A stretch of 52,074 bases of DNA from contig CAISEW010000029.1 in NCBI GenBank assembly GCA_903884455.1, forward strand, positions 1 to 52,074. The letters run 5' to 3'. This document shows positions 1-52,074 of the stretch, one piece after another. A program made the translations under genes and the position numbers. The notes below the pieces were generated by a model that was given only the letters and a program-made list of their open reading frames with translations, was not told where the DNA came from and searched no databases. The DNA is from an uncultured Chloroflexota bacterium. Lineage in GTDB: Bacteria; Chloroflexota; Dehalococcoidia; GIF9; AB-539-J10. The stretch's first letter is position 1, and the number at the start of each line of letters is the position of its first letter.

Positions 1-95
1 ACACCAATATTCTACAGGAATCCTTCTTCCTCTGTCAACTTTTTTTCTCGGCCCACAGGTAAAATAATACCTTAATCCACGACGCTAAAGCAAGT

Positions 96-124
96 TTGAC
101 ATTAAGGAAATTTTCCATTATATT
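96..124 (+). promoter_or_regulatory. Sigma-70-type promoter for tRNA-Asp
   Basis: TTGACA at 96-101 and TATATT at 119-124 are separated by 17 nt, placing a start site about 10 nt upstream of the tRNA. The -35/-10 pairs before tRNA-Ala (12449-12477) and tRNA-Ile (29263-29291) have the same -10 and the same spacing, which supports all three. Confidence 0.75.
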
Positions 125-144
125 TTGTAATAAATTCACTATAA

Positions 145-218
145 GGCCCCGTGGTGTAGCGGTTTAACATGCCACCCTGTCACGGTGGAGATCAGGGGTT
201 CAAATCCCCTCGGGGTCG
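145..218 (+). tRNA. tRNA-Asp (GTC)
   Basis: The cloverleaf can be folded by eye. The acceptor GGCCCCG (145-151) pairs with CGGGGTC (211-217), the anticodon stem-loop is CCACC-CTGTCAC-GGTGG with anticodon GTC, and the T arm is AGGGG-TTCAAAT-CCCCT. The discriminator base is G at 218. The following bases are CT, so CCA is not encoded, unlike the tRNA-Ala and tRNA-Ile genes in this window. Confidence 0.95.
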
Positions 219-572
219 CTTCTTCAATACACGGTTCGAAGCCCCTCATACCGGACATCAAAGAAAGGCCTAAATTCGAATATCCATTGCAAACCATACT
301 AAGGCGGACTCTGTTTTTGAAGACCGCTAATAGAAGTCGTGGGTGAAGATTATGGCAAGAGAGGGCATATCGCCCTCTCTTGCTCTGCATTTATCGCATT
401 CAGCTTCTGCAAACCGAAGAGGCCTGAGATTTACAAAAGCAAATCGTTACTGATTGAATTCATCCCTTGGCGCTTAAGGTGACTAGAAAACAGCACAATG
501 CGCTATCTTGTCGGATAACTTTCTACTATTTATTACCCCTGCCTAATGATCTGGATGATTCTTAATCCCTGT
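219..572. other. Intergenic stretch without a convincing gene
   Basis: No ORF here is credible. The only long frame, on the minus strand over 139-390, is the antisense of tRNA-Asp plus flank. A T-loop-like GGTTCGAAG near 234-242 could be a decayed tRNA fragment but cannot be folded. The stretch contains the stem-loop listed at 355-383. Confidence 0.5.
355..383 (+). terminator. Strong stem-loop, probable terminator
   Basis: GCAAGAGAGGGC (355-366) pairs perfectly with GCCCTCTCTTGC (372-383) around a 5-nt loop. The downstream tract (TCTGCATTT) is only moderately U-rich, so this is either a weak intrinsic terminator for the tRNA-Asp transcript or one acting on the opposite strand. Confidence 0.5.
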
Positions 573-1019
573 TTAGATAGCGGCTCTTCCTAAATAAATT
601 AGTACGATGACGATGATGAGTAAAACCCAGTATAAAGCAGGGACCGGCCCCCACCACTCTTTGTGCCACCAGATTTTTCCTTTGCGGAAGTTTTTAATCC
701 CATAATATGGATTTAAAACAAACCACAAGAAGTCCTCTAGAAAAACCATACCTACATAAAAGCCCAGCAGCAGACTTTCTAACCGCCAACTCCACGGAAC
801 AAAAAACAACGGCAGATGAACTATGGCAATCAGGAACAGCGTCATAAAAATGTGGTAGCCGGTTATCGGGCGTCCACCCGCCAACTTGACAAGCCATCCC
901 TTTTCTATACGCCAGCCAGGTAACTTCGCTGCCCAACCATCCTTACCCTCGATTTGGATTTCCCAGAAGGCAAGTAGAAAAGCCAGGAAAATCATAAAAG
1001 CGATTAATCCTATAATCAT
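573..1019 (-). CDS. Small membrane protein of unknown function
   Basis: A 148-residue protein with four hydrophobic segments: about 2-20, about 55-75, about 82-104 and about 128-146. The loops are Trp-rich, including residues around 113-125 with the pattern GKIWWHKEWWG. I do not recognise the family. An inner-membrane location follows from the hydrophobicity. The ATG at 1019 begins directly with a hydrophobic helix. It stands alone between tRNA-Asp and the J-domain gene, and no operon partner is evident. Function unknown. Confidence 0.7.
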   Translation of the reverse strand: MIIGLIAFMIFLAFLLAFWEIQIEGKDGWAAKLPGWRIEKGWLVKLAGGRPITGYHIFMTLFLIAIVHLPLFFVPWSWRLESLLLGFYVGMVFLEDFLWFVLNPYYGIKNFRKGKIWWHKEWWGPVPALYWVLLIIVIVLIYLGRAAI

Positions 1020-1230
1020 TACTATCTTCTCCCGTATTTTGTGGCCAGTTTACCATTTTTCAATCCGTTTTGATGGATTGAGTTATAAGACAAGAATGAT
1101 CGGAAGGCGCGTTAAGTAGTTGCCTCATCAGTGATAGAGCACATGTTGGAGATGACTTAAAGAATAACTAATCTAAAGCGCACACGGGGGATAGCTACTC
1201 ATTCCGAACGCTGACTGGTCAGTCTAGTCG

Positions 1231-1665
1231 CTAATCGCCCGGCCCCTCAAGTTCTTCTTCAGCGAAGCGCCTGGCTGTCGTCAAGCCTTTGGACTCGATT
1301 CTCACCATATACCAGAAGCGAAAGGCATCATTAACAGGTTCTTTATCTACGACCCCGGTTTGGCCTTTATACGGTGAAGGAGAATTGACACCGATTTTCA
1401 CTTTGCCGCCTTTCTTGAACTTTGGCACCCTCCTACCATACCCCCGGGGAAGATCATACTCCCTGCGCTTAATCGGGTCAGACAGGACAGCGTAAGCCTC
1501 GTTTATCTCCTCCATTTTTTTATGGGCTTCCTCGCTTGCCTGATGCCTGTCCGGGTGGCATCGAAAAGCTAGCCTGCGATACGCCTTTTTCATTTCTTCT
1601 GCGCTGGCATCTGGCGCGATGTCCAAGACTTCGTAGTAGTCTCGTTCACTTTGCATTCCGCACAT
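1231..1665 (-). CDS. J-domain (DnaJ-like) protein with C-terminal SH3/KOW-like segment
   Basis: Residues about 7-70 form a J-domain (YYEVLDI...), with the HPD signature in RCHPDRH and the closing EINEAYAVLSD. J-domains stimulate the ATPase of Hsp70/DnaK. The Gly/Phe and zinc-finger parts of DnaJ are absent. Instead residues about 82-140 read as a basic linker (VPKFKKGGKVKI) and a short beta-rich segment like an SH3/KOW fold, so this is a specialised co-chaperone and not DnaJ itself. The ATG at 1665 has AGGAAG 4-5 nt upstream on the minus strand. A second Met three codons later is possible. Client and partner are unknown. Confidence 0.85.
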   Translation of the reverse strand: MCGMQSERDYYEVLDIAPDASAEEMKKAYRRLAFRCHPDRHQASEEAHKKMEEINEAYAVLSDPIKRREYDLPRGYGRRVPKFKKGGKVKIGVNSPSPYKGQTGVVDKEPVNDAFRFWYMVRIESKGLTTARRFAEEELEGPGD

Positions 1666-1769
1666 AATTACTTCCTATGTTCCTTATATTCTAGCACTTC
1701 ATAGGCTTGAAGGGAATAGGTGGTAAAATGATCCATGGGTATCATTATCGTTGGTGAGCTAGTCCTTCC

Positions 1770-2513
1770 ATGATTCTTAGAGAAATCTACGCGCGTAGCA
1801 TATTGTCCAAATCACAGGTCTTTGATTATGCGGTCAATTCGTATGTTGGGTGCCAGCATGGTTGTGTCTATTGCTACGCACGCTTTATGAAGAGATTCAC
1901 CGGACATAAAGAGCCGTGGGGTGAATTTGTTGACGTGAAGATTAATGCCCCTGCTCTATTGAAACACGAGATAGATAAGATGCCGCCTGGTAGAGTATGG
2001 GTGAGTGGAGTGTGCGACCCCTATCAACCGCTGGAGACAGCATACGAATTGACAAGAAAGTGCTTGGAAATACTGATCCAATATGGCTGGCCGATAACAG
2101 TTCAGACGAAATCCCCACTTGTGTTGCGTGACATAGACCTATTTAAGAAAAGCGATAAGATCGAGGTCGGGTTATCAGTTACAAGTGCCGACGACGAGAT
2201 AAGAAAGTTGTTTGAACCAGGTGCGCCATCTATTAAGGAAAGGATCAAAGCACTCGAGGAGCTACATCTTGCCGGCATTAGAACCTATGCCATGATTGCT
2301 CCAATGCTTCCCGGCGCGGAAGAACTCGCTGCCCAACTTAGCGGGAAAGTGGACTACGTACTGGTTGACAGAATGAACTACCATTATAGCGATTGGGTGT
2401 ATAGAAAATACCATCTCGAAGAAGCCATGAGCTATGATTTCTTCTTCTCAAAAGGCAAAAAACTTGCCTCTGCCTTTGCAAAACAGGGCATCGAGTGTCG
2501 AGTGCTATTTTGA
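1770..2513 (+). CDS. Radical SAM protein, spore photoproduct lyase/photolyase-like (COG1533)
   Basis: A 247-residue protein. Residues 28-36 (GCQHGCVYC) carry the CxxxCxxC cluster that binds the SAM-coordinated 4Fe-4S centre. WVSGVCDPYQPLE, VQTKSP and GLSVTS follow, as is typical of the COG1533 family annotated as DNA repair photolyase or SplB-like. Family knowledge suggests radical chemistry on nucleic acid, but most COG1533 members have no proven substrate. The gene is monocistronic and divergent from the J-domain gene. The repair-type genes at 2713 and 4577 are close by, but their co-function is only inferred. Confidence 0.85.
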   Translation: MILREIYARSILSKSQVFDYAVNSYVGCQHGCVYCYARFMKRFTGHKEPWGEFVDVKINAPALLKHEIDKMPPGRVWVSGVCDPYQPLETAYELTRKCLEILIQYGWPITVQTKSPLVLRDIDLFKKSDKIEVGLSVTSADDEIRKLFEPGAPSIKERIKALEELHLAGIRTYAMIAPMLPGAEELAAQLSGKVDYVLVDRMNYHYSDWVYRKYHLEEAMSYDFFFSKGKKLASAFAKQGIECRVLF

Positions 2514-2654
2514 CGGCACTTGGTTAACAGCTTTATTTCTTGATTACACTGGGTAATAAGATACTGGCAGCGTTCAGCGAGTAAAGCAATTCGCTCCAAA
2601 ATGTGTTGGTATTTACTTTAATATTAGCCGGTGCGTCTGGCACTGAACGAAATG

Positions 2655-2706
2655 AGTTAATGTGCAACAATCCAAGCTTCTGTTTCCCGAGCTGAATAAT
2701 ATGGAC
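2655..2706. repeat. Fragment of a dispersed IS-like repeat
   Basis: AGTTAATGTGCAACAA at 2655-2670 recurs exactly at 41166-41181. The adjoining 2672-2706 segment closely matches 42064-42099 (shared core GCTTCTGTT.CCCGAGCTG). At the second locus the two halves lie about 0.9 kb apart and an IS3-type transposase remnant lies between them, so this copy looks like an internally deleted relic. It fills most of the gap between the radical SAM gene and the AlkD-like gene. Confidence 0.5.
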
Positions 2707-2712
2707 TAATGT

Positions 2713-3393
2713 TCATCTCCTAAGCCTACTTTGGATAGCGTCACTCTCTAGTTCCCTGATAGCATCGGCAGCGATCCAGCGCGCAGCCTTCGAGTCAAGT
2801 CGCTGGATTTCTTTCGCTGCATTTATCGCCGCCCGGTTCAAATTGAGGTTCCTTTTCCCGATGTTTCTAAGAGCCCAGTTCACTGCTTTCTTAACGAAGT
2901 TACGCTCGTCCGTAGCCCCCCGCATTATCACCGGCAGCAGTTCGATGAATTTTTCATCGCTCGCCTTCTTATCATGCCATGCCAGACAGGCTATCAGCGA
3001 AAAGGCAGTCCTTTTGACAAACTCTTCTTCCCGCTCAGACCAGTCGACAATTTTCTTCCAGGCTAATTGGTTCTTTTCAAAAAGATTGTCGCACACCTGG
3101 TCGCAGACATCCCACGAATTAATGCCTTTCACCCACTCCTCCATCTGCTCTTCAGTTAGCTTAGCAGGGTCACCGACCATCCCAGCCACGATCCTTGCTT
3201 CAGCTACCCCAGTTCTCCATAAATCCAGTGCCAGCTTGTGGTCTCTCCCTATCTCTTTAGCCAGTTTTCTCATATCAGGAACCGAGACGCCTAATCTTTG
3301 CTCAACCACCATCCCGTATTTAGCCATCCCTTTTAACTGCTCTGGCTGAGCCTTGCTCTGGAGTTTATCCAGCACATCCTTCACAGAAGCCAT
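2713..3393 (-). CDS. DNA alkylation repair (AlkD-like) HEAT-repeat protein
   Basis: A 226-residue all-helical protein matching the DNA alkylation repair enzyme family (AlkD/AlkC type). Marks include the N-terminal block ending GVSVPDMRKLAKEIG, the central WDVCDQVCDNLF and WSEREEEFVKRTAFSLIAC, then NFVKKAVNWALRNIGKRN and SKAARWIAADAIREL. These glycosylases excise bulky or cationic N-alkyl purines, using HEAT repeats to grip the backbone. Length and motif order are normal for the compact version. The ATG is preceded by AGGAGG a few nt upstream on the minus strand. Single gene. Substrate specificity cannot be read from the sequence. Confidence 0.85.
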   Translation of the reverse strand: MASVKDVLDKLQSKAQPEQLKGMAKYGMVVEQRLGVSVPDMRKLAKEIGRDHKLALDLWRTGVAEARIVAGMVGDPAKLTEEQMEEWVKGINSWDVCDQVCDNLFEKNQLAWKKIVDWSEREEEFVKRTAFSLIACLAWHDKKASDEKFIELLPVIMRGATDERNFVKKAVNWALRNIGKRNLNLNRAAINAAKEIQRLDSKAARWIAADAIRELESDAIQSRLRR

Positions 3394-3495
3394 TGTTTCC
3401 TCCTATTCCATTACTTCAAAATGCGGAACACGTAATACTCAATGTATCCAAACAGTTCACCTTCTTGCTGAACAAACCACTGTAATCTTGTATCA

Positions 3496-4431
3496 CTAGA
3501 TAATCAATAATCCAACCAATGTGAAGGCAGCGATAGGTGGCAGAGCCGGCATCGGCTTCCCCTTTAAAAATATCGCCTGAATCGCATAGACGCTAACTAA
3601 TCCCAGTAATCCGAATGCTGCAATAATAGCCGCTGGCTTTAGGCCTTGGGCAAAATAAACGGAGGCTGTCAGCAGACAAGGGAAGGCAATGTCGCCACCA
3701 CCCAGTATGGAGTATTCCCTCTCGGCAGGATTCACCTCTATTATCTTCTCTCCACGTTTTTTCAAGTTGAAGTTCCACTCAGAATAGTTTTTGGGAATGA
3801 TTAGTGCCGGCAAGGCACTTATTTGCGATAGCCTGTCTGCCATCCAGAGCATAAATTTGAAACGAACCGCCAGGAAGTCATAGAGGGCAAGTGCCAAAAT
3901 AATAGCCATAGCGGTCCACGGCGTAATAAAGCGACCAAAAACTGCTCCTAAACTACTAACCGCCAGAATCAATACCAAGTTATGTAACCAGACAAGTGGT
4001 ATCAAGAACCAAAATGCTCCAAACACGACAGCGATGGCGACAGCTAGTGGAAGAGGCACGTAAAAGACAGTGGCGATGAATGCGCCCCAACTAAACAGAA
4101 GGGCAAACAAGAGCCTAAGAAGAACTTTTAAAGCCGTAAGTGGAATCTTTGAGAGTGTAAGTCCAAGCACGGCTACTGCCGCAAAAATATAGATTAAAAT
4201 TGGTCCTAACGCTGAATGGGCTGGGACTTCGATAACTTCACCAGAGGGTAATGTCACTTCCCCAGGCCACCAGTATACCGGCCCGGATGGCTGGGTCGGT
4301 ATTTCTATATCATTCTTATCCAGGAATGGATTTATACGAGGAGCAACAAGAAGGATGAGAATTTGAGCGACGACAAAAAGAAGAAGGCCCAAATATACCG
4401 TGTTCAGCTTCACCGGCCTCTTTGCGCTCAT
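3496..4431 (-). CDS. Presenilin/signal-peptide-peptidase-like intramembrane aspartyl protease
   Basis: A 311-residue polytopic membrane protein with about nine hydrophobic segments. It carries all three presenilin/SPP signatures in the right order: YD at residues 184-185 in ALALYDFLAVR, GxGD at 244-247 (GGGD) and PALP at 295-298 near the C terminus. D185 and D247 would be the catalytic pair cutting substrates inside the membrane. The closest family by layout is the archaeal PSH/DUF1119 (SPP_2) group. A soluble segment at about 33-70 between TM1 and TM2, rich in Pro and Trp, probably faces outside. No partner gene is adjacent, and natural substrates in prokaryotes are essentially unknown. Members are sparse in bacteria. 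Confidence 0.85.
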   Translation of the reverse strand: MSAKRPVKLNTVYLGLLLFVVAQILILLVAPRINPFLDKNDIEIPTQPSGPVYWWPGEVTLPSGEVIEVPAHSALGPILIYIFAAVAVLGLTLSKIPLTALKVLLRLLFALLFSWGAFIATVFYVPLPLAVAIAVVFGAFWFLIPLVWLHNLVLILAVSSLGAVFGRFITPWTAMAIILALALYDFLAVRFKFMLWMADRLSQISALPALIIPKNYSEWNFNLKKRGEKIIEVNPAEREYSILGGGDIAFPCLLTASVYFAQGLKPAAIIAAFGLLGLVSVYAIQAIFLKGKPMPALPPIAAFTLVGLLII

Positions 4432-4576
4432 ATAGGGGGGTATTTTATATCAAAGAAGGCCCGATGTCGAAGTATTATTGTGCCTAGCAACCCAGGCAAA
4501 TTGAGCGATTTGAGTTAGTGTGTAAGAATGCCAATCTGTTATGTACAAGGCGCGATATTTTGAACTGGCAATAATT

Positions 4577-5068
4577 TCATGTTAGCTTCACCAGGTATTT
4601 TTCATAATCGACAACCTGGTATTTCTTGCCCCGAACAATGACCCTGAAATTTTCTCCCTCAAGTAGTCTCTTATGCGCTTCTTGTCCACCGGGGTATTTT
4701 TCATTCAAAAAACCATCTGCTTTGAGCGTCCGCCAGTATGGTATGCCTAATGACTTACCTTCCCTTCTTGCTTCTTCTACCGCATTGGCCGCCGTCATGA
4801 TGAAGATACCGGTGGTTAAAGAGCAGCAAGCTTTTACATCGTATTGCCCGCCAATCTTTTTGCATATTTCGACAATAGTGATGAGCCTTCCTCTCGGTAC
4901 CTGCTTCATGATTGTCACTACTTCAGACGGATTTACCAGCACTATCTCATCACCGACTTCGGCACCTATCTTGTGCACGGCATTGTAACAGGGAAACCCT
5001 TTCTCTAGCTTGAGCACCTTAGGAAAAGATGGTTTGTCCTTCAATTTCTCCTGCCATGTTTTCTTCAT
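4577..5068 (-). CDS. Alkyltransferase-like (MGMT DNA-binding domain) protein
   Basis: Residues about 50-145 match the MGMT/ATL fold: VPRGRLITIVEICKKIG (recognition region), the helix GIFIMTAANAVEEAR, then GIPYWRTLKADGFLN and QEAHKRLLEGE. The PCHR box that carries the acceptor cysteine in true O6-alkylguanine transferases is replaced by IPYWR. It should therefore bind damaged bases without transferring the alkyl group, as ATL proteins do when they recruit nucleotide excision repair. An N-terminal extension of about 45 residues is unusual. Its ATG overlaps the stop of the upstream gene by one base (TAATG), implying translational coupling with the DUF3795-like gene. Confidence 0.75.
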   Translation of the reverse strand: MKKTWQEKLKDKPSFPKVLKLEKGFPCYNAVHKIGAEVGDEIVLVNPSEVVTIMKQVPRGRLITIVEICKKIGGQYDVKACCSLTTGIFIMTAANAVEEARREGKSLGIPYWRTLKADGFLNEKYPGGQEAHKRLLEGENFRVIVRGKKYQVVDYEKYLVKLT

Positions 5069-5511
5069 TATTCCTCCCAGCGGTACTTGTGTTTCTTTTG
5101 GCGTAGCTTATCAAGATCGCATTTATAGCACAGCCCGTTATGGCAGCATATCACCTCACCACATTCAGGGCAGCGCCACTTTACTGTTTCCTTTTCTAGA
5201 AATCTCCCAATGCCATACTTTTTTATAAATTCGAGGTTCTCTATCATGCTCATATGGTAAAAAGTACGATAGCGCTTGTCGAGAGTCTTTAGCCGGCGGC
5301 AGGGGAAATCCCCGCAATCGTGGCAAAACCGCACAAGTCCTTTTCTCAGCAGTTCACACTGCCTTTTGTAGTAACAATTCTTGCCGCCTGGTAGGCAACC
5401 AGTGCAGTACGTCTTCAAAATACCCCTCTTCTTCAGGTCGTTTTTCATCGCCAGGTAGCTAGCGCACAAGCCACAGTTCATCCCACAGGGAGCGATTAGT
5501 TCTTCAGTCAT
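5068..5511 (-). CDS. DUF3795-like cysteine-rich protein
   Basis: I place the start at the ATG at 5511 (MTEELIAPCGMNCGLC). The open frame extends 31 codons further up, but that part is hydrophobic nonsense compared with family members. The protein has paired cysteines throughout: CGMNCGLC, CTGC, CHDCGDFPC, CPECG, and CC-x5-CYKC near the end. This is typical of DUF3795 proteins, which probably bind metal. It is translationally coupled to the alkyltransferase-like gene downstream, so both are co-transcribed leftwards. Function unknown. Confidence 0.8.
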   Translation of the reverse strand: MTEELIAPCGMNCGLCASYLAMKNDLKKRGILKTYCTGCLPGGKNCYYKRQCELLRKGLVRFCHDCGDFPCRRLKTLDKRYRTFYHMSMIENLEFIKKYGIGRFLEKETVKWRCPECGEVICCHNGLCYKCDLDKLRQKKHKYRWEE

Positions 5512-5635
5512 GGCTTCCACAATAATAATATACAGGATTTGAAGCGGTAGACACCAGTTCGATAAGAACCAATCTATATCAGCGCTGGAGTGACTAAATT
5601 GCACAATCCCGAGTTATGCGCAACGGTAATATAGC

Positions 5636-5661
5636 GCCTCTCCCAGTGCACTAAGAGAGGC
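5636..5661. other. Stem-loop between divergent genes
   Basis: GCCTCTC (5636-5642) pairs with GAGAGGC (5655-5661) around a 12-nt loop, in the AT-rich gap between the leftward DUF3795 gene and rny. There is no U-tract. It may be a regulatory element in one of the two leaders or a remnant repeat. Confidence 0.3.
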
Positions 5662-5782
5662 AAGACAAATGGGTCAAGGGATTACTTGCCAGCACAGCAA
5701 GTTGACGATAATCCAATAAAAGGTTATTATTAATATGCAATGTTTTGCATTCATTATTATAACAACGAAATAGAGAGGGAAA

Positions 5783-7306
5783 ATGGGCTATACATTAATG
5801 ATAAGTGGCCTTGCTCTTGTTTTAGGCATCGGTATTGGGTACTTTGTCAGGCAGCTAGTAGCCAACCGGGAGATCCAAAGAACAAGAAAAGAGGCACAGA
5901 AGTTCTTAGATGAGGCAACAACCAAGTATAATGAGCTACTCCGTGCAGCTAGAGCAGAAGCTATCAAGGTTGGCAACGCTGCCGAGGCGGAAAGCAAGGA
6001 ACGTCGCCTTGAAACACAACGATTAGAAAAGCGTGCTAACCAGAAAGTAGAGGCGCTGGAGCGGAAGTTAGAGACTGTAGAGCGGCGTGAGCGTGATTTA
6101 GATAGCAGGAAAAAAGATAATGAGCGGATAACAGCTGAACTTCAGACAATAAGAGAAAAACAGCTGGCAAAGTTAGAATCCATCTCCGGCACATCTAGCG
6201 CAGAAGCAAAAACTCTCTTGTTTCAAATGCTAAAACAAGAGGTTGAAGAAGAGGCCTCGCGACAAGTTAGGGTGTGGGAGGCACAAATAAAGGAAGAGGC
6301 TGATGGAAGGGTTCGGGATATTCTGGCCACAGCTATTCAAAGGTGTGCTACCGATGTTGTTTCGGAAACTACCATATCCGCTGTTCCCCTGCCTAGTGAC
6401 GAGATGAAGGGGCGGCTCATTGGGCGTGAAGGACGCAATATCCGAGCCTTAGAGCAAGCTACTGGCGTTGATCTTATCATTGATGATACTCCAGAGGCGG
6501 TTACCATCTCCAGCTTTGACCCCGTGAGGCGTGAAGTAGCTCGCCTTGCCTTAAGCAAACTTATTCTTGATGGGCGCATTCATCCCGCCCGGATTAAGGA
6601 GATAGTGGACAAAACCAAAGCAGAGGTTGAAGCTACTGTCCGTAGTGAGGGTGAGCGAGCTGCTTACGAAGCTGGGGTGCCAGGCTTACATCCTGAGCTG
6701 GTTAAGCTGCTTGGCCAGCTTAAATTTCGTACCAGTTATGGTCAGAATGTTTTACTTCACAGTCTCGAAGTTTCTCATCTGGCGGGGATGTTGGCTAGCG
6801 AGATTGGAGTTAATGTCAGTGTCGCCAGGAAAGCCGGCCTGCTTCATGATATCGGAAAGGCGATAGACCATCAAACGCAGGGTCCGCATGCTCTGATAGG
6901 TGCTGACCTAGTTAAGCAGTGGGATAGAAATCCAGATGTGGTTAAAGCCATTGCTGAACATCATGGCGAGGCAGAGACTAGTACGGTCCTGGGCTTTATT
7001 GTTGCTGCTGCCGATGCCATAAGTGGTTCGCGGCCTGGTGCAAGGCGTGAGTCCCTGGAACAATATTTGAAGCGTGTTAAGGACTTAGAGGACATAGCAG
7101 TCGATTTTCCTGGCGTAGAAAAGGCTTTTGCTATCCAAGCCGGGCGCGAAGTGCGCGTCATGGTAAAACCAGATAAAGTTGATGATTTAGCTGCGGTGAG
7201 ATTGGCTCGGGATATTTCTAAAAAGATAGAGGAGAGCCTGACCTATCCTGGCCAGATAAGAGTGGTAGTGATTAGGGAGACCACAGCAATAGATTACGCT
7301 AAGTAG
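5783..7306 (+). CDS. rny: Ribonuclease Y
   Basis: A 507-residue endoribonuclease that starts bulk mRNA decay at the membrane. Domain order is normal: a single N-terminal TM helix (about 3-23), a long charged coiled coil (about 30-190), a KH domain with [15 protein letters not shown], and an HD domain with [13 protein letters not shown] and the metal-binding HDIGK, followed by EHHGEAE and [26 protein letters not shown] lies just upstream of the ATG. The downstream YmdB-type gene starts 3 nt after the stop, the same pairing known in Firmicutes, so the two are one operon. No catalytic residue appears missing. Confidence 0.97.
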
Positions 7307-7308
7307 AT

Positions 7309-8076
7309 TTGAGAATACTGGTAATAGGCGACATCATCGGCAAGCCTGGTAGGAAGGCGGTGAAGGAAATCCTGCCAGGCTTATGTGATGAATATAATAT
7401 TGACCTCGTAGTAGGCAATGGCGAGAATGCTGCCGGTGGGTTAGGGCTGACCCCCAGTACAGCAGAAGAGCTCTTCGATTCTGGAATTGATGTCATAACC
7501 ACAGGCAATCATATCTGGGCTTACAAAGAGATTATTCCCTATCTGGATAGTAAGCTTGCCCTTCTCCGTCCCCTGAATTACCCACCGATGAATCCTGGTC
7601 GTGGCTACTTGCTTAAAAACAATGTCCTGATAATTAACCTCGTTGGGCGTGTTTTCATGGGCCATGTTGATTGTCCATTTCGAGCTATGGACCAGCTACT
7701 GGCTGAGTTTGAGCATAAATCAATCCCTATTATTGTTGACTTCCATGCTGAGGCAACCTCGGAGAAAGTGGCCATGGGTAGATACCTCGATGGACGAGTC
7801 AGTGCTGTGCTGGGCACCCATACTCACGTGGGCACCGCTGATGCTCACATATTGGCCGGAGGCACTGCCTATGTCACCGACATAGGCATGGTTGGCCCTA
7901 TAGATTCGGTCATCGGGGATGACCCTGATTCTGTAATCAACCGCTTCCTTACTCAGATACCCAGCCGGCTATCGGTTGGCAAGGGAAAAGTCAGCTTCGA
8001 TGCAATTCTGGTCGAAGTGGATGAAAAGACCGGCAAGGCAGTGGATATCAAGCGTATCCAAAAAGTAGTGGACTAG
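7309..8076 (+). CDS. ymdB: YmdB-family metallophosphoesterase (TIGR00282)
   Basis: A 255-residue member of the calcineurin-like phosphoesterase family best known from Bacillus YmdB, a 2',3'-cAMP phosphodiesterase. Motifs: GDIIGKPGRK (metal Asp), NGENAAGGLG, TGNHIW, DFHAEATSEK, and LGTHTHVGTAD for the second half of the dimetal site. The start is TTG at 7309, two bases after the rny stop TAG, with no SD of its own, so translation is probably coupled to rny. In firmicutes YmdB interacts functionally with RNase Y. The tight linkage here suggests the same. Confidence 0.92.
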   Translation: MRILVIGDIIGKPGRKAVKEILPGLCDEYNIDLVVGNGENAAGGLGLTPSTAEELFDSGIDVITTGNHIWAYKEIIPYLDSKLALLRPLNYPPMNPGRGYLLKNNVLIINLVGRVFMGHVDCPFRAMDQLLAEFEHKSIPIIVDFHAEATSEKVAMGRYLDGRVSAVLGTHTHVGTADAHILAGGTAYVTDIGMVGPIDSVIGDDPDSVINRFLTQIPSRLSVGKGKVSFDAILVEVDEKTGKAVDIKRIQKVVD

Positions 8077-8123
8077 GAAGAAAGAAGAGGCATTCGGCAG
8101 CTGGCTTAGCTCAAACCTGATAG

Positions 8124-8885
8124 CTAGGAAAGCCTTACTTTCTCCATCACCCTGGACATTATCTCGCCAGCCTTACCCCGGATGACCACTTCCGCGTAGT
8201 GGTCGAAGGGGGTGGGAGTTAAATTAACGATAGCTAACGTTGCTCCGGCCTCTCCAGCGTATGTTGGAATATAAGCAGCGGGATAAATGACAAGAGTGGA
8301 ACCAATGACAATAAAAAGGTCGCAGTTCTGCGCCCGGCGGATAGCTTCCTGTAATGTCTCCTGTGGTAATGCCTCCCCGAAAAACACTGCATCTGGCTTC
8401 AGAATACCCTGACAGTCAGGGCAATCGGGGACTTCTATCCCCTCCTTTATCTTTTGTAATACTTCGGGCATCGGAAAGCGTCTACGGCAGCTTAAGCACA
8501 CCACCCACCCCACATTACCATGAAGCTCAAACACCTTATCTTCAGGGACTCCGGCTTTTTGATGCAGGTTGTCGATATTTTGAGTGATGACGCAATCTAA
8601 TTTGCCCAACTGGTAAAGCTCGGCGATGGCATAGTGGGCGAGATTTGGTTCAGCTTCAGTAAGAAGTCCACCTTCGACGGACATCTTCCAAATAGTCTTG
8701 CGAGCGGCTGGGCTGCTGAGGAATTTTTGAATGGTGAAGTCCTCAGGGTCATATCTGCTCCAGATTCCTCCCGGGCTGCGGAAATCGGGAATACCCGACT
8801 CCGTGCTTATCCCGGCTCCGGTAAACACGATGACCTTTTGAGACTCTATGATAAGCTGAGCCAACCGTTCTATCTCTTCCATCAT
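8124..8885 (-). CDS. cobB: NAD-dependent protein deacylase, sirtuin
   Basis: A 253-residue sirtuin. GAGISTESGIPDFRSPGG (residues 23-40) forms the NAD-binding loop, TQNIDNLHQKAG the second NAD motif, and His122 in ELHGNVG is the catalytic base. The structural zinc site is complete: Cys130, Cys133, Cys155 and Cys158. Its length fits single-domain bacterial class III/U sirtuins. It removes acyl groups from lysines using NAD+. It follows prmC by 28 nt on the same strand, so prfA-prmC-cobB is probably one transcript. Two adjacent ATGs make the start uncertain by one codon. Confidence 0.95.
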   Translation of the reverse strand: MMEEIERLAQLIIESQKVIVFTGAGISTESGIPDFRSPGGIWSRYDPEDFTIQKFLSSPAARKTIWKMSVEGGLLTEAEPNLAHYAIAELYQLGKLDCVITQNIDNLHQKAGVPEDKVFELHGNVGWVVCLSCRRRFPMPEVLQKIKEGIEVPDCPDCQGILKPDAVFFGEALPQETLQEAIRRAQNCDLFIVIGSTLVIYPAAYIPTYAGEAGATLAIVNLTPTPFDHYAEVVIRGKAGEIMSRVMEKVRLS

Positions 8886-8913
8886 CTCACTCCTCTGAAA
8901 CTGACTTTTTTAC

Positions 8914-9768
8914 CTATAATCCGACCTTTACCACTCTTTCGATACCGCCCAGGTCGGAAATTAGCTCAATACTGGCCTGTGGGAAATAGCTCTTTATTAA
9001 CGAAGTTACCATTCCACCCTGTCCCTGGCCTATTTCCAAAAGGAAACAGGCTCCATAACTAAGCTTCCCTGGCATCTGTTCTAGCATTTGTTGTATTTTG
9101 TCCAAGCCATCCTCACCACCAGCCAAGGCCATCGTTGGCTCAAATTTTCTTATTTCTGGGCTCAAATCTTTAAATTCACAATCTTTGATATAAGGTAAAT
9201 TGGCTACTATCATATCCACGGGCTGAGGCAACTGCTCAAGCAAATTCCCTAGCAAAAGTTCCACCTGGCTGTTAACCCCGTGGCGCCGGCAATTCATCTC
9301 GGCCACCTGTAGAGCTGAAGCTGAAACATCCGTGGCATAAATCTTAGCTTGGGGTAATGCTAAGGCAAGGCTGACGGCAATAGCACCGCAGCCTGTGCCG
9401 ATGTCGGCTATGGTAATTTGCTCTTCCCGGTGGGAAATGCGCTGGGCAAGTTCCACAGCTTTTTCCACGAGAAGTTCTGTTTCTGGTCGGGGGATAAAAG
9501 TGTGATAATCAATGTAGAAGTCAATTCCGTAAAACTCGCAGCGCCCCAAAATATAAGCAGCAGGCTCATGGTCAAGGCGACGCCGGACAAGACGCCATAG
9601 ATGCTCTGCTTCCACTGAAGTTAAGCTCCTCTCTGGTTCTGTGTAAAGCTGTGTTCTAGATATCCCCAAGACGTGGCCGAGTAAAAGCTCAGCCTCAACA
9701 GAGGCATCAGCAATTCCTGCCGTGCGTAATGTTTGGGTAGCTGATTGTAAAGCTTCGCGTAAAATCAC
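8914..9768 (-). CDS. prmC: Release-factor glutamine N5-methyltransferase
   Basis: A 284-residue SAM methyltransferase that modifies the GGQ glutamine of release factors. It has an N-terminal helical domain (about 1-80), FIPRPETE (91-98), SAM motif I ADIGTGCGAIAVSLA (121-135) and the catalytic loop. That loop reads NLPY (190-193) instead of the usual NPPY. Asn and Tyr, which bind the glutamine amide, are kept. It starts with GTG and overlaps the prfA stop by 4 nt (GTGA), so it is translationally coupled to its own substrate's gene, the classic prfA-prmC arrangement. Confidence 0.95.
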   Translation of the reverse strand: MILREALQSATQTLRTAGIADASVEAELLLGHVLGISRTQLYTEPERSLTSVEAEHLWRLVRRRLDHEPAAYILGRCEFYGIDFYIDYHTFIPRPETELLVEKAVELAQRISHREEQITIADIGTGCGAIAVSLALALPQAKIYATDVSASALQVAEMNCRRHGVNSQVELLLGNLLEQLPQPVDMIVANLPYIKDCEFKDLSPEIRKFEPTMALAGGEDGLDKIQQMLEQMPGKLSYGACFLLEIGQGQGGMVTSLIKSYFPQASIELISDLGGIERVVKVGL

Positions 9769-10835
9769 GTAAGAGCCGCTTCTAATTGTTCCACCTGCTC
9801 TTTGCTGATCAGAGCTTCAATGATTTCGTCCAGTTCTCCCTCTAAAATCCGTTGAAGGTTGTGAAAACTTAAGTTGATTCGGTGGTCGGTAACCCGGTTC
9901 TGGGGGAAATTGTAGGTGCGAATCTTTTCCGCCCGTTGACCGCTGCCTACTTGCATCCGCCGCTCTTTATCTATGCTTTCAGATTGTTTCCGTTGTTCCA
10001 TGTCAAGCAGCCTGGCCCGAAGCACCGCCATAGCCTTCATCCTGTTTCTTATTTGAGACCTTTCATCCTGGCAGGCGGCTACTATGCCGGTGGGCAAGTG
10101 CGTGATGCGAACTGCCGAAGTTACTTTATTCACATTTTGCCCCCCGGCACCTCGGCTGTGGAAAAATTCCATTTTGAGGTCATCAGGATTGATGTTGAGC
10201 TCAATCTCTTCCGCCTCGGGCAGGACCGCTACTGTAGTTGTCGAGGTGTGAATTCGTCCCGAGGCTTCGGTGACTGGCACCCTTTGTACCCGATGGACAC
10301 CACGCTCATGCTTAAAGCGGCTGAAAGCGCCTTTACCCTTGATTTCAAATATTAGCTCTTTGAAACCTCCTCTTTCACTTTGGTTGCTATCTATGACCTC
10401 CACCTGCCAGCCCTTGGCCTCGGCATATCGACTATACATACGGAACAAGTCTGCGGCAAAAAGACTTGCCTCCTCACCACCAGTACCAGCTCTTATCTCC
10501 ACAATGACATCTCTATCATAATTGGGGTCTTTGGGCATCAGGGAAAGCTTAAGTTTGCGAAGGAGCTCACCTTGCTGCTGTTTGAGTTTGCTCACTTCTT
10601 CCTTGACTAAAGCCATCATCTCCGCTTCGGCATGAGAATTAAGCAAAACTTCAAGTCCCGCCAGTTCTTTGCCCTTGGCCTTATATTCTTGGTACATGCC
10701 CACAATATCTTCAAGAGCAGCCCTCTCCTTGCTCAGCTCTTGAAGCCGCCTGCGGTCAGTGGCTATCTCTTCTCGAGCCAAGAGTTGGCTTAGCTCGTCA
10801 TAGCGCTTTTGTATTAATTCCAGTTTATCAAACAT
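9765..10835 (-). CDS. prfA: Peptide chain release factor 1
   Basis: RF1 recognises UAA and UAG stop codons and triggers peptide release. Seen here: an N-terminal helical domain, the PVT version of the PxT anticodon-like motif inside HRVQRVPVTEASGRIHTS (RF2 would have SPF), and SRGAGGQNVNKV with the catalytic GGQ. I chose the ATG at 10835 (MFDKLELIQKRYDEL). The 13 codons upstream are hydrophobic and unlike RF1. The length is about 356 residues, normal for the family. It heads the leftward cluster with prmC and cobB and is divergent from the DUF89 gene across about 60 nt that must hold both promoters. Confidence 0.97.
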   Translation of the reverse strand: MFDKLELIQKRYDELSQLLAREEIATDRRRLQELSKERAALEDIVGMYQEYKAKGKELAGLEVLLNSHAEAEMMALVKEEVSKLKQQQGELLRKLKLSLMPKDPNYDRDVIVEIRAGTGGEEASLFAADLFRMYSRYAEAKGWQVEVIDSNQSERGGFKELIFEIKGKGAFSRFKHERGVHRVQRVPVTEASGRIHTSTTTVAVLPEAEEIELNINPDDLKMEFFHSRGAGGQNVNKVTSAVRITHLPTGIVAACQDERSQIRNRMKAMAVLRARLLDMEQRKQSESIDKERRMQVGSGQRAEKIRTYNFPQNRVTDHRINLSFHNLQRILEGELDEIIEALISKEQVEQLEAALT

Positions 10836-10895
10836 AGCCAATACTATTATAATACAGGGGCACAAGCTGCTCAAATTTGGGTGAAGGAAATTACA

Positions 10896-11735
10896 ATGAA
10901 ACTGGCGCCAGGTTGCTATGAGTGCTTACGCAGATTAATCTACCAGGCTGCAGAGCTAGCCACGAATGATGTTTCGCTGAAGCAAAGAGCAATCAATGAA
11001 GCGATGAAGATATTGGACGATGAGTTTTCTTGTAGCCAATTATCTATTGTGATTGCCACCAAAATTCACAAGATAATAAGAGAAGTGACCCATAATCCTG
11101 ACCCTTATCGAGCAATGAAGGAAAGAGAGATGACGCTCACTAAGGAATTACACCCTGTGATAAAGTCCCGATATAAGGATGAACTTCGGGGGTGTCTTCA
11201 GCTGGCCGCTGCAGCGAATGCCATTGATTTCTTCAGGGAGCCTAGTTCTATTAAGGATGATATCAGGGAACCTGTGAGCTTTGCTGTAGATGATTCGGAG
11301 CAATTTGAAGCAAAGCTAAAAGATGCCGGCAAAGTTTTATATCTGGCGGATAATGCCGGGGAGCTCTACTTCGACCTACCTCTAGTCAAGTGGATGAAGC
11401 AATTCGCCCAGGTTATCTATGCAGTTAAACCATCGCCCGTTCAAGACGATTTGACCTTGGAAGATGTGAAGAGGTCTGGCTTGGAAGGCGAGTTCGGAAA
11501 GGTTATAAGCACGGGCATAGCTTCACCGGGGATAGTTTTTTCTTTGGCTTCAGCCCGGTTCAAACGAGAATTTGAGTCAGCAGACCTTATATTCGCCAAA
11601 GGAATGGGGCATTATGAGGCTTTATCAGAGCTCTCCCTTGAAGGGAGGTTTTTCTATTGCCTTAAGGCCAAGTGCCAACCTGTAGCCGATTCACTGGGGG
11701 TGTCTATAAATAGCTATGTCGCTATGCTACAATGA
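10896..11735 (+). CDS. DUF89 (ARMT1-like) damage-control phosphatase family protein
   Basis: This protein matches DUF89: an N-terminal CYECL, HNPDPYRAMKERE, then LYLADNAGELYFDLPLVK with the metal-binding Asp-Asn, AVKPSPVQDDLTLEDV and the C-terminal FYCLKAKCQPVADSLGV. Characterised members are metal-dependent phosphatases that remove damaged or overflow phosphometabolites. The exact substrate here is unknown. I prefer the ATG at 10896 because AAGGAAA lies 6 nt before it. An in-frame GTG at 10881 has no SD. Cys near both ends is typical of the shorter prokaryotic subfamily. Confidence 0.85.
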   Translation: MKLAPGCYECLRRLIYQAAELATNDVSLKQRAINEAMKILDDEFSCSQLSIVIATKIHKIIREVTHNPDPYRAMKEREMTLTKELHPVIKSRYKDELRGCLQLAAAANAIDFFREPSSIKDDIREPVSFAVDDSEQFEAKLKDAGKVLYLADNAGELYFDLPLVKWMKQFAQVIYAVKPSPVQDDLTLEDVKRSGLEGEFGKVISTGIASPGIVFSLASARFKREFESADLIFAKGMGHYEALSELSLEGRFFYCLKAKCQPVADSLGVSINSYVAMLQ

Positions 11736-11777
11736 TTCAGGGTTTCGTATGTTTTTCCTGTAAAATAGATAAAATTG

Positions 11778-12344
11778 ATGAGGAACCCGACCAAGCGTGA
11801 AGCCATAATAGGTGGCATATCTCTAGCATCTACCGTAGCTTTATCTCTTTTTATCCTTCAGCATCGAAGCTACATCAACGATATTGCACACTGGGGCTAT
11901 ATTGGTTGCTTCATCATCAGCGTTCTCACCAACGGGACATTCATCTTGCCCGGCTTCGGCATTGTTCTTACATTCACACTGGGTGGAGTATTAAATCCTG
12001 CCATAGTTGGCGCCGTAGCTGGAATTGGTGAAGCTATAGGGGCTATCGGTGCTTACTTCACTGGATATGCCGGCAGGGGATTATTACGAGATAGTAACAG
12101 CGGCCTTTACCTTCGCTTCAGCAATATTATTGACCGCCACGGTTCTAAAGCCATCTTCTTCGTGTCCGCTGTATTGAGTCCCATTTTCTACCCCTTCGCC
12201 GTATGTCTGGGCATGCTTCACTTTGGTTGGGTAAGATTTTTCCTCGCTACCTGGGCAGGGAGGACAGTCAAAAGCATGGCGCTAGCTTATCTGGGATACT
12301 TCGGTTTGAATGCAGTCCTGCGATGGCTGGGCGTGAGCCCTTAG
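11778..12344 (+). CDS. VTT/DedA-like (SNARE-associated) membrane protein
   Basis: About 188 residues with five to six hydrophobic segments. The central block (PGFGIVLTFTLGG...GIGEAIGAIGAYFTGYAGRG) carries the Gly-rich re-entrant pattern and the Gly/Arg motif of the VTT (DedA/TMEM41/VMP1) superfamily. Members include lipid scramblases or transporters of undecaprenyl phosphate. This protein is closer to the short YqaA-like type than to full DedA. Function is inferred from the superfamily only. ATG at 11778, with an in-frame TTG one codon earlier. It stands alone upstream of the tRNA-Ala promoter. Confidence 0.7.
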   Translation: MRNPTKREAIIGGISLASTVALSLFILQHRSYINDIAHWGYIGCFIISVLTNGTFILPGFGIVLTFTLGGVLNPAIVGAVAGIGEAIGAIGAYFTGYAGRGLLRDSNSGLYLRFSNIIDRHGSKAIFFVSAVLSPIFYPFAVCLGMLHFGWVRFFLATWAGRTVKSMALAYLGYFGLNAVLRWLGVSP

Positions 12345-12448
12345 CCCAACCCACGAAATTTTACGATTTCCTTGAGCCCCAGTTAGTGTTTGAAGCAAAT
12401 TTAGTGGGGTCTCCAAAAAGTCTTGCTCCTTTTGGGGGTTGTTTTAAC

Positions 12449-12477
12449 TTGAGTTTCCCAAGCTGTTCTGTTATATT
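12449..12477 (+). promoter_or_regulatory. Promoter for tRNA-Ala (and read-through into the integrase)
   Basis: TTGAGT (12449-12454), 17-nt spacer, TATATT (12472-12477), start expected about 6 nt before the tRNA. Because the integrase frame begins inside this tRNA, this is the only visible promoter that could transcribe the integrase in the integrated state. Confidence 0.7.
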
Positions 12478-12489
12478 CTTGAATCAGGC

Positions 12490-12565
12490 GGGGCTGTAGC
12501 TCAATCGGGAGAGCGTCTGACTGGCAGTCAGAAGGTAGTGGGTTCGAATCCCATCAGCTCCACCA
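12490..12565 (+). tRNA. tRNA-Ala (GGC), integration target
   Basis: GGGGCTG (12490-12496) pairs with CAGCTCC (12555-12561). The D arm is GCTC...GAGC, the anticodon arm TCTGA-CTGGCAG-TCAGA with anticodon GGC, and the T arm GTGGG-TTCGAAT-CCCAT. The discriminator A and encoded CCA are at 12562-12565. The 3' half from 12519 is duplicated exactly at 15015, so the gene was rebuilt by an integrating element. Confidence 0.95.
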
Positions 12566-12570
12566 GCCTT
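12519..12570 (+). repeat. attL: left copy of the 52-bp direct repeat
   Basis: Starts GACTGGCAGTCAG in the anticodon arm of tRNA-Ala and ends AGCCTT, 5 nt past the CCA end. Identical over all 52 positions to 15015-15066. The flanking bases differ on both sides, which defines the limits. The crossover is expected within the anticodon-to-T-arm segment, the usual target of tyrosine integrases. Confidence 0.9.
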
Positions 12571-13374
12571 ATAGCTAAAAAGTTCACAAGCTCCCAGGTT
12601 CAAAAGTTCACAACCGAGCTGCTGGAGAAGTTCATCTCTTCCCGTCCTGAAGGCTTGAGCAAGAGAACAATAGAGTTTTACCAATATACACTCACCAACT
12701 TTGTTGGCTATCCAATGACTCCTGATGGTGTTGGCTCTTATTTGAAGTCACTCACTTGCAGGAATGCCAAGCTCAGGTTCTATCAGAGCCTTAAAATCCT
12801 CTTCAGATGGTTGCATCGTAACGCATACATACCAGAGAATCCTATGGAGAAGGTATCGCCTCCCAAAATACAAAAGAAGCTCCTACCTGCGATAACAGAG
12901 GAACAGCTCCAAGTTCTCTTAGAGTATTGTCAAAACGATAGAGATATAGCAATGATTAGCTTCCTCTGGCATTCAGGTGTAAGGGTGAGCGAAGCAGCAA
13001 GGGTTAGAGCTAAGGATTTCAACTGGCATGAAGGCACTGTCATTGTCCTGGGTAAGGGTAACAGGTTTCGCAAGGCCTTAGCTGGCAACGGCATGGTGAG
13101 GCAATGGTTTAGTGAGCATGACAGCTTTGAATTGACTGCAGAGGGAATACAGACAATCCTCAAGATACTATCGAGAGAGACGGGTATCCATTGTAATCCC
13201 CATGCATTTCGAAGAGGTTTCGCTGTTCACCAAGTTAAGTCAGGTTTGTCAACTCGGGTGGTTCAAGCCTTAGGTGGCTGGGAAACTATTGCAATGGTTG
13301 AACGGTATTCGAAATCACTCACCTTTGATGATGCTCTCCAACTCTATAAGCAGGTCAACGGCAGTGCGGTTTGA
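12538..13374 (+). CDS. Tyrosine recombinase (integrase) of the tRNA-Ala element
   Basis: Catalytic residues, counted from the GTG at 12538: Arg149 in HSGVRVSEA, Lys173 in LGKGNRFRK, His222-xx-Arg225 in NPHAFRRGF, Trp248 in place of the second His (LGGWE, a common variant), and the nucleophile Tyr257 in MVERYSKS. An N-terminal SAM-like domain spans about 25-100. In the integrated state the first 11 codons are tRNA sequence, and the GTG has no SD because it lies inside the T arm. The reading frame is open through the whole tRNA. The same frame enters the repeat from the HTH gene at the other end, so the natural start is probably that of the HTH gene in the circular form. Confidence 0.92.
   Translation: MGSNPISSTSLIAKKFTSSQVQKFTTELLEKFISSRPEGLSKRTIEFYQYTLTNFVGYPMTPDGVGSYLKSLTCRNAKLRFYQSLKILFRWLHRNAYIPENPMEKVSPPKIQKKLLPAITEEQLQVLLEYCQNDRDIAMISFLWHSGVRVSEAARVRAKDFNWHEGTVIVLGKGNRFRKALAGNGMVRQWFSEHDSFELTAEGIQTILKILSRETGIHCNPHAFRRGFAVHQVKSGLSTRVVQALGGWETIAMVERYSKSLTFDDALQLYKQVNGSAV
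12578..12613 (+). repeat. Paired GTTCACAA direct repeats next to attL
   Basis: AAAAGTTCACAA occurs at 12578-12589 and again at 12602-12613, 24 bp apart. The core GTTCACAA reappears as a pair at 14469-14476 and 14490-14497, with a variant ATTCACAA at 14980-14987 close to attR. Paired short repeats on both sides of the core are how arm-type sites of lambda-like integrases are arranged. The assignment is inferred. Confidence 0.45.
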
Positions 13375-13494
13375 GGATAGCTTGAGGTTCGTCCATAGCC
13401 CAATCCAAAGGGCATACCTCGTATTGATATTCGGATACCTGTCGCTGACCTGTCTGGATTCTGGAGTCTTGCTAGATTAGGGAGCTCAACGGCA

Positions 13495-13950
13495 CTAACG
13501 CCGTTGCTCTCGTTTCCTCATTTCATTGTAGAGGTATTCAAACCACTCGAATATTTCTGGTCGGTTTCTGATTTTTCTCAATTCCAGTGTTATGTTTTTC
13601 ATTTTTTCCCATGTCCATTTAATGTCAGTACTGAACATGTCATCGACTAGCTCTATGTCGATGAGTTTTCTTTTTAGGAGAATGCCAATTCCTTCAAAAA
13701 ACAGGCCGACTGCTGTCACTTCAGCAGTGCCATACTTTTCGTGGTAATTACCATAGTCTTTTCCGTCTCTGTTCAAAACCTCTTCCAATATCTTCTGGAA
13801 TTCAAGACTGTTGAATTGTGAGTAGAGTCTCATTATAAGGTCCGTTTGTCTTACTTTGGTCTGATGTCTAATCTGAAGGATGTAGTAAATAGCTGCTACA
13901 AACACACCAGCAGAGGCAATAGCAATAGAAACAGTCCGTATGTCAACCAT
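13495..13950 (-). CDS. Small membrane-anchored protein of the element, unknown function
   Basis: The start is taken at the ATG at 13950 (MVDIRTVSIAIASAG), with AGGTG about 9 nt upstream. Three codons of extra open frame are ignored. One TM helix at about 5-24 is followed by a charged helical cytoplasmic part (about 30-150) with LYSQFNSLEFQKILEEVL and FFEGIGILLKRKLIDIELV. The layout resembles DUF4760-type proteins found in phages and islands, but I cannot confirm the family. It converges on the integrase: the gap holds an inverted repeat (AACGGC...GCCGTT, 13488-13505) that may end both transcripts. Confidence 0.65.
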   Translation of the reverse strand: MVDIRTVSIAIASAGVFVAAIYYILQIRHQTKVRQTDLIMRLYSQFNSLEFQKILEEVLNRDGKDYGNYHEKYGTAEVTAVGLFFEGIGILLKRKLIDIELVDDMFSTDIKWTWEKMKNITLELRKIRNRPEIFEWFEYLYNEMRKREQRR

Positions 13951-14013
13951 CACCAACACCTATCAATTGTAAAAGAAATGTGGTCTATTTCGTTTCACCA
14001 CAAACTTTCCGCA

Positions 14014-14349
14014 CTACACGCCCAGTTCTGGCTTCTCAACCCAGACTTCTCTTTTGAACGAATTTGGAACACGGACGGACTCCCAATCCTTCACGAACTT
14101 GGCTTTGACCTTAACTAGTTCTGCATCTTTCTCCATTGGTTTGTCGTATGCCTTCTGATCTTGATATTCGTCAATCCACCTCCACTCCTCAACATCTGAA
14201 CCTTTAGTCTCCACGATAAAAAGCCGAGAGCGTGTAAAGTGGAATTTATTTCGGTGGGTTCTTATATAGTGCATCCATGCAGTCCACATTTCAAGGTGTT
14301 TCTTGCTGTTCTTTTTGGGAACTCGCCATCTAGCTATCTCACAAAGCAT
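14014..14349 (-). CDS. Small protein of the element, possibly a dimeric alpha/beta barrel
   Basis: 111 residues. The pattern MLCEIARWRV, then a helix (KKHLEMWTAWMHYIRTH), then SRLFIVETK and EEWRWIDEY resembles the beta-alpha-beta-beta start of dimeric alpha/beta-barrel (ABM/NIPSNAP-like) proteins. This is shape only, not a family match. AAAGGAGGTGA, a perfect SD, lies 6 nt before the ATG. It is upstream of, and probably co-transcribed with, the membrane-anchored protein. Function unknown. Confidence 0.6.
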   Translation of the reverse strand: MLCEIARWRVPKKNSKKHLEMWTAWMHYIRTHRNKFHFTRSRLFIVETKGSDVEEWRWIDEYQDQKAYDKPMEKDAELVKVKAKFVKDWESVRVPNSFKREVWVEKPELGV

Positions 14350-14468
14350 TTTGAATCACCTCCTTTAATTGAATTATACCAGTAGCCAACCACTAACGGA
14401 AGACATATGCAGAGGATACACTCTTAACTTTGGGGCATGAGTGTCAATCAGAAGAACATAGCTAATCT

Positions 14469-14497
14469 GTTCACAAGTCAAGGCTATATGTTCACAA
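14469..14497 (+). repeat. Second GTTCACAA pair
   Basis: GTTCACAAG at 14469-14477 and 14490-14498 are 21 bp apart, two helical turns. This is the same octamer as the pair beside attL. It would suit cooperative binding of the integrase or of the element's HTH protein. Confidence 0.45.
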
Positions 14498-14759
14498 GGC
14501 AAGGGGGTGTCCCCCAGGTACATTGGTGCTACCTACGACTAGACACCGAAAGATTGGCTCGTAGAAAAATCTAGTCGGGCTTAGAATCTGGAGAGTAAAT
14601 ATTCAAATATAAGGACTTGCGTATAGTGGTGAGTTACAGTCCTTATTTATTCTATCCATCCCTTGGTCATATGCCAACCGCCGAAATCGCAGTATCTTAG
14701 CCACCACGGTCAACTGCTATTAAAGGCCAAGCAGGTTAATACCACGCTTTCTCAGATGA

Positions 14760-14775
14760 CTCTTCTTAAGAAGAG
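14760..14775. promoter_or_regulatory. Perfect 16-bp palindrome, probable operator
   Basis: CTCTTCTTAAGAAGAG at 14760-14775, about 75 nt before the HTH gene. A full two-fold symmetric site in front of an XRE-type gene suggests autoregulation. No direct evidence. Confidence 0.45.
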
Positions 14776-14850
14776 GTAACAGTAGAATGATAGTCGGCTG
14801 ATAGCTGGCTAGCTTTGCAAGTCCAGCTTTGAAAAACAAAAGGAGGCAAA

Positions 14851-15093
14851 ATGAAGAGACTAAACCAGGCACAGATTGCAAAGGACTTAGGTATTAGCAA
14901 GAGCTATTTGAGTATTATAATCAGTGGCCAAAGGAAGTGTCCATCTGAGTTTATAGAGAAGCTGCAATCAATCCCAGGAATTCACAAAGTAGTGAACAAT
15001 CAGCTATGGACAAGGACTGGCAGTCAGAAGGTAGTGGGTTCGAATCCCATCAGCTCCACCAGCCTTTTCTCAACTTTGATTACCACAGGGTAA
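14851..15093 (+). CDS. XRE-type HTH protein reading through attR
   Basis: Residues about 6-30 form a compact Cro/XRE helix-turn-helix (QAQIAKDLGISKSYLSIIIS). AAAGGAGG lies 4 nt before the ATG. After residue 55 the frame enters the 52-bp repeat (codons for GSQKVVGSNPISSTSL) and ends 8 host-encoded residues later, giving 80 residues. In the excised circle the codons after the repeat would instead be those of the integrase (from 12571, in phase), producing a 339-residue HTH-integrase. As found here it could act as a stand-alone repressor. The last 25 residues are repeat- and host-derived. Confidence 0.75.
   Translation: MKRLNQAQIAKDLGISKSYLSIIISGQRKCPSEFIEKLQSIPGIHKVVNNQLWTRTGSQKVVGSNPISSTSLFSTLITTG
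15015..15066 (+). repeat. attR: right copy of the 52-bp direct repeat
   Basis: Identical to 12519-12570. Only the 3' half of the tRNA is present (no acceptor 5' strand or D arm), so this copy is not a tRNA gene. It is translated in frame as the C-terminal part of the HTH protein. Confidence 0.9.
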
Positions 15094-15176
15094 AAGAGGG
15101 AGGGAGATTTCACATTCACCTTAATCCTTTCTCTTTAAGGGGAGGGGATTTTATACGAGAATGCTAGTTAGCTCTC

Positions 15177-15725
15177 TCACCCTTGCTCTGGCTCGATCAG
15201 ACCGTAGTTGCCATCATCACGACGGTATAGCAGATTGAGCCTCTCAGTATCGGCATCTACGAAAAGAAAGAAATCATGCCCCAGAAGCTCCATCTGGCTT
15301 ATAGCTTCATCTACAGGCATGGGTTTGACTAAGAAATGCTTGGTCTTTACCACTCTCTTGGGAGCCTCGATTTCCTCCTCCTCGATTGCCGCTCCTTGCC
15401 GGGCAAAAGAAACGCCTCTGTTTTTATCATATAATTTGCCTTTGTATCGCTCGATTCGCTTAGACAGCACATTCACTATTTTGTCAATGGCTGTGCGCAT
15501 ATCCTTAGACTTTTCCTGAGCTCTAATTAAGACACCTCTGCTGTCAAGGGTAACCTGGACAGTGTATCGCTGCTCAGGCAGCTTGGCACCTTCCCGGGAA
15601 ATCTCCACCTTGCATTCATCGAGGGTAGGTAAGTAACGACCCAGTTTGCCAACCTTCTTCTCAACATATGCCCGTATTGTTTCAGAGACCTCCACATTAT
15701 TCTTAGCGATAATCTGTAGCTCCAT
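15177..15725 (-). CDS. hpf: Ribosome hibernation promoting factor, long form
   Basis: A 182-residue long HPF. The N-terminal beta-alpha domain (about 1-100) begins MELQIIAKNNVEVSETIR and contains YTVQVTL and the basic helix DMRTAIDKIVNVLSKRIERYK that sits in the mRNA/tRNA channel. A linker follows, then the C-terminal dimerisation domain (about 125-180) with RVVKTKHFLVKPMPVDEAISQM and GHDFFLFVDADT, which joins two 70S ribosomes into 100S dimers. An SD (GGAGGAGA) precedes the ATG. It is the last gene of the leftward zinc ribbon-comF-hpf unit. Confidence 0.95.
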   Translation of the reverse strand: MELQIIAKNNVEVSETIRAYVEKKVGKLGRYLPTLDECKVEISREGAKLPEQRYTVQVTLDSRGVLIRAQEKSKDMRTAIDKIVNVLSKRIERYKGKLYDKNRGVSFARQGAAIEEEEIEAPKRVVKTKHFLVKPMPVDEAISQMELLGHDFFLFVDADTERLNLLYRRDDGNYGLIEPEQG

Positions 15726-15735
15726 TTCTCCTCCT

Positions 15736-16440
15736 TCAGTTGTAAATCTCTCTTGCTAACGTTACGCCCCAAACAGACGCAGCACCCTTGTTCTTGAGGG
15801 CTGCGGCACAGGACTCCAGCGTGGCTCCCGATGTACATACATCGTCTATGAGGATAATTTGTTTACCGCTTACCTTTTCATCACGGCACACAAAAGCATC
15901 GGCCACATTCCTTCGGCGCTCTTCCACATCAACTGCTCTCACCTGAGGTTGAGCCTGTTTAACCCGAATTAGGCAATCTTCAATCACCGGCAAATCAATG
16001 CGCCTGCCCAACTCCCTGGCGAGCAGGCTGGACTGGTTATAACCCCTCTCTCTCAATCGCCGTGGATGAAGAGGGACGCCAACTAAGGCTTCGCCAGGCA
16101 GGGGATTTGACCTGAGATAATCAGCTAATAATTCAGCCAGACAGGGAGAGATTGCCTTCAAATTTCGATACTTCAGCTCATGAATGGCTTTCCGTATTAC
16201 CTCGTCAAATCTAAATGGAGAACGGATGCCATCAATCTCAGTTTGTCTTTGCCGACAGCTTGGACATACGATACCGCTAGCCTGGGGCCTGCCACAGTGG
16301 GGGCAAAGCGGAGGCACTAGCCTCGGTAGTTTTCCAAGACACTCAGGGCAAAGAAAACCTCCTCCTTTCCCACAGCCAACGCATCGGCGCGGGAAAAAAG
16401 AGTCCACCGCCAGCTCAATTAATTTACCTGAGCGAAGCAA
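15736..16440 (-). CDS. comF: ComF-family phosphoribosyltransferase-like protein
   Basis: 234 residues. The N-terminal zinc-ribbon part has CxxC pairs at CVGC, CPEC, CPHC and CPSC. The type I phosphoribosyltransferase domain follows, with the PRPP loop IILIDDVCTSGATL near the C terminus and VPLHPRRLRERGYNQS in the middle. ComF proteins are required for DNA uptake in competent bacteria, probably handling incoming single strands. No other com genes are nearby, so a competence role is only family-level inference. It lies 8 nt upstream of the small zinc-ribbon gene's end and 10 nt before hpf. Confidence 0.92.
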   Translation of the reverse strand: MLRSGKLIELAVDSFFPRRCVGCGKGGGFLCPECLGKLPRLVPPLCPHCGRPQASGIVCPSCRQRQTEIDGIRSPFRFDEVIRKAIHELKYRNLKAISPCLAELLADYLRSNPLPGEALVGVPLHPRRLRERGYNQSSLLARELGRRIDLPVIEDCLIRVKQAQPQVRAVDVEERRRNVADAFVCRDEKVSGKQIILIDDVCTSGATLESCAAALKNKGAASVWGVTLAREIYN

Positions 16441-16448
16441 ATCCTCTA

Positions 16449-16676
16449 CTAAGGAGTGTATTCTCGGCGTGGTGTGCGGGTATGAAGTTCTCCACTAAGA
16501 ATAGGCTCATTAAGGTATATTTCACCATTCCTGATCTTTACATTGTATCCACAATCAGGACGGGTACACACCCAGGCCTTGTAGTGAATCGGTGCCCCCT
16601 GACTACCAAAGTCAGACAGAGGCACTAGATCCCCCTTTCCGCATTTTTGACACTTAGGGAATGAACCGGTTTCCAA
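16449..16676 (-). CDS. Small zinc-ribbon protein
   Basis: About 75 residues with CQKCGKG near the N terminus and CTRPDCG about 25 residues later, a four-Cys zinc ribbon. The open frame reaches 16691, but GGAGGT (16681-16686 on the minus strand) lies 4 nt before a TTG at 16676, so I place the start there. It precedes comF and is co-oriented and close, suggesting one operon. Function unknown. Confidence 0.7.
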   Translation of the reverse strand: METGSFPKCQKCGKGDLVPLSDFGSQGAPIHYKAWVCTRPDCGYNVKIRNGEIYLNEPILSGELHTRTPRREYTP

Positions 16677-16797
16677 ATTCCACCTCCACAATTAATTTAT
16701 TTGTTAATCAAAACCAGTAAGTATATACTATCAAAAATTCGTTTGCAAGGCCATTTCACTCATAAGCCAAATTTTTTTAGATTTTTTTTAGATTTTC

Positions 16798-17406
16798 CTA
16801 ATGGCCCAGCCCAACCACCGACAGGCAGGTATAAATAGCCCCGGCCGGCATCAGCTGGCTTTTCATTAATCTGACAGCCTCGACTTCGACAGGATATTTA
16901 TCTTCAAAGGTGGTAGAGCCCACAAGTTCGCCAAAGCTTTTTCTTTCCGGTGGTGATGCCCCTTCTCTAGTGCGAGCCAGGGTTAAATGCGGCACAAAGG
17001 GGCGCTCTTCCTTAGCAAATCCCAGGGCGGCGAGCGCGGAGTCAATGTTTTGCTGTAACCTGAATAGCTTGTCCGTCTCCCCACCAATGCCGACCCAAAA
17101 GACCCTAGCTTGCTTTAGACTGGGGAAAGCCCCCAGGCCTGAAATCTCTAAATGGAATGGAGAAATCCCCTGCGCAGCTTTTCCCATAGCCTCAGTTATC
17201 TCTGTTACCCGCTTAGAAGGAATATTGCCCAGAAACTTCAAGGTCAGGTGAATCCCCCCCGGGTCTACCCACTTGACGAACTTACATTCATCTCTCTCCA
17301 ATTCTTTTCTCAGCCGTGCTAATCCCTTCTTAGCCTCCTCAGGCAGTTCAATGGCAATAAAGGAACGGATTTGCTCAGGATTATGTGCCACTTTTGCTCC
17401 TTGCAT
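16798..17406 (-). CDS. thpR: RNA 2',3'-cyclic phosphodiesterase (2H, LigT-like)
   Basis: A 2H phosphoesterase with both catalytic tetrapeptides: HLTLKFLG in the N-terminal half and HLTLARTR in the C-terminal half. RSFIAIELPEE at the start is typical. It hydrolyses 2',3'-cyclic phosphates at RNA ends. I chose the ATG at 17406, which overlaps the end of the amidohydrolase gene by 26 nt. The frame is open 28 codons further, but that part only mirrors the upstream gene. The overlap suggests translational coupling. Confidence 0.9.
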   Translation of the reverse strand: MQGAKVAHNPEQIRSFIAIELPEEAKKGLARLRKELERDECKFVKWVDPGGIHLTLKFLGNIPSKRVTEITEAMGKAAQGISPFHLEISGLGAFPSLKQARVFWVGIGGETDKLFRLQQNIDSALAALGFAKEERPFVPHLTLARTREGASPPERKSFGELVGSTTFEDKYPVEVEAVRLMKSQLMPAGAIYTCLSVVGLGH

Positions 17407-18244
17407 CCCGGCACAGCAGTTTTTGGGCGTTAGCCCCCATGATTCTGGCTTTATCTTCCTCGGGAAGCTGTGAAGATTGGACCTGGGCAATCACTCGATT
17501 CTGGTGTATAAGAGGATAGTCAGTGCCGAAAAGGATTTTATCACTGCCGATGATGCGGCTCATCTGCTCAAAAATCTCGGGCTTGTAAAGGAACACGGTA
17601 GCCGCGGTATCAAAGAAGACATTGGCGAAAGCCTTGGTTACTTCAGGCATCAGGGCATAAAAAGGCAACCCTCCACCCCAGTGCGCACAAACAAGCTTTA
17701 GATTCGGGAAAGCCGTGATAAAGGAGTAGAGAATGTCCGGGGTGATACTACCCTTGCCGAAGTACTCATGCCCCACTGGTTCAGAAGAGTGGGTCAGAAA
17801 AATCAAGTTGTGCTTCAGCATGGCATCAACTACAGGCTTCATTGTTGCCTTATCAGCGAGATCGAAGCCCTGCACATCAGACCTTAATTCGCCAATCCCC
17901 TTAGCCCCGGCTTTAGCACACCGCTCTATCTCGGCTATAGCAGCATCTCCCGCCCTCGGTTGAATAGCACAAAAGCCGACAAGCCTTGTGGGATAGCGTG
18001 ATACTGAATCTAAAATATAATCGTTTGTTTTCACACAGAGTTCCTGGCTTACCCAGCCGGCGTTAAGAACGACGGACAAATCAATGCCCGCTTCATCCAT
18101 GCTGGCAAGCAGTTCCTCCGCCGTGGCCATCCTAGCTTTCGGCTGAGAATAAAGCAGGGAAAAGCAAAGGTCAGATTTGACATACTCATCACGCCTTTCC
18201 CTTAGCCAGGGGGGAAATATATGGGTATGAAAATCTATAATCAC
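17381..18244 (-). CDS. Amidohydrolase-2 family (TIM-barrel) hydrolase or decarboxylase
   Basis: 287 residues. MIIDFHTHIFP gives the first metal-binding HxH, LTHSSEP and VCAHWGGGLPF further ligands, and FGTDYPL the catalytic Asp near the C terminus. Members of this COG2159-like group are zinc-dependent hydrolases or ACMSD-type decarboxylases. The substrate cannot be read. It is first in a leftward pair with thpR. Confidence 0.85.
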   Translation of the reverse strand: MIIDFHTHIFPPWLRERRDEYVKSDLCFSLLYSQPKARMATAEELLASMDEAGIDLSVVLNAGWVSQELCVKTNDYILDSVSRYPTRLVGFCAIQPRAGDAAIAEIERCAKAGAKGIGELRSDVQGFDLADKATMKPVVDAMLKHNLIFLTHSSEPVGHEYFGKGSITPDILYSFITAFPNLKLVCAHWGGGLPFYALMPEVTKAFANVFFDTAATVFLYKPEIFEQMSRIIGSDKILFGTDYPLIHQNRVIAQVQSSQLPEEDKARIMGANAQKLLCRDARSKSGT

Positions 18245-18300
18245 TTAAGGCATTATACCCAAACGACTAAAAATACTAAATACCATAGCCTTTTGTCATT

Positions 18301-18455
18301 GAGCGCACCTCACTTTTTTGGCATTGCGAGCGCCCCACTTTTCTTGTCATTGCGAGCAAAGCGCGGCAATCTCATTGGCTCCACGAGATTGCTTCGTCCC
18401 GATAAATCGGGACTCGCAATGACGAGCGGGTGGGGGAAAACAGAGTTGCCCCCAT
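18301..18455. repeat. GTCATTGCGAG-type palindromic repeat, copy 1
   Basis: Contains GTCATTGCGAG near 18343 and the inverse CTCGCAATGAC ending near 18423, with GAGATTGCTTCG inside, followed by GGGGGAAAACAGAGTTGCCCCC. Related copies lie at 20389-20550 and 26701-26880, and a fragment at 19079-19110. Such REP-like dispersed palindromes are widespread in bacterial genomes. They fill most of the 302-nt gap before the next gene. Confidence 0.75.
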
Positions 18456-18547
18456 TTAAGATCAGAAAACCGCTTAACAGTGCAGGGGGTGATATAATTA
18501 CGAACTAATATTTTTGGATTTAGACTATTACCTCGGAGGAATAAAAG

Positions 18548-19066
18548 ATGTTAAACATCCGTGCCATTAAAAAAGATACCCTCCATGCCGTTATGCTCCA
18601 GCAGTTGTATGCACTTAATTACATGTGGATAAGGTTCGAATATTTCATACGGGCGAAAGCTCCCGAAGTATATGGGAGTGAAGAATATTATCAGCTTTTT
18701 GAAGACTATGGTTCGGAGGAAGCCAGGCGATTGGTCAAATCTCTGGGTTTTCCTAGAGAAGAAATCAAGGACCTGGCCAGGTTTTTAAAATATTCTCACT
18801 GGGCTATTTTTGAGAATATCGAAATAGCGGAACTGACCGCAAACAGTTTCCGAATGCGCACGCTCGATTGCTCAGCGCAAAGTGCCGCGAAGAAATGGGG
18901 GATGGAGTATTATGATTGTGGAACTGGAGGCCTGCGGATTCGCAACGGTTTCTTTAAAGGGATTAACCCTAAGGCAAAGGTTCAGAGGATTTTCTCGCCG
19001 CCTGAAGCCAGACCCGAAGGTAGACGTGCAATCGTCTCTTGCGAGTGGCTGGTTTCATTGGAGTGA
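18548..19066 (+). CDS. Conserved hypothetical protein, unknown family
   Basis: 172 residues, soluble, mixed alpha/beta. The N-terminal half is helical and aromatic-rich (LYALNYMWIRFEYFI, YGSEEYYQLFEDYG). The C-terminal half has RMRTLDCSAQSAAKKWGMEYYDC and a closing CEWLVSLE. Three Cys in the second half could bind metal. The pattern is loosely like L-2-amino-thiazoline-4-carboxylate hydrolase-family proteins, but I cannot confirm it. A strong SD (CGGAGGAA) precedes the ATG. No operon partner. Confidence 0.65.
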   Translation: MLNIRAIKKDTLHAVMLQQLYALNYMWIRFEYFIRAKAPEVYGSEEYYQLFEDYGSEEARRLVKSLGFPREEIKDLARFLKYSHWAIFENIEIAELTANSFRMRTLDCSAQSAAKKWGMEYYDCGTGGLRIRNGFFKGINPKAKVQRIFSPPEARPEGRRAIVSCEWLVSLE

Positions 19067-19300
19067 GACGCTTCATAGCGGAGAAAAATAGAGTTGGCCC
19101 CTTCTTAGTCTTGACAATGTGAGGGGTAGGGTGTAGTATTGATAGTATCGCGTAAGATTTCGCAAAAACTAAATTTTTTAATCTGTGGATACAGTGGTGG
19201 ATGTGATTATGTCGCGAGTCGGTATCGGAAATTCCAGCTTCATTGCAGTTAACACCGTTGATTTGTCCGAAGACGGCCAATATATTACAAAGGAGGGAAA

Positions 19301-20371
19301 ATGAAACACAAATTAATCTCAGTCGCTGCAATCGCTGTCCTGCTATTCATGGTCTTGGGTAACAGCATTGCCTGCAGCCCTGCAACCACGTATACGCTGA
19401 CCACCACCAGCACAGCGGGTGGCAATGTCACCACGCCTGGAGAAGGCACGTATACCTGTAACGCATCTCAGGTGGTCAACCTAGTGGCCACTCCTGATTC
19501 TGGCTACCGGTTTGTCAACTGGACGGCGACAGCCGGCACATTAGGTAATGCGACTGCCGCACAGACTACCTTCACCATGCCGTCGCAAAACGCGACGGTC
19601 ACCGCTCATTTCGCCTTGAATATGACTTACATAGTTAATGTTCCCGACACAAGCCAGCCACCTACCTCTCTTCGTGCTCAGTGGTGTGCCCCGATGGCCA
19701 TGATCAACATCTTGTGTTATTGGGACGTTGTAATGGGACATCATAATGCCATCAATGTAACTGCTGGTCTTCCAGCCAAGACGGCGGCGGATTTACTCGG
19801 CTGGTTTATGGATACCAGTAATCTCGGCAGCCCAGCCCGAGTCAACGCTGGCCAAGCCGGAACCCTCGATGTTGATATAGGTCCAGGGACTATGGAATTT
19901 GTCCGCTGGGATGCTGCCCACCCATTAGGCACCCCTCCTCCTGCTCTCCCTCCCGGGAAACTTGGTTATAATTGGACGGTGACTACCAATTGTACTACCA
20001 ATTATACTCTGAGCCTCGCTTTTTATAAGAATGAGATTGATGCCGGCCGACCGCTGGTAGTCTCTTTTACTTACTGGAACCCGGTATTCGGAGTAAATCT
20101 TACCGACCCACAAAGCGGAGAGACGATAAGTGCAGCTAACTGGGGGACGAACTACGGTTATCACACAGACCCTGATGAGACCTGGTCTGGGGATGTTGGT
20201 CACGCCGTTACCGGCGTTGGATATAAGCTAAACTGGGACCCCGATGGTGCAGGTCCATTAGTTCCAGGCGACTATGTTATCGTCTATGATAACTGGGCGA
20301 GCACTCCCAAGAATATAGCCATACCGTGGGCGTTCTGGAAGTGCCTCTTTGCCGTTAACCCTGGCCCATAG
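19301..20371 (+). CDS. Secreted C39-like papain-fold peptidase with N-terminal bacterial-repeat domain
   Basis: A signal peptide spans about 1-25, with Cys25 after NSIA, so it could be a lipoprotein but the lipobox is poor. Residues 30-108 form a Flg_new/InlB-like bacterial repeat (STAGGNVTTPGEGTY...GYRFVNW...TVTAHF), the same module found in the RCC1 protein at 22670. The rest resembles peptidase C39-like proteins: Cys129 in QWCAPMAMINILCYW, His301 in GDVGHAVTGVGY and the VIVYDNW segment (Asp330) complete a plausible Cys-His-Asp triad. AGGAGGG is 4 nt before the ATG. Probably an extracellular protease. Substrate unknown. Confidence 0.75.
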   Translation: MKHKLISVAAIAVLLFMVLGNSIACSPATTYTLTTTSTAGGNVTTPGEGTYTCNASQVVNLVATPDSGYRFVNWTATAGTLGNATAAQTTFTMPSQNATVTAHFALNMTYIVNVPDTSQPPTSLRAQWCAPMAMINILCYWDVVMGHHNAINVTAGLPAKTAADLLGWFMDTSNLGSPARVNAGQAGTLDVDIGPGTMEFVRWDAAHPLGTPPPALPPGKLGYNWTVTTNCTTNYTLSLAFYKNEIDAGRPLVVSFTYWNPVFGVNLTDPQSGETISAANWGTNYGYHTDPDETWSGDVGHAVTGVGYKLNWDPDGAGPLVPGDYVIVYDNWASTPKNIAIPWAFWKCLFAVNPGP

Positions 20372-20388
20372 GAGTAACCCTAACCAGG

Positions 20389-20550
20389 CTTTTTGTGATT
20401 GCCCCGCCTTGACCAGTCAAGGCGGGGCAATCTTATTATCTCACCGAGATTGCTTCGTTGCTACGCTTCTCGCAACGACAAAGGGGAAGAGATTGCTTCG
20501 GCACTGTCATGCCTCACAATGACATGGGGGAAAATAGAATTGCTCCCTTC
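20389..20550. repeat. GTCATTGCGAG-type repeat, copy 2
   Basis: A diverged copy with GAGATTGCTTCG twice, CTCGCAACGAC, and the tail GGGGGAAAATAGAATTGCTCCC. It begins with an inverted repeat (GCCCCGCCTTGAC...GTCAAGGCGGGGC, 20392-20425) just after the peptidase gene, which could serve as its terminator. Confidence 0.7.
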
Positions 20551-20618
20551 TTACAAAAACTATTGATAATTTCTCTAGGAAAAACTTGATAATGACATCT
20601 CATATGACAATTTCTTTA

Positions 20619-20647
20619 ATAACATTTTAACAATTGCATCATATAAT
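20619..20647 (+). promoter_or_regulatory. Possible promoter for the RCC1 lipoprotein genes
   Basis: A consensus TATAAT at 20642-20647 with a weak -35 (ATAACA, 20619-20624) at 17 nt. The inverted repeat GGTAC-CATGA-GTACC (20648-20662) follows. The 200-nt leader to the ATG at 20845 contains only a poor 60-codon frame. Confidence 0.35.
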
Positions 20648-20844
20648 GGTACCATGAGTACCATAAGGCGAATATAGGGTGGGGATCAAGTGTGTGCATC
20701 AGAAGGTTACAGTAGTTCCCATGATGGTGAGCTCATCATATATAGACGTGCGAAGGGCTCTTTTAAGCATTTGGATTTCAATTGTCATCTGGATTTTGAC
20801 ATTTGGAATTTGTTGGGGCAACTACAAGAATCTGGAGGTGAAGT

Positions 20845-22569
20845 ATGAAGACAATACTTAATTCGAGGAGACGCCATTACGTGGCCAGAGCTACCATCCT
20901 TTTGATTATGGTAGCCTTAATTGCTGGGATGGTGGGCTGTATTCTGCCCGAGGCCGAATACACCCCCATGGTCGCGGCTTCGTATCATGTGGTGGGGCTT
21001 AAGTCCGACGGCACCGTAGTCGCCGTGGGACACAACTGGTGGGGGGAGTGTAGTGTCGGCAGCTGGAGTCACATCATCCAGGTCGCCGCAGGCGGGTACC
21101 ACACGGTAGGGCTTAAGTCTGACAACACCGTGGTCGCCACGGGATCAATCTGGCAGGGGCAGCGGGATGGTCTCGGCAATTGGACGAACATCATCCAGGT
21201 TGCCGCAGGCGGGTATCACACGGCGGGGCTTAAGTCCAACGGCACTGTGGTCGCCACAGGCGGCGTGGGATACGACTATGGGCAGTGCAATGTCGGCAAC
21301 TGGACAAACATCGCCAAAGTCGCCGCAGGCGGGCTTCACACAGTGGGGCTTAAGTCCGACCGCACCGTGGTCGCTGTGGGATACAACGACTACGGGCAGT
21401 GTAATGTCGGCAACTGGACGGACATCGTCAAAGTCGCCGCAGGCTGGTATCACACAGTGGGGCTTAAGTCCAACGGCACCGTGGTCGCCATGGGATATAA
21501 CGGCTACGGGCAGTGCAATGTCGGCAACTGGACGGACATCGTCCAGGTCTCCGCAGGCTACTCTCACACGGTGGGGCTTAAATCCGACGGCACCGTGGTC
21601 GCCGTGGGAGATAACTTAGACGGGCAGTGCGAGGTCGGCGGCTGGACAGGCATCATCCAGGTCGCTGCAGGCATCTATTACACAGTGGGGCTTAAGGCCG
21701 ACGGCACCGTGGTCGCCGTGGGAGGAAGCGACTCCGGGCAGTGTGATGTCGACAACTGGACGAACATCATCCAGGGCGCCGCAGGCCGCTATCACACGGT
21801 GGGGATTAAGTCCAACCACACCGTGGTGGCAGTGGGAGATAACTGGGGCGGGCAGTGCGATGTCGGCAACTGGACGAATATCACTCAGGGTGCCGCAGGC
21901 TACTGGCACACGGTGGGGCTTCAGTCCAACGGCACTGCGGTTGCTGTGGGATGGAACGACGACGGACAGTGCGATGTCGGCAACTGGACGGATATCACCC
22001 AGGTCGCCGCAGGTGAGACGCACACAGTAGGGCTTAAATCCGACCGCACTGTGGTCGCCGTGGGAGATAACGGCGATGGGCAATGCAATGTCAGTGGCTG
22101 GACGAACATCACCCAGGTCGCCGCAGGTAAACTGCATACAGTGGGGCTTATGGCCAACGGCACCGTGGTCGCCGTGGGAGCCAACAGCTATGGGCAGTGC
22201 AATGTCGGCGGCTGGACGAACATCACGCAGATCGCCGCAGGCGGCAATCACACGGTGGGGCTTAAGGCCGACGGCACTGTGATCGCCGTGGGAGACAACT
22301 CCTACCGGCAGTGCGATGTCGGCGACTGGGAGAACATCACCCAGGTCGCCGCAGGCGAGTTTCACACAGTGGGACTTAAATCCGACCGCACTGTGGTCGC
22401 CGTGGGATATAACGGCTACGGGCAGCTTGAGGTTGGCGGCTGGACAGACATCATCCAGGTCGCCGCAGGCTGCTATCACACGGTGGGAGTTAAGTCCGAC
22501 GGCACCGTGGTCGCTGCAAACCTTGTGGTCGAGCTTGCTAAATGGAATCTGGGCGAGACAGTGCCATAG
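20845..22569 (+). CDS. RCC1-repeat lipoprotein A
   Basis: 574 residues. The signal peptide has a lipobox ending GMVGC (Cys32), so the protein is membrane-tethered outside. From about residue 40 it is entirely RCC1-type repeats: 13 full units of 38 residues plus a 14th partial one, each running VGLKSDGTVVAVG...GQC.VG.WT.I.QVAAG..HT, with one Cys per repeat in GQC. Fourteen units would give two seven-bladed beta-propellers. A strong SD (GGAGGTGAAG) precedes the ATG. Its leader and repeats are paralogous to the next gene, about 100 nt downstream on the same strand. It lacks the N-terminal bacterial-repeat domain and C-terminal anchor of that paralog. Ligand unknown. Confidence 0.85.
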   Translation: MKTILNSRRRHYVARATILLIMVALIAGMVGCILPEAEYTPMVAASYHVVGLKSDGTVVAVGHNWWGECSVGSWSHIIQVAAGGYHTVGLKSDNTVVATGSIWQGQRDGLGNWTNIIQVAAGGYHTAGLKSNGTVVATGGVGYDYGQCNVGNWTNIAKVAAGGLHTVGLKSDRTVVAVGYNDYGQCNVGNWTDIVKVAAGWYHTVGLKSNGTVVAMGYNGYGQCNVGNWTDIVQVSAGYSHTVGLKSDGTVVAVGDNLDGQCEVGGWTGIIQVAAGIYYTVGLKADGTVVAVGGSDSGQCDVDNWTNIIQGAAGRYHTVGIKSNHTVVAVGDNWGGQCDVGNWTNITQGAAGYWHTVGLQSNGTAVAVGWNDDGQCDVGNWTDITQVAAGETHTVGLKSDRTVVAVGDNGDGQCNVSGWTNITQVAAGKLHTVGLMANGTVVAVGANSYGQCNVGGWTNITQIAAGGNHTVGLKADGTVIAVGDNSYRQCDVGDWENITQVAAGEFHTVGLKSDRTVVAVGYNGYGQLEVGGWTDIIQVAAGCYHTVGVKSDGTVVAANLVVELAKWNLGETVP

Positions 22570-22669
22570 GAAGAAAAATATGTCCAGAGCATTCGGCTGA
22601 GCTCTCGCTGAAGCTCTGTCGAAAAATAAGGATTTTGGGGAAACCGAGCTGTTACGGAGGAAGTGAAGC

Positions 22670-25006
22670 ATGAAAATAATACTGAGGTCGTGGAAACACC
22701 GTTACTGGGCCAGAGTTGGCGTCTTTTTGGTTGTGGCAGCCTTAATTGCCGGGATGGCAGGGTGTGGTGGTGGTGCGGCGTATCCACCTTATTATGAACT
22801 CACTACCGACAGCACCGCTGGAGGGTCGGTAACCACCCCTGGAGAGGGGAATTTTACCTATTCCCCGGGAGAATCAGCCGACCTGGTGGCCCAGGCTGAG
22901 GGGGGCTACTGTTTTGTCGAGTGGACCGGCGATGTGGGCAGCATTGGCGACGCCGACGCCGCCATAACCTACATCATCATGGATGGCAATCATTCCATAA
23001 CGGCTGACTTTGGGCCCGAATGCACGCCCATGGTCGCGGCAGGAAGCCTGCACACGGTGGGGCTCAAGGCCAACGGCAGGGTGGTCGCCATGGGAGACAA
23101 TTTCTACGGGCAGTGCGATGTCGGCAGCTGGAGGAGCATCATCCAGGTCACCGCGGGCAGCAATCACACGGTAGGGCTTAAGTCCGCCGGTACCGTAGTC
23201 GCTGTGGGATTGAACATCTCCGGGCAGTGCGATGTCGGCAGCTGGACGAACATTACCCAGGTCGCCGCAGGCGGGGCTCACACGGTGGGGCTTGAATTCG
23301 ACGGCACCGCGGTTGCCGTGGGATTGAACGCCTCCGGGCAGTGCGATGTCGGCAACTGGATGAACATTACTAAGGTCGCCGCAGGCGGGGCTCACACGGT
23401 GGGGCTTAAATCCAACGGCACCGTGATCGCCGTAGGAGACAATACCTCCGGGCAGTGTAATGTCGGCAACTGGACGAACATCACCCAGGTCGCCGCAGGC
23501 GGGGCTCACACGGTGGGGCTTAAGTCCGACGGCACCGTGGTCGCTGTGGGATTGAACATCTCCGGGCAGTGCGATGTCGGCAACTGGACAAACATTGTCA
23601 AGGTCGTCGCAGGCGGGGCTCACACAGTGGGGCTTAAGTCCGACGGCACCGTAGTCGCTGTGGGATTGAACACCTCCAGGCAGTGCGATGTCGGCAGCCA
23701 GAGCTGGACGGACATCGTCCAGGTCGCCGCAGGCGGGGTTCACACGGTCGGGCTTAAATCCAACGGCTGGGTAATCGCCGTGGGAGATAATGCCTACGGG
23801 CAGTGCAACGTCGGCTGGGTGGATATCACCCAGGTCGCCATAGGTGGATATCATATGGTGGGGCTTGAGCCCAACGGCACCGTGGTCGCCGTGGGAGACA
23901 ACAGCTACGGGCAGTGTAATGTCGGCAACTGGACAGGCATCATTCAGGTCGCCGCAGGCAGATATCATACGGTGGGGCTTGAGTCCAACGGCACCGTGGT
24001 CGCCGTGGGAGACAACTACGACGGGCAGTGCAATGTCGTCGGCTGGGGGAATATCACCCAGGTCGCCGCAGGTGGTGACCACACGGTGGGGCTTAATTCC
24101 AACGGCACCGTGGTCGCCGTGGGAGACAACGCCTACGGGCAGTGCAATGTCGGCGGCTGGGGGAATATCACCCAGGTCGCCGCAGGCTACGATCACACGG
24201 CGGGGCTTAATTCCACCGGCATTGTGGTCGCCGTGGGACGGAATCACAAAGGGCAGTGTAATGTCGGCAGCTGGACGAACATCACCAAGGTCGCCGCTGG
24301 CTACGATCACACGGTGGGGCTTAAGTCCGATGGCAGAGTGGTCGCCGTGGGAGATAATGACTACGGGCAGTGCAATGTCAGCAGCTGGGCAGATATCATC
24401 CAGGTCACCGCAGGCAACTATCACACGGTGGGGCTTAAGGCCAATCACACTGTGGTCGCCGTGGGAGACAACTACAGTGGACAATGCGATGTCGGCAGCT
24501 GGACAGGCATCGTCCAGATCGCCGCAGGCCGGTTTCGCACGGTGGGGCTCGAGGACGACGGTACTGTGGTCGCCACAAGCTTGGTTGTCCATTGGAATCT
24601 GCTACTTGCGTTGCCACCGTTGCGGTATCCACCCCCACCACCCCAACCCCCACCCAGCGGGGGCGGTTGCTTCATCGCTACTGCAGCCTACGGCACCCCA
24701 ATGGCTGAGGAAATACAAATTCTCCGTGAGTTCAGAGATGAATATTTGCTCACCAACCCAGTGGGACGAGCCATGGTAAGCTTCTATTACAGAGTCAGCC
24801 CACCAATAGCCCAGTTTATCACTGAGCATCCCAGTCTGAAGCCGATAGTGAGGGCCGGGCTATTGCCTGCTGTGGTAATGAGCACCATAGCTGTCAACAC
24901 TACTCCAGCCGAAAAGGCAGCTATAATAGGCTTGCTGGTGCTGCTTTCAGTGGCAGTGGCGGTATGGGCGACAAGGCGGCGAGGCAGAGGACCACAGCAT
25001 ACCTGA
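22670..25006 (+). CDS. RCC1-repeat lipoprotein B with CFI-box C-terminal domain
   Basis: 778 residues: lipobox GMAGC (Cys32); a bacterial-repeat domain (about 42-115, STAGGSVTTPGEGNF); 13 full RCC1-like units of 37-40 residues plus a partial 14th; a proline-rich linker (PPPPPQPPPSGGG); the CFI box CFIATAAYGTP starting at Cys667 with LREFRDEYLL...GRAMVSFYYRVSPP; then a hydrophobic helix (about 752-768) and a basic tail RRRGRG. The C-terminal layout matches CFI-box-CTERM proteins, a proposed surface-anchoring or sorting signal. SD CGGAGGAAG before the ATG. It forms a probable surface pair with lipoprotein A. Confidence 0.88.
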   Translation: MKIILRSWKHRYWARVGVFLVVAALIAGMAGCGGGAAYPPYYELTTDSTAGGSVTTPGEGNFTYSPGESADLVAQAEGGYCFVEWTGDVGSIGDADAAITYIIMDGNHSITADFGPECTPMVAAGSLHTVGLKANGRVVAMGDNFYGQCDVGSWRSIIQVTAGSNHTVGLKSAGTVVAVGLNISGQCDVGSWTNITQVAAGGAHTVGLEFDGTAVAVGLNASGQCDVGNWMNITKVAAGGAHTVGLKSNGTVIAVGDNTSGQCNVGNWTNITQVAAGGAHTVGLKSDGTVVAVGLNISGQCDVGNWTNIVKVVAGGAHTVGLKSDGTVVAVGLNTSRQCDVGSQSWTDIVQVAAGGVHTVGLKSNGWVIAVGDNAYGQCNVGWVDITQVAIGGYHMVGLEPNGTVVAVGDNSYGQCNVGNWTGIIQVAAGRYHTVGLESNGTVVAVGDNYDGQCNVVGWGNITQVAAGGDHTVGLNSNGTVVAVGDNAYGQCNVGGWGNITQVAAGYDHTAGLNSTGIVVAVGRNHKGQCNVGSWTNITKVAAGYDHTVGLKSDGRVVAVGDNDYGQCNVSSWADIIQVTAGNYHTVGLKANHTVVAVGDNYSGQCDVGSWTGIVQIAAGRFRTVGLEDDGTVVATSLVVHWNLLLALPPLRYPPPPPQPPPSGGGCFIATAAYGTPMAEEIQILREFRDEYLLTNPVGRAMVSFYYRVSPPIAQFITEHPSLKPIVRAGLLPAVVMSTIAVNTTPAEKAAIIGLLVLLSVAVAVWATRRRGRGPQHT

Positions 25007-25094
25007 GGGTGAAATTGCATATTTGGGGCAAAAGCCCAGGGATTGTTATGCCACGGCTACGGCCGGGATGATAAGCCTCGTCAGAGGCAAGTGG

Positions 25095-26684
25095 TCATAT
25101 TTTGACTGTCCCGCCTTCGGTGGGCAGGATGATGTTTATCCCGCTGCCGCTCAGATTATCCACGTAGAATTCGGGCTTCTCGGAGTGCACCGGTATAAGC
25201 ATCTCCGGTTGAATCTCACGGGCAACTCGCAGCAGGTCGGGACCACAGGCATGTCCCGAGGCATGCAGCCCCTTCTCCTCCTCAGGTATTTCCCACTCGC
25301 CGTTCCTTTTTTCTACAGGGAGCCCAAATGCGCGTAATTGGAAGCGCTCCAGCCAGTGGTGCAGGCGCCGGAAGTCCATCTCCTGTTCCTCGTTGTGAGG
25401 TTCGCTCGAGCTAAAGACATACAGGCTACCGGCCCGGGGCTGTATGCTGGGCAGCTCATTCAAATCCCAGAAGCTGAAGCAGAGGATGAAATCACCCTGG
25501 TTAGAGGCAACGTCCTTAGCCAGGACAACCTTGCTGGAGTATTCCTCGTAGGTCTTTTTCAACCATTGGGCAGGGCTCTTACTGGCAGTTGTTTCTTGAT
25601 AGATGACAATGGCATCCTCCCGGGCAATGTCCGGTATCTCTGGCTCGAGAAGGCGCATGGTCTTTAAAAGGTAAGCGTCCCTGGGCAAAATAGCCAACTT
25701 CCTCTTTGTGTCTCTGGCAACCTGCAAAAACGTGAGCAAGCGGTCTACGTCTCTGGCAGGAAAATCGGCAATGACCAGGTCCCGGGCATCGTCGATAGCT
25801 TCGAAGGCATTTTCATAAACTTCCTGCTCGGCAACATTCGCCGCCCTGCCTACATTGGTGCCTTCCAGGATTAATGCCCTGGGGTGTAGCTGAGCTGCCT
25901 CACTCATAAATGACTCGGTGAGTTTACCTCGCTTGCCATGAAGCCGCAGGTCGCCGCTGTAAACCACCCAACCAGAGCTTGTCTCAATGCCCCAGGCACA
26001 GGCACCGGGAATGGAGTGGTCTACAGGGAAGCAACGCAGATTAAAGCTACATTTACCAATATCGTCCAACGGTTGTGAGGCAAGTTTCTTCTGTCGAGTG
26101 GCCCTTTCCCAAAAATTTCTGGCCTCCTCGCTCAGCCCCGACCTGCCAGCAACGCCAAAGCGACGTTGGTGGTCACCACTGCTGCTGGCAATGTAAGCCC
26201 CCTGTTTCCATCCCTTCAGACATTCCTCAACTCTGGGGGTAAAGTAGCATACCTGTTGGTCGAAATCTGCCTTTCCTGAGTCCTGTATTGCCTTGGCGAT
26301 AAAGGCTGTGGTCGCGGTGGCATATACCGGAATGTCTTCTCTCAGGAAGGATATGTGGCCGGAGTGGTCGAGATGGGCATGGGTTAACAGAATGCCATCT
26401 ATATCTTCAAGCTTGCGATAATGCTCGGCTCGGCGAAACTGCGGCCACAGGTTTCCTGTATCCAGGTCAGTGCGGTAAATGCCCTCAAGGTGGGGAAGCA
26501 GCCCCATTACTAACAGGTCGAGAAGTCCGGCTCCGGCTCGAGGCTTCAAATATTCTTCGTAAAAGGTTCGATATTTACTATAGGGATAGCCAAAGTCCAA
26601 GAAAAGCTTCCCTTTATCATCCTCCAGGAGGATTTTATTGCCCCCGATTTCCCTGACGCCGCCGTAGAACGCAAGCTTAACCAT
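25095..26684 (-). CDS. RNase J-like beta-CASP metallo-beta-lactamase-fold nuclease
   Basis: The MBL core starts MVKLAFYGGVREIGGNKILLE. LTHAHLDHSGH is the zinc motif, followed by FPVDHSIPGACAWGI, YSGDLRLHGKR and a beta-CASP insertion, then the closing HASGHACGPDLLRVA and IPVHSEKPE. These features indicate an RNA-processing nuclease of the RNase J or archaeal aRNase J/CPSF type. At about 530 residues it is close to RNase J but diverged. I place the start at the ATG at 26684. The frame continues 49 codons upstream only because it reads a dispersed repeat. It converges with the RCC1 gene and is divergent from truB. Confidence 0.85.
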   Translation of the reverse strand: MVKLAFYGGVREIGGNKILLEDDKGKLFLDFGYPYSKYRTFYEEYLKPRAGAGLLDLLVMGLLPHLEGIYRTDLDTGNLWPQFRRAEHYRKLEDIDGILLTHAHLDHSGHISFLREDIPVYATATTAFIAKAIQDSGKADFDQQVCYFTPRVEECLKGWKQGAYIASSSGDHQRRFGVAGRSGLSEEARNFWERATRQKKLASQPLDDIGKCSFNLRCFPVDHSIPGACAWGIETSSGWVVYSGDLRLHGKRGKLTESFMSEAAQLHPRALILEGTNVGRAANVAEQEVYENAFEAIDDARDLVIADFPARDVDRLLTFLQVARDTKRKLAILPRDAYLLKTMRLLEPEIPDIAREDAIVIYQETTASKSPAQWLKKTYEEYSSKVVLAKDVASNQGDFILCFSFWDLNELPSIQPRAGSLYVFSSSEPHNEEQEMDFRRLHHWLERFQLRAFGLPVEKRNGEWEIPEEEKGLHASGHACGPDLLRVAREIQPEMLIPVHSEKPEFYVDNLSGSGINIILPTEGGTVKI

Positions 26685-26700
26685 GCCGGTAGTGTACCAT

Positions 26701-26880
26701 AGAAAAAGGGGCAACTCTATTTCCCCCACCGTCATTGCCCCACCAAGATTGCTTCGGCACTGTCGTGCCTCGCAAAGACGGTAAGGAAAGGTGTCATTGC
26801 GAGCGAAGCGTGGCAATCTCATTGGCTCCACCTAGATTGCTTCGGCTGACTCCGCCAGCCTCGCAATGACAGGATCTAAA
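26701..26880. repeat. GTCATTGCGAG-type repeat, copy 3 (two units)
   Basis: The clearest copy: GTCATTGCGAGCGAAGCG near 26792 and GCCTCGCAATGAC ending near 26871, with CAATCTCATTGGCTCCAC shared with copy 1, preceded by a second decayed unit and the GGGGCAACTCTATTTCCCCC tail in inverse orientation. It separates the divergent RNase J-like and truB genes and has created a spurious N-terminal extension for the former. Confidence 0.8.
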
Positions 26881-26923
26881 ATGGGGAGTGCTAAGCTGCA
26901 GGTTTTCCAGTATACTTACGGGG

Positions 26924-27562
26924 ATGGACAAAATGTTCCTGGTGGACAAGCCTAAAGGGCTTACCTCCTCCCGGGTGGTAGAGCGGATAAAAAAGAAATT
27001 CAATGTGAAAGCTGGTCATACGGGGACCTTAGACCCCCTGGCTACGGGGCTTTTAGTTGTTCTCACAGGCAAGTTCACGAAAAACGCATCCTTGTTCCTT
27101 AAGCTGGACAAGGCTTACGAAGTTAAGGCTGTTCTCGGTATCGAGACAGACACCTTTGACTCTGAAGGAAGGGTTTTACGGCGAAACGATAACGAAGTAA
27201 CTAGAGAAGAATTGGAAAGGGTCGTGAAGGAATTTTATGGTGATATTTGGCAGACCCCTCCATCGTTTTCAGCTAAAAAAATGGCGGGCCAGAAAGCTTA
27301 TCAACTAGCCAGAAAAGGCATCCGCGTAGACATACCACCTAAAAAGGTCAGCATTTATTCCCTGGAACTCAAGGAGTTCCAGTTTCCCTATTTCACCATC
27401 GCTTGCGAGGTGTCTTCGGGATTTTACGTTAGAAGCCTTGCTCATGATATCGGAGAGAAACTCGGGGTGGGCGCTACTGTAGTGGAAGTTCGCCGCACTA
27501 GAGTGGGCCCTTATCACGTGGAAGAGGCTAAAGGATTAGAGGAGATCCTGGGCTACAAGTAG
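26924..27562 (+). CDS. truB: tRNA pseudouridine-55 synthase
   Basis: TruB makes pseudouridine 55 in the T loop of tRNAs. GHTGTLDPLATGLL holds the catalytic Asp. MFLVDKPKGLTSSRVV at the start, KAYEVKAVLGIETDTFDSEG and SGFYVRSLAHDIGEKLG are diagnostic. I use the ATG at 26924 (MDKMFLVDKPKG). Twelve further open codons upstream lie at the edge of the repeat. At about 212 residues it is short and has no C-terminal PUA-like domain. A small stem-loop (GAAAAGC-TTT-GCTTTTC, 27561-27577) follows the stop. Confidence 0.95.
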   Translation: MDKMFLVDKPKGLTSSRVVERIKKKFNVKAGHTGTLDPLATGLLVVLTGKFTKNASLFLKLDKAYEVKAVLGIETDTFDSEGRVLRRNDNEVTREELERVVKEFYGDIWQTPPSFSAKKMAGQKAYQLARKGIRVDIPPKKVSIYSLELKEFQFPYFTIACEVSSGFYVRSLAHDIGEKLGVGATVVEVRRTRVGPYHVEEAKGLEEILGYK

Positions 27563-27682
27563 AAAAGCTTTGCTTTTCAGCGACAATAGCAACCTCAGGC
27601 AAATTTTCACGCTGAAAAGTGTAGATTCTGTATTATTTCTCCATTGATTGGGTTATAGTCCCCATGATACAATATACAAAGA

Positions 27683-28720
27683 GTGGCTACTGAGAAAGAG
27701 AAAGCAGTCGAATTGGCCATTGAGCAAATCGAGAGGCAATATGGCAAAGGTTCGATTATGAAGTTAGGCGAAGTTCCAGCCAGAGTAGCTGGAGATGCCA
27801 TTCCCACCGGGGCATTGGCTCTTGATTTGGCTTTAGGAATAGGTGGCATACCCAGAGGGCGAGTTACCGAGATATTTGGTTCTGAGGCTTCAGGTAAAAC
27901 TACACTCGCCCAGCATATAATCGCTGAAGCTCAAAAAACCGGCGGCATTGCTGCATATATTGATGTTGAGCATGCCTTGGACCCTAGATATGCCGCTAAC
28001 TGCGGTGTCAACCTGCGCGATTTACTTATCTCCCAACCTGACACCGGCGAGCAAGCTCTGGAAATTACGGAAACCCTGGTGAGAAGCGGTGGTGTAGATG
28101 TAGTAATCATAGATAGCGTAGCTGCCTTAGCGCCCAGAGCTGAGATAGAAGGCGAGATGGGCGATGCCCATGTTGGTTTGCAGGCACGATTGATGTCCCA
28201 GGCACTGAGAAAATTGAGTGCTGCTATCAGTAAGTCTAAAACAGCGGTTATTTTTATTAACCAGTTGCGAGAAAAGGTGGGCATTGTTTTCGGTAATCCT
28301 GAGGTAACTCCCGGGGGCAGGGCGCTTAAGTTCTATAGTTCGGTGAGGATAGATTTGAGGCGTGGTGAATCCATCAAGCAGGGCACAGAAATGGTCGGCG
28401 CAAGGGTAAAGGCCAGGGTGGTTAAGAATAAGGTAGCTCCTCCCTTTCGCACCGCTGAATTTGATATTATGTTTAATCATGGGATAAGCAAAGAGGGAAA
28501 TCTGGTTGACCTTGGGGTGGCAACAGGCTTGATAAAGAAAGCTGGTGCTTTCTTTACTTACGGTGATACGAAGTTGGGGCAGGGCAGGGAAAATGCCAAG
28601 GATTACCTGAGGCAACACTCCGAACTAGCTTCAAAACTAGAAAGCGCAATAAGAGCTTCAACAGCTGTTCCCAGCATCTCTCTCGGAGAAGGTCCAGAAA
28701 CCTTCCCGCAAGAAGCTTGA
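27683..28720 (+). CDS. recA: Recombinase RecA
   Basis: A 345-residue RecA with Walker [14 protein letters not shown], Walker [11 protein letters not shown], the MAW motif and loop [21 protein letters not shown], and an acidic-poor C terminus. It drives strand exchange and LexA/SOS activation. The start is GTG at 27683 and the SD is weak (ACAAAGA), so a non-SD element may matter. recX follows 21 nt downstream, so they are co-transcribed. I see no obvious LexA box in the 120-nt leader. Confidence 0.98.
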
Positions 28721-28741
28721 TTTAATTCGGAAAGAATCCAG

Positions 28742-29215
28742 TTGACAGATAGTAATTCCTTGCAGGATTGCCTTGATGCAGCCTACTACTATCTCAGTTA
28801 TCGCCCGCGCAGCGAAGGGGAAATCAGGCAGTGGCTTCACAAACGCGGTTTTGCTAATGAAGTGGCAGAGAAAACAATTGCCAAACTCAGGGAGCAAAAC
28901 TTGAGCGATGATTTTACCTTCGCCCAATTCTGGAAGGATAACCGCCTATCCTTCAGGCCTAAGAGCAAAAGATTGATAAAAAAAGAATTAAGAGATAAAA
29001 AAGTAGCTGCAGAAATCATTGAGCAGGTGACCCAGGATATAGATGACGAAGAGATAGCTTACAAGCTAGGCTCGAGCCGGATGTCGGCCCTTGCCCATTT
29101 AGATTATCCGGACTTTTACCGACGCCTATCCAGTTATCTTACTTACCGGGGTTTTAATTACGAAGTCATAAAGCATACCGCGGCTCTTCTCTGGCAGGAA
29201 AAGGAAGAACGCTAA
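28742..29215 (+). CDS. recX: Regulatory protein RecX
   Basis: 157 residues of three-helix tandem repeats: AYYYLSYRPRSEGEIRQWL, then YRRLSSYLTYRGFNYEVI near the end. RecX binds in the RecA filament groove and limits its activity. It starts with TTG at 28742, 21 nt after recA, the usual order. The last gene before the tRNA-Ile insertion site. Confidence 0.92.
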   Translation: MTDSNSLQDCLDAAYYYLSYRPRSEGEIRQWLHKRGFANEVAEKTIAKLREQNLSDDFTFAQFWKDNRLSFRPKSKRLIKKELRDKKVAAEIIEQVTQDIDDEEIAYKLGSSRMSALAHLDYPDFYRRLSSYLTYRGFNYEVIKHTAALLWQEKEER

Positions 29216-29262
29216 GATAATAGGCTGGGGAGAGTTAAGCCGAGGCGAATTCCCCCCTTAGC

Positions 29263-29291
29263 TTGACAGCCACTCCCACAAAAGCTATATT
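29263..29291 (+). promoter_or_regulatory. Promoter for tRNA-Ile
   Basis: TTGACA (29263-29268), 17-nt spacer, TATATT (29286-29291). The tRNA begins 12 nt later. The same architecture occurs at the two other tRNA genes. Confidence 0.8.
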
Positions 29292-29302
29292 TTGCCTGCC
29301 GA

Positions 29303-29379
29303 GGGCCATTAGCTCAGTTGGTTAGAGCACGGTCCTGATAAGACCGGGGTCTGTGGTTCGAGTCCACAATGGCCCACCA
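29303..29379 (+). tRNA. tRNA-Ile (GAT), integration target
   Basis: Acceptor GGGCCAT pairs with ATGGCCC (29369-29375). The anticodon arm is CGGTC-CTGATAA-GACCG with anticodon GAT, the T arm TGTGG-TTCGAGT-CCACA, and the discriminator A plus encoded CCA follow at 29376-29379. The serine recombinase gene on the other strand terminates inside it, marking it as the attachment site of the accessory DNA to the right. Confidence 0.95.
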
Positions 29380-30911
29380 TAGCGTACAATATCAAGAACC
29401 GGGCTCTTTTCGTTGCTGAGCTTGGGCAGCGACATAGGTAATCTGTAGTTCACCAACACGTGCTCTCCAGTCACTCTTACCTCATTTATGAAACTGCGAA
29501 CGAAAACTTTCTTCTCCACCAAGGACCCCTCTTGTAGCAGTTCTTTGAAGTCTGCTGCGCATTTGGCCACTTCTTGCTGAGTGGCCACCTCTGCTTTTTC
29601 GCCGGTCAGGAGCATGTGTAGTTCGCCTTTTCGTCCCTGGAGTTTATCCTGACGTTCCTTCAGTTCTCGAATCCGTGGAGCCAGGAGATCGATTGATATT
29701 TTCCCAGTTTCCAAAGCATCGTAGAGCCGAACCAGTCGAGCAGCAACATCAGTAATCGCACTGTCGATTGTCTGGATTTCGGTCTCGTAGACAGCTACGT
29801 CCCGATTCAACTCTTCCGTGACCATTTTTGCCAGTCGGATTAAATTCGCTGGGGTGAGTACATGATCCCGAATCTTTTCAATGACCAACTCCTCCAGTTT
29901 TCTGGCGTTGAGGTACCGAGAAGGACATGACTGCGCTCCTTTTCGAATTAACGTACCGCATACATAATAGGCAAACCTGCCGCTTTTCGCCTCAGCCCCG
30001 ATTAGAGCTTTGCCACAGTGTCCACAGCGCGCAATCCCACTTAGAAGGTACCGGCTCGATATTCTTTGAGGGTGTACCCTAGCGAAAGACCGCCCTCTCA
30101 GAAGACTCTGTACTCGCCGAAATGTTTCCCCGTCAACTATAGCAGGGCAGGCATTATCTGCGCGGACTGGTGGCAAACCCCGCTTGCTATTCTGCCCCCA
30201 AATCATGGTCCCGGTATAAATCTCATTGCTAAGTATCTTATGAACAGTGGTTTTGCCCCAGGTGTTTCCTTTCGGACCGGCAACGCCTTTCGAGTTTAAT
30301 CCCTTCACAATTTCAATAAGCCCTTTGCCATTTATCACCTCTTCGAAGATCGAGGCTACAACCCGGGACTGGAATTCGTCGATATCCAGCTTCGCGCGTT
30401 CCTTCCCACCATCACTTACCTTGATTTTACGGTAACCGTACGGGGGGTGGCAATGGAGATAGAATCCACGAGCGGCGCTTTCTCTCATGCCCCTTGTTAC
30501 TTCTTCGCCCAGGTTCTCGGAGTAGAACTCATCCATACACTCGATTATAGACTGCATGAATCTGCCCATAGCGGTGTCCTCAACCGGTTCGGTAATAGAA
30601 ATGAGCTGGACGCCGCTCTTTTTGAGGAGTGCCTTGTACACTATGGAGTCTTCCCGGCTGCGCGCAAAACGTGAATACTTATAAATCAGTATCAAATCAA
30701 ACGGTTTATCACTATGCCTCGCCATTGCTATCATCTGTCGAAACTGCGGTCGATAAGGAGTACGCCCGCTCTCAGCTTCATCAATGAATTCCCGCACTAC
30801 CACATGACCATTTCTGGCGGCATATTCTCGCAGTGCCTTGAGCTGCGCTGCAACCGACAGATCCACGTCCTGCCGGTCTGAAGATACCCTTACGTAAAAT
30901 GCAGTTCTCAT
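29322..30911 (-). CDS. Large serine recombinase (integrase/resolvase family)
   Basis: From the ATG at 30911 (GGAGG about 8 nt upstream): a resolvase catalytic domain with AFYVRVSSDRQ (nucleophile Ser10), IYKYSRFARSREDS and MQSIIECMDEFYSENL; a recombinase domain with PPYGYRK and TVHKILSNEIYTG; a zinc ribbon with RCGHCGKAL and YYVCG; then a coiled coil (about 370-460). This is the phiC31/TP901-like class that integrates DNA directionally at att sites. The stop TAA lies in the tRNA-Ile D region, so about 18 C-terminal residues (ending WTRTTDPGLIRTVL) are antisense tRNA sequence. The frame continues 18 codons upstream of 30911, but these lack an SD. Confidence 0.93.
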   Translation of the reverse strand: MRTAFYVRVSSDRQDVDLSVAAQLKALREYAARNGHVVVREFIDEAESGRTPYRPQFRQMIAMARHSDKPFDLILIYKYSRFARSREDSIVYKALLKKSGVQLISITEPVEDTAMGRFMQSIIECMDEFYSENLGEEVTRGMRESAARGFYLHCHPPYGYRKIKVSDGGKERAKLDIDEFQSRVVASIFEEVINGKGLIEIVKGLNSKGVAGPKGNTWGKTTVHKILSNEIYTGTMIWGQNSKRGLPPVRADNACPAIVDGETFRRVQSLLRGRSFARVHPQRISSRYLLSGIARCGHCGKALIGAEAKSGRFAYYVCGTLIRKGAQSCPSRYLNARKLEELVIEKIRDHVLTPANLIRLAKMVTEELNRDVAVYETEIQTIDSAITDVAARLVRLYDALETGKISIDLLAPRIRELKERQDKLQGRKGELHMLLTGEKAEVATQQEVAKCAADFKELLQEGSLVEKKVFVRSFINEVRVTGEHVLVNYRLPMSLPKLSNEKSPVLDIVRYGGPLWTRTTDPGLIRTVL

Positions 30912-30934
30912 GCTGTTATCCTCCTTCTTTAGCT

Positions 30935-31837
30935 CTACATGCCCAAGCGACGGCAAATTTCGCACTGGCCTGGCACCAACCCCAGGAGCCTGATGTCTTC
31001 GACTACATGTCTGGCCTTCGTAGTAATTTGCTCAAGCGCCTGATAAGTCTCCACCACAGCTTTGGCTTCGGCTGACTTTCCCAAGTTTTTTAGAGCATCG
31101 AGCAGATGTTGCCTTGTCGCTTGTTCACTGCCGGGTGCTACAGCTAGAATCGATCCACTCCCGAAAACCACATCCCCATTGTGGGTGTTCACAGTAATAG
31201 CGGCTTCCATCTTCTTGATGATATCTTTTTGGGCCCTCTCGACGGGCGCAGCAAAAGCCACGTCAATGGCGGCCTTGTAAACCAGCGCGCCAGCAGTATA
31301 GGAACACACGAACGGCGAGGGGCCGTCACCATCGATCACCTTGTGGCTGGTCTTCTCCTCCAATAACGTTACTGTTTTGCGCTGCAATGCTAGCTTGGCA
31401 ACCAGATGATTGGTTCTGGCTTTCTTCCATTGAGTCAGCACCCTCCAGACCTTGTCTCGCCTCAGATGTTCTTTCACTAGACGTCGCATGGTGCTATCTT
31501 CATCATTTTCCAGCTTTATCTGTTCACCGGCATCATCCAAAATAGAGTTGTTCCCACGGTTCCAAGAGAGCACGGTGAAATCTCTCTCAGGGACGACCAA
31601 ACTGGTCTTGATTCGGTCAATTTCTTCGAGCAGTCCGTCCTGATGGTTGTGCAGTGCGTCTTTGACCAACTCTATTCTGGCGACCGCCACATCCCGTTTC
31701 AGACGGGCCTCATTGATGGCATTCTTGACCGTTCTCACGTCACATTTAGCCCGATTGGCAATCCACTTCTCAGACTTTCCTCCATCATAGAGCTCTAGCC
31801 ACTCTTTCTTCTTTGCATCGTCAAATTTTCTTGGCAT
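30935..31837 (-). CDS. HTH-containing accessory-element protein, unknown function
   Basis: I start at the ATG at 31837, with GGAGG 5 nt upstream. The open frame beyond it is not supported. Residues about 10-45 (WLELYDGGKSEKWIANRAKCDVRTVKNAINEARLK) hold a predicted helix-turn-helix. The middle is helical and charged. Near 205-250 a beta-rich stretch (TVNTHNGDVVFGSGSILAVAPG) appears, and the end has CEICRRLG. The stop is only about 23 nt before the recombinase start, so both are one transcript. It might be a recombination directionality factor or a transcription regulator, but nothing proves either. Confidence 0.65.
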   Translation of the reverse strand: MPRKFDDAKKKEWLELYDGGKSEKWIANRAKCDVRTVKNAINEARLKRDVAVARIELVKDALHNHQDGLLEEIDRIKTSLVVPERDFTVLSWNRGNNSILDDAGEQIKLENDEDSTMRRLVKEHLRRDKVWRVLTQWKKARTNHLVAKLALQRKTVTLLEEKTSHKVIDGDGPSPFVCSYTAGALVYKAAIDVAFAAPVERAQKDIIKKMEAAITVNTHNGDVVFGSGSILAVAPGSEQATRQHLLDALKNLGKSAEAKAVVETYQALEQITTKARHVVEDIRLLGLVPGQCEICRRLGM

Positions 31838-31982
31838 AAAAACCTCCGCTGTGTTTTTATCACTTTGTCTCGACTGATGACTGTATTTTACCGCATCTAT
31901 GCGCAACTTGTCAACACCATGTGCAGCATAGTGACGTTTGGACAGATATTTTGGCTCGTGGTACGCTGGTTTCATCAAGCAG

Positions 31983-32186
31983 ATGAAAATGAAGGCCGCC
32001 GACCAGTCAATCCCTCCCATGGACCCTCAGTCAGGCGAGGATCTGGAGGAACAAGGTCTACGCATCCTGGCGAGGTTCATCGCCCGTAAACTGGCGAAGT
32101 CACGCAGAGATGAGCATGCCAGAGCGTATGAGCAGAGTGAGGATGGTTCGTCGGCCTCGCCGAGTACGGATGAAAACATATCTTGA
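31983..32186 (+). CDS. Small acidic protein with LxILARFIA motif
   Basis: About 67 residues from the ATG at 31983. Residues about 20-35 (LEEQGLRILARFIARKL) resemble LEEGLTILARIIAKAIL in the excisionase-like protein at 44951, suggesting a shared interaction helix. The last 25 residues are Ser/Glu-rich and disordered. It overlaps the start of the tyrosine recombinase gene by 77 nt in another frame, as coupled phage genes often do. No convincing SD, so moderate confidence. Confidence 0.45.
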   Translation: MKMKAADQSIPPMDPQSGEDLEEQGLRILARFIARKLAKSRRDEHARAYEQSEDGSSASPSTDENIS

Positions 32187-32859
32187 ACCAAGCGAAATAA
32201 GCCTGCTCGAGAACGCGACCTCCAATACGCGGGATAGACTGCTTATCAGAGTACTCTTTCATCTCGGTTGCCGTATCAGTGAGGCGCTGGCTTTGGTGAT
32301 TGAAGATATAGACTTCGGCCGGCGTACGGTTACGATTCAACATCTCAAGGCCAGTCTAAAGCTATCCTGCACCGTCTGTGGACAGAGACTTGGCCGAAGC
32401 CATCTGTTCTGCCCCAGGTGCGGGACCAAGGTTGAGAAGGCTGAAGCGGAGCGCCAGGAACGTCGTCGCCAAAGGGTCCTGCCACTCGATAGTGACACTC
32501 TGCGGATGCTCAGCGAATATGTCCGGCGTGGCGGTCCGGTTCTTCGAGATGGCAGGAGGTTGGTCTTCGGCATTAACCGGCACCGAGCTTGGCAGATTGT
32601 CAGAGAAGCTGCCGATAGAGCAAACCTGCCAAAGTTGATCAACCCGGAAACTGGAAGAATCCACAATGTAAGCCCTCACAAGCTCAGGGATGCTTTTGCC
32701 GTCTGTGCAGTTAAGACGGATGATTCAGGAGACGGTCTCAGGCTCCTACAGCAACACCTGGGACATGCCAGCTTTAATACTACGGCTAAGTATAGGAAGG
32801 TCTCTGGGGAAGAGCACAAGGAATGGTATCAAAAGTTGTGGGAGAAGGAAATAGCTTGA
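32110..32859 (+). CDS. Tyrosine recombinase with zinc ribbon inserted at the catalytic-Lys hairpin
   Basis: Catalytic set: Arg55 (LGCRISEAL), His190-xx-Arg193 (SPHKLRDAF), His216/His219 in QQHLGHASFNTT and the nucleophile Tyr228 (AKYRKV). Between the beta strand IQHLKAS (Lys80) and RVLPL, where the short Lys hairpin normally sits, there are about 40 extra residues with CTVC (87-90) and CPRC (101-104), a complete four-Cys zinc ribbon. There is no full N-terminal core-binding domain (only about 25 basic residues before the catalytic part). It may bind DNA with the ribbon instead. Second recombinase of this element. Role unknown (resolution, cassette movement or excision). Confidence 0.8.
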   Translation: MSMPERMSRVRMVRRPRRVRMKTYLEPSEISLLENATSNTRDRLLIRVLFHLGCRISEALALVIEDIDFGRRTVTIQHLKASLKLSCTVCGQRLGRSHLFCPRCGTKVEKAEAERQERRRQRVLPLDSDTLRMLSEYVRRGGPVLRDGRRLVFGINRHRAWQIVREAADRANLPKLINPETGRIHNVSPHKLRDAFAVCAVKTDDSGDGLRLLQQHLGHASFNTTAKYRKVSGEEHKEWYQKLWEKEIA

Positions 32860-32889
32860 CTATCTTGCCTAACCTAGAGGAGATGGGCA

Positions 32890-33396
32890 GTGGTTGAACC
32901 ACTCAGGCCTGCTAGAGGTGGTTTTCTGCGTCCCTTTGGCTGCGGCTGGTTCATTCGGGAATTTCTCATGGGTCATGGACCAAACGGTTCACCAGAGATA
33001 GACCCAAGTGTTGGTGCGCCTCAGTCCGACATCTGCTATCACTACAAGAATGCTCTTCTTAAGGCGATTGCCACGGATAGAGCTACAAGACAGGAAGAAA
33101 AACAAGCTAAGCGTGAGAAGCGTCCCATATCTCCCGACAGAATAGAAAAACTTGCCGTACGATACCTGCTTCAAACACCCTACAAGTCCAGTAGTTGCCG
33201 CTATCACTCTTTTGTTGTTTACTTCTCCAACCTCCAGAGGCTCGGCTGGGTAGAAGAAAGCGGCAAGGAAGAGCGCTCAACCTTTCAGGACAATTATCCC
33301 CGAGGCTATCCCCGCAGGTTCTTCCGCCTTACTGAGGCTGGCAGAGCTGCCTCTGAGAGCGCTTGGGCAAACCCCCTTGCTGCCTTCTATAGGTAG
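32890..33396 (+). CDS. Element protein with possible winged-helix C-terminal part
   Basis: GTG start at 32890 with GAGGAG about 7 nt before it. An ATG at 32968 is the alternative. Residues about 95-155 (EKLAVRYLLQT...YFSNLQRLGWVEESG...RRFFRLTEAGRAA) have the helix-helix-wing pattern of a winged-helix domain like those of MarR/PadR or phage proteins. The first 40 residues are Gly/Pro-rich. It lies 30 nt after the tyrosine recombinase, same strand. Confidence 0.55.
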   Translation: MVEPLRPARGGFLRPFGCGWFIREFLMGHGPNGSPEIDPSVGAPQSDICYHYKNALLKAIATDRATRQEEKQAKREKRPISPDRIEKLAVRYLLQTPYKSSSCRYHSFVVYFSNLQRLGWVEESGKEERSTFQDNYPRGYPRRFFRLTEAGRAASESAWANPLAAFYR

Positions 33397-33491
33397 CGTC
33401 CTATGTCGGTGACCGCACAGCAGTAATGGTTTTCATTCCTTCGTGAAATCACCAAAAAACCACCGCTTTGAAGCTCTTCACGAAAATATAG

Positions 33492-33526
33492 GTTCATTCT
33501 TTTAATGAACAAAATGTCCTTTTGTT
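33492..33526. promoter_or_regulatory. Two overlapping 7-bp inverted repeats with 5-nt spacers
   Basis: GTTCATT-CTTTT-AATGAAC (33492-33510) shares its last three bases with AACAAAA-TGTCC-TTTTGTT (33508-33526). The second motif recurs at 49005-49023 and, with one mismatch, at 51770-51788. It lies in the 224-nt gap before the sigma-like gene. Operator or recombinase core site are both possible. Confidence 0.5.
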
Positions 33527-33620
33527 GGACAATAGATACTGAATAGATTGCACCTTAACAATTGAATATAGATTGGCAATCCTGATATGTGGCTAAGTAT
33601 CAAAATTGGAGGATTAGACA

Positions 33621-34253
33621 ATGAATGAGATATCAAAAGCCACTTATCAAAGCATAGCCAAAGCTGCAATCGGAGACCCTAGCTTTGACGATGATAACGA
33701 GTATATAGAACTCGTCAAAACTACAGCTAAAGCATTTGAGAACCTAGACTTAAATGCCAGGCTAGCAGTTGAAGCAAGCTATATATTCAGCCGTAAAGTA
33801 CCGATGCCAGAGCGTCAAGATCTATTCCAGGAGTTGATAACGGCTATACTGGCAAGCGGTACAGAGAACCCAGCCTTCGCCTATACAATAGCCAGGCGGG
33901 ATTGGCAGAACTGGTATACCAAATATATGTTACATAGCCAATTCTATCAAGGTTATCTGTCAGAGACTATCACTAACAGCGATGGGGAAGAGACTGAACT
34001 TGCAGAACTGCTAGTCGGCGAGGTTGAGTTTGAGAATAAGCAAATTGACAAGCTGGACACTCAAACGCTATGGCGTCAAATCCCAAAGGAAATACAAGTG
34101 CTTATAACGAAGCGCCTGCAAGGTAAACCACTGGGAGCGCCACGAATGCGCAAAGCTGGACAGCCAAAATCAAGCGGCACTCTAAAGGACACAGAGCGCC
34201 AGCGTCTCAATCGCTGGGTGAAACGTGAAGGCCACAAGCTATTAATAAACTAA
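33621..34253 (+). CDS. Sigma-factor-like protein of the element
   Basis: 210 residues. The layout resembles a reduced sigma-70-type protein: LFQELITAILASG...FAYTIARRDWQNWYTKYML (region-2-like, aromatic-rich) and LWRQIPKEIQVLITKRLQGKPLGAPR with a basic C-terminal NRWVKREG (region-4-like). Sequence similarity is weak, and it could be another DNA-binding regulator. GGAGG is 8 nt before the ATG. A strong terminator follows about 80 nt after the stop, so it is its own unit. Confidence 0.45.
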   Translation: MNEISKATYQSIAKAAIGDPSFDDDNEYIELVKTTAKAFENLDLNARLAVEASYIFSRKVPMPERQDLFQELITAILASGTENPAFAYTIARRDWQNWYTKYMLHSQFYQGYLSETITNSDGEETELAELLVGEVEFENKQIDKLDTQTLWRQIPKEIQVLITKRLQGKPLGAPRMRKAGQPKSSGTLKDTERQRLNRWVKREGHKLLIN

Positions 34254-34334
34254 AATCGCTCATAGCCAAATCATAGCTAAATGTCACAAGTATTGCCACG
34301 TATCGGAATTGCTACACTGTGAGCGATAGCGAAG

Positions 34335-34365
34335 GTGGCTAGCCAATTTGGCTAGCCACTTTTGC
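34335..34365 (+). terminator. Intrinsic terminator after the sigma-like gene
   Basis: GTGGCTAGCCA (34335-34345) pairs perfectly with TGGCTAGCCAC (34349-34359) around a 3-nt loop, then TTTTGCTATT. It isolates the upstream gene from the ORF-free block that follows. Confidence 0.8.
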
Positions 34366-35060
34366 TATTCTCGCAGCATAAGGCCAATACTTTATGAAAG
34401 GCCTAGTAATTCCAATCCATGCCCACACTTGGGTTATTTGGGGCTGACCTCATACTGAGGTGGGGAACGTGGACACTTGACACGACAGCCTAACATGGAG
34501 GACACCGGGGGATCTATGGCCGGATCGCCAGGCATAACGCACTCCAAACATAGCCCTTGGGACAAGGCTCAGCCCTGGCCCTAGCCGTAGTGACGGAAAT
34601 CTATCAGCGACAGCATCAAGATAGGCAAGCTACGGGGACTGACTGGCCTAAATCAGCCTAGCGTGCAACCTGCGAATGAGTTGCCGATTGTCGCACGTTA
34701 AGCGACCGAAGAGCGTTTGCCGTAGTGCGCCTTCGTTAAGGGCGGACTGTCGGCACGGTGGTTGTAGCTCATGGCACGGCTGTGGGGTATATCTCCCCCA
34801 GCTCCAAGAGATACAGAGCGCAGCTGGCATAAGCTAGCTATACGTTCTTCCCACGTCCTTAGTAGAGGCTCCGTGGGGTAAGCGGGACGTATATTTAGTC
34901 GCTGGCAGGGGTAGTAGCAAACCCCGAAGGCTCTTACCGACCATGAGAGTTTTTCCGCCTGCAAAAGTCCCAGGTGGAGCTACCGTGACTGCTGTGGATG
35001 GGCGGGCTGTCATAGGAGATTGGAGCGAGGCTCAGTCCCCCGGCTTTCGCCACCGGGGGA
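34366..35060 (+). ncRNA. Candidate large structured non-coding RNA
   Basis: About 700 nt with no credible ORF on either strand, between one intrinsic terminator (34335) and another (35036). Many helices are visible: ACCTCA-TAC-TGAGGT (34447-34461); CCGTAG 34585-34590 with CTACGG 34630-34635 enclosing CTATC 34601-34605 with GATAG 34620-34624; GCGTGC with GCACGT (about 34660-34698); GCTGTGGGG with CCCCCAGC (about 34780-34803); GGGGT-8 nt-ACCCC (34908-34925); and CCGCCTG with CAGGTGG (34955-34977). Size and phage-like context recall GOLLD/ROOL-type RNAs, but I cannot show membership. The strand is inferred from the terminator and gene direction. Confidence 0.55.
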
Positions 35061-35066
35061 ATTTTG
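35036..35066 (+). terminator. Intrinsic terminator ending the ncRNA block
   Basis: TCCCCCGG (35036-35043) pairs with CCGGGGGA (35053-35060), 9-nt loop CTTTCGCCA, then ATTTTGCTTC. A strong GC stem plus U-tract, 90 nt before the next gene. Confidence 0.75.
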
Positions 35067-35150
35067 CTTCTAATTTCACGAACTGGCTGCGAGCAATAGC
35101 TCGTGGCCAGCGGTGAGGTTACAAGCCTCAAATCTCAAAGGGGGTGAAGC

Positions 35151-35477
35151 ATGAAGACAAAGCAAAAAGTTCGCAAGTGCCTTATTTGCGAAGTTCGTCC
35201 TGCTGCTGCGCAAGGCTATTGCAAGCATTGCATAGCCCAAATCGAGGCGGACAAACGGCGCAAGCAAAAGCCAAAGCCGTTTAGGTATGTAACCTATGGT
35301 GGCGTGACTTTTGAATTTCGTAATGGCAATGGCAACAAACTTACTCCACATCTAATTACTCGCAGTCCTGAGACACTACCTCAACGATTGCTAATCAACC
35401 TTGATAAGTATTGCCCAGGGTACACACGTGATCAAGTCAAAAAGCTCAAGCGTCTATGCTTGAGTTTTGCGAAATAA
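35151..35477 (+). CDS. Small zinc-finger-like protein
   Basis: 108 residues. The N-terminal CLICEVRPAAAQGYCKHC forms a C-x2-C...C-x2-C zinc site, followed by a basic stretch (KRRKQKPK) and a helical C-terminal half ending KLKRLCLSFAK. CAAAGGGGGTGAAGC before the ATG is the first of a series of near-identical SD boxes. Probably a nucleic-acid-binding element protein. Family not recognised. Confidence 0.65.
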   Translation: MKTKQKVRKCLICEVRPAAAQGYCKHCIAQIEADKRRKQKPKPFRYVTYGGVTFEFRNGNGNKLTPHLITRSPETLPQRLLINLDKYCPGYTRDQVKKLKRLCLSFAK

Positions 35478-35499
35478 AATAATCAAAGGGGGTGCTCGA

Positions 35500-35685
35500 A
35501 TGGGAAACAATATCTTACAGAAGGCGGCTATGACTATCGCCATGCAGCCGACAACCTTCAAGACTGGCTCTGATGGCTTTCGTGGCCAGGGGAAGGTCGT
35601 TGAAGGCGAGGCTAAATACCAAGTGCAGGTCATTGCTGTGCGCATTGGCTCAGGCAATGGCAAGAGCAAGAGCCGCAAGAGTTAA
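35500..35685 (+). CDS. Tiny basic-tailed protein
   Basis: 61 residues from the ATG at 35500 (AAAGGGGGTG, 5 nt spacing). Earlier in-frame codons overlap the previous gene's end and are not used. The pattern MGNNILQKAAMTIAMQP, a Gly-rich centre and a tail GNGKSKSRKS suggests a small nucleoid- or DNA-associated protein, but no family is recognised. Confidence 0.6.
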   Translation: MGNNILQKAAMTIAMQPTTFKTGSDGFRGQGKVVEGEAKYQVQVIAVRIGSGNGKSKSRKS

Positions 35686-35697
35686 GCCCTCCGCCCT

Positions 35698-35725
35698 CGA
35701 GCCACCAGCTTGAGCTGATGGCTCG
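35698..35725. other. Long stem-loop between tiny genes
   Basis: CGAGCCA (35698-35704) and CAGCT (35706-35710) pair with AGCTG (35713-35717) and TGGCTCG (35719-35725), one mismatch, 2-nt loop. No U-tract. It may be an mRNA processing or stability element between co-transcribed genes. Confidence 0.5.
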
Positions 35726-35755
35726 CAGCGGGGCGCTTAGCCTCAAGGGGGTAAC

Positions 35756-35836
35756 ATGAAGGTTAGATGGTATATCCGAGGGGGTGATAAGGTTAGACAA
35801 TACGTGCAAGGACGTAGAAGAAATAAAGCCAAATAG
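35756..35836 (+). CDS. 26-residue basic mini-protein
   Basis: ATG at 35756, stop TAG at 35834. It reads MKVRWYIRGGDKVRQYVQGR then RRNKAK, strongly basic. AAGGGGG lies about 5 nt before the start, the SD shared by its neighbours, which is the main argument that it is translated. Too short for family assignment. Confidence 0.4.
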   Translation: MKVRWYIRGGDKVRQYVQGRRRNKAK

Positions 35837-35847
35837 GGGGGTGAAAT

Positions 35848-36027
35848 ATGACTGATAAAGAAGAGGTAATCAAAGAAGTTGCGGACTGGATTGACACCCA
35901 GGTAATAGCCGAGATGATTGTTGACCACCTTGAGGAAAGTGGTCGTCCCGTGACAGTCCAAGAAGCTAAAGATATGTGGCTCGGCACGCTTGAGAACCTG
36001 GGTGGCGGCGTCGGCCTGGCAATTTAA
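35848..36027 (+). CDS. Small acidic helical protein
   Basis: 59 residues: MTDKEEVIKEVADWIDTQVI, continuing with an amphipathic helix and ending GGGVGLAI. The SD GGGGGGTGAAAT directly precedes the ATG. It starts 12 nt after the previous mini-gene. Unknown family. Confidence 0.6.
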   Translation: MTDKEEVIKEVADWIDTQVIAEMIVDHLEESGRPVTVQEAKDMWLGTLENLGGGVGLAI

Positions 36028-36043
36028 GGAAAGGGGGTGAATT

Positions 36044-36283
36044 ATGCCTATCGTAAGTGATGTCATAAAGAGGCTCAATGAGCAATATAAGCCCGATGAG
36101 CATATTGCAACGGCTATATGGTGTGAAGAGGATGTTATCGGGTTTGCCTTGGATGAAATGGGCAAGGAAATTAGCCGAGAACAGGCACAGTCCATACTTG
36201 ACCAGATAGACGCTAACCAGGACTGTGAGCTGGGTATTACATGGGAAACGATACGGTCGGGCATTGAAGCACTGACAGAGTAA
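36044..36283 (+). CDS. Small acidic hypothetical protein
   Basis: 79 residues, helical and acidic. The phrase IATAIWCEEDVIGFALDEMG, followed by ISREQAQSILDQIDANQDCELGITW, resembles small phage or plasmid proteins with an EF-hand-like or DUF1381-like shape. The family is not confirmed. The SD AAAGGGGGTGAATT is 5 nt from the ATG. Sixteen nt separate it from the previous gene. Confidence 0.6.
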   Translation: MPIVSDVIKRLNEQYKPDEHIATAIWCEEDVIGFALDEMGKEISREQAQSILDQIDANQDCELGITWETIRSGIEALTE

Positions 36284-36382
36284 TAGCCTCTAGGTTGCTA
36301 AACGCTCAACATCCGGGGGCAGGGTAACCTTGCCTTTAGTCGTGGGGCATTTAGCCTCGAATATCAAAAAAAGGGGTGAATC
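36284..36382. other. Leader with hairpin before the next small gene
   Basis: GGCAGGG-TAA-CCTTGCC (about 36318-36334) is a 7-bp hairpin with one G-U, then TTTAG. GGGGCATTTAGCCTCGAATATCAAA follows. The phrase TTAGCCTC also occurs before 35756, so these leaders share sequence beyond the SD. Confidence 0.35.
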
Positions 36383-36676
36383 ATGAAGCTAACTGAGGAT
36401 CAACGAGAAGAAGCTAAAAGGCAACTGGTAATGCGTCTCGAGGCCGCTATCGAAGAGACACCGAGGGCTATTAATGCAGGCGAAATTCAGGAAGCGATCC
36501 TCAAAGCCGCCACTAACCAGGGAGTCAACATGGATAACGGAGAAAGGGAGATACGTATGGAGATAGAGGACTTTGAGGAAATGCTCAAGGCAATTCACAT
36601 AATCGGGAAGGATGAGTATGTCCACACTATCCATGCTGAGCCAGCCGAGCTCGTCATAACCATCACGAAGGAATAG
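36383..36676 (+). CDS. Small helical hypothetical protein
   Basis: 97 residues. Two helices (EDQREEAKRQLVMRLEAAIEE and GEIQEAILKAATNQG) are followed by a beta-rich C-terminal end (AEPAELVITITKE). AAAAAGGGGTGAATC precedes the ATG. Part of the tiny-gene series ahead of the sliding clamp. No recognised domain. Confidence 0.6.
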   Translation: MKLTEDQREEAKRQLVMRLEAAIEETPRAINAGEIQEAILKAATNQGVNMDNGEREIRMEIEDFEEMLKAIHIIGKDEYVHTIHAEPAELVITITKE

Positions 36677-36779
36677 CGAAAGGGGGAGCTAGTCTCCCCT
36701 AGGGCTGCATGTCCCCACCTCCACGTGGTGCAGCTCGGGTAATGCCAACGGGGATAATAATTTAATAAGGGGGTGCTCT

Positions 36780-37850
36780 ATGCGAGCGACGACAAAACGT
36801 GGAGCACTCCTGGAGACCTTGGGCAAGGTCAAGTCCGCAGTTGCAGCGAGGCACACTATACCAGTGGTGGGTGCTATCCTTATCCGTGCAGGTGGCGGGC
36901 AATTAACTCTCACCGGCACAGACTTGGAAGCGACACTGACAGCGAGCTGCAAGGCCAATGTCAGCCGACAGGGAGCAGTCGCAGTGTTGCCTAAGACACT
37001 GGAAGCCTTCCTCAAAGCTGTGACGGCCGATACAGTCACTCTATCTCTGGTGAATGGCAAATCATTGAAGGTAGAGGCTGGAGCCACAACCACCATCGAG
37101 GGCTTCGAGGCAAAGGAGTTTCCAGACGTGCCAGGTGTGAGGGGTAAACCAGTCGTGGTAACCGGGCTTTCTAATGGACTGAAACAGATTAGCTATGCCA
37201 TGGCTAAAGATGACAACAGACCGGTTCTCGCTGGTGTCTATTTCCACTCCAATGGCGGTAACCTGGTGCTGGCTGCCTCTGATGGCCTTCGATTGGCGGA
37301 AACAAAGGTCAAGGCTAAAGGGCGTGTAGAGGCAACAATCGTGCCCGCTAAGGCAGCTCAGCTCGTCGAGAAGCTCATGCCCGGCAAGGTAGCCATACAC
37401 AGAGTAAAGGAAACTGCTCCTGACAAGCGCCCTACCATCAGCTTCGTTGGTGATGGCCTGGTGCTTACCGTCATGGCAATTCAGGGCACGTTTCCCAATT
37501 ACGAGCAGGTTATCCCAAAGAATGGCTCGCCGCTCACTGTGGATGGCAAGGCACTGCAGAATGCCCTAAACACAGTCTCAATCACCCTGCCCGATAACAA
37601 CGCGGTGAGACTTCGTGCCGGACGAGGCAAGCTAATTGTCTCTACAAAGCACGAAGAGAAGGGTGAGACTGAGGCGAAAGTGCCGGCCAAGGGCAAGGCA
37701 ATGATTGCCTTCGACATCCGCTTTCTAAAGGATGTGCTGACAAAGGTTACTGGCCCCGTTACATTACGGACAAAAGGTGCCCAATCTCCAGGAGTCGTCA
37801 AACAAAATGGCACCATCCACGTAATTATGCCGATATTCGTGGAAGGGTGA
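36780..37850 (+). CDS. dnaN: DNA polymerase III beta subunit (sliding clamp), element-encoded
   Basis: 356 residues with the three-domain beta-clamp layout. Recognisable parts are IPVVGAILIRAGGGQLTLTG (domain 1), EFPDVPG, a domain 2 opening at TGLSNGLKQISYAMAKDDNRPVLAGVYF, SDGLRLAETKVK, and domain 3 ending VKQNGTIHVIMPIFVEG, where IMPI replaces the canonical LMPMRL end. The clamp tethers polymerases to DNA. An extra copy on an accessory element implies its own replication or repair needs, yet no polymerase, primase or helicase is visible nearby. The SD AAGGGGGTGCTCT is the element type. Confidence 0.9.
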   Translation: MRATTKRGALLETLGKVKSAVAARHTIPVVGAILIRAGGGQLTLTGTDLEATLTASCKANVSRQGAVAVLPKTLEAFLKAVTADTVTLSLVNGKSLKVEAGATTTIEGFEAKEFPDVPGVRGKPVVVTGLSNGLKQISYAMAKDDNRPVLAGVYFHSNGGNLVLAASDGLRLAETKVKAKGRVEATIVPAKAAQLVEKLMPGKVAIHRVKETAPDKRPTISFVGDGLVLTVMAIQGTFPNYEQVIPKNGSPLTVDGKALQNALNTVSITLPDNNAVRLRAGRGKLIVSTKHEEKGETEAKVPAKGKAMIAFDIRFLKDVLTKVTGPVTLRTKGAQSPGVVKQNGTIHVIMPIFVEG

Positions 37851-37907
37851 CTTAACTATCCAGCCCGAGGGCCGGCTAAAATGCCGGCCCTTCGCTGGGC
37901 AGTTAAG
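37851..37907. other. 57-nt nested perfect hairpin after dnaN
   Basis: Three nested helices: CTTAACT (37851-37857) with AGTTAAG (37901-37907), CCAGC (37860-37864) with GCTGG (37894-37898), and GGGCCGGC (37869-37876) with GCCGGCCC (37883-37890), loop TAAAAT. There is no U-tract after it, so it is not a standard terminator. It could be a cruciform or single-strand origin, or an RNA stability element. Confidence 0.6.
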
Positions 37908-37998
37908 CCCAAAATGAACCAAAAGTACAAAAAATGGAGAAAAAAGACTATGGCACAAGTATTCAAGCTCGTCGGAATAGCTTTAGAAAGGGGGTGAA

Positions 37999-38244
37999 AT
38001 GACTTGGAGAAATCATGAAACTCATAGAGAAGAGGCCAAAGCCGTTAAGGATGCCCTGATAAAGGCAGGATTTATCAATGTCAGGGTAGGCCATGGTCGA
38101 GGCACAGCCTGGGGATGGCTGGAGATCCGCTGCGATGGTAAACCTGGGCAGCCCTTCCAGGATAAGAGAATTGAGGCTATCCGCATAGCCAAGACTGTTA
38201 CTGGTCGCAGTGGTGAGTATGATGGAGAAATACTCGTCTACTAG
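37999..38244 (+). CDS. Small alpha/beta hypothetical protein
   Basis: 81 residues: a helix (HREEAKAVKDALIKAG), two strands (INVRVGHGRGTAWGWLEI), then RIEAIRIAKTVTGRSG and a final strand DGEILVY. A compact alpha/beta fold is likely, and such proteins occur in phages. AAAGGGGGTGAA immediately precedes the ATG. Function unknown. Confidence 0.65.
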   Translation: MTWRNHETHREEAKAVKDALIKAGFINVRVGHGRGTAWGWLEIRCDGKPGQPFQDKRIEAIRIAKTVTGRSGEYDGEILVY

Positions 38245-38257
38245 GAGAAAGGAGAGC

Positions 38258-38494
38258 ATGATAAAAACAGCAATAGTTAACTCTAAAGAACTAGGCACAA
38301 ATTGCTGGCTGGCCAAAAGATTTACTGGGGGCAGCAGATGTTGTAGGGTAATGGCTTGCACTTATCCTGAGAAGTGCACCTGCAAAGCTGTAGATGCTGA
38401 AATTGAGTATCTACAGAATCAGAAGCAAACTCTCACAGAGAATATAGATAAAAAGGTCGATACTCTTCAAAAGATGAAAGGGGGTAAAAATTGA
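38258..38494 (+). CDS. Small Cys-containing coiled-coil protein
   Basis: 78 residues from the ATG at 38258 (AAAGGAGAGC SD). The earlier open codons overlap the previous gene. The middle has CCRVMACTYPEKCTC, five Cys that may bind a metal, and the C-terminal 40 residues form a coiled coil (EIEYLQNQKQTLTENIDKKV). The stop overlaps the TTG start of the ATPase gene (TTGA), so they are coupled. Confidence 0.6.
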   Translation: MIKTAIVNSKELGTNCWLAKRFTGGSRCCRVMACTYPEKCTCKAVDAEIEYLQNQKQTLTENIDKKVDTLQKMKGGKN

Positions 38495-39237
38495 CAGAGA
38501 CTCAAGCAGAAAGACTCAAGAAACTGCGCGAAAAGAAAAGTGAGGAGTATGCCCGGGCTATTCTTTCGGTGCCTGAGAAAGTTAGCCTCTACTCCGCAAT
38601 TCCCTATCCTGGGGTGGTGATGATAATGGGGGATATCAGGACAGGCAAGACAGGGCTGGCTCATGAAATTGCTGAGCTTATGCACAGCCGGCGTGAGCTT
38701 CCTGCTATTCTTCACATGCCTCATATTGATGAAAAATTAAGAAGGTCCATACAGCATATTCTTCCCAAATGGATGAAAGTAACCACCAAGAGAAATGAGT
38801 GGAAGGATCGGGCCATAGTGATTTATGATGAAGCAGCGCGGTCGGCACATGCCCGGAGAAGTCAGAGCGGTGATGCTGTGGAGCTCGATGATCTGTTGGC
38901 CATTGCCGGACAAAGAGAACAGCTCATAATCTTCATAAGCCATTACTCAAGAAAACTGGATCTCAATGTTTGCACTTCTGTCCACCGTATCATCTGGAAG
39001 CGCCCCACTTATGCCCACCAGCTCTGGGAAAGAGATGAAATGGCAGACTTTACTGCCAAGGCGTATGACTTCTTCAAGACTATAAAAGGTGATGTGGCCC
39101 AAAAGAGAGCATGCCTGATATTGAATATGCAGGACTTCGGCTTCCTGCAATGCAACAATAACCTGCCGAAATGGTGGACGGACCGGCTATCGCGGATATT
39201 CAAGGAAATACAGATACATAATACAAGCTGGGGCTGA
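38491..39237 (+). CDS. P-loop ATPase of the element (Zot/packaging-like)
   Basis: 248 residues. Walker A is GDIRTGKT (47-54) and Walker B AIVIYDEA (108-115). Gln141 and the sensor-like IIFISHYSR (146-154) follow, in the order seen in Zot and HerA/FtsK-type ATPases of phages and in tectivirus-like packaging ATPases. There is a basic N-terminal helix (QAERLKKLREKKSEEYAR) and no TM segment. It could power DNA translocation or packaging, or act as a loader. No capsid gene confirms packaging. TTG start with AAAGGGGGTAAAAA upstream, coupled to the previous gene. A terminator follows. Confidence 0.6.
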   Translation: MTETQAERLKKLREKKSEEYARAILSVPEKVSLYSAIPYPGVVMIMGDIRTGKTGLAHEIAELMHSRRELPAILHMPHIDEKLRRSIQHILPKWMKVTTKRNEWKDRAIVIYDEAARSAHARRSQSGDAVELDDLLAIAGQREQLIIFISHYSRKLDLNVCTSVHRIIWKRPTYAHQLWERDEMADFTAKAYDFFKTIKGDVAQKRACLILNMQDFGFLQCNNNLPKWWTDRLSRIFKEIQIHNTSWG

Positions 39238-39259
39238 TAACCGGTCAGCTATTCAACGA

Positions 39260-39286
39260 AATGGGAGACTTGTTCTCCCATTTTTG
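39260..39286 (+). terminator. Intrinsic terminator after the ATPase gene
   Basis: AATGGGAGA (39260-39268) pairs with TCTCCCATT (39274-39282), 5-nt loop, then TTTG. It closes the transcript that includes the sliding clamp and ATPase. Confidence 0.75.
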
Positions 39287-39328
39287 CGTCTGTCACGAAT
39301 ATTCGAGCCGAGCGGAATAGCCTTAGTG

Positions 39329-39350
39329 AAAGGAGGTGTCTATGAAATAA
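39329..39350 (+). other. Strong SD followed by a two-codon ORF (ATG AAA TAA)
   Basis: AAAGGAGGT at 39329-39337 is a near-perfect SD, 4 nt before ATG AAA TAA at 39342-39350. A 16-codon frame (ATG at 39353) begins right after. Either this is a decayed gene start, a leader, or a minigene like the lambda bar sites. Confidence 0.4.
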
Positions 39351-39354
39351 AAAT

Positions 39355-39445
39355 GGGCAGCTGGCGTAGCCTGGGTAATCGGGCGGTGTACAGTCACTGG
39401 TAAGACCTAGCCCAGCCAGTACCCCGTACGAAACTGGCGCTGCCC
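39355..39445 (+). ncRNA. Possible structured leader RNA before the DUF932 gene
   Basis: GGGCAGC (39355-39361) pairs with GCTGCCC (39439-39445), enclosing CTGGG (39371-39375) with CCCAG (39411-39415) and an alternative CTGGC/GCCAG pairing. The structure ends about 40 nt before the DUF932 start. A cis-regulatory leader is possible, but there is no match to a known riboswitch that I can see. Confidence 0.35.
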
Positions 39446-39487
39446 CCCCCATTCTGGCCACTGGAATGATAATAAGAAGGAGGGTCT

Positions 39488-40462
39488 GTGAATAGAACAG
39501 ATGTATTGGAAAAACTTGAGCCCATCTGCCATACTACAGCACGTCAGGTGGAGCATAATCCCCGGACAAGAGTGCTGGTTGAGCCCGGACAGGTGGTCAT
39601 GCGGCCCGGCAATGGTGGGCACCTAATCCCGTTCAGTGAGAATGGGACTAAAGCACTGGCCAAGTTTGTGGGTCTGCCGCAAAGGGTCTGTGATAATCTT
39701 AGCCCGGATCTTTTCGGGAGAGTGACTACCGAGCTCCTGGGCAGGAAAGAGCGGTATAATCTTCTCCTTGAGAATGGCCAGGTGGAAAATCTCGTCGATT
39801 TCCGGGGCATAAGAAATCTCCCTGTGGACAGGGTGTTGTCGACCATTGAGCATGTCGTGCCTAATTGCGACTATCACAGAGTCAGTATTCTGAGTAACCA
39901 CTCTGCCTCGCTGGAAATAGTTGGCCCCCGACAAGAAGCTGTGCGCCGCGGTGATATAGTACAGGCCGGTGCCCTGGTGAACTTCAGCCCGATCAACATA
40001 ATAAAGCCGCTGGTACAGAGCTATGTGTTGCGGCTAACCTGTACCAATGGCCAAACCGCCAGGACTGTGTTGGCTGAGTTCGCCGGCGGTGGCGGAGAGG
40101 GTGATGATGTCTGGCAGTGGTTCAGGCAGTCGGTCCGTGCCGCATATCAATCGATAGGCGACATTGTAAATCGCTATCGCCAAATGATTCAAGAGCGGAT
40201 CCCGCCCGAGCAGCGGGCTGGCATCCTGGAAGACCTCCTGCGCCAAGCCGGTATAACCGGGAAAGAGGCCGAGGCGGTTAGAGCACAGGCTATTCAAGAG
40301 GCTCCTCGTAATACCTATGACATGGTGAATCTCATCACATGGGCAGGCAGCCATATCGTACGGTCTCCTGAGAGAATACAGCGTGCGCTCAATGCCGGTG
40401 CCACCTTTACATCGGAAAGCCAACACGCTACTATATGCCCATTATGTCAGACTAGGCGGTAG
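39488..40462 (+). CDS. DUF932 family protein (phage/plasmid type)
   Basis: 324 residues, GTG start with AGGAGGGTCT upstream. The pattern of a long beta-rich N-terminal half (VEPGQVVMRPGNGGHLIPFS, LTCTNGQTARTVL) with a helical C-terminal half (IPPEQRAGILEDLLRQAG, NTYDMVNLITWAGSH) fits DUF932. These genes are carried on phages, plasmids and integrative elements near recombination or DNA-modification functions. Biochemical role unknown. The end has CPLCQTRR, a possible partial zinc site. Preceded by a structured leader and followed within 100 nt by two tiny genes. Confidence 0.65.
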   Translation: MNRTDVLEKLEPICHTTARQVEHNPRTRVLVEPGQVVMRPGNGGHLIPFSENGTKALAKFVGLPQRVCDNLSPDLFGRVTTELLGRKERYNLLLENGQVENLVDFRGIRNLPVDRVLSTIEHVVPNCDYHRVSILSNHSASLEIVGPRQEAVRRGDIVQAGALVNFSPINIIKPLVQSYVLRLTCTNGQTARTVLAEFAGGGGEGDDVWQWFRQSVRAAYQSIGDIVNRYRQMIQERIPPEQRAGILEDLLRQAGITGKEAEAVRAQAIQEAPRNTYDMVNLITWAGSHIVRSPERIQRALNAGATFTSESQHATICPLCQTRR

Positions 40463-40557
40463 CTTCAAATACGTGGCCTCGCACGCTGGGTTTCGGGTTA
40501 TCCTCCGGTTTTCCCGAGTTTTCCTAGTGTGTGGGGCCGCCCAAAGGAGGCAGAAAA

Positions 40558-40776
40558 ATGGACAACCGCAAGGAGAAAACAGAGACACTGGTCAGAGAGG
40601 TAATACTCAATGACAAAGCACAGCAAGAGTGGATTGATGGTGCCGACCCAGACTTTCTTAACGCACTGGAGGTTTTCATCAAGCACTATGACTCAGGGAA
40701 ATCCAGAAACGAGTGGTTCAGGATAGGTGTCATCATAGGGGGAGTATATGAGAGGTGGAGACAAAAACAAATGTGA
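40558..40776 (+). CDS. Small hypothetical protein
   Basis: 72 residues from the ATG at 40558, with AAAGGAGG 7 nt upstream. The 9 open codons before it just read the SD region. It is helical and acidic, with DFLNALEVFIKHYDSG and WFRIGVIIGGVYERWRQ. The family is not recognised. Its end overlaps the next mini-gene by 29 nt. Confidence 0.6.
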   Translation: MDNRKEKTETLVREVILNDKAQQEWIDGADPDFLNALEVFIKHYDSGKSRNEWFRIGVIIGGVYERWRQKQM

Positions 40777-40861
40777 GAAGGCTAAGCGATCAGGCTCCAG
40801 GGCTGCAAAGGATGGCGAGATTGAGCTTGCCGAGACCGAGGTAAGCACGCCATTATTCTAG
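40748..40861 (+). CDS. 37-residue mini-protein
   Basis: The ATG at 40748 lies inside the previous gene's last codons, with AGGGGGAGT 4 nt before it. It reads MRGGDKNKCEKAKRSGSRAA, then an acidic end EIELAETEVSTPLF. The good SD and coupled overlap are the only evidence that it is real. Confidence 0.4.
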   Translation: MRGGDKNKCEKAKRSGSRAAKDGEIELAETEVSTPLF

Positions 40862-40876
40862 GGCACTTCATAACTA

Positions 40877-40906
40877 TTGACATAACACAAGCGAATAGCC
40901 TACTAT
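40877..40906 (+). promoter_or_regulatory. Promoter for the DUF5679 gene
   Basis: TTGACA (40877-40882), 18-nt spacer, TACTAT (40901-40906), start expected about 18 nt before the ATG at 40931. Confidence 0.65.
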
Positions 40907-40930
40907 CTGTCCCAAAAAGAGGAGGGTCAA

Positions 40931-41071
40931 ATGCAAGCATACTGTATGAAGTGCCGTGCTAAAAGAGAAATGAAGAACACCAAAAGCATAATCATGAAGA
41001 ACCGCAGGCCGGCTACTCAAGGTGTATGTCCCGTATGTGGCACGAAGATGTTCAAAATCGGTAAGAGTTAG
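40931..41071 (+). CDS. DUF5679 zinc-ribbon mini-protein
   Basis: 46 residues: AYCMKCRAKREMKN, then RRPATQGVCPVCGTKMFKIG. The two CxxC pairs and the phrase PATxGxCPxCGTKMF are diagnostic of DUF5679, a family common in Chloroflexota and actinobacteria and on phages. AGGAGGG lies 3 nt before the ATG. It has its own promoter and terminator, so it is expressed as a single mini-gene. Probably nucleic-acid or protein binding, role unknown. Confidence 0.8.
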   Translation: MQAYCMKCRAKREMKNTKSIIMKNRRPATQGVCPVCGTKMFKIGKS

Positions 41072-41100
41072 GCCAACTCCGCTGTGGCCTAACAGAACTC

Positions 41101-41147
41101 AAAAGGGCTGGATAGTCCCCGTATCAGGATGTCCAGCCCTTTTATTT
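41101..41147 (+). terminator. Strong intrinsic terminator
   Basis: AAAAGGGCTGGA (41101-41112) pairs perfectly with TCCAGCCCTTTT (41132-41143), followed by ATTTT. It ends the DUF5679 unit and marks the end of the co-oriented block from 33.6 kb. Confidence 0.9.
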
Positions 41148-41165
41148 TGCCAATCACACATAACA

Positions 41166-41181
41166 AGTTAATGTGCAACAA
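41166..41181. repeat. IS-end-like sequence shared with 2655-2670
   Basis: AGTTAATGTGCAACAA is identical to the left part of the 2655-2706 relic. It lies about 80 nt before the IS3-type transposase remnant, so it may be one terminal repeat of that element. Confidence 0.4.
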
Positions 41182-41263
41182 CACAGGCAATGGCACGAAT
41201 TTATCTCGCCCTTGCCTATAGACCTGGCCGGACCTGTTAAGGCAATTTGGACCAGAGGTGTCA

Positions 41264-41484
41264 ATGAGGGGAAGCAGGAACTACTTTGATAACGCGCCGT
41301 TGGAGAGCTTCTGGGAATCCTCAAGCAGGAACTGACCAACCATCGCCACTATCTTACCAAGCGAGAAGTGATTTAAGAGGTCACAGAATACATTGAGATA
41401 TTCTACAACTGGCAGCGACGGCATGCTAAGCTCGGCTACTTGTCGCCTGCAGCTTATGAACGGAAATACTATGCCGGAAGGTAG
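41264..41484 (+). pseudogene. IS3-family transposase (OrfB) C-terminal remnant
   Basis: Reads MRGSRNYFDNAPLESFW, then after a 1-nt deletion near 41319 continues in the next frame as LKQELTNHRHYLTKREVI, an in-frame TAA, and EYIEIFYNWQRRHAKLGYLS ending PAAYERKYYAG. DNAPLESFW and NWQRRHAKLGYLSP are classical marks of the DDE domain end of IS3-family OrfB. The N-terminal two thirds are missing. It is inactive because of truncation, frameshift and stop. Confidence 0.85.
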
Positions 41485-41546
41485 CAACATGAGAGGGTTG
41501 GCGTCTATTATTGACATCCGCCCCTAGTCTATCAAGAGCCACAGCC

Positions 41547-41936
41547 TTATGTCGGCTTGCTTATACTATGCCTTCTACTTCTTATGACGACTATCTGCAC
41601 AACAACTCCAATCACAAATCCCAAGCAGATAATCAGGGTATTAACGAAAGCACCTTTCATTGTAGGTTCCGGTTGATGGTAATGAATTATATACTCGACT
41701 ATTAGTCCAAGTGCTGCTGATGAAACGAAAATGTAACTGAAGATATATTGTCTAAACAGAATCGCTATAATTGCAGTAGCCCATATGGGAAGGTATATTT
41801 GTTTAATAACCTGAAAATCTATGTAGTTCAGTTCAATGAAAACCATCATCACAATGAAGAGAATTATTGAACATATGACTGAATGTAGCATTGAACGTAT
41901 GACTGAATGTAGCGCGGTCTCTTTATTCAGTTTCAC
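41547..41936 (-). CDS. Small four-helix membrane protein
   Basis: 129 residues, GTG start at 41936 with GTGAGG just upstream. Hydrophobic segments at about 14-36, 47-63, 66-84 and 96-117, and a basic tail (RSRRHS). Between segments 3 and 4 is HYHQPEPTMKG. Family unknown. It lies between the IS3 remnant and the 42064-42099 repeat, so it may be cargo of that element or an independent insertion. Confidence 0.6.
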   Translation of the reverse strand: MKLNKETALHSVIRSMLHSVICSIILFIVMMVFIELNYIDFQVIKQIYLPIWATAIIAILFRQYIFSYIFVSSAALGLIVEYIIHYHQPEPTMKGAFVNTLIICLGFVIGVVVQIVVIRSRRHSISKPT

Positions 41937-42063
41937 ACCTCACCCCCTGTCTCTATTCTATTTCTCTGGAGACAGTCCGTCAAATACACTTTAGAGGTGA
42001 TTTCGGAGGGGTTAGTTGCGCAGCATGTATGATTCATTTTTGAAATGAAAGGGTGGATACCTT

Positions 42064-42099
42064 CCAGGCTTCTGTTGCCCGAGCTGCACAATGTGGACC
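42064..42099. repeat. Second part of the dispersed IS-like repeat
   Basis: Resembles 2672-2706 (shared GCTTCTGTT.CCCGAGCTG and AAT.TGGAC) with a few mismatches. Together with 41166-41181 it brackets the IS3 remnant and the small membrane protein gene. Confidence 0.4.
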
Positions 42100-42133
42100 T
42101 TTGTGTCTTAGTCAAAATGAACTTGATTTAGCA

Positions 42134-42559
42134 CTACGCCCGAATACCAGCGATATACTCAAGTGGCAGAAGAGCAAATCTCCCTTGTAGGCGAATGAAT
42201 GCTTCAGACTTCAGTGCCTTGTCATAGTCGTCGGGCATGAATAAGTTGGGGTAGGACTCCGGATGCAATGCGACATCCTTAAAAGCAGCAGCCCAACCCA
42301 GCTTCTCATCATCCGTTAGGGATGACCAAGTACGATCTATTAGGTCGTGACCTTCGTCCGATTGACGAACCTCTCTGTCTCTTGACCTATTTCCTAGGCT
42401 TTCAAGTTTCTGAATCCATTCGGCATCGCCATAGTGGCGCGCTCTTCGGTGGGACTGCCCTAGATACTTAGAAGGATAGTCCTTTGCCCTATGGAGCCAT
42501 TCATAGTCATTGCCAAAAGCGATAAGGTCAATTAATCTATGAATCTCGTTAGCTGGCAT
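42134..42559 (-). CDS. Hypothetical soluble protein
   Basis: About 141 residues from the ATG at 42559 (MPANEIHRLIDLIAFGN). The frame is open 33 codons further without a clear SD. Helical and charged, with KDYPSKYLGQSHRRARHYGD, DLIDRTWSSLTDDEKLGWA and YDKALKSEAFIRLQGRFALL. The HRRARHYGD segment is basic and might bind nucleic acid. Family not recognised. Confidence 0.5.
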   Translation of the reverse strand: MPANEIHRLIDLIAFGNDYEWLHRAKDYPSKYLGQSHRRARHYGDAEWIQKLESLGNRSRDREVRQSDEGHDLIDRTWSSLTDDEKLGWAAAFKDVALHPESYPNLFMPDDYDKALKSEAFIRLQGRFALLPLEYIAGIRA

Positions 42560-42681
42560 AGTTACTTGCTTTAGCAACTGATCGCCAAAAGTGACGACAC
42601 AAACCGCCCTTAAGCGCAACGCTAGACTGTTGGGCTGACAATAATAACCGTCGGCCACTCCAAATCCGCTGGCAGGGCAAC

Positions 42682-42879
42682 TTATCCTTTCAGTCCTATG
42701 CTAAGGTTAACCCACCATTTTCTGTAGGCGTACCGGTGTACTTTGCAGTGGAGAGGCTTGCCACAGCCAGGAGTAGGACAGTTAGCAACCTGCAGCAGAC
42801 TCCAACTAGGATGAGTTTCATAGAATTTACTTATGGCTTCGCTTTCCTGTTCTGTTCGCTTCGAATGCTCCCCACTCAT
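42682..42879 (-). CDS. Small Cys/His-containing protein
   Basis: 65 residues. I choose the ATG at 42879 because GGAGAGA is 5 nt upstream. A TTG at 42891 is the other option. CPTPGCGKPLHCKVHRYAYR suggests a single zinc site (C-x4-C-x5-C-x2-H). Unknown function. It precedes the hypothetical gene at 42134 on the same strand, more than 100 nt apart. Confidence 0.5.
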   Translation of the reverse strand: MSGEHSKRTEQESEAISKFYETHPSWSLLQVANCPTPGCGKPLHCKVHRYAYRKWWVNLSIGLKG

Positions 42880-43059
42880 TGCTCTCTCCAAATCCGTCGG
42901 CTGGGCTACACGTTGGCATCAAACACCATCTCTCAGGGGTTATTATAACATGATACTCAGAGTGCTATTAGTCGTAGTGGTAACAATCCGCTAAAAGGTG
43001 CAACGTCGAGCACGACAAAGCTGGGCACCGCCTGGAGGAAAACCACTTCGGGGGACGTT

Positions 43060-43974
43060 TTAGCTCATTGTGCTAATAGGCTGCCATTGCCACGCCTCTC
43101 CCTTTCGCATGACATGGCCCAGACCGGGGAAGGGGAAGTGGAACGCAAGCACCAGGGCATTCTGAGTTGCCGCTCTCTTTAGAAGCCTGCGTCTGGTGGC
43201 TACGACCTGCTGGGGAGAAAAATCGGTGCCTGCACACCATTCTGGTTGCTCCAGATGGATGAGGTGGAGTACCACATCAGAGACGCACAGCAATTGCTTA
43301 CCTCTTGAGGAAATAGCCAGCGCCATTTGCCCCGGTGTATGACCAGGCGCTGCTAGGGCGCGTATACCGGGCGTGATTTCGGTTTCACGGTCAACGAGTT
43401 TCAATCGACCTTGAATCGGCGGGAGGTTCTTGCGTGCGAATTTCAGCTGCCTCTCCCTGACATGTTCATCGAGTTTAGTCTCCGCCTGTCCCGAGGTCCA
43501 GAAGTCCCACTCACCTTTCCACATAACGTACCGAGCGTCAGGAAAAGTCAGCTTGCCTTCACTATTGGTATTCCCGCCGATGTGGTCTGGATGTCCGTGT
43601 GTTAAGATGACCGTGTCAATGTGCTCAGGTGCAATCCCTACAGCCTTCAGGTTCTGAACAAGCTTTCCTGTGCCTGGGGCAAGACCGTCGGCACCCGTAT
43701 CCACCAGCACCTGATGCTTGCCTGTGTTAACTGCCAGGCAAATGTATGGACTTGTCCACTCTAGCCACTGTTCCGGCTGCAGGTTGTGTTCACGAAGCAC
43801 TGGCTCAAGTCGTTCTTTTGGCGCATTGGCGAAAAGAAATGTGGCCGGCGGTGGGAAGGTCGGAGGTGCGTAGGTGTGAGTGCCGTCACTAACAGCTACG
43901 CAGTCGAAATCCCCTAGCTTGAAGCGATAAATGTCAGTGTTCGTGGTTACCCTCCTGCTTCGTACTCTAGACAT
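43060..43974 (-). CDS. MBL-fold hydrolase, lactonase-like
   Basis: 304 residues. LVDTGADGLAPGTGKL, ILTHGHPDHIGG (the HxHxDH zinc motif), AAPGHTPGQMALAI and LCVSDVVLH give the full set of metal ligands of the metallo-beta-lactamase fold. The order and spacing match quorum-quenching N-acyl homoserine lactonase-like and methyl parathion hydrolase-like enzymes. Substrate unknown. No signal peptide. It stands alone within the island. Confidence 0.8.
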   Translation of the reverse strand: MSRVRSRRVTTNTDIYRFKLGDFDCVAVSDGTHTYAPPTFPPPATFLFANAPKERLEPVLREHNLQPEQWLEWTSPYICLAVNTGKHQVLVDTGADGLAPGTGKLVQNLKAVGIAPEHIDTVILTHGHPDHIGGNTNSEGKLTFPDARYVMWKGEWDFWTSGQAETKLDEHVRERQLKFARKNLPPIQGRLKLVDRETEITPGIRALAAPGHTPGQMALAISSRGKQLLCVSDVVLHLIHLEQPEWCAGTDFSPQQVVATRRRLLKRAATQNALVLAFHFPFPGLGHVMRKGEAWQWQPISTMS

Positions 43975-44192
43975 CCAACTCTAGCATACCAGAAATAAGA
44001 CCCAGAAGGATATGACTTAACATTCTGAGTAATTGTGCATGCACTGCGAGTTCTCTTCGTCCTACTGTCTTATGTGTTACAATTTACGAGACAGGATTGG
44101 GGCAGTATCGTAAGCCATTTGGAGCCAGAGACCAACTGCTTCAGTTGTAGCGGCGTGTTTCCCTTACCCCCACAATGAGAGGGGTGACACAT

Positions 44193-44783
44193 ATGTCAAA
44201 GATCAGGTTGGAAGCAAGTAAGGCCATTCTAACCAAGGTAGACGCAGAGTCGCGTGGAGAACGGAGTAAAAGACTCGCTCTTATTCAGGCTTTGTTCTTC
44301 TCCCCCGCTAGTGGGATACCGAGCAGAACATTTGGGCTCTTGTCAGAAGCCGCTTCTTGTTTTGTGAACGGGGAGTACAATGGCTGCATCTGCGTATTGG
44401 CCACCGCCGTTGAGTATTCTCTCCGCGACTTGCTTGGCAGCAGATTGAAGCTCAGTGCTCTCGTCAAGGCGGCAGAAGAGCGAGGTCTCCTGAATCCAAG
44501 ACAGGCGGCAGTCTTGGGCAAACTCAGACAATATCGGAATAATGTGGTCCACAGCGATTTGACTAAGTTAGCTAAGGGAATTGGGCTGCAAGTCCAGGCT
44601 GTGACTATAACTGAAAAAGGATTAATCCCATCTTCAGATTGGTCTGACGTTCAACCCAACGACACGGCAATGCAAGAAATTGCAGGCTCTCTCTCAGCCG
44701 AATCGACAGTGCGGCACATATTACTAGATACTCGTATAGTTTTATGTGAGCTGTATGGCGGGACTGTGGGAGAGGATGCCTGA
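44193..44783 (+). CDS. HEPN/DUF4145-like protein
   Basis: 196 residues from the ATG at 44193 (AGAGGGGTG 6 nt before it). Helical. Residues about 55-115 (SCFVNGEYNGCICVLATAVEYSLRDLL ... LRQYRNNVVHSDL) fit the DUF4145/HEPN pattern. RNNVVH is an Rx4H motif like the catalytic motif of HEPN ribonucleases, though many DUF4145 proteins are non-toxic. No adjacent MNT antitoxin gene is seen. Resembles the protein at 45634 in this motif only. Confidence 0.6.
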   Translation: MSKIRLEASKAILTKVDAESRGERSKRLALIQALFFSPASGIPSRTFGLLSEAASCFVNGEYNGCICVLATAVEYSLRDLLGSRLKLSALVKAAEERGLLNPRQAAVLGKLRQYRNNVVHSDLTKLAKGIGLQVQAVTITEKGLIPSSDWSDVQPNDTAMQEIAGSLSAESTVRHILLDTRIVLCELYGGTVGEDA

Positions 44784-44811
44784 TGGATCAAACAATCCCG
44801 AGGAATGTTGG

Positions 44812-44925
44812 GCGGCCAGAGAGATTCTGGCCGAACTAATGGTGCGGTCTACTGAACCCTACGCTTGCGGTAGCCCGGTTCATTAACCGGCCGGGACATC
44901 CGGTCAATGCCCATCGGGTGCACAA
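44812..44925. other. Hairpin-rich gap between the HEPN and HTH genes
   Basis: GGCCAGA-GAGAT-TCTGGCC (about 44812-44830) and CCGGTT-CATT-AACCGG (about 44877-44892) are two clear stem-loops lying between converging genes, probably acting in transcription termination of one or both. No U-tract. Confidence 0.4.
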
Positions 44926-44950
44926 AGGTCAGGACTGCTGGTTCGCCATA

Positions 44951-45343
44951 TTACCTATGCTCGGCCTTATACGTATCTGTCTGTAAGAGCATCTTGTTCA
45001 ACGCTGCGCGTGGCACAACAATCCTCTTCCCAAACCTTAGGCTGGGTATTTGCCCCGTGCGTATAGCTTCGTACGCTGAATTGCGGCTCACTCCCAGGAT
45101 CTTGGCAGCTGCCTTCACACTTAGGGCCAAGGGTTCATCAGATTTCCCCGCTGTAGTAACTTGGTAGGGATGCACCGCCGAATCTCGATGCTTTTCACAC
45201 GGCGGCCCGCCCAGAAAAGACGTCTCCCTTAATATCGCCTTTGCGATTATTCTTGCCAATATTGTGAGCCCTTCCTCAAGCTGCCGTTCCTCGTTTTCGG
45301 TCAGGTGATTATTGTCGGTCCCGCTGATTTCCAGTTCTTTCAT
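44951..45343 (-). CDS. Excisionase-family HTH protein (MerR-like HTH_17)
   Basis: 130 residues. The C-terminal 55 (LALSVKAAAKILGVSRNSAY, then AIRTGQIPSLRFGKRIVVP) is a standard excisionase-type winged HTH as in Xis/AlpA. The N-terminal part has LEEGLTILARIIAKAIL, similar to the small protein at 31983. A very good SD (GGGAGGAAGTC) precedes the ATG. It could be the directionality factor of the nearby recombinases or a gene regulator. Distance from the recombinases (about 12 kb) leaves this open. Confidence 0.8.
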   Translation of the reverse strand: MKELEISGTDNNHLTENEERQLEEGLTILARIIAKAILRETSFLGGPPCEKHRDSAVHPYQVTTAGKSDEPLALSVKAAAKILGVSRNSAYEAIRTGQIPSLRFGKRIVVPRAALNKMLLQTDTYKAEHR

Positions 45344-45633
45344 GACTTCCTCCCTGTTTTGGAATGAGTATAGTGTGGGCAGCAGCCATGTTCAACTATT
45401 GAACGTTTCGCCAATTTGCTACCCAGCAGGTGCCCCGCGGACAATGCTGTTGCTTGTGATCGTGAAGCAGGACTATAATGCGGTCCTACACAAGAACTTT
45501 GAAGACAGTAAGGGGCGGCACGCACAGGACAGGTATGAGATTCACTATCCCTTGGGTCAATGGATCGGAGAATGGGTGCTCCGTTGGAAGCTGACGAGGT
45601 CGTCTGAATCTGGCCGACGCGGAGAGGCCATTG
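45344..45633. other. Gap with no supported gene
   Basis: Overlapping short frames exist on both strands, but none has an SD or a recognisable pattern. It should contain the promoter of the excisionase-like gene (leftward) and of the HEPN-like gene (rightward). Confidence 0.4.
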
Positions 45634-46434
45634 TTGATAGATGATATAGAACAGGATATACGAAAAGCCCTACCGCTCATGAAGCAACGGCAGAGGGAGA
45701 CCAAAAGACTGCGATTGAAGCTCCACAGCCTTAACTGGGATGACGTAAGCGAGTCTGAGCAGTATTATCCTCTTCGCTTCTTCGCAGACGGAATCTCTGC
45801 CTATATTTATGTCTTCGATAATGCGGCTGTCTTCTATGCTTGGGCGGCAGTCGAGCAGGCGTTACTTATAAGGCTGGGCACACATGCACTGAGCCAAGCA
45901 ATTGCCGCTAACAACAATAAGTATCCCGGCGAGAAGCAGTTGGTCACGATTGCCAGAAAGAACGGCATAATCTCTTGGGACAGAGCAAGAACTGTCCATC
46001 GTCTTAGGAAGCTTCGCAACAATTATATCCACTACATTAATGTCATGTGGGACCAACATAGGAGCGAAACTAGACTGCACAAGTTGACAGATTCCCAATG
46101 GCCGAGAATCGCGGAGAGAATCAGAGACGCTGCGCCAAGCGACGAACGAACTGAGGCGTTGAAGTGGCTCGACTACATTGCGGAATTAACCGATGGCCAG
46201 CATACAATACTCAAACGCCAGGTACCATACATCCCAGGCGAGCCTCCAGGTTCGGAGTCCATAAGATATCGCAATCTCAGAATCAAACAATTCAGTGACT
46301 GGGTTTCGGAAGCCAAGGACGCACAGGATAGGCTAAGACGCTATGCGTATGGGACGGAGCGAAAAGATGCCTTAGATTGTCTGCAATGGAGCGGTAGCCT
46401 CCTAACATACCTTGGTTTTTTGCCCAAGTACTGA
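45634..46434 (+). CDS. HEPN-like helical protein
   Basis: About 266 residues. Start uncertain: two tandem TTGs at 45631 and 45634, with GGAGAGG 6 nt before the second. The central helices (FYAWAAVEQALLIRLGTHAL) and LRKLRNNYIHYINV give an RxxxxH-type HEPN motif with the preceding aromatic helix. The C-terminal region is charged (RLRRYAYGTERKDALD). It could be an RNase toxin or a structural HEPN protein. No antitoxin-like neighbour apart from the excisionase-like gene on the other strand. Confidence 0.5.
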   Translation: MIDDIEQDIRKALPLMKQRQRETKRLRLKLHSLNWDDVSESEQYYPLRFFADGISAYIYVFDNAAVFYAWAAVEQALLIRLGTHALSQAIAANNNKYPGEKQLVTIARKNGIISWDRARTVHRLRKLRNNYIHYINVMWDQHRSETRLHKLTDSQWPRIAERIRDAAPSDERTEALKWLDYIAELTDGQHTILKRQVPYIPGEPPGSESIRYRNLRIKQFSDWVSEAKDAQDRLRRYAYGTERKDALDCLQWSGSLLTYLGFLPKY

Positions 46435-46735
46435 CCACTTCCAGGTAGTTTCCCACTTCTTGCCAAAATGGTGCTCACAGAACCAGGGAGGGACAATGGA
46501 AAGCACATTCGGGTGGCAGTCTGATATCCGATTCTCTTTCAATTCGATTAGCCTCGGTGACTTGTTGTCGGGGGAGAGACTGCACAATAGTCAGTATTGT
46601 TCAATGGTGTGTCCGGAGCTCGTGGGAGAATCGTCTCTCCGTCGCACAAGGGGTTACACAGAGCTCAATCAAAACAACCATCCTAACGTACAGGGTTTTC
46701 CTCGTAGGGACAGCATACGGAATAACCGTATTTGT
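46435..46735. other. Gap with only weak ORFs
   Basis: A 122-codon plus-strand frame (46412-46780) covers it but has no SD, overlaps both neighbours and has an irregular composition. I do not call a gene here. The two neighbouring genes converge into it. Confidence 0.4.
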
Positions 46736-48418
46736 TTAATAGCTCTTTCTCGATACCTCTTGTCCCTGGGCGTTGTATAGCGCAGCCCAATCGGGGTCAG
46801 TATTATTCCAAATCGCTTTGCTGTACCCAAAACTAAAGCCACCCCACTCGGAATGAATCTCATTCGTGTAAACCCGTATTTTGGCGCCCGGGGCTAAGAC
46901 ATAGGAGGGGAAGGTAAATGAGGGATATCCCTCGGATATGTCCTTCAATACCCATCCATTCAAGTCTTGCGACGTATCACCAAGATTTGTAATCTCTACA
47001 TATTCATCGGACTCCGTACGGTAAACGACGCCATCGTAGAAGATGTAAGTAATCTGAACATCGCTACTGACCTCAGATTCCCCCTCGAAGTAAGCAGTAA
47101 CATCCTTATCGCAGTCCATGGTAATGACAATAGTGGGCGAAGTGCCTGAGGCATCACCACTCCAGTGGTCAAATTTCCAGCCAGAGGCAGGCGATGCAGT
47201 GATAGTTATCTTGGTACCACTATCATACTCATAAGTACCCGCGCTGGGATTGGTAGTTCCTTGACCATTGACGCTGATGGTAAGGTCATGAGTCGTAGCA
47301 GAGGAGCAAGCCACCGGCGGTAAATCGCTTGAAGGGAGCACGCTATATGTTACCCCGTCTGTCGTGACTATGACAGTTCCGTGGATATCCGTGCCGTATA
47401 TCTCAGCGCCAACTTCGCAAAGACTAGTGATAGTTTCTTGATGAGGATGCCCATAACTGTTGCCTTGTCCAGCCATATAGATAGCACACTCAGGCTCAGC
47501 CGCCTGTAAGAACTGTATTGATGATGCCGTTCTTGAACCGTGATGTCCTACCTTCAGTATCTCCACATCCGGGACAATCCCTTCCGCGAGCATACTTGCC
47601 TCAGCTTCCTGCTCGGCATCTCCGGTGAACAAGAAATCAACCTGCCCGTAGCTAAGGCTCAAAACAATGGAATTGTTGTTAATGGTGCCGCTCAAGTTGG
47701 CAGGATTAAGCACATTGAAAGTAAGATTGCCGGCTTGAATAGTGTCTCCTCTTCTCGCTGTAAACACTTCAGTGCCTTCAGAATTGACCGCCGACATAAA
47801 CTGGGAGTAGGTTTGCGAAGTAGTTGTGTCGCCATTAAGCCAGATTTCGTCAACCTCAAAGGCATCTAAGACTGCAATCAGCCCACCTATATGGTCAGTA
47901 TGGGGGTGAGTAGCTACCATTACCTCGAGCGGCCCGTCAATGTAATCATCAATGTAGCTGACTACACCCGGGGATTTTTCCCCACCATCAATCAATACTT
48001 CAGTATCGCCAAGGTCCAAAAATATAGAATCCCCTTGCCCAACATCAATGAAGTGGACTGTCAAAGTCCCTTGTTCGGCATGGTCCACAACTTTGAAATA
48101 GGCAGTGATAGCCTTATGTGCGTTCATGGTGATAATGACTGTATTCGAAGTGACTATATTTGAAGAACTTGAAGCCATATCCTGCCAATAATCAAATGTG
48201 TAACCACTGGCAGGGGTAGCAGTCAGTGTTATCTGTACACCTGATTCATATTGGCCACCTGCGGGAGCCACAGAACCTGATCCTGAGGGACTAATACATG
48301 TGGTAAGCGTATAAGTCTGAGCGGTTGGTGTTGGCTGCCTTGGGTTAGTTACGACTATCACTGCGATGATAGCTATAATACAAACTGCGATGATTCCCGC
48401 CAGCTTTTTCTTACTCAT
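46736..48418 (-). CDS. Secreted ComEC-like MBL hydrolase with bacterial-repeat and lamin-tail domains
   Basis: About 560 residues from the ATG at 48418 (GGGAGGATGGA SD). An N-terminal TM anchor (about 6-27) faces the rest outwards. Next come a bacterial-repeat domain (YTLTTCISPSGSGSVAPAGG), an MBL domain like the C-terminal part of ComEC/Rec2 (VHFIDVGQGDSIFLDLG, ATHPHTDHIGG, LLFTGDAEQEAE type, VGHHGSRTASS), a second repeat (HDLTISVNGQGTTNPSAG), and a C-terminal lamin-tail-like domain (YVEITNLGDTSQDLNGWVL). Such proteins are thought to degrade extracellular DNA or nucleotides. The substrate is inferred only. Confidence 0.8.
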   Translation of the reverse strand: MSKKKLAGIIAVCIIAIIAVIVVTNPRQPTPTAQTYTLTTCISPSGSGSVAPAGGQYESGVQITLTATPASGYTFDYWQDMASSSSNIVTSNTVIITMNAHKAITAYFKVVDHAEQGTLTVHFIDVGQGDSIFLDLGDTEVLIDGGEKSPGVVSYIDDYIDGPLEVMVATHPHTDHIGGLIAVLDAFEVDEIWLNGDTTTSQTYSQFMSAVNSEGTEVFTARRGDTIQAGNLTFNVLNPANLSGTINNNSIVLSLSYGQVDFLFTGDAEQEAEASMLAEGIVPDVEILKVGHHGSRTASSIQFLQAAEPECAIYMAGQGNSYGHPHQETITSLCEVGAEIYGTDIHGTVIVTTDGVTYSVLPSSDLPPVACSSATTHDLTISVNGQGTTNPSAGTYEYDSGTKITITASPASGWKFDHWSGDASGTSPTIVITMDCDKDVTAYFEGESEVSSDVQITYIFYDGVVYRTESDEYVEITNLGDTSQDLNGWVLKDISEGYPSFTFPSYVLAPGAKIRVYTNEIHSEWGGFSFGYSKAIWNNTDPDWAALYNAQGQEVSRKSY

Positions 48419-48541
48419 TCCATCCTCCCTTAAACATCGTAATCTTAATCCACCATAGCCACAGTATACATAGTAATCATGATTGTAGCATCGCATGTAA
48501 TAGAGAGATAATAGGGTTAATAAACAGCAACGCCATAAAGA

Positions 48542-48856
48542 TTAAGTTTCTGCGGCCAGAAAAGTTTCCACTGTTGGGAATAGTTCGGCAGTGGGTGGGG
48601 CAACCGCAGAAACATCGATGGGCCGTGATATACCAATAACCGTTACATTTTTGCCGATAGCCAGTTCAAACTGCTGCTCGCCCTCAGGTGAATTGACAAA
48701 AACGAGGCAAGCAACGTTGCCTACATTCTGAATTATGACTCCATTATCCACTTCAGTTACGGAAACCTCTAATGAAGTCCCTGGAGTGTATGATAAGCCT
48801 AACACAGCTAATAAGGCTAAAGTGAGACTACAGCAAATTAGAATAGCTATTTTCAT
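48542..48856 (-). CDS. Small secreted or anchored protein
   Basis: About 104 residues from the ATG at 48856 (MKIAILICCSLTLALLAVLG, signal peptide or anchor). The remaining beta-rich part (VEVDN-like strands, IIQNVGNVACLVFVNSPEGEQ) looks like a small CARDB/Ig-like domain. It lies upstream of the ComEC-like gene on the same strand, about 120 nt apart, so the two may be expressed together outside the cell. Family unknown. Confidence 0.6.
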   Translation of the reverse strand: MKIAILICCSLTLALLAVLGLSYTPGTSLEVSVTEVDNGVIIQNVGNVACLVFVNSPEGEQQFELAIGKNVTVIGISRPIDVSAVAPPTAELFPTVETFLAAET

Positions 48857-49004
48857 TGACAGGCTCTCAATACAATTATACCACCAGCCAAACCTCATGC
48901 AGAAGAAGCTGTGAATTGCTCGCTTAGTGAAGCTTGCGGATAGCTTGAACCTTCATCAGACGGTTGAGCAACTTTTGAGAAGGGATTTGGCTTTCGTCAA
49001 GCAT

Positions 49005-49023
49005 AACAAAACGTCATTTTGTT
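49005..49023. promoter_or_regulatory. AACAAAA-N5-TTTTGTT palindrome, copy B
   Basis: AACAAAA (49005-49011), spacer CGTCA, TTTTGTT (49017-49023). The arms extend to 8 bp (TAACAAAA/TTTTGTTA). Same arm sequence as copy A at 33508-33526 with a different spacer. It lies 100 nt outside the end of the DUF4238 gene. Confidence 0.5.
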
Positions 49024-49056
49024 AAACGAACTATCGGCAAGGAAGATCTTTTGAGT

Positions 49057-49100
49057 TAACAGCCCGAAAGTTGTTGGTTCGAATCCATCCCCTGTTATCA
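49057..49100 (+). other. tRNA-Asn-like 3' half remnant
   Basis: GTTGG-TTCGAAT-CCATC is a T arm with one mismatch, preceded by a variable-loop-like CCGAAAG and TTAAC, and followed by CCCTGTT-A-TCA in place of acceptor, discriminator and CCA. The 5' half is missing. tRNA 3' fragments are typical leftover att sites, here immediately left of the DUF4238 unit. Confidence 0.35.
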
Positions 49101-49122
49101 AGTTGAAAAAGGTAGGTCTAGA

Positions 49123-50040
49123 TTAGCTTGTCCTTTTTGTTTTCCAGATTCCCTTTCTTAGCATCCAGTCAAGAGCAATATCGTATGTGTGCTTGCTGTA
49201 CACTTCATACACGGCATATTTCATCAACTCGATATTCCAGAAGTGTACATCGTTGGCAGAGAGTACCCTGTGATAAACTGCCGGTTCGCCACGATAGCAC
49301 ATTAGAAGGAGGTGTTTTGGATCTAGTGGCAATGCTGCTAAAACATCTTTATTCCCCCACCCTGCTCCAAGAGGTGACCCCGACATTAAGCTGAACAAAA
49401 CTAGCGGTCTATCTGTCGTAGTGAAAAAGAGTCCTCCTGGCGCTTCGCATATATGGAAAGTCATCCTTTGTATATACTTTGCAATATCCTTAATAAGCCT
49501 GTATCGAGAAGCGATGCTAACAAGTCTACCTTCTTTTTGGTCGAGTCCTTCCATCCACTTATTCCATTCATCAATTGAGTATCTCGGTGAATCGTAAAAA
49601 GAGGGGGTATTAAAAACAGACAAGTCTTTTCCCTCGGCTTTGGCTTTTTCATAGACTCTCTTCATATCTTCAGCCATCTTGTTAAGCTGCTTAGTCATTT
49701 CCTTGAGCGTACTAGTCATGCTATCCTGGAAAGCTGGTGTCCTTACATGAATATTCGCAAAATAATAGGATAGAATTACCCAATCACTATGAGTTATAGA
49801 AGTAACGTCATCGATTAGTTTTTTCAATACTGGTGCTGCCCAGTTTTCTATTGCGCTATTCATCTTATCTAATGCATCAAAATCATCAGAAGGTCCTCCG
49901 TAGTAGTCAATATTTACAGCTATATTTATAGGCGTCTTAACAAAGCGGGGTAATTTATCCCCACGTCGATATACAATGCCGGAATTCAGGAATTCTTTGA
50001 GGTAGAACTTTGGGATTGTATGTTGTCTTCGATTCCCCAT
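49123..50040 (-). CDS. DUF4238 family protein
   Basis: 305 residues. The opening MGNRRQHTIPKFYLKEFL is the hallmark of DUF4238 (R.QH.IP.FYL..F). The second half has RMTFHICEAPGGLFFTTTDRPLVLF and ALPLDPKHLLLMCYRG, also typical. Members are found scattered in genomic islands and defence-rich regions. Activity is unproven. It is only about 34 nt after the larger gene at 50075, same strand, so they form a two-gene operon. Confidence 0.8.
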   Translation of the reverse strand: MGNRRQHTIPKFYLKEFLNSGIVYRRGDKLPRFVKTPINIAVNIDYYGGPSDDFDALDKMNSAIENWAAPVLKKLIDDVTSITHSDWVILSYYFANIHVRTPAFQDSMTSTLKEMTKQLNKMAEDMKRVYEKAKAEGKDLSVFNTPSFYDSPRYSIDEWNKWMEGLDQKEGRLVSIASRYRLIKDIAKYIQRMTFHICEAPGGLFFTTTDRPLVLFSLMSGSPLGAGWGNKDVLAALPLDPKHLLLMCYRGEPAVYHRVLSANDVHFWNIELMKYAVYEVYSKHTYDIALDWMLRKGIWKTKRTS

Positions 50041-50074
50041 TGCGGAGCTATATTAGCATACCTCACTACTTGGA

Positions 50075-51649
50075 TTAGGGCTTATCTAAATCTACATGGG
50101 TCGAATACATTACAGTAAATGAAGTTAAGGGGTGGAAATCGGTTACTTTTCGGTTTAGTTTGCCATTTAGAATCTGACATACCTTTGTGTACTTAAAATA
50201 GTTATCCGGAAGTGGAATTAGTGCATTGGGGTTATGGAAGATTGTTACTCCTTGGAACCAAGTCTCAACAGGCGATGCAAGTTCCCCTACACGGTACTGA
50301 TACTCTTGAATCGCAATGTCACCATTGTCTCCAGGCAATTGACAGAATCCTTCTCTAGTTGCCTCAATTGTTGCTTCTAACCCCATTTGTATTGCCATTC
50401 TAACGAACTTGGATACAGTGAAAGAATTACTGTAAATAACAGCACTAACGTGTTCGGAAAATGGCTGGGAAAAGAAATTTGAGATTAACGTTTTTCCCCC
50501 ATATTGATGAGAGTGAATCGGTATGACTCGGGAATAAAGACCTTTGTAATCAACCCAATCAGGGAATATGTCATAGCCCCCGTATAAATATCGGCCTAGA
50601 CTTTCGTCTATATAGAACGTAGATCCCGGTTCATGGAAAGATCCAATAATGAATACTAAAGGAATATCTCGGCAGTGAGGTTCTGACCAATATGCTTGGT
50701 GAAGTTTTTTTAGAAGCGCGGTCCCCATTCTAATTGGGAATTCATTTGTGCTCTTTTCGTACATCTCTTCTGGTGATAGTATCTCTAAATCACGTAAAGA
50801 TACTCCTGAAGCCAATCCAGAAGATGGATTAACAGTGACAGCCTCAACAGCCACCTTTTGATTCTCGGTCGATACCAGAAAATCGGGTTTAGCAAAGGAC
50901 ATATCAATATTTATACCGTGCGATTCTAAGTAGGCAAAGCAAGCTAACTCAAACAAACGAGAGTAATAACTATTCGTCTGAAAGTCTTGAATGAAATTCC
51001 CAGTTGGGTCACCCATACGCGAATATATTTCGTTCATAAGATTTCGAGCGCCCTCATGCCCTCTTGAGTTTCTCAATTCGATGAAGTCTGGATGAGCTCT
51101 ACTTTCATCAACGATTAACCTAAACAGGTCATTTTTCCCGTTGTTAGGGGATTCCGAATTTACCTGATTAGTTATTGCTCGTTTCTTTAAATAAAGCTCC
51201 TTCCGTTTAATACCTTTTCGTTGTTGTTTTTTCCATTCATTGAATTGTCTTCTTAGTTCATTCTCTGGCAGCCAATGCATCTCTGAGTCTTCTATTCCTA
51301 ATGACTTCAACTTTGTCCTCACAGTGTCTCTTGCTGATTCATAGCATAATACCTGGAAACCAATAGCTTGGCCATCAGGTTTATTAGAAACGGCACTGGT
51401 TGAAAGACCGGCTTTGAAACCAGAAAAAACACTAAAAGTTTCATTAAACTTATCCATGGTTATTTGAATGTCACGGTTGGGGCAATCAATTAACCAGCTA
51501 GCCTTTCCTCCATATAACAATTCCCATGTCATACAACTCTTTTGAAAACTGTCAGTTTGTGCTTTGGGATATTTTCTTTCTAGATCTTTTAATCGTCTGT
51601 TTATCTTTTCGTGTAATTTCTGCAATTCTGGATCAGGCGGCAGATACAT
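50075..51649 (-). CDS. Large hypothetical protein with possible PD-(D/E)xK-like nuclease core
   Basis: 524 residues. GGAG about 9 nt before the ATG. The N-terminal 130 residues are helical. Residues around 225-285 read FELACFAYLESHGINI, then AKPDFLVSTENQKVAVEAVT, i.e. E ... PDF ... VEAVT, the order of PD-(D/E)xK enzymes, but the usual ExK is ExV/T here, so activity is doubtful. The C-terminal part has beta-rich segments (PVETWFQGVTIFHNPNA). With DUF4238 it forms a cassette-like pair. An anti-phage role is a guess from context. Confidence 0.6.
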   Translation of the reverse strand: MYLPPDPELQKLHEKINRRLKDLERKYPKAQTDSFQKSCMTWELLYGGKASWLIDCPNRDIQITMDKFNETFSVFSGFKAGLSTSAVSNKPDGQAIGFQVLCYESARDTVRTKLKSLGIEDSEMHWLPENELRRQFNEWKKQQRKGIKRKELYLKKRAITNQVNSESPNNGKNDLFRLIVDESRAHPDFIELRNSRGHEGARNLMNEIYSRMGDPTGNFIQDFQTNSYYSRLFELACFAYLESHGINIDMSFAKPDFLVSTENQKVAVEAVTVNPSSGLASGVSLRDLEILSPEEMYEKSTNEFPIRMGTALLKKLHQAYWSEPHCRDIPLVFIIGSFHEPGSTFYIDESLGRYLYGGYDIFPDWVDYKGLYSRVIPIHSHQYGGKTLISNFFSQPFSEHVSAVIYSNSFTVSKFVRMAIQMGLEATIEATREGFCQLPGDNGDIAIQEYQYRVGELASPVETWFQGVTIFHNPNALIPLPDNYFKYTKVCQILNGKLNRKVTDFHPLTSFTVMYSTHVDLDKP

Positions 51650-51769
51650 TTTCTTATTCTCCGAATCTCAATATAGTCGAGCTAGACTCGATGGCTTTAT
51701 CAATACTATAAATATATTATACCAGCCGCAAATCATCATTTTTTATTAATGCAGTGTCTCCAATGGCTC

Positions 51770-51788
51770 ACCAAAATGCCATTTTGTT
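51770..51788. promoter_or_regulatory. AACAAAA-N5-TTTTGTT palindrome, copy C (one mismatch)
   Basis: ACCAAAA (51770-51776), spacer TGCCA, TTTTGTT (51782-51788). About 120 nt upstream of the gene at 50075. Copies B and C thus lie outside both ends of the two-gene unit. Confidence 0.4.
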
Positions 51789-51914
51789 TAGTTCTTCGTT
51801 TTGCATTGACCGAGACAAGCGATTACACAATACATCGTTTTGTGACCTGATAAGTCAGCTTAGGCCTTCAAAATTTACTTTCTAGTTCCGCTTCAGTTTC
51901 CACTAGTATCCAGT

Positions 51915-52073
51915 TCAGTATCTACTCGATCTAGTTCTCGGTTCTTGGTTCTGGTTCTGCTTTTGCTTTTGGCTTTTGACCTTCCGCCAGTGCGTTTTTA
52001 CCTTGGTGACCATATAGTTGCTGTAGCCAAAAGCAGTGATGTCCTTAAACTCCTTACCGTCTGCAACGAGCTG
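51915..52073 (-). CDS. C-terminal fragment of a gene entering from the right edge
   Basis: A minus-strand frame open to the window end gives 52 residues, including VADGKEFKDITAFGYSNYMV and a Gln/Asn/Arg-rich tail, stop at 51915-51917. No start is in the window. The folded-looking part followed by a low-complexity tail suggests a real protein end, but the family is not recognised. Confidence 0.45.
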   Translation of the reverse strand, partial: QLVADGKEFKDITAFGYSNYMVTKVKTHWRKVKSQKQKQNQNQEPRTRSSRY

Positions 52074-52074
52074 G

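Follow-up and report, generated by a model that had tools for sequence, protein, structure and literature searches.

A probable self-splitting tyrosine integrase in a small integrative element of Dehalococcoidia

We analysed a 52,074-nt stretch of DNA (here called the window) from the genome of an uncultured Chloroflexota bacterium (1.56 Mb, class Dehalococcoidia) and detected a 2,496-bp element inserted in a tRNA-Ala(GGC) gene and bounded by 52-bp repeats. With a probability that we put at roughly 0.8, this is a small integrative element that carries attP within the coding sequence of its own tyrosine integrase, such that integration splits and silences the gene and thereby locks the element in place. 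As the landing site lies inside the integrase gene, insertion into the tRNA gene would cut the integrase from its start and, in the window, also from an XRE-type helix-turn-helix (HTH) domain.

The element and its divided integrase gene

The two copies of the repeat are identical over exactly 52 bp (Table 1) and, given the position of the tRNA-Ala(GGC) gene, correspond to the 3' part of that gene plus 5 bp. The empty site was found in four genus mates (L202, L204, L207 and L213), where tRNA-Ala(GGC) directly joins the sequence that follows attR in the window, the junction being located upstream of the HPF gene.

The initial annotation had claimed that the XRE-type HTH frame and the integrase frame cross the two repeats in the same codon phase and would form, in a circle, a single 339-residue protein with a good Shine-Dalgarno (SD) sequence. 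Both claims held on inspection: the stretch from the ATG at 14851 to the end of the distal repeat measures exactly 72 codons and, joined to 12571-13374, yields an uninterrupted ORF of 339 amino acids preceded by AAAGGAGG. The circle of the element would hence encode one XRE-HTH/tyrosine integrase of this length. Its catalytic part is a tyrosine recombinase (PF00589), while its HTH is a short XRE domain that barely passes the Pfam HTH_3 threshold (23.2 vs 23 bits), the match being clearer in relatives.

After integration the integrase frame contains no stop as far back as 12448, and a scan for starts in this frame found no ATG, GTG or TTG with a ribosome site after the repeat. The sole in-frame candidates were GTG 12538, inside the tRNA gene, and TTG 12655, inside the core-binding domain. 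The predicted loss of start and SD on integration is thus borne out in the window, where the catalytic part has neither start codon nor ribosome site; a few relatives show weak 4-base matches, and weak internal starts or leaderless translation may serve the integrated catalytic part. This placement of att inside the integrase ORF also explains why annotated integrases of this family start with translated tRNA sequence. At the other end the HTH part persists, as originally described, as an 80-residue ORF, which stops at 15093.

Two further loci of the same genome deserve mention. A second copy of the element (L047, G000:C5:50905) lies beside tRNA-Gly and has suffered an internal deletion, which leaves the N-terminus of its core directly joined to the C-terminal part. 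A distant integrase (L048, G000:C9; 30% identity) is in frame with the 3' end of tRNA-Lys, so the layout may extend past the integrase family of the window. No close intact integrase homologue was present among the matches found in this genome.

Table 1. Positions of the features of the element within the window
Feature	Coordinates	Strand	Basis
tRNA-Ala(GGC), target gene, intact on integrase side (attL)	12490..12565	+	ARAGORN; empty site in genus mates
Integrase-proximal att copy, 52-bp repeat (tRNA 3' part + 5 bp)	12519..12570	+	Repeat comparison
Catalytic part (Int-C), tyrosine integrase, R..K..HxxR..W..Y	12571..13374	+	Pfam Phage_integrase 2.9e-20; catalytic motif; start scan
Arm-type site candidate P'1, GTTCACAA	12582..12589	+	Motif scan
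Arm-type site candidate P'2, GTTCACAA	12606..12613	+	Motif scan
Cargo ORF, DUF4760	13495..13959	-	Pfam PF15956 1.7e-13
Cargo ORF without family	14014..14349	-	ORF list and family searches
Further GTTCACAA pair, 21 bp apart	14469..14497	+	Motif scan
Ribosome site AAAGGAGG of HTH/fused ORF	14839..14846	+	Precedes ATG 14851
N-terminal integrase part: XRE-HTH and linker, 72 codons to att end	14851..15066	+	HTH_3 23.2 bits; in-phase fusion
Arm-type site candidate P, imperfect inverted repeat aTTCAC-N6-GTGAAc, inside HTH part	14980..14997	+	Motif scan
Distal att copy (attR)	15015..15066	+	Repeat comparison

Relatives of the window and a sister clade with a second layout

Relatives were gathered by family-wide and class-wide searches and by a scan of named genomes, which together returned dozens of related integrases, mostly abutting a tRNA gene into which their frame continues. 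Matches of a phylum search (400 genomes) were confined to the class Dehalococcoidia, and phage and plasmid collections gave no match above about 28% identity among the matches listed. All family members seen are integrated copies in draft genomes. A search for an XRE-HTH fused to this integrase, which the initial annotation had suggested for free and integrated elements alike, was successful for the latter, i.e. integrated single-ORF fusions occur in a sister clade (see below), but yielded no free circle: a contiguous HTH-att-integrase arrangement was found neither in viral contigs (distant integrases only) nor in the genomes searched, and none of the contigs checked had overlapping ends.

For elements with both ends on one contig we mapped the repeat and read all three phases upstream of its distal copy. 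The XRE-HTH frame enters att in the phase of the integrase at 13/13 distal copies (the window; L029 twice; L040, L041, L043, L183, L184, L191, L194 and L195; and L216 and L219, both taken from named genomes), while the remaining two phases mostly close within 30 codons. Random phase would give this result with a probability of (1/3)^13, a figure that applies to independent elements, whereas these are related. The tRNA targets of the relatives comprise Arg, Leu, Phe, Val, Glu and Met, read in sense or antisense, and the frame through att has therefore been preserved despite changes in the att sequence itself. All 18 of 18 reconstructed fused ORFs (13 window-like and five sister-type) are open with an intact catalytic motif; L170 was excluded from this count, its repeat being only 18 bp and the join yielding a stop. 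A few relatives are assigned to the family on the strength of exact repeats of 26-96 bp. Neither of the two observations that the initial annotation had named as contrary to its proposal, i.e. a frameshift in the repeat or homologous integrases that start downstream of it with their own SD, was encountered in the relatives.

L029 (G038:C49 = L229 JAUWQY010000044.1) is a tandem array in which att occurs three times and the HTH part twice; its contig title gives a coverage of 858, possibly a multicopy form. Three elements at tRNA-Lys (L034, L037 and L166) have a longer N-terminal region and neither of the arm motifs described below, perhaps a third layout.

On one side of a branch with support 100/99 lies a sister clade whose HTH is located to the integrase side of att and shares a continuous ORF with the catalytic domain (single-ORF members L160, L161, L162, L169, L170, L171, L172, L173, L175, L179 and L196). 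L176, a further candidate for a natural fusion, was dropped, as its HTH is out of frame with the integrase. HTH_3 reached or exceeded its threshold in four of the five sister-clade proteins scanned, together with Phage_integrase in the same protein. An AlphaFold model of one such fusion (mean pLDDT 78, C-terminal end poor) displays an N-terminal helical HTH followed by the core-binding and catalytic domains, and its best Foldseek matches were XerA and the integrase of mycobacteriophage Brujita. These natural single-ORF fusions are good evidence, and the strongest we have, that HTH and integrase form one protein. In the sister clade, the frame that enters the distal att in phase is a leader of some 10-15 codons, which includes a start codon and often reads KxVKQxVKQ; integration severs this short leader only. 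The feature common to both layouts is an att inside the ORF, with integration stripping start and ribosome site; loss of the HTH is limited to the layout of the window, and release of a repressor is not common to all. One sister-clade element (L169:1388-10955) lies in a single-contig genome (G132). Its genes include that of a small terminase subunit (phrog_51, 5.6e-19), one with a TOTE-type primase domain and one for a NERD nuclease, and in gene content it looks like a phage satellite.

Candidate arm sites, proposed mechanism and alternatives

In each element a short motif occurs at least twice on either flank of att; it is GTTCACAA in the subfamily of the window and GTTAAGCAA or GGTAAGC in others. 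Nearly every element had a GTTCACA-like or GCTTAAC-like sequence as its top 7-mer around att in a de novo count. GTTCAC was present on the integrase side in 21/21 elements of the window's subfamily; outside it, TTAAGC or GTAAGC occurred on this side in about two thirds and GTTCAC in one, exact copies being absent there from part of subfamily B and from part of the sister clade, and neither the GTTCAC- nor the TTAAGC-type motif was found in the three tRNA-Lys relatives. Four of the five copies of GTTCACAA in the window fall inside the 2.5-kb element. The excess per element is modest (the level of the window was reached by 19/300 shuffles), and the strength of the motif lies in its repetition across related, non-independent elements. 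Since the copies fall in each of the three codon phases and point either way, it is the DNA that is conserved, not a by-product of protein sequence.

GTTCAC accompanies an HTH with a recognition-helix region of the type SY(L/F/I)S(M/I)(I/V).SGQ, and TTAAGC one of the type S(Y/F)(L/I)SQ(V/I)(K/R).(G/S)K. In lambda-type integrases the N-terminal domain binds arm sites. From this general role, and because the motif follows the HTH subtype, we infer that the HTH is probably the arm-binding domain of the integrase. The sequence evidence points to arm binding rather than repression as its main role, as the HTH of the sister-clade fusion is never released and the sites track the HTH. An additional pair of GTTCACAA copies, 21-22 bp apart, was observed in four elements (the window, Table 1; L029, oriented, 1457-1479; L219, 1030-1051; L216, 2131-2153), usually directly past the integrase stop and, in the window, between cargo and HTH; these pairs are candidate iterons or an operator.

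We propose that, in the circle, a single gene equipped with a ribosome site would make a fused protein consisting of the XRE-HTH, a linker encoded through the tRNA-derived att core, a core-binding (SAM-like) domain and the catalytic domain. The HTH would grip the short sites that flank the core in tandem on either side (GTTCACAA in the subfamily of the window), and the fused integrase, bound to arms and core, would insert the element into the tRNA gene, a recombination that would sever its own gene inside the linker. The catalytic part would then lie silent behind the tRNA, devoid of start codon and ribosome site, and the 80-residue HTH orphan at the other end would possibly still be made. With its integrase off, the element would be locked in until the full-length integrase of a related circle acts in trans.

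A different outcome, namely that integration frees a truncated HTH which represses the element or blocks incoming relatives, is tentatively possible. The HTH ORF of the integrated element still has a start and SD and stops shortly past att, the domain weakly resembles phage repressors (PHROG repressor, 1.7e-6; immunity repressor 8bny, 1.2e-4), and palindromic GTTCAC-N6-GTGAAC-like sites adjoin it. Against such a switch, the sister clade sheds its leader with no HTH freed, no consistent operator was found upstream of the HTH start among relatives, and L042 and L030 have an open integrase frame but a decayed or deleted HTH, so that a free HTH is not always kept. A role of the freed HTH as a repressor is therefore possible but not general. 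It is similarly speculative, and in our opinion doubtful, that these elements constitute a bacterial class of self-splitting integrases, separate from the archaeal one, in which integration shuts off the recombinase and the freed arm-binding domain, by occupying the arm sites, guards against both excision and incoming relatives.

The integrated integrase might alternatively be driven by the tRNA promoter and a weak start in or near the tRNA, with excision at a low rate as in ICEKp1. In the window, as in several relatives, the integrase follows the tRNA immediately and in the same orientation, and GTG 12538 is in its frame; the integrated state of ICEKp1 uses a tRNA-Asn promoter (PMC13023037), and expression of archaeal Int(C) from the tRNA promoter has been inferred (PMC8371274). 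We regard this as unlikely, given that in-frame starts after att have no ribosome site either in the window or in almost any relative of its type, and that the tRNA is antisense to the integrase in L043, L184, L191, L194, L195 and L216, where its promoter is unable to serve the integrase.

It is very improbable that all copies are dead ends and the layout has no present function. About one integrase copy in five is disrupted by a stop or frameshift, as expected of a gene that is useless after integration, and remnants are common in any prophage family; but frames are otherwise intact, the HTH parts are under coding constraint (dN < dS; two pairs without alignment left out), and short end branches between genera, together with differing cargo and targets, argue for continuing movement. 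Finally, mobile elements often carry small XRE genes, but the idea that an independent one beside attR runs into the repeat in frame by chance is refuted by the phase conserved at several different tRNA genes and by the single-ORF HTH-integrases of the sister clade.

Comparison with known systems

The self-splitting that we propose for the element has its closest parallel in the archaeal 'suicidal' integrases of the SSV type, in which attP lies near the 5' end of the gene, a tRNA gene is the target, the protein is split into N and C parts and excision requires an intact integrase in trans; recombinases that disrupt their own gene were described as exclusively archaeal in a 2021 review (PMC8371274). 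As in SSV1/SSV2, pTN3 and pT26-2, the elements described here have attP in the integrase gene, a tRNA target and a catalytic part without a start. They differ in being bacterial (Chloroflexota), in carrying a Xer-type PF00589 domain instead of PF16795 (Phage_integr_3), which reached at most 0.14, in one relative, in an N part consisting of an XRE-HTH, and in a second layout that splits off only a leader. Given the presence of PF00589, the family works like the archaeal suicidal integrases but does not belong to them, the same principle having apparently a separate origin. Some pNOB8-like archaeal integrases also have HTH domains, for which a regulatory role has been proposed (PMC8371274).

Bacterial systems share single traits with the window. 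In the integration-dependent immunity of mycobacteriophage BPs, attP likewise lies inside a reading frame with an HTH regulator and integration truncates the protein, although the gene that holds attP is that of a separate repressor and the integrase gene is left intact (PMC4557955). The int genes of myxophages Mx8 and Mx9 encode bacterial tyrosine integrases with attP in the coding sequence (PMC6070905, PMC4383910), but at the 3' end, such that C-terminus and specificity change while start and domains are kept. Recombination of ICEKp1 also alters what drives int and favours the integrated state (PMC13023037), whereas its int coding sequence is whole and the promoter alone changes. The Dehalococcoides ssrA islands (DsiB), from the same class, have an integrase gene that overlaps an att copy, yet encode a serine recombinase with the overlap at the 3' end (PMC3146451). 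Lambda-type integrases share an N-terminal DNA-binding domain and arm sites flanking the core; in the present family this domain is an XRE-HTH and, in the clade of the window, is separated by att. A bacterial suicidal or split integrase was not found in the literature searched, which covered few subscription papers.

The self-splitting principle thus appears in one class of bacteria, where the recombinase is a different one, and seems to have evolved on at least two occasions. It would provide control of directionality without an excision factor; its two sister layouts allow the split to be compared, and the copy in the single-contig genome G132 makes a laboratory test realistic.
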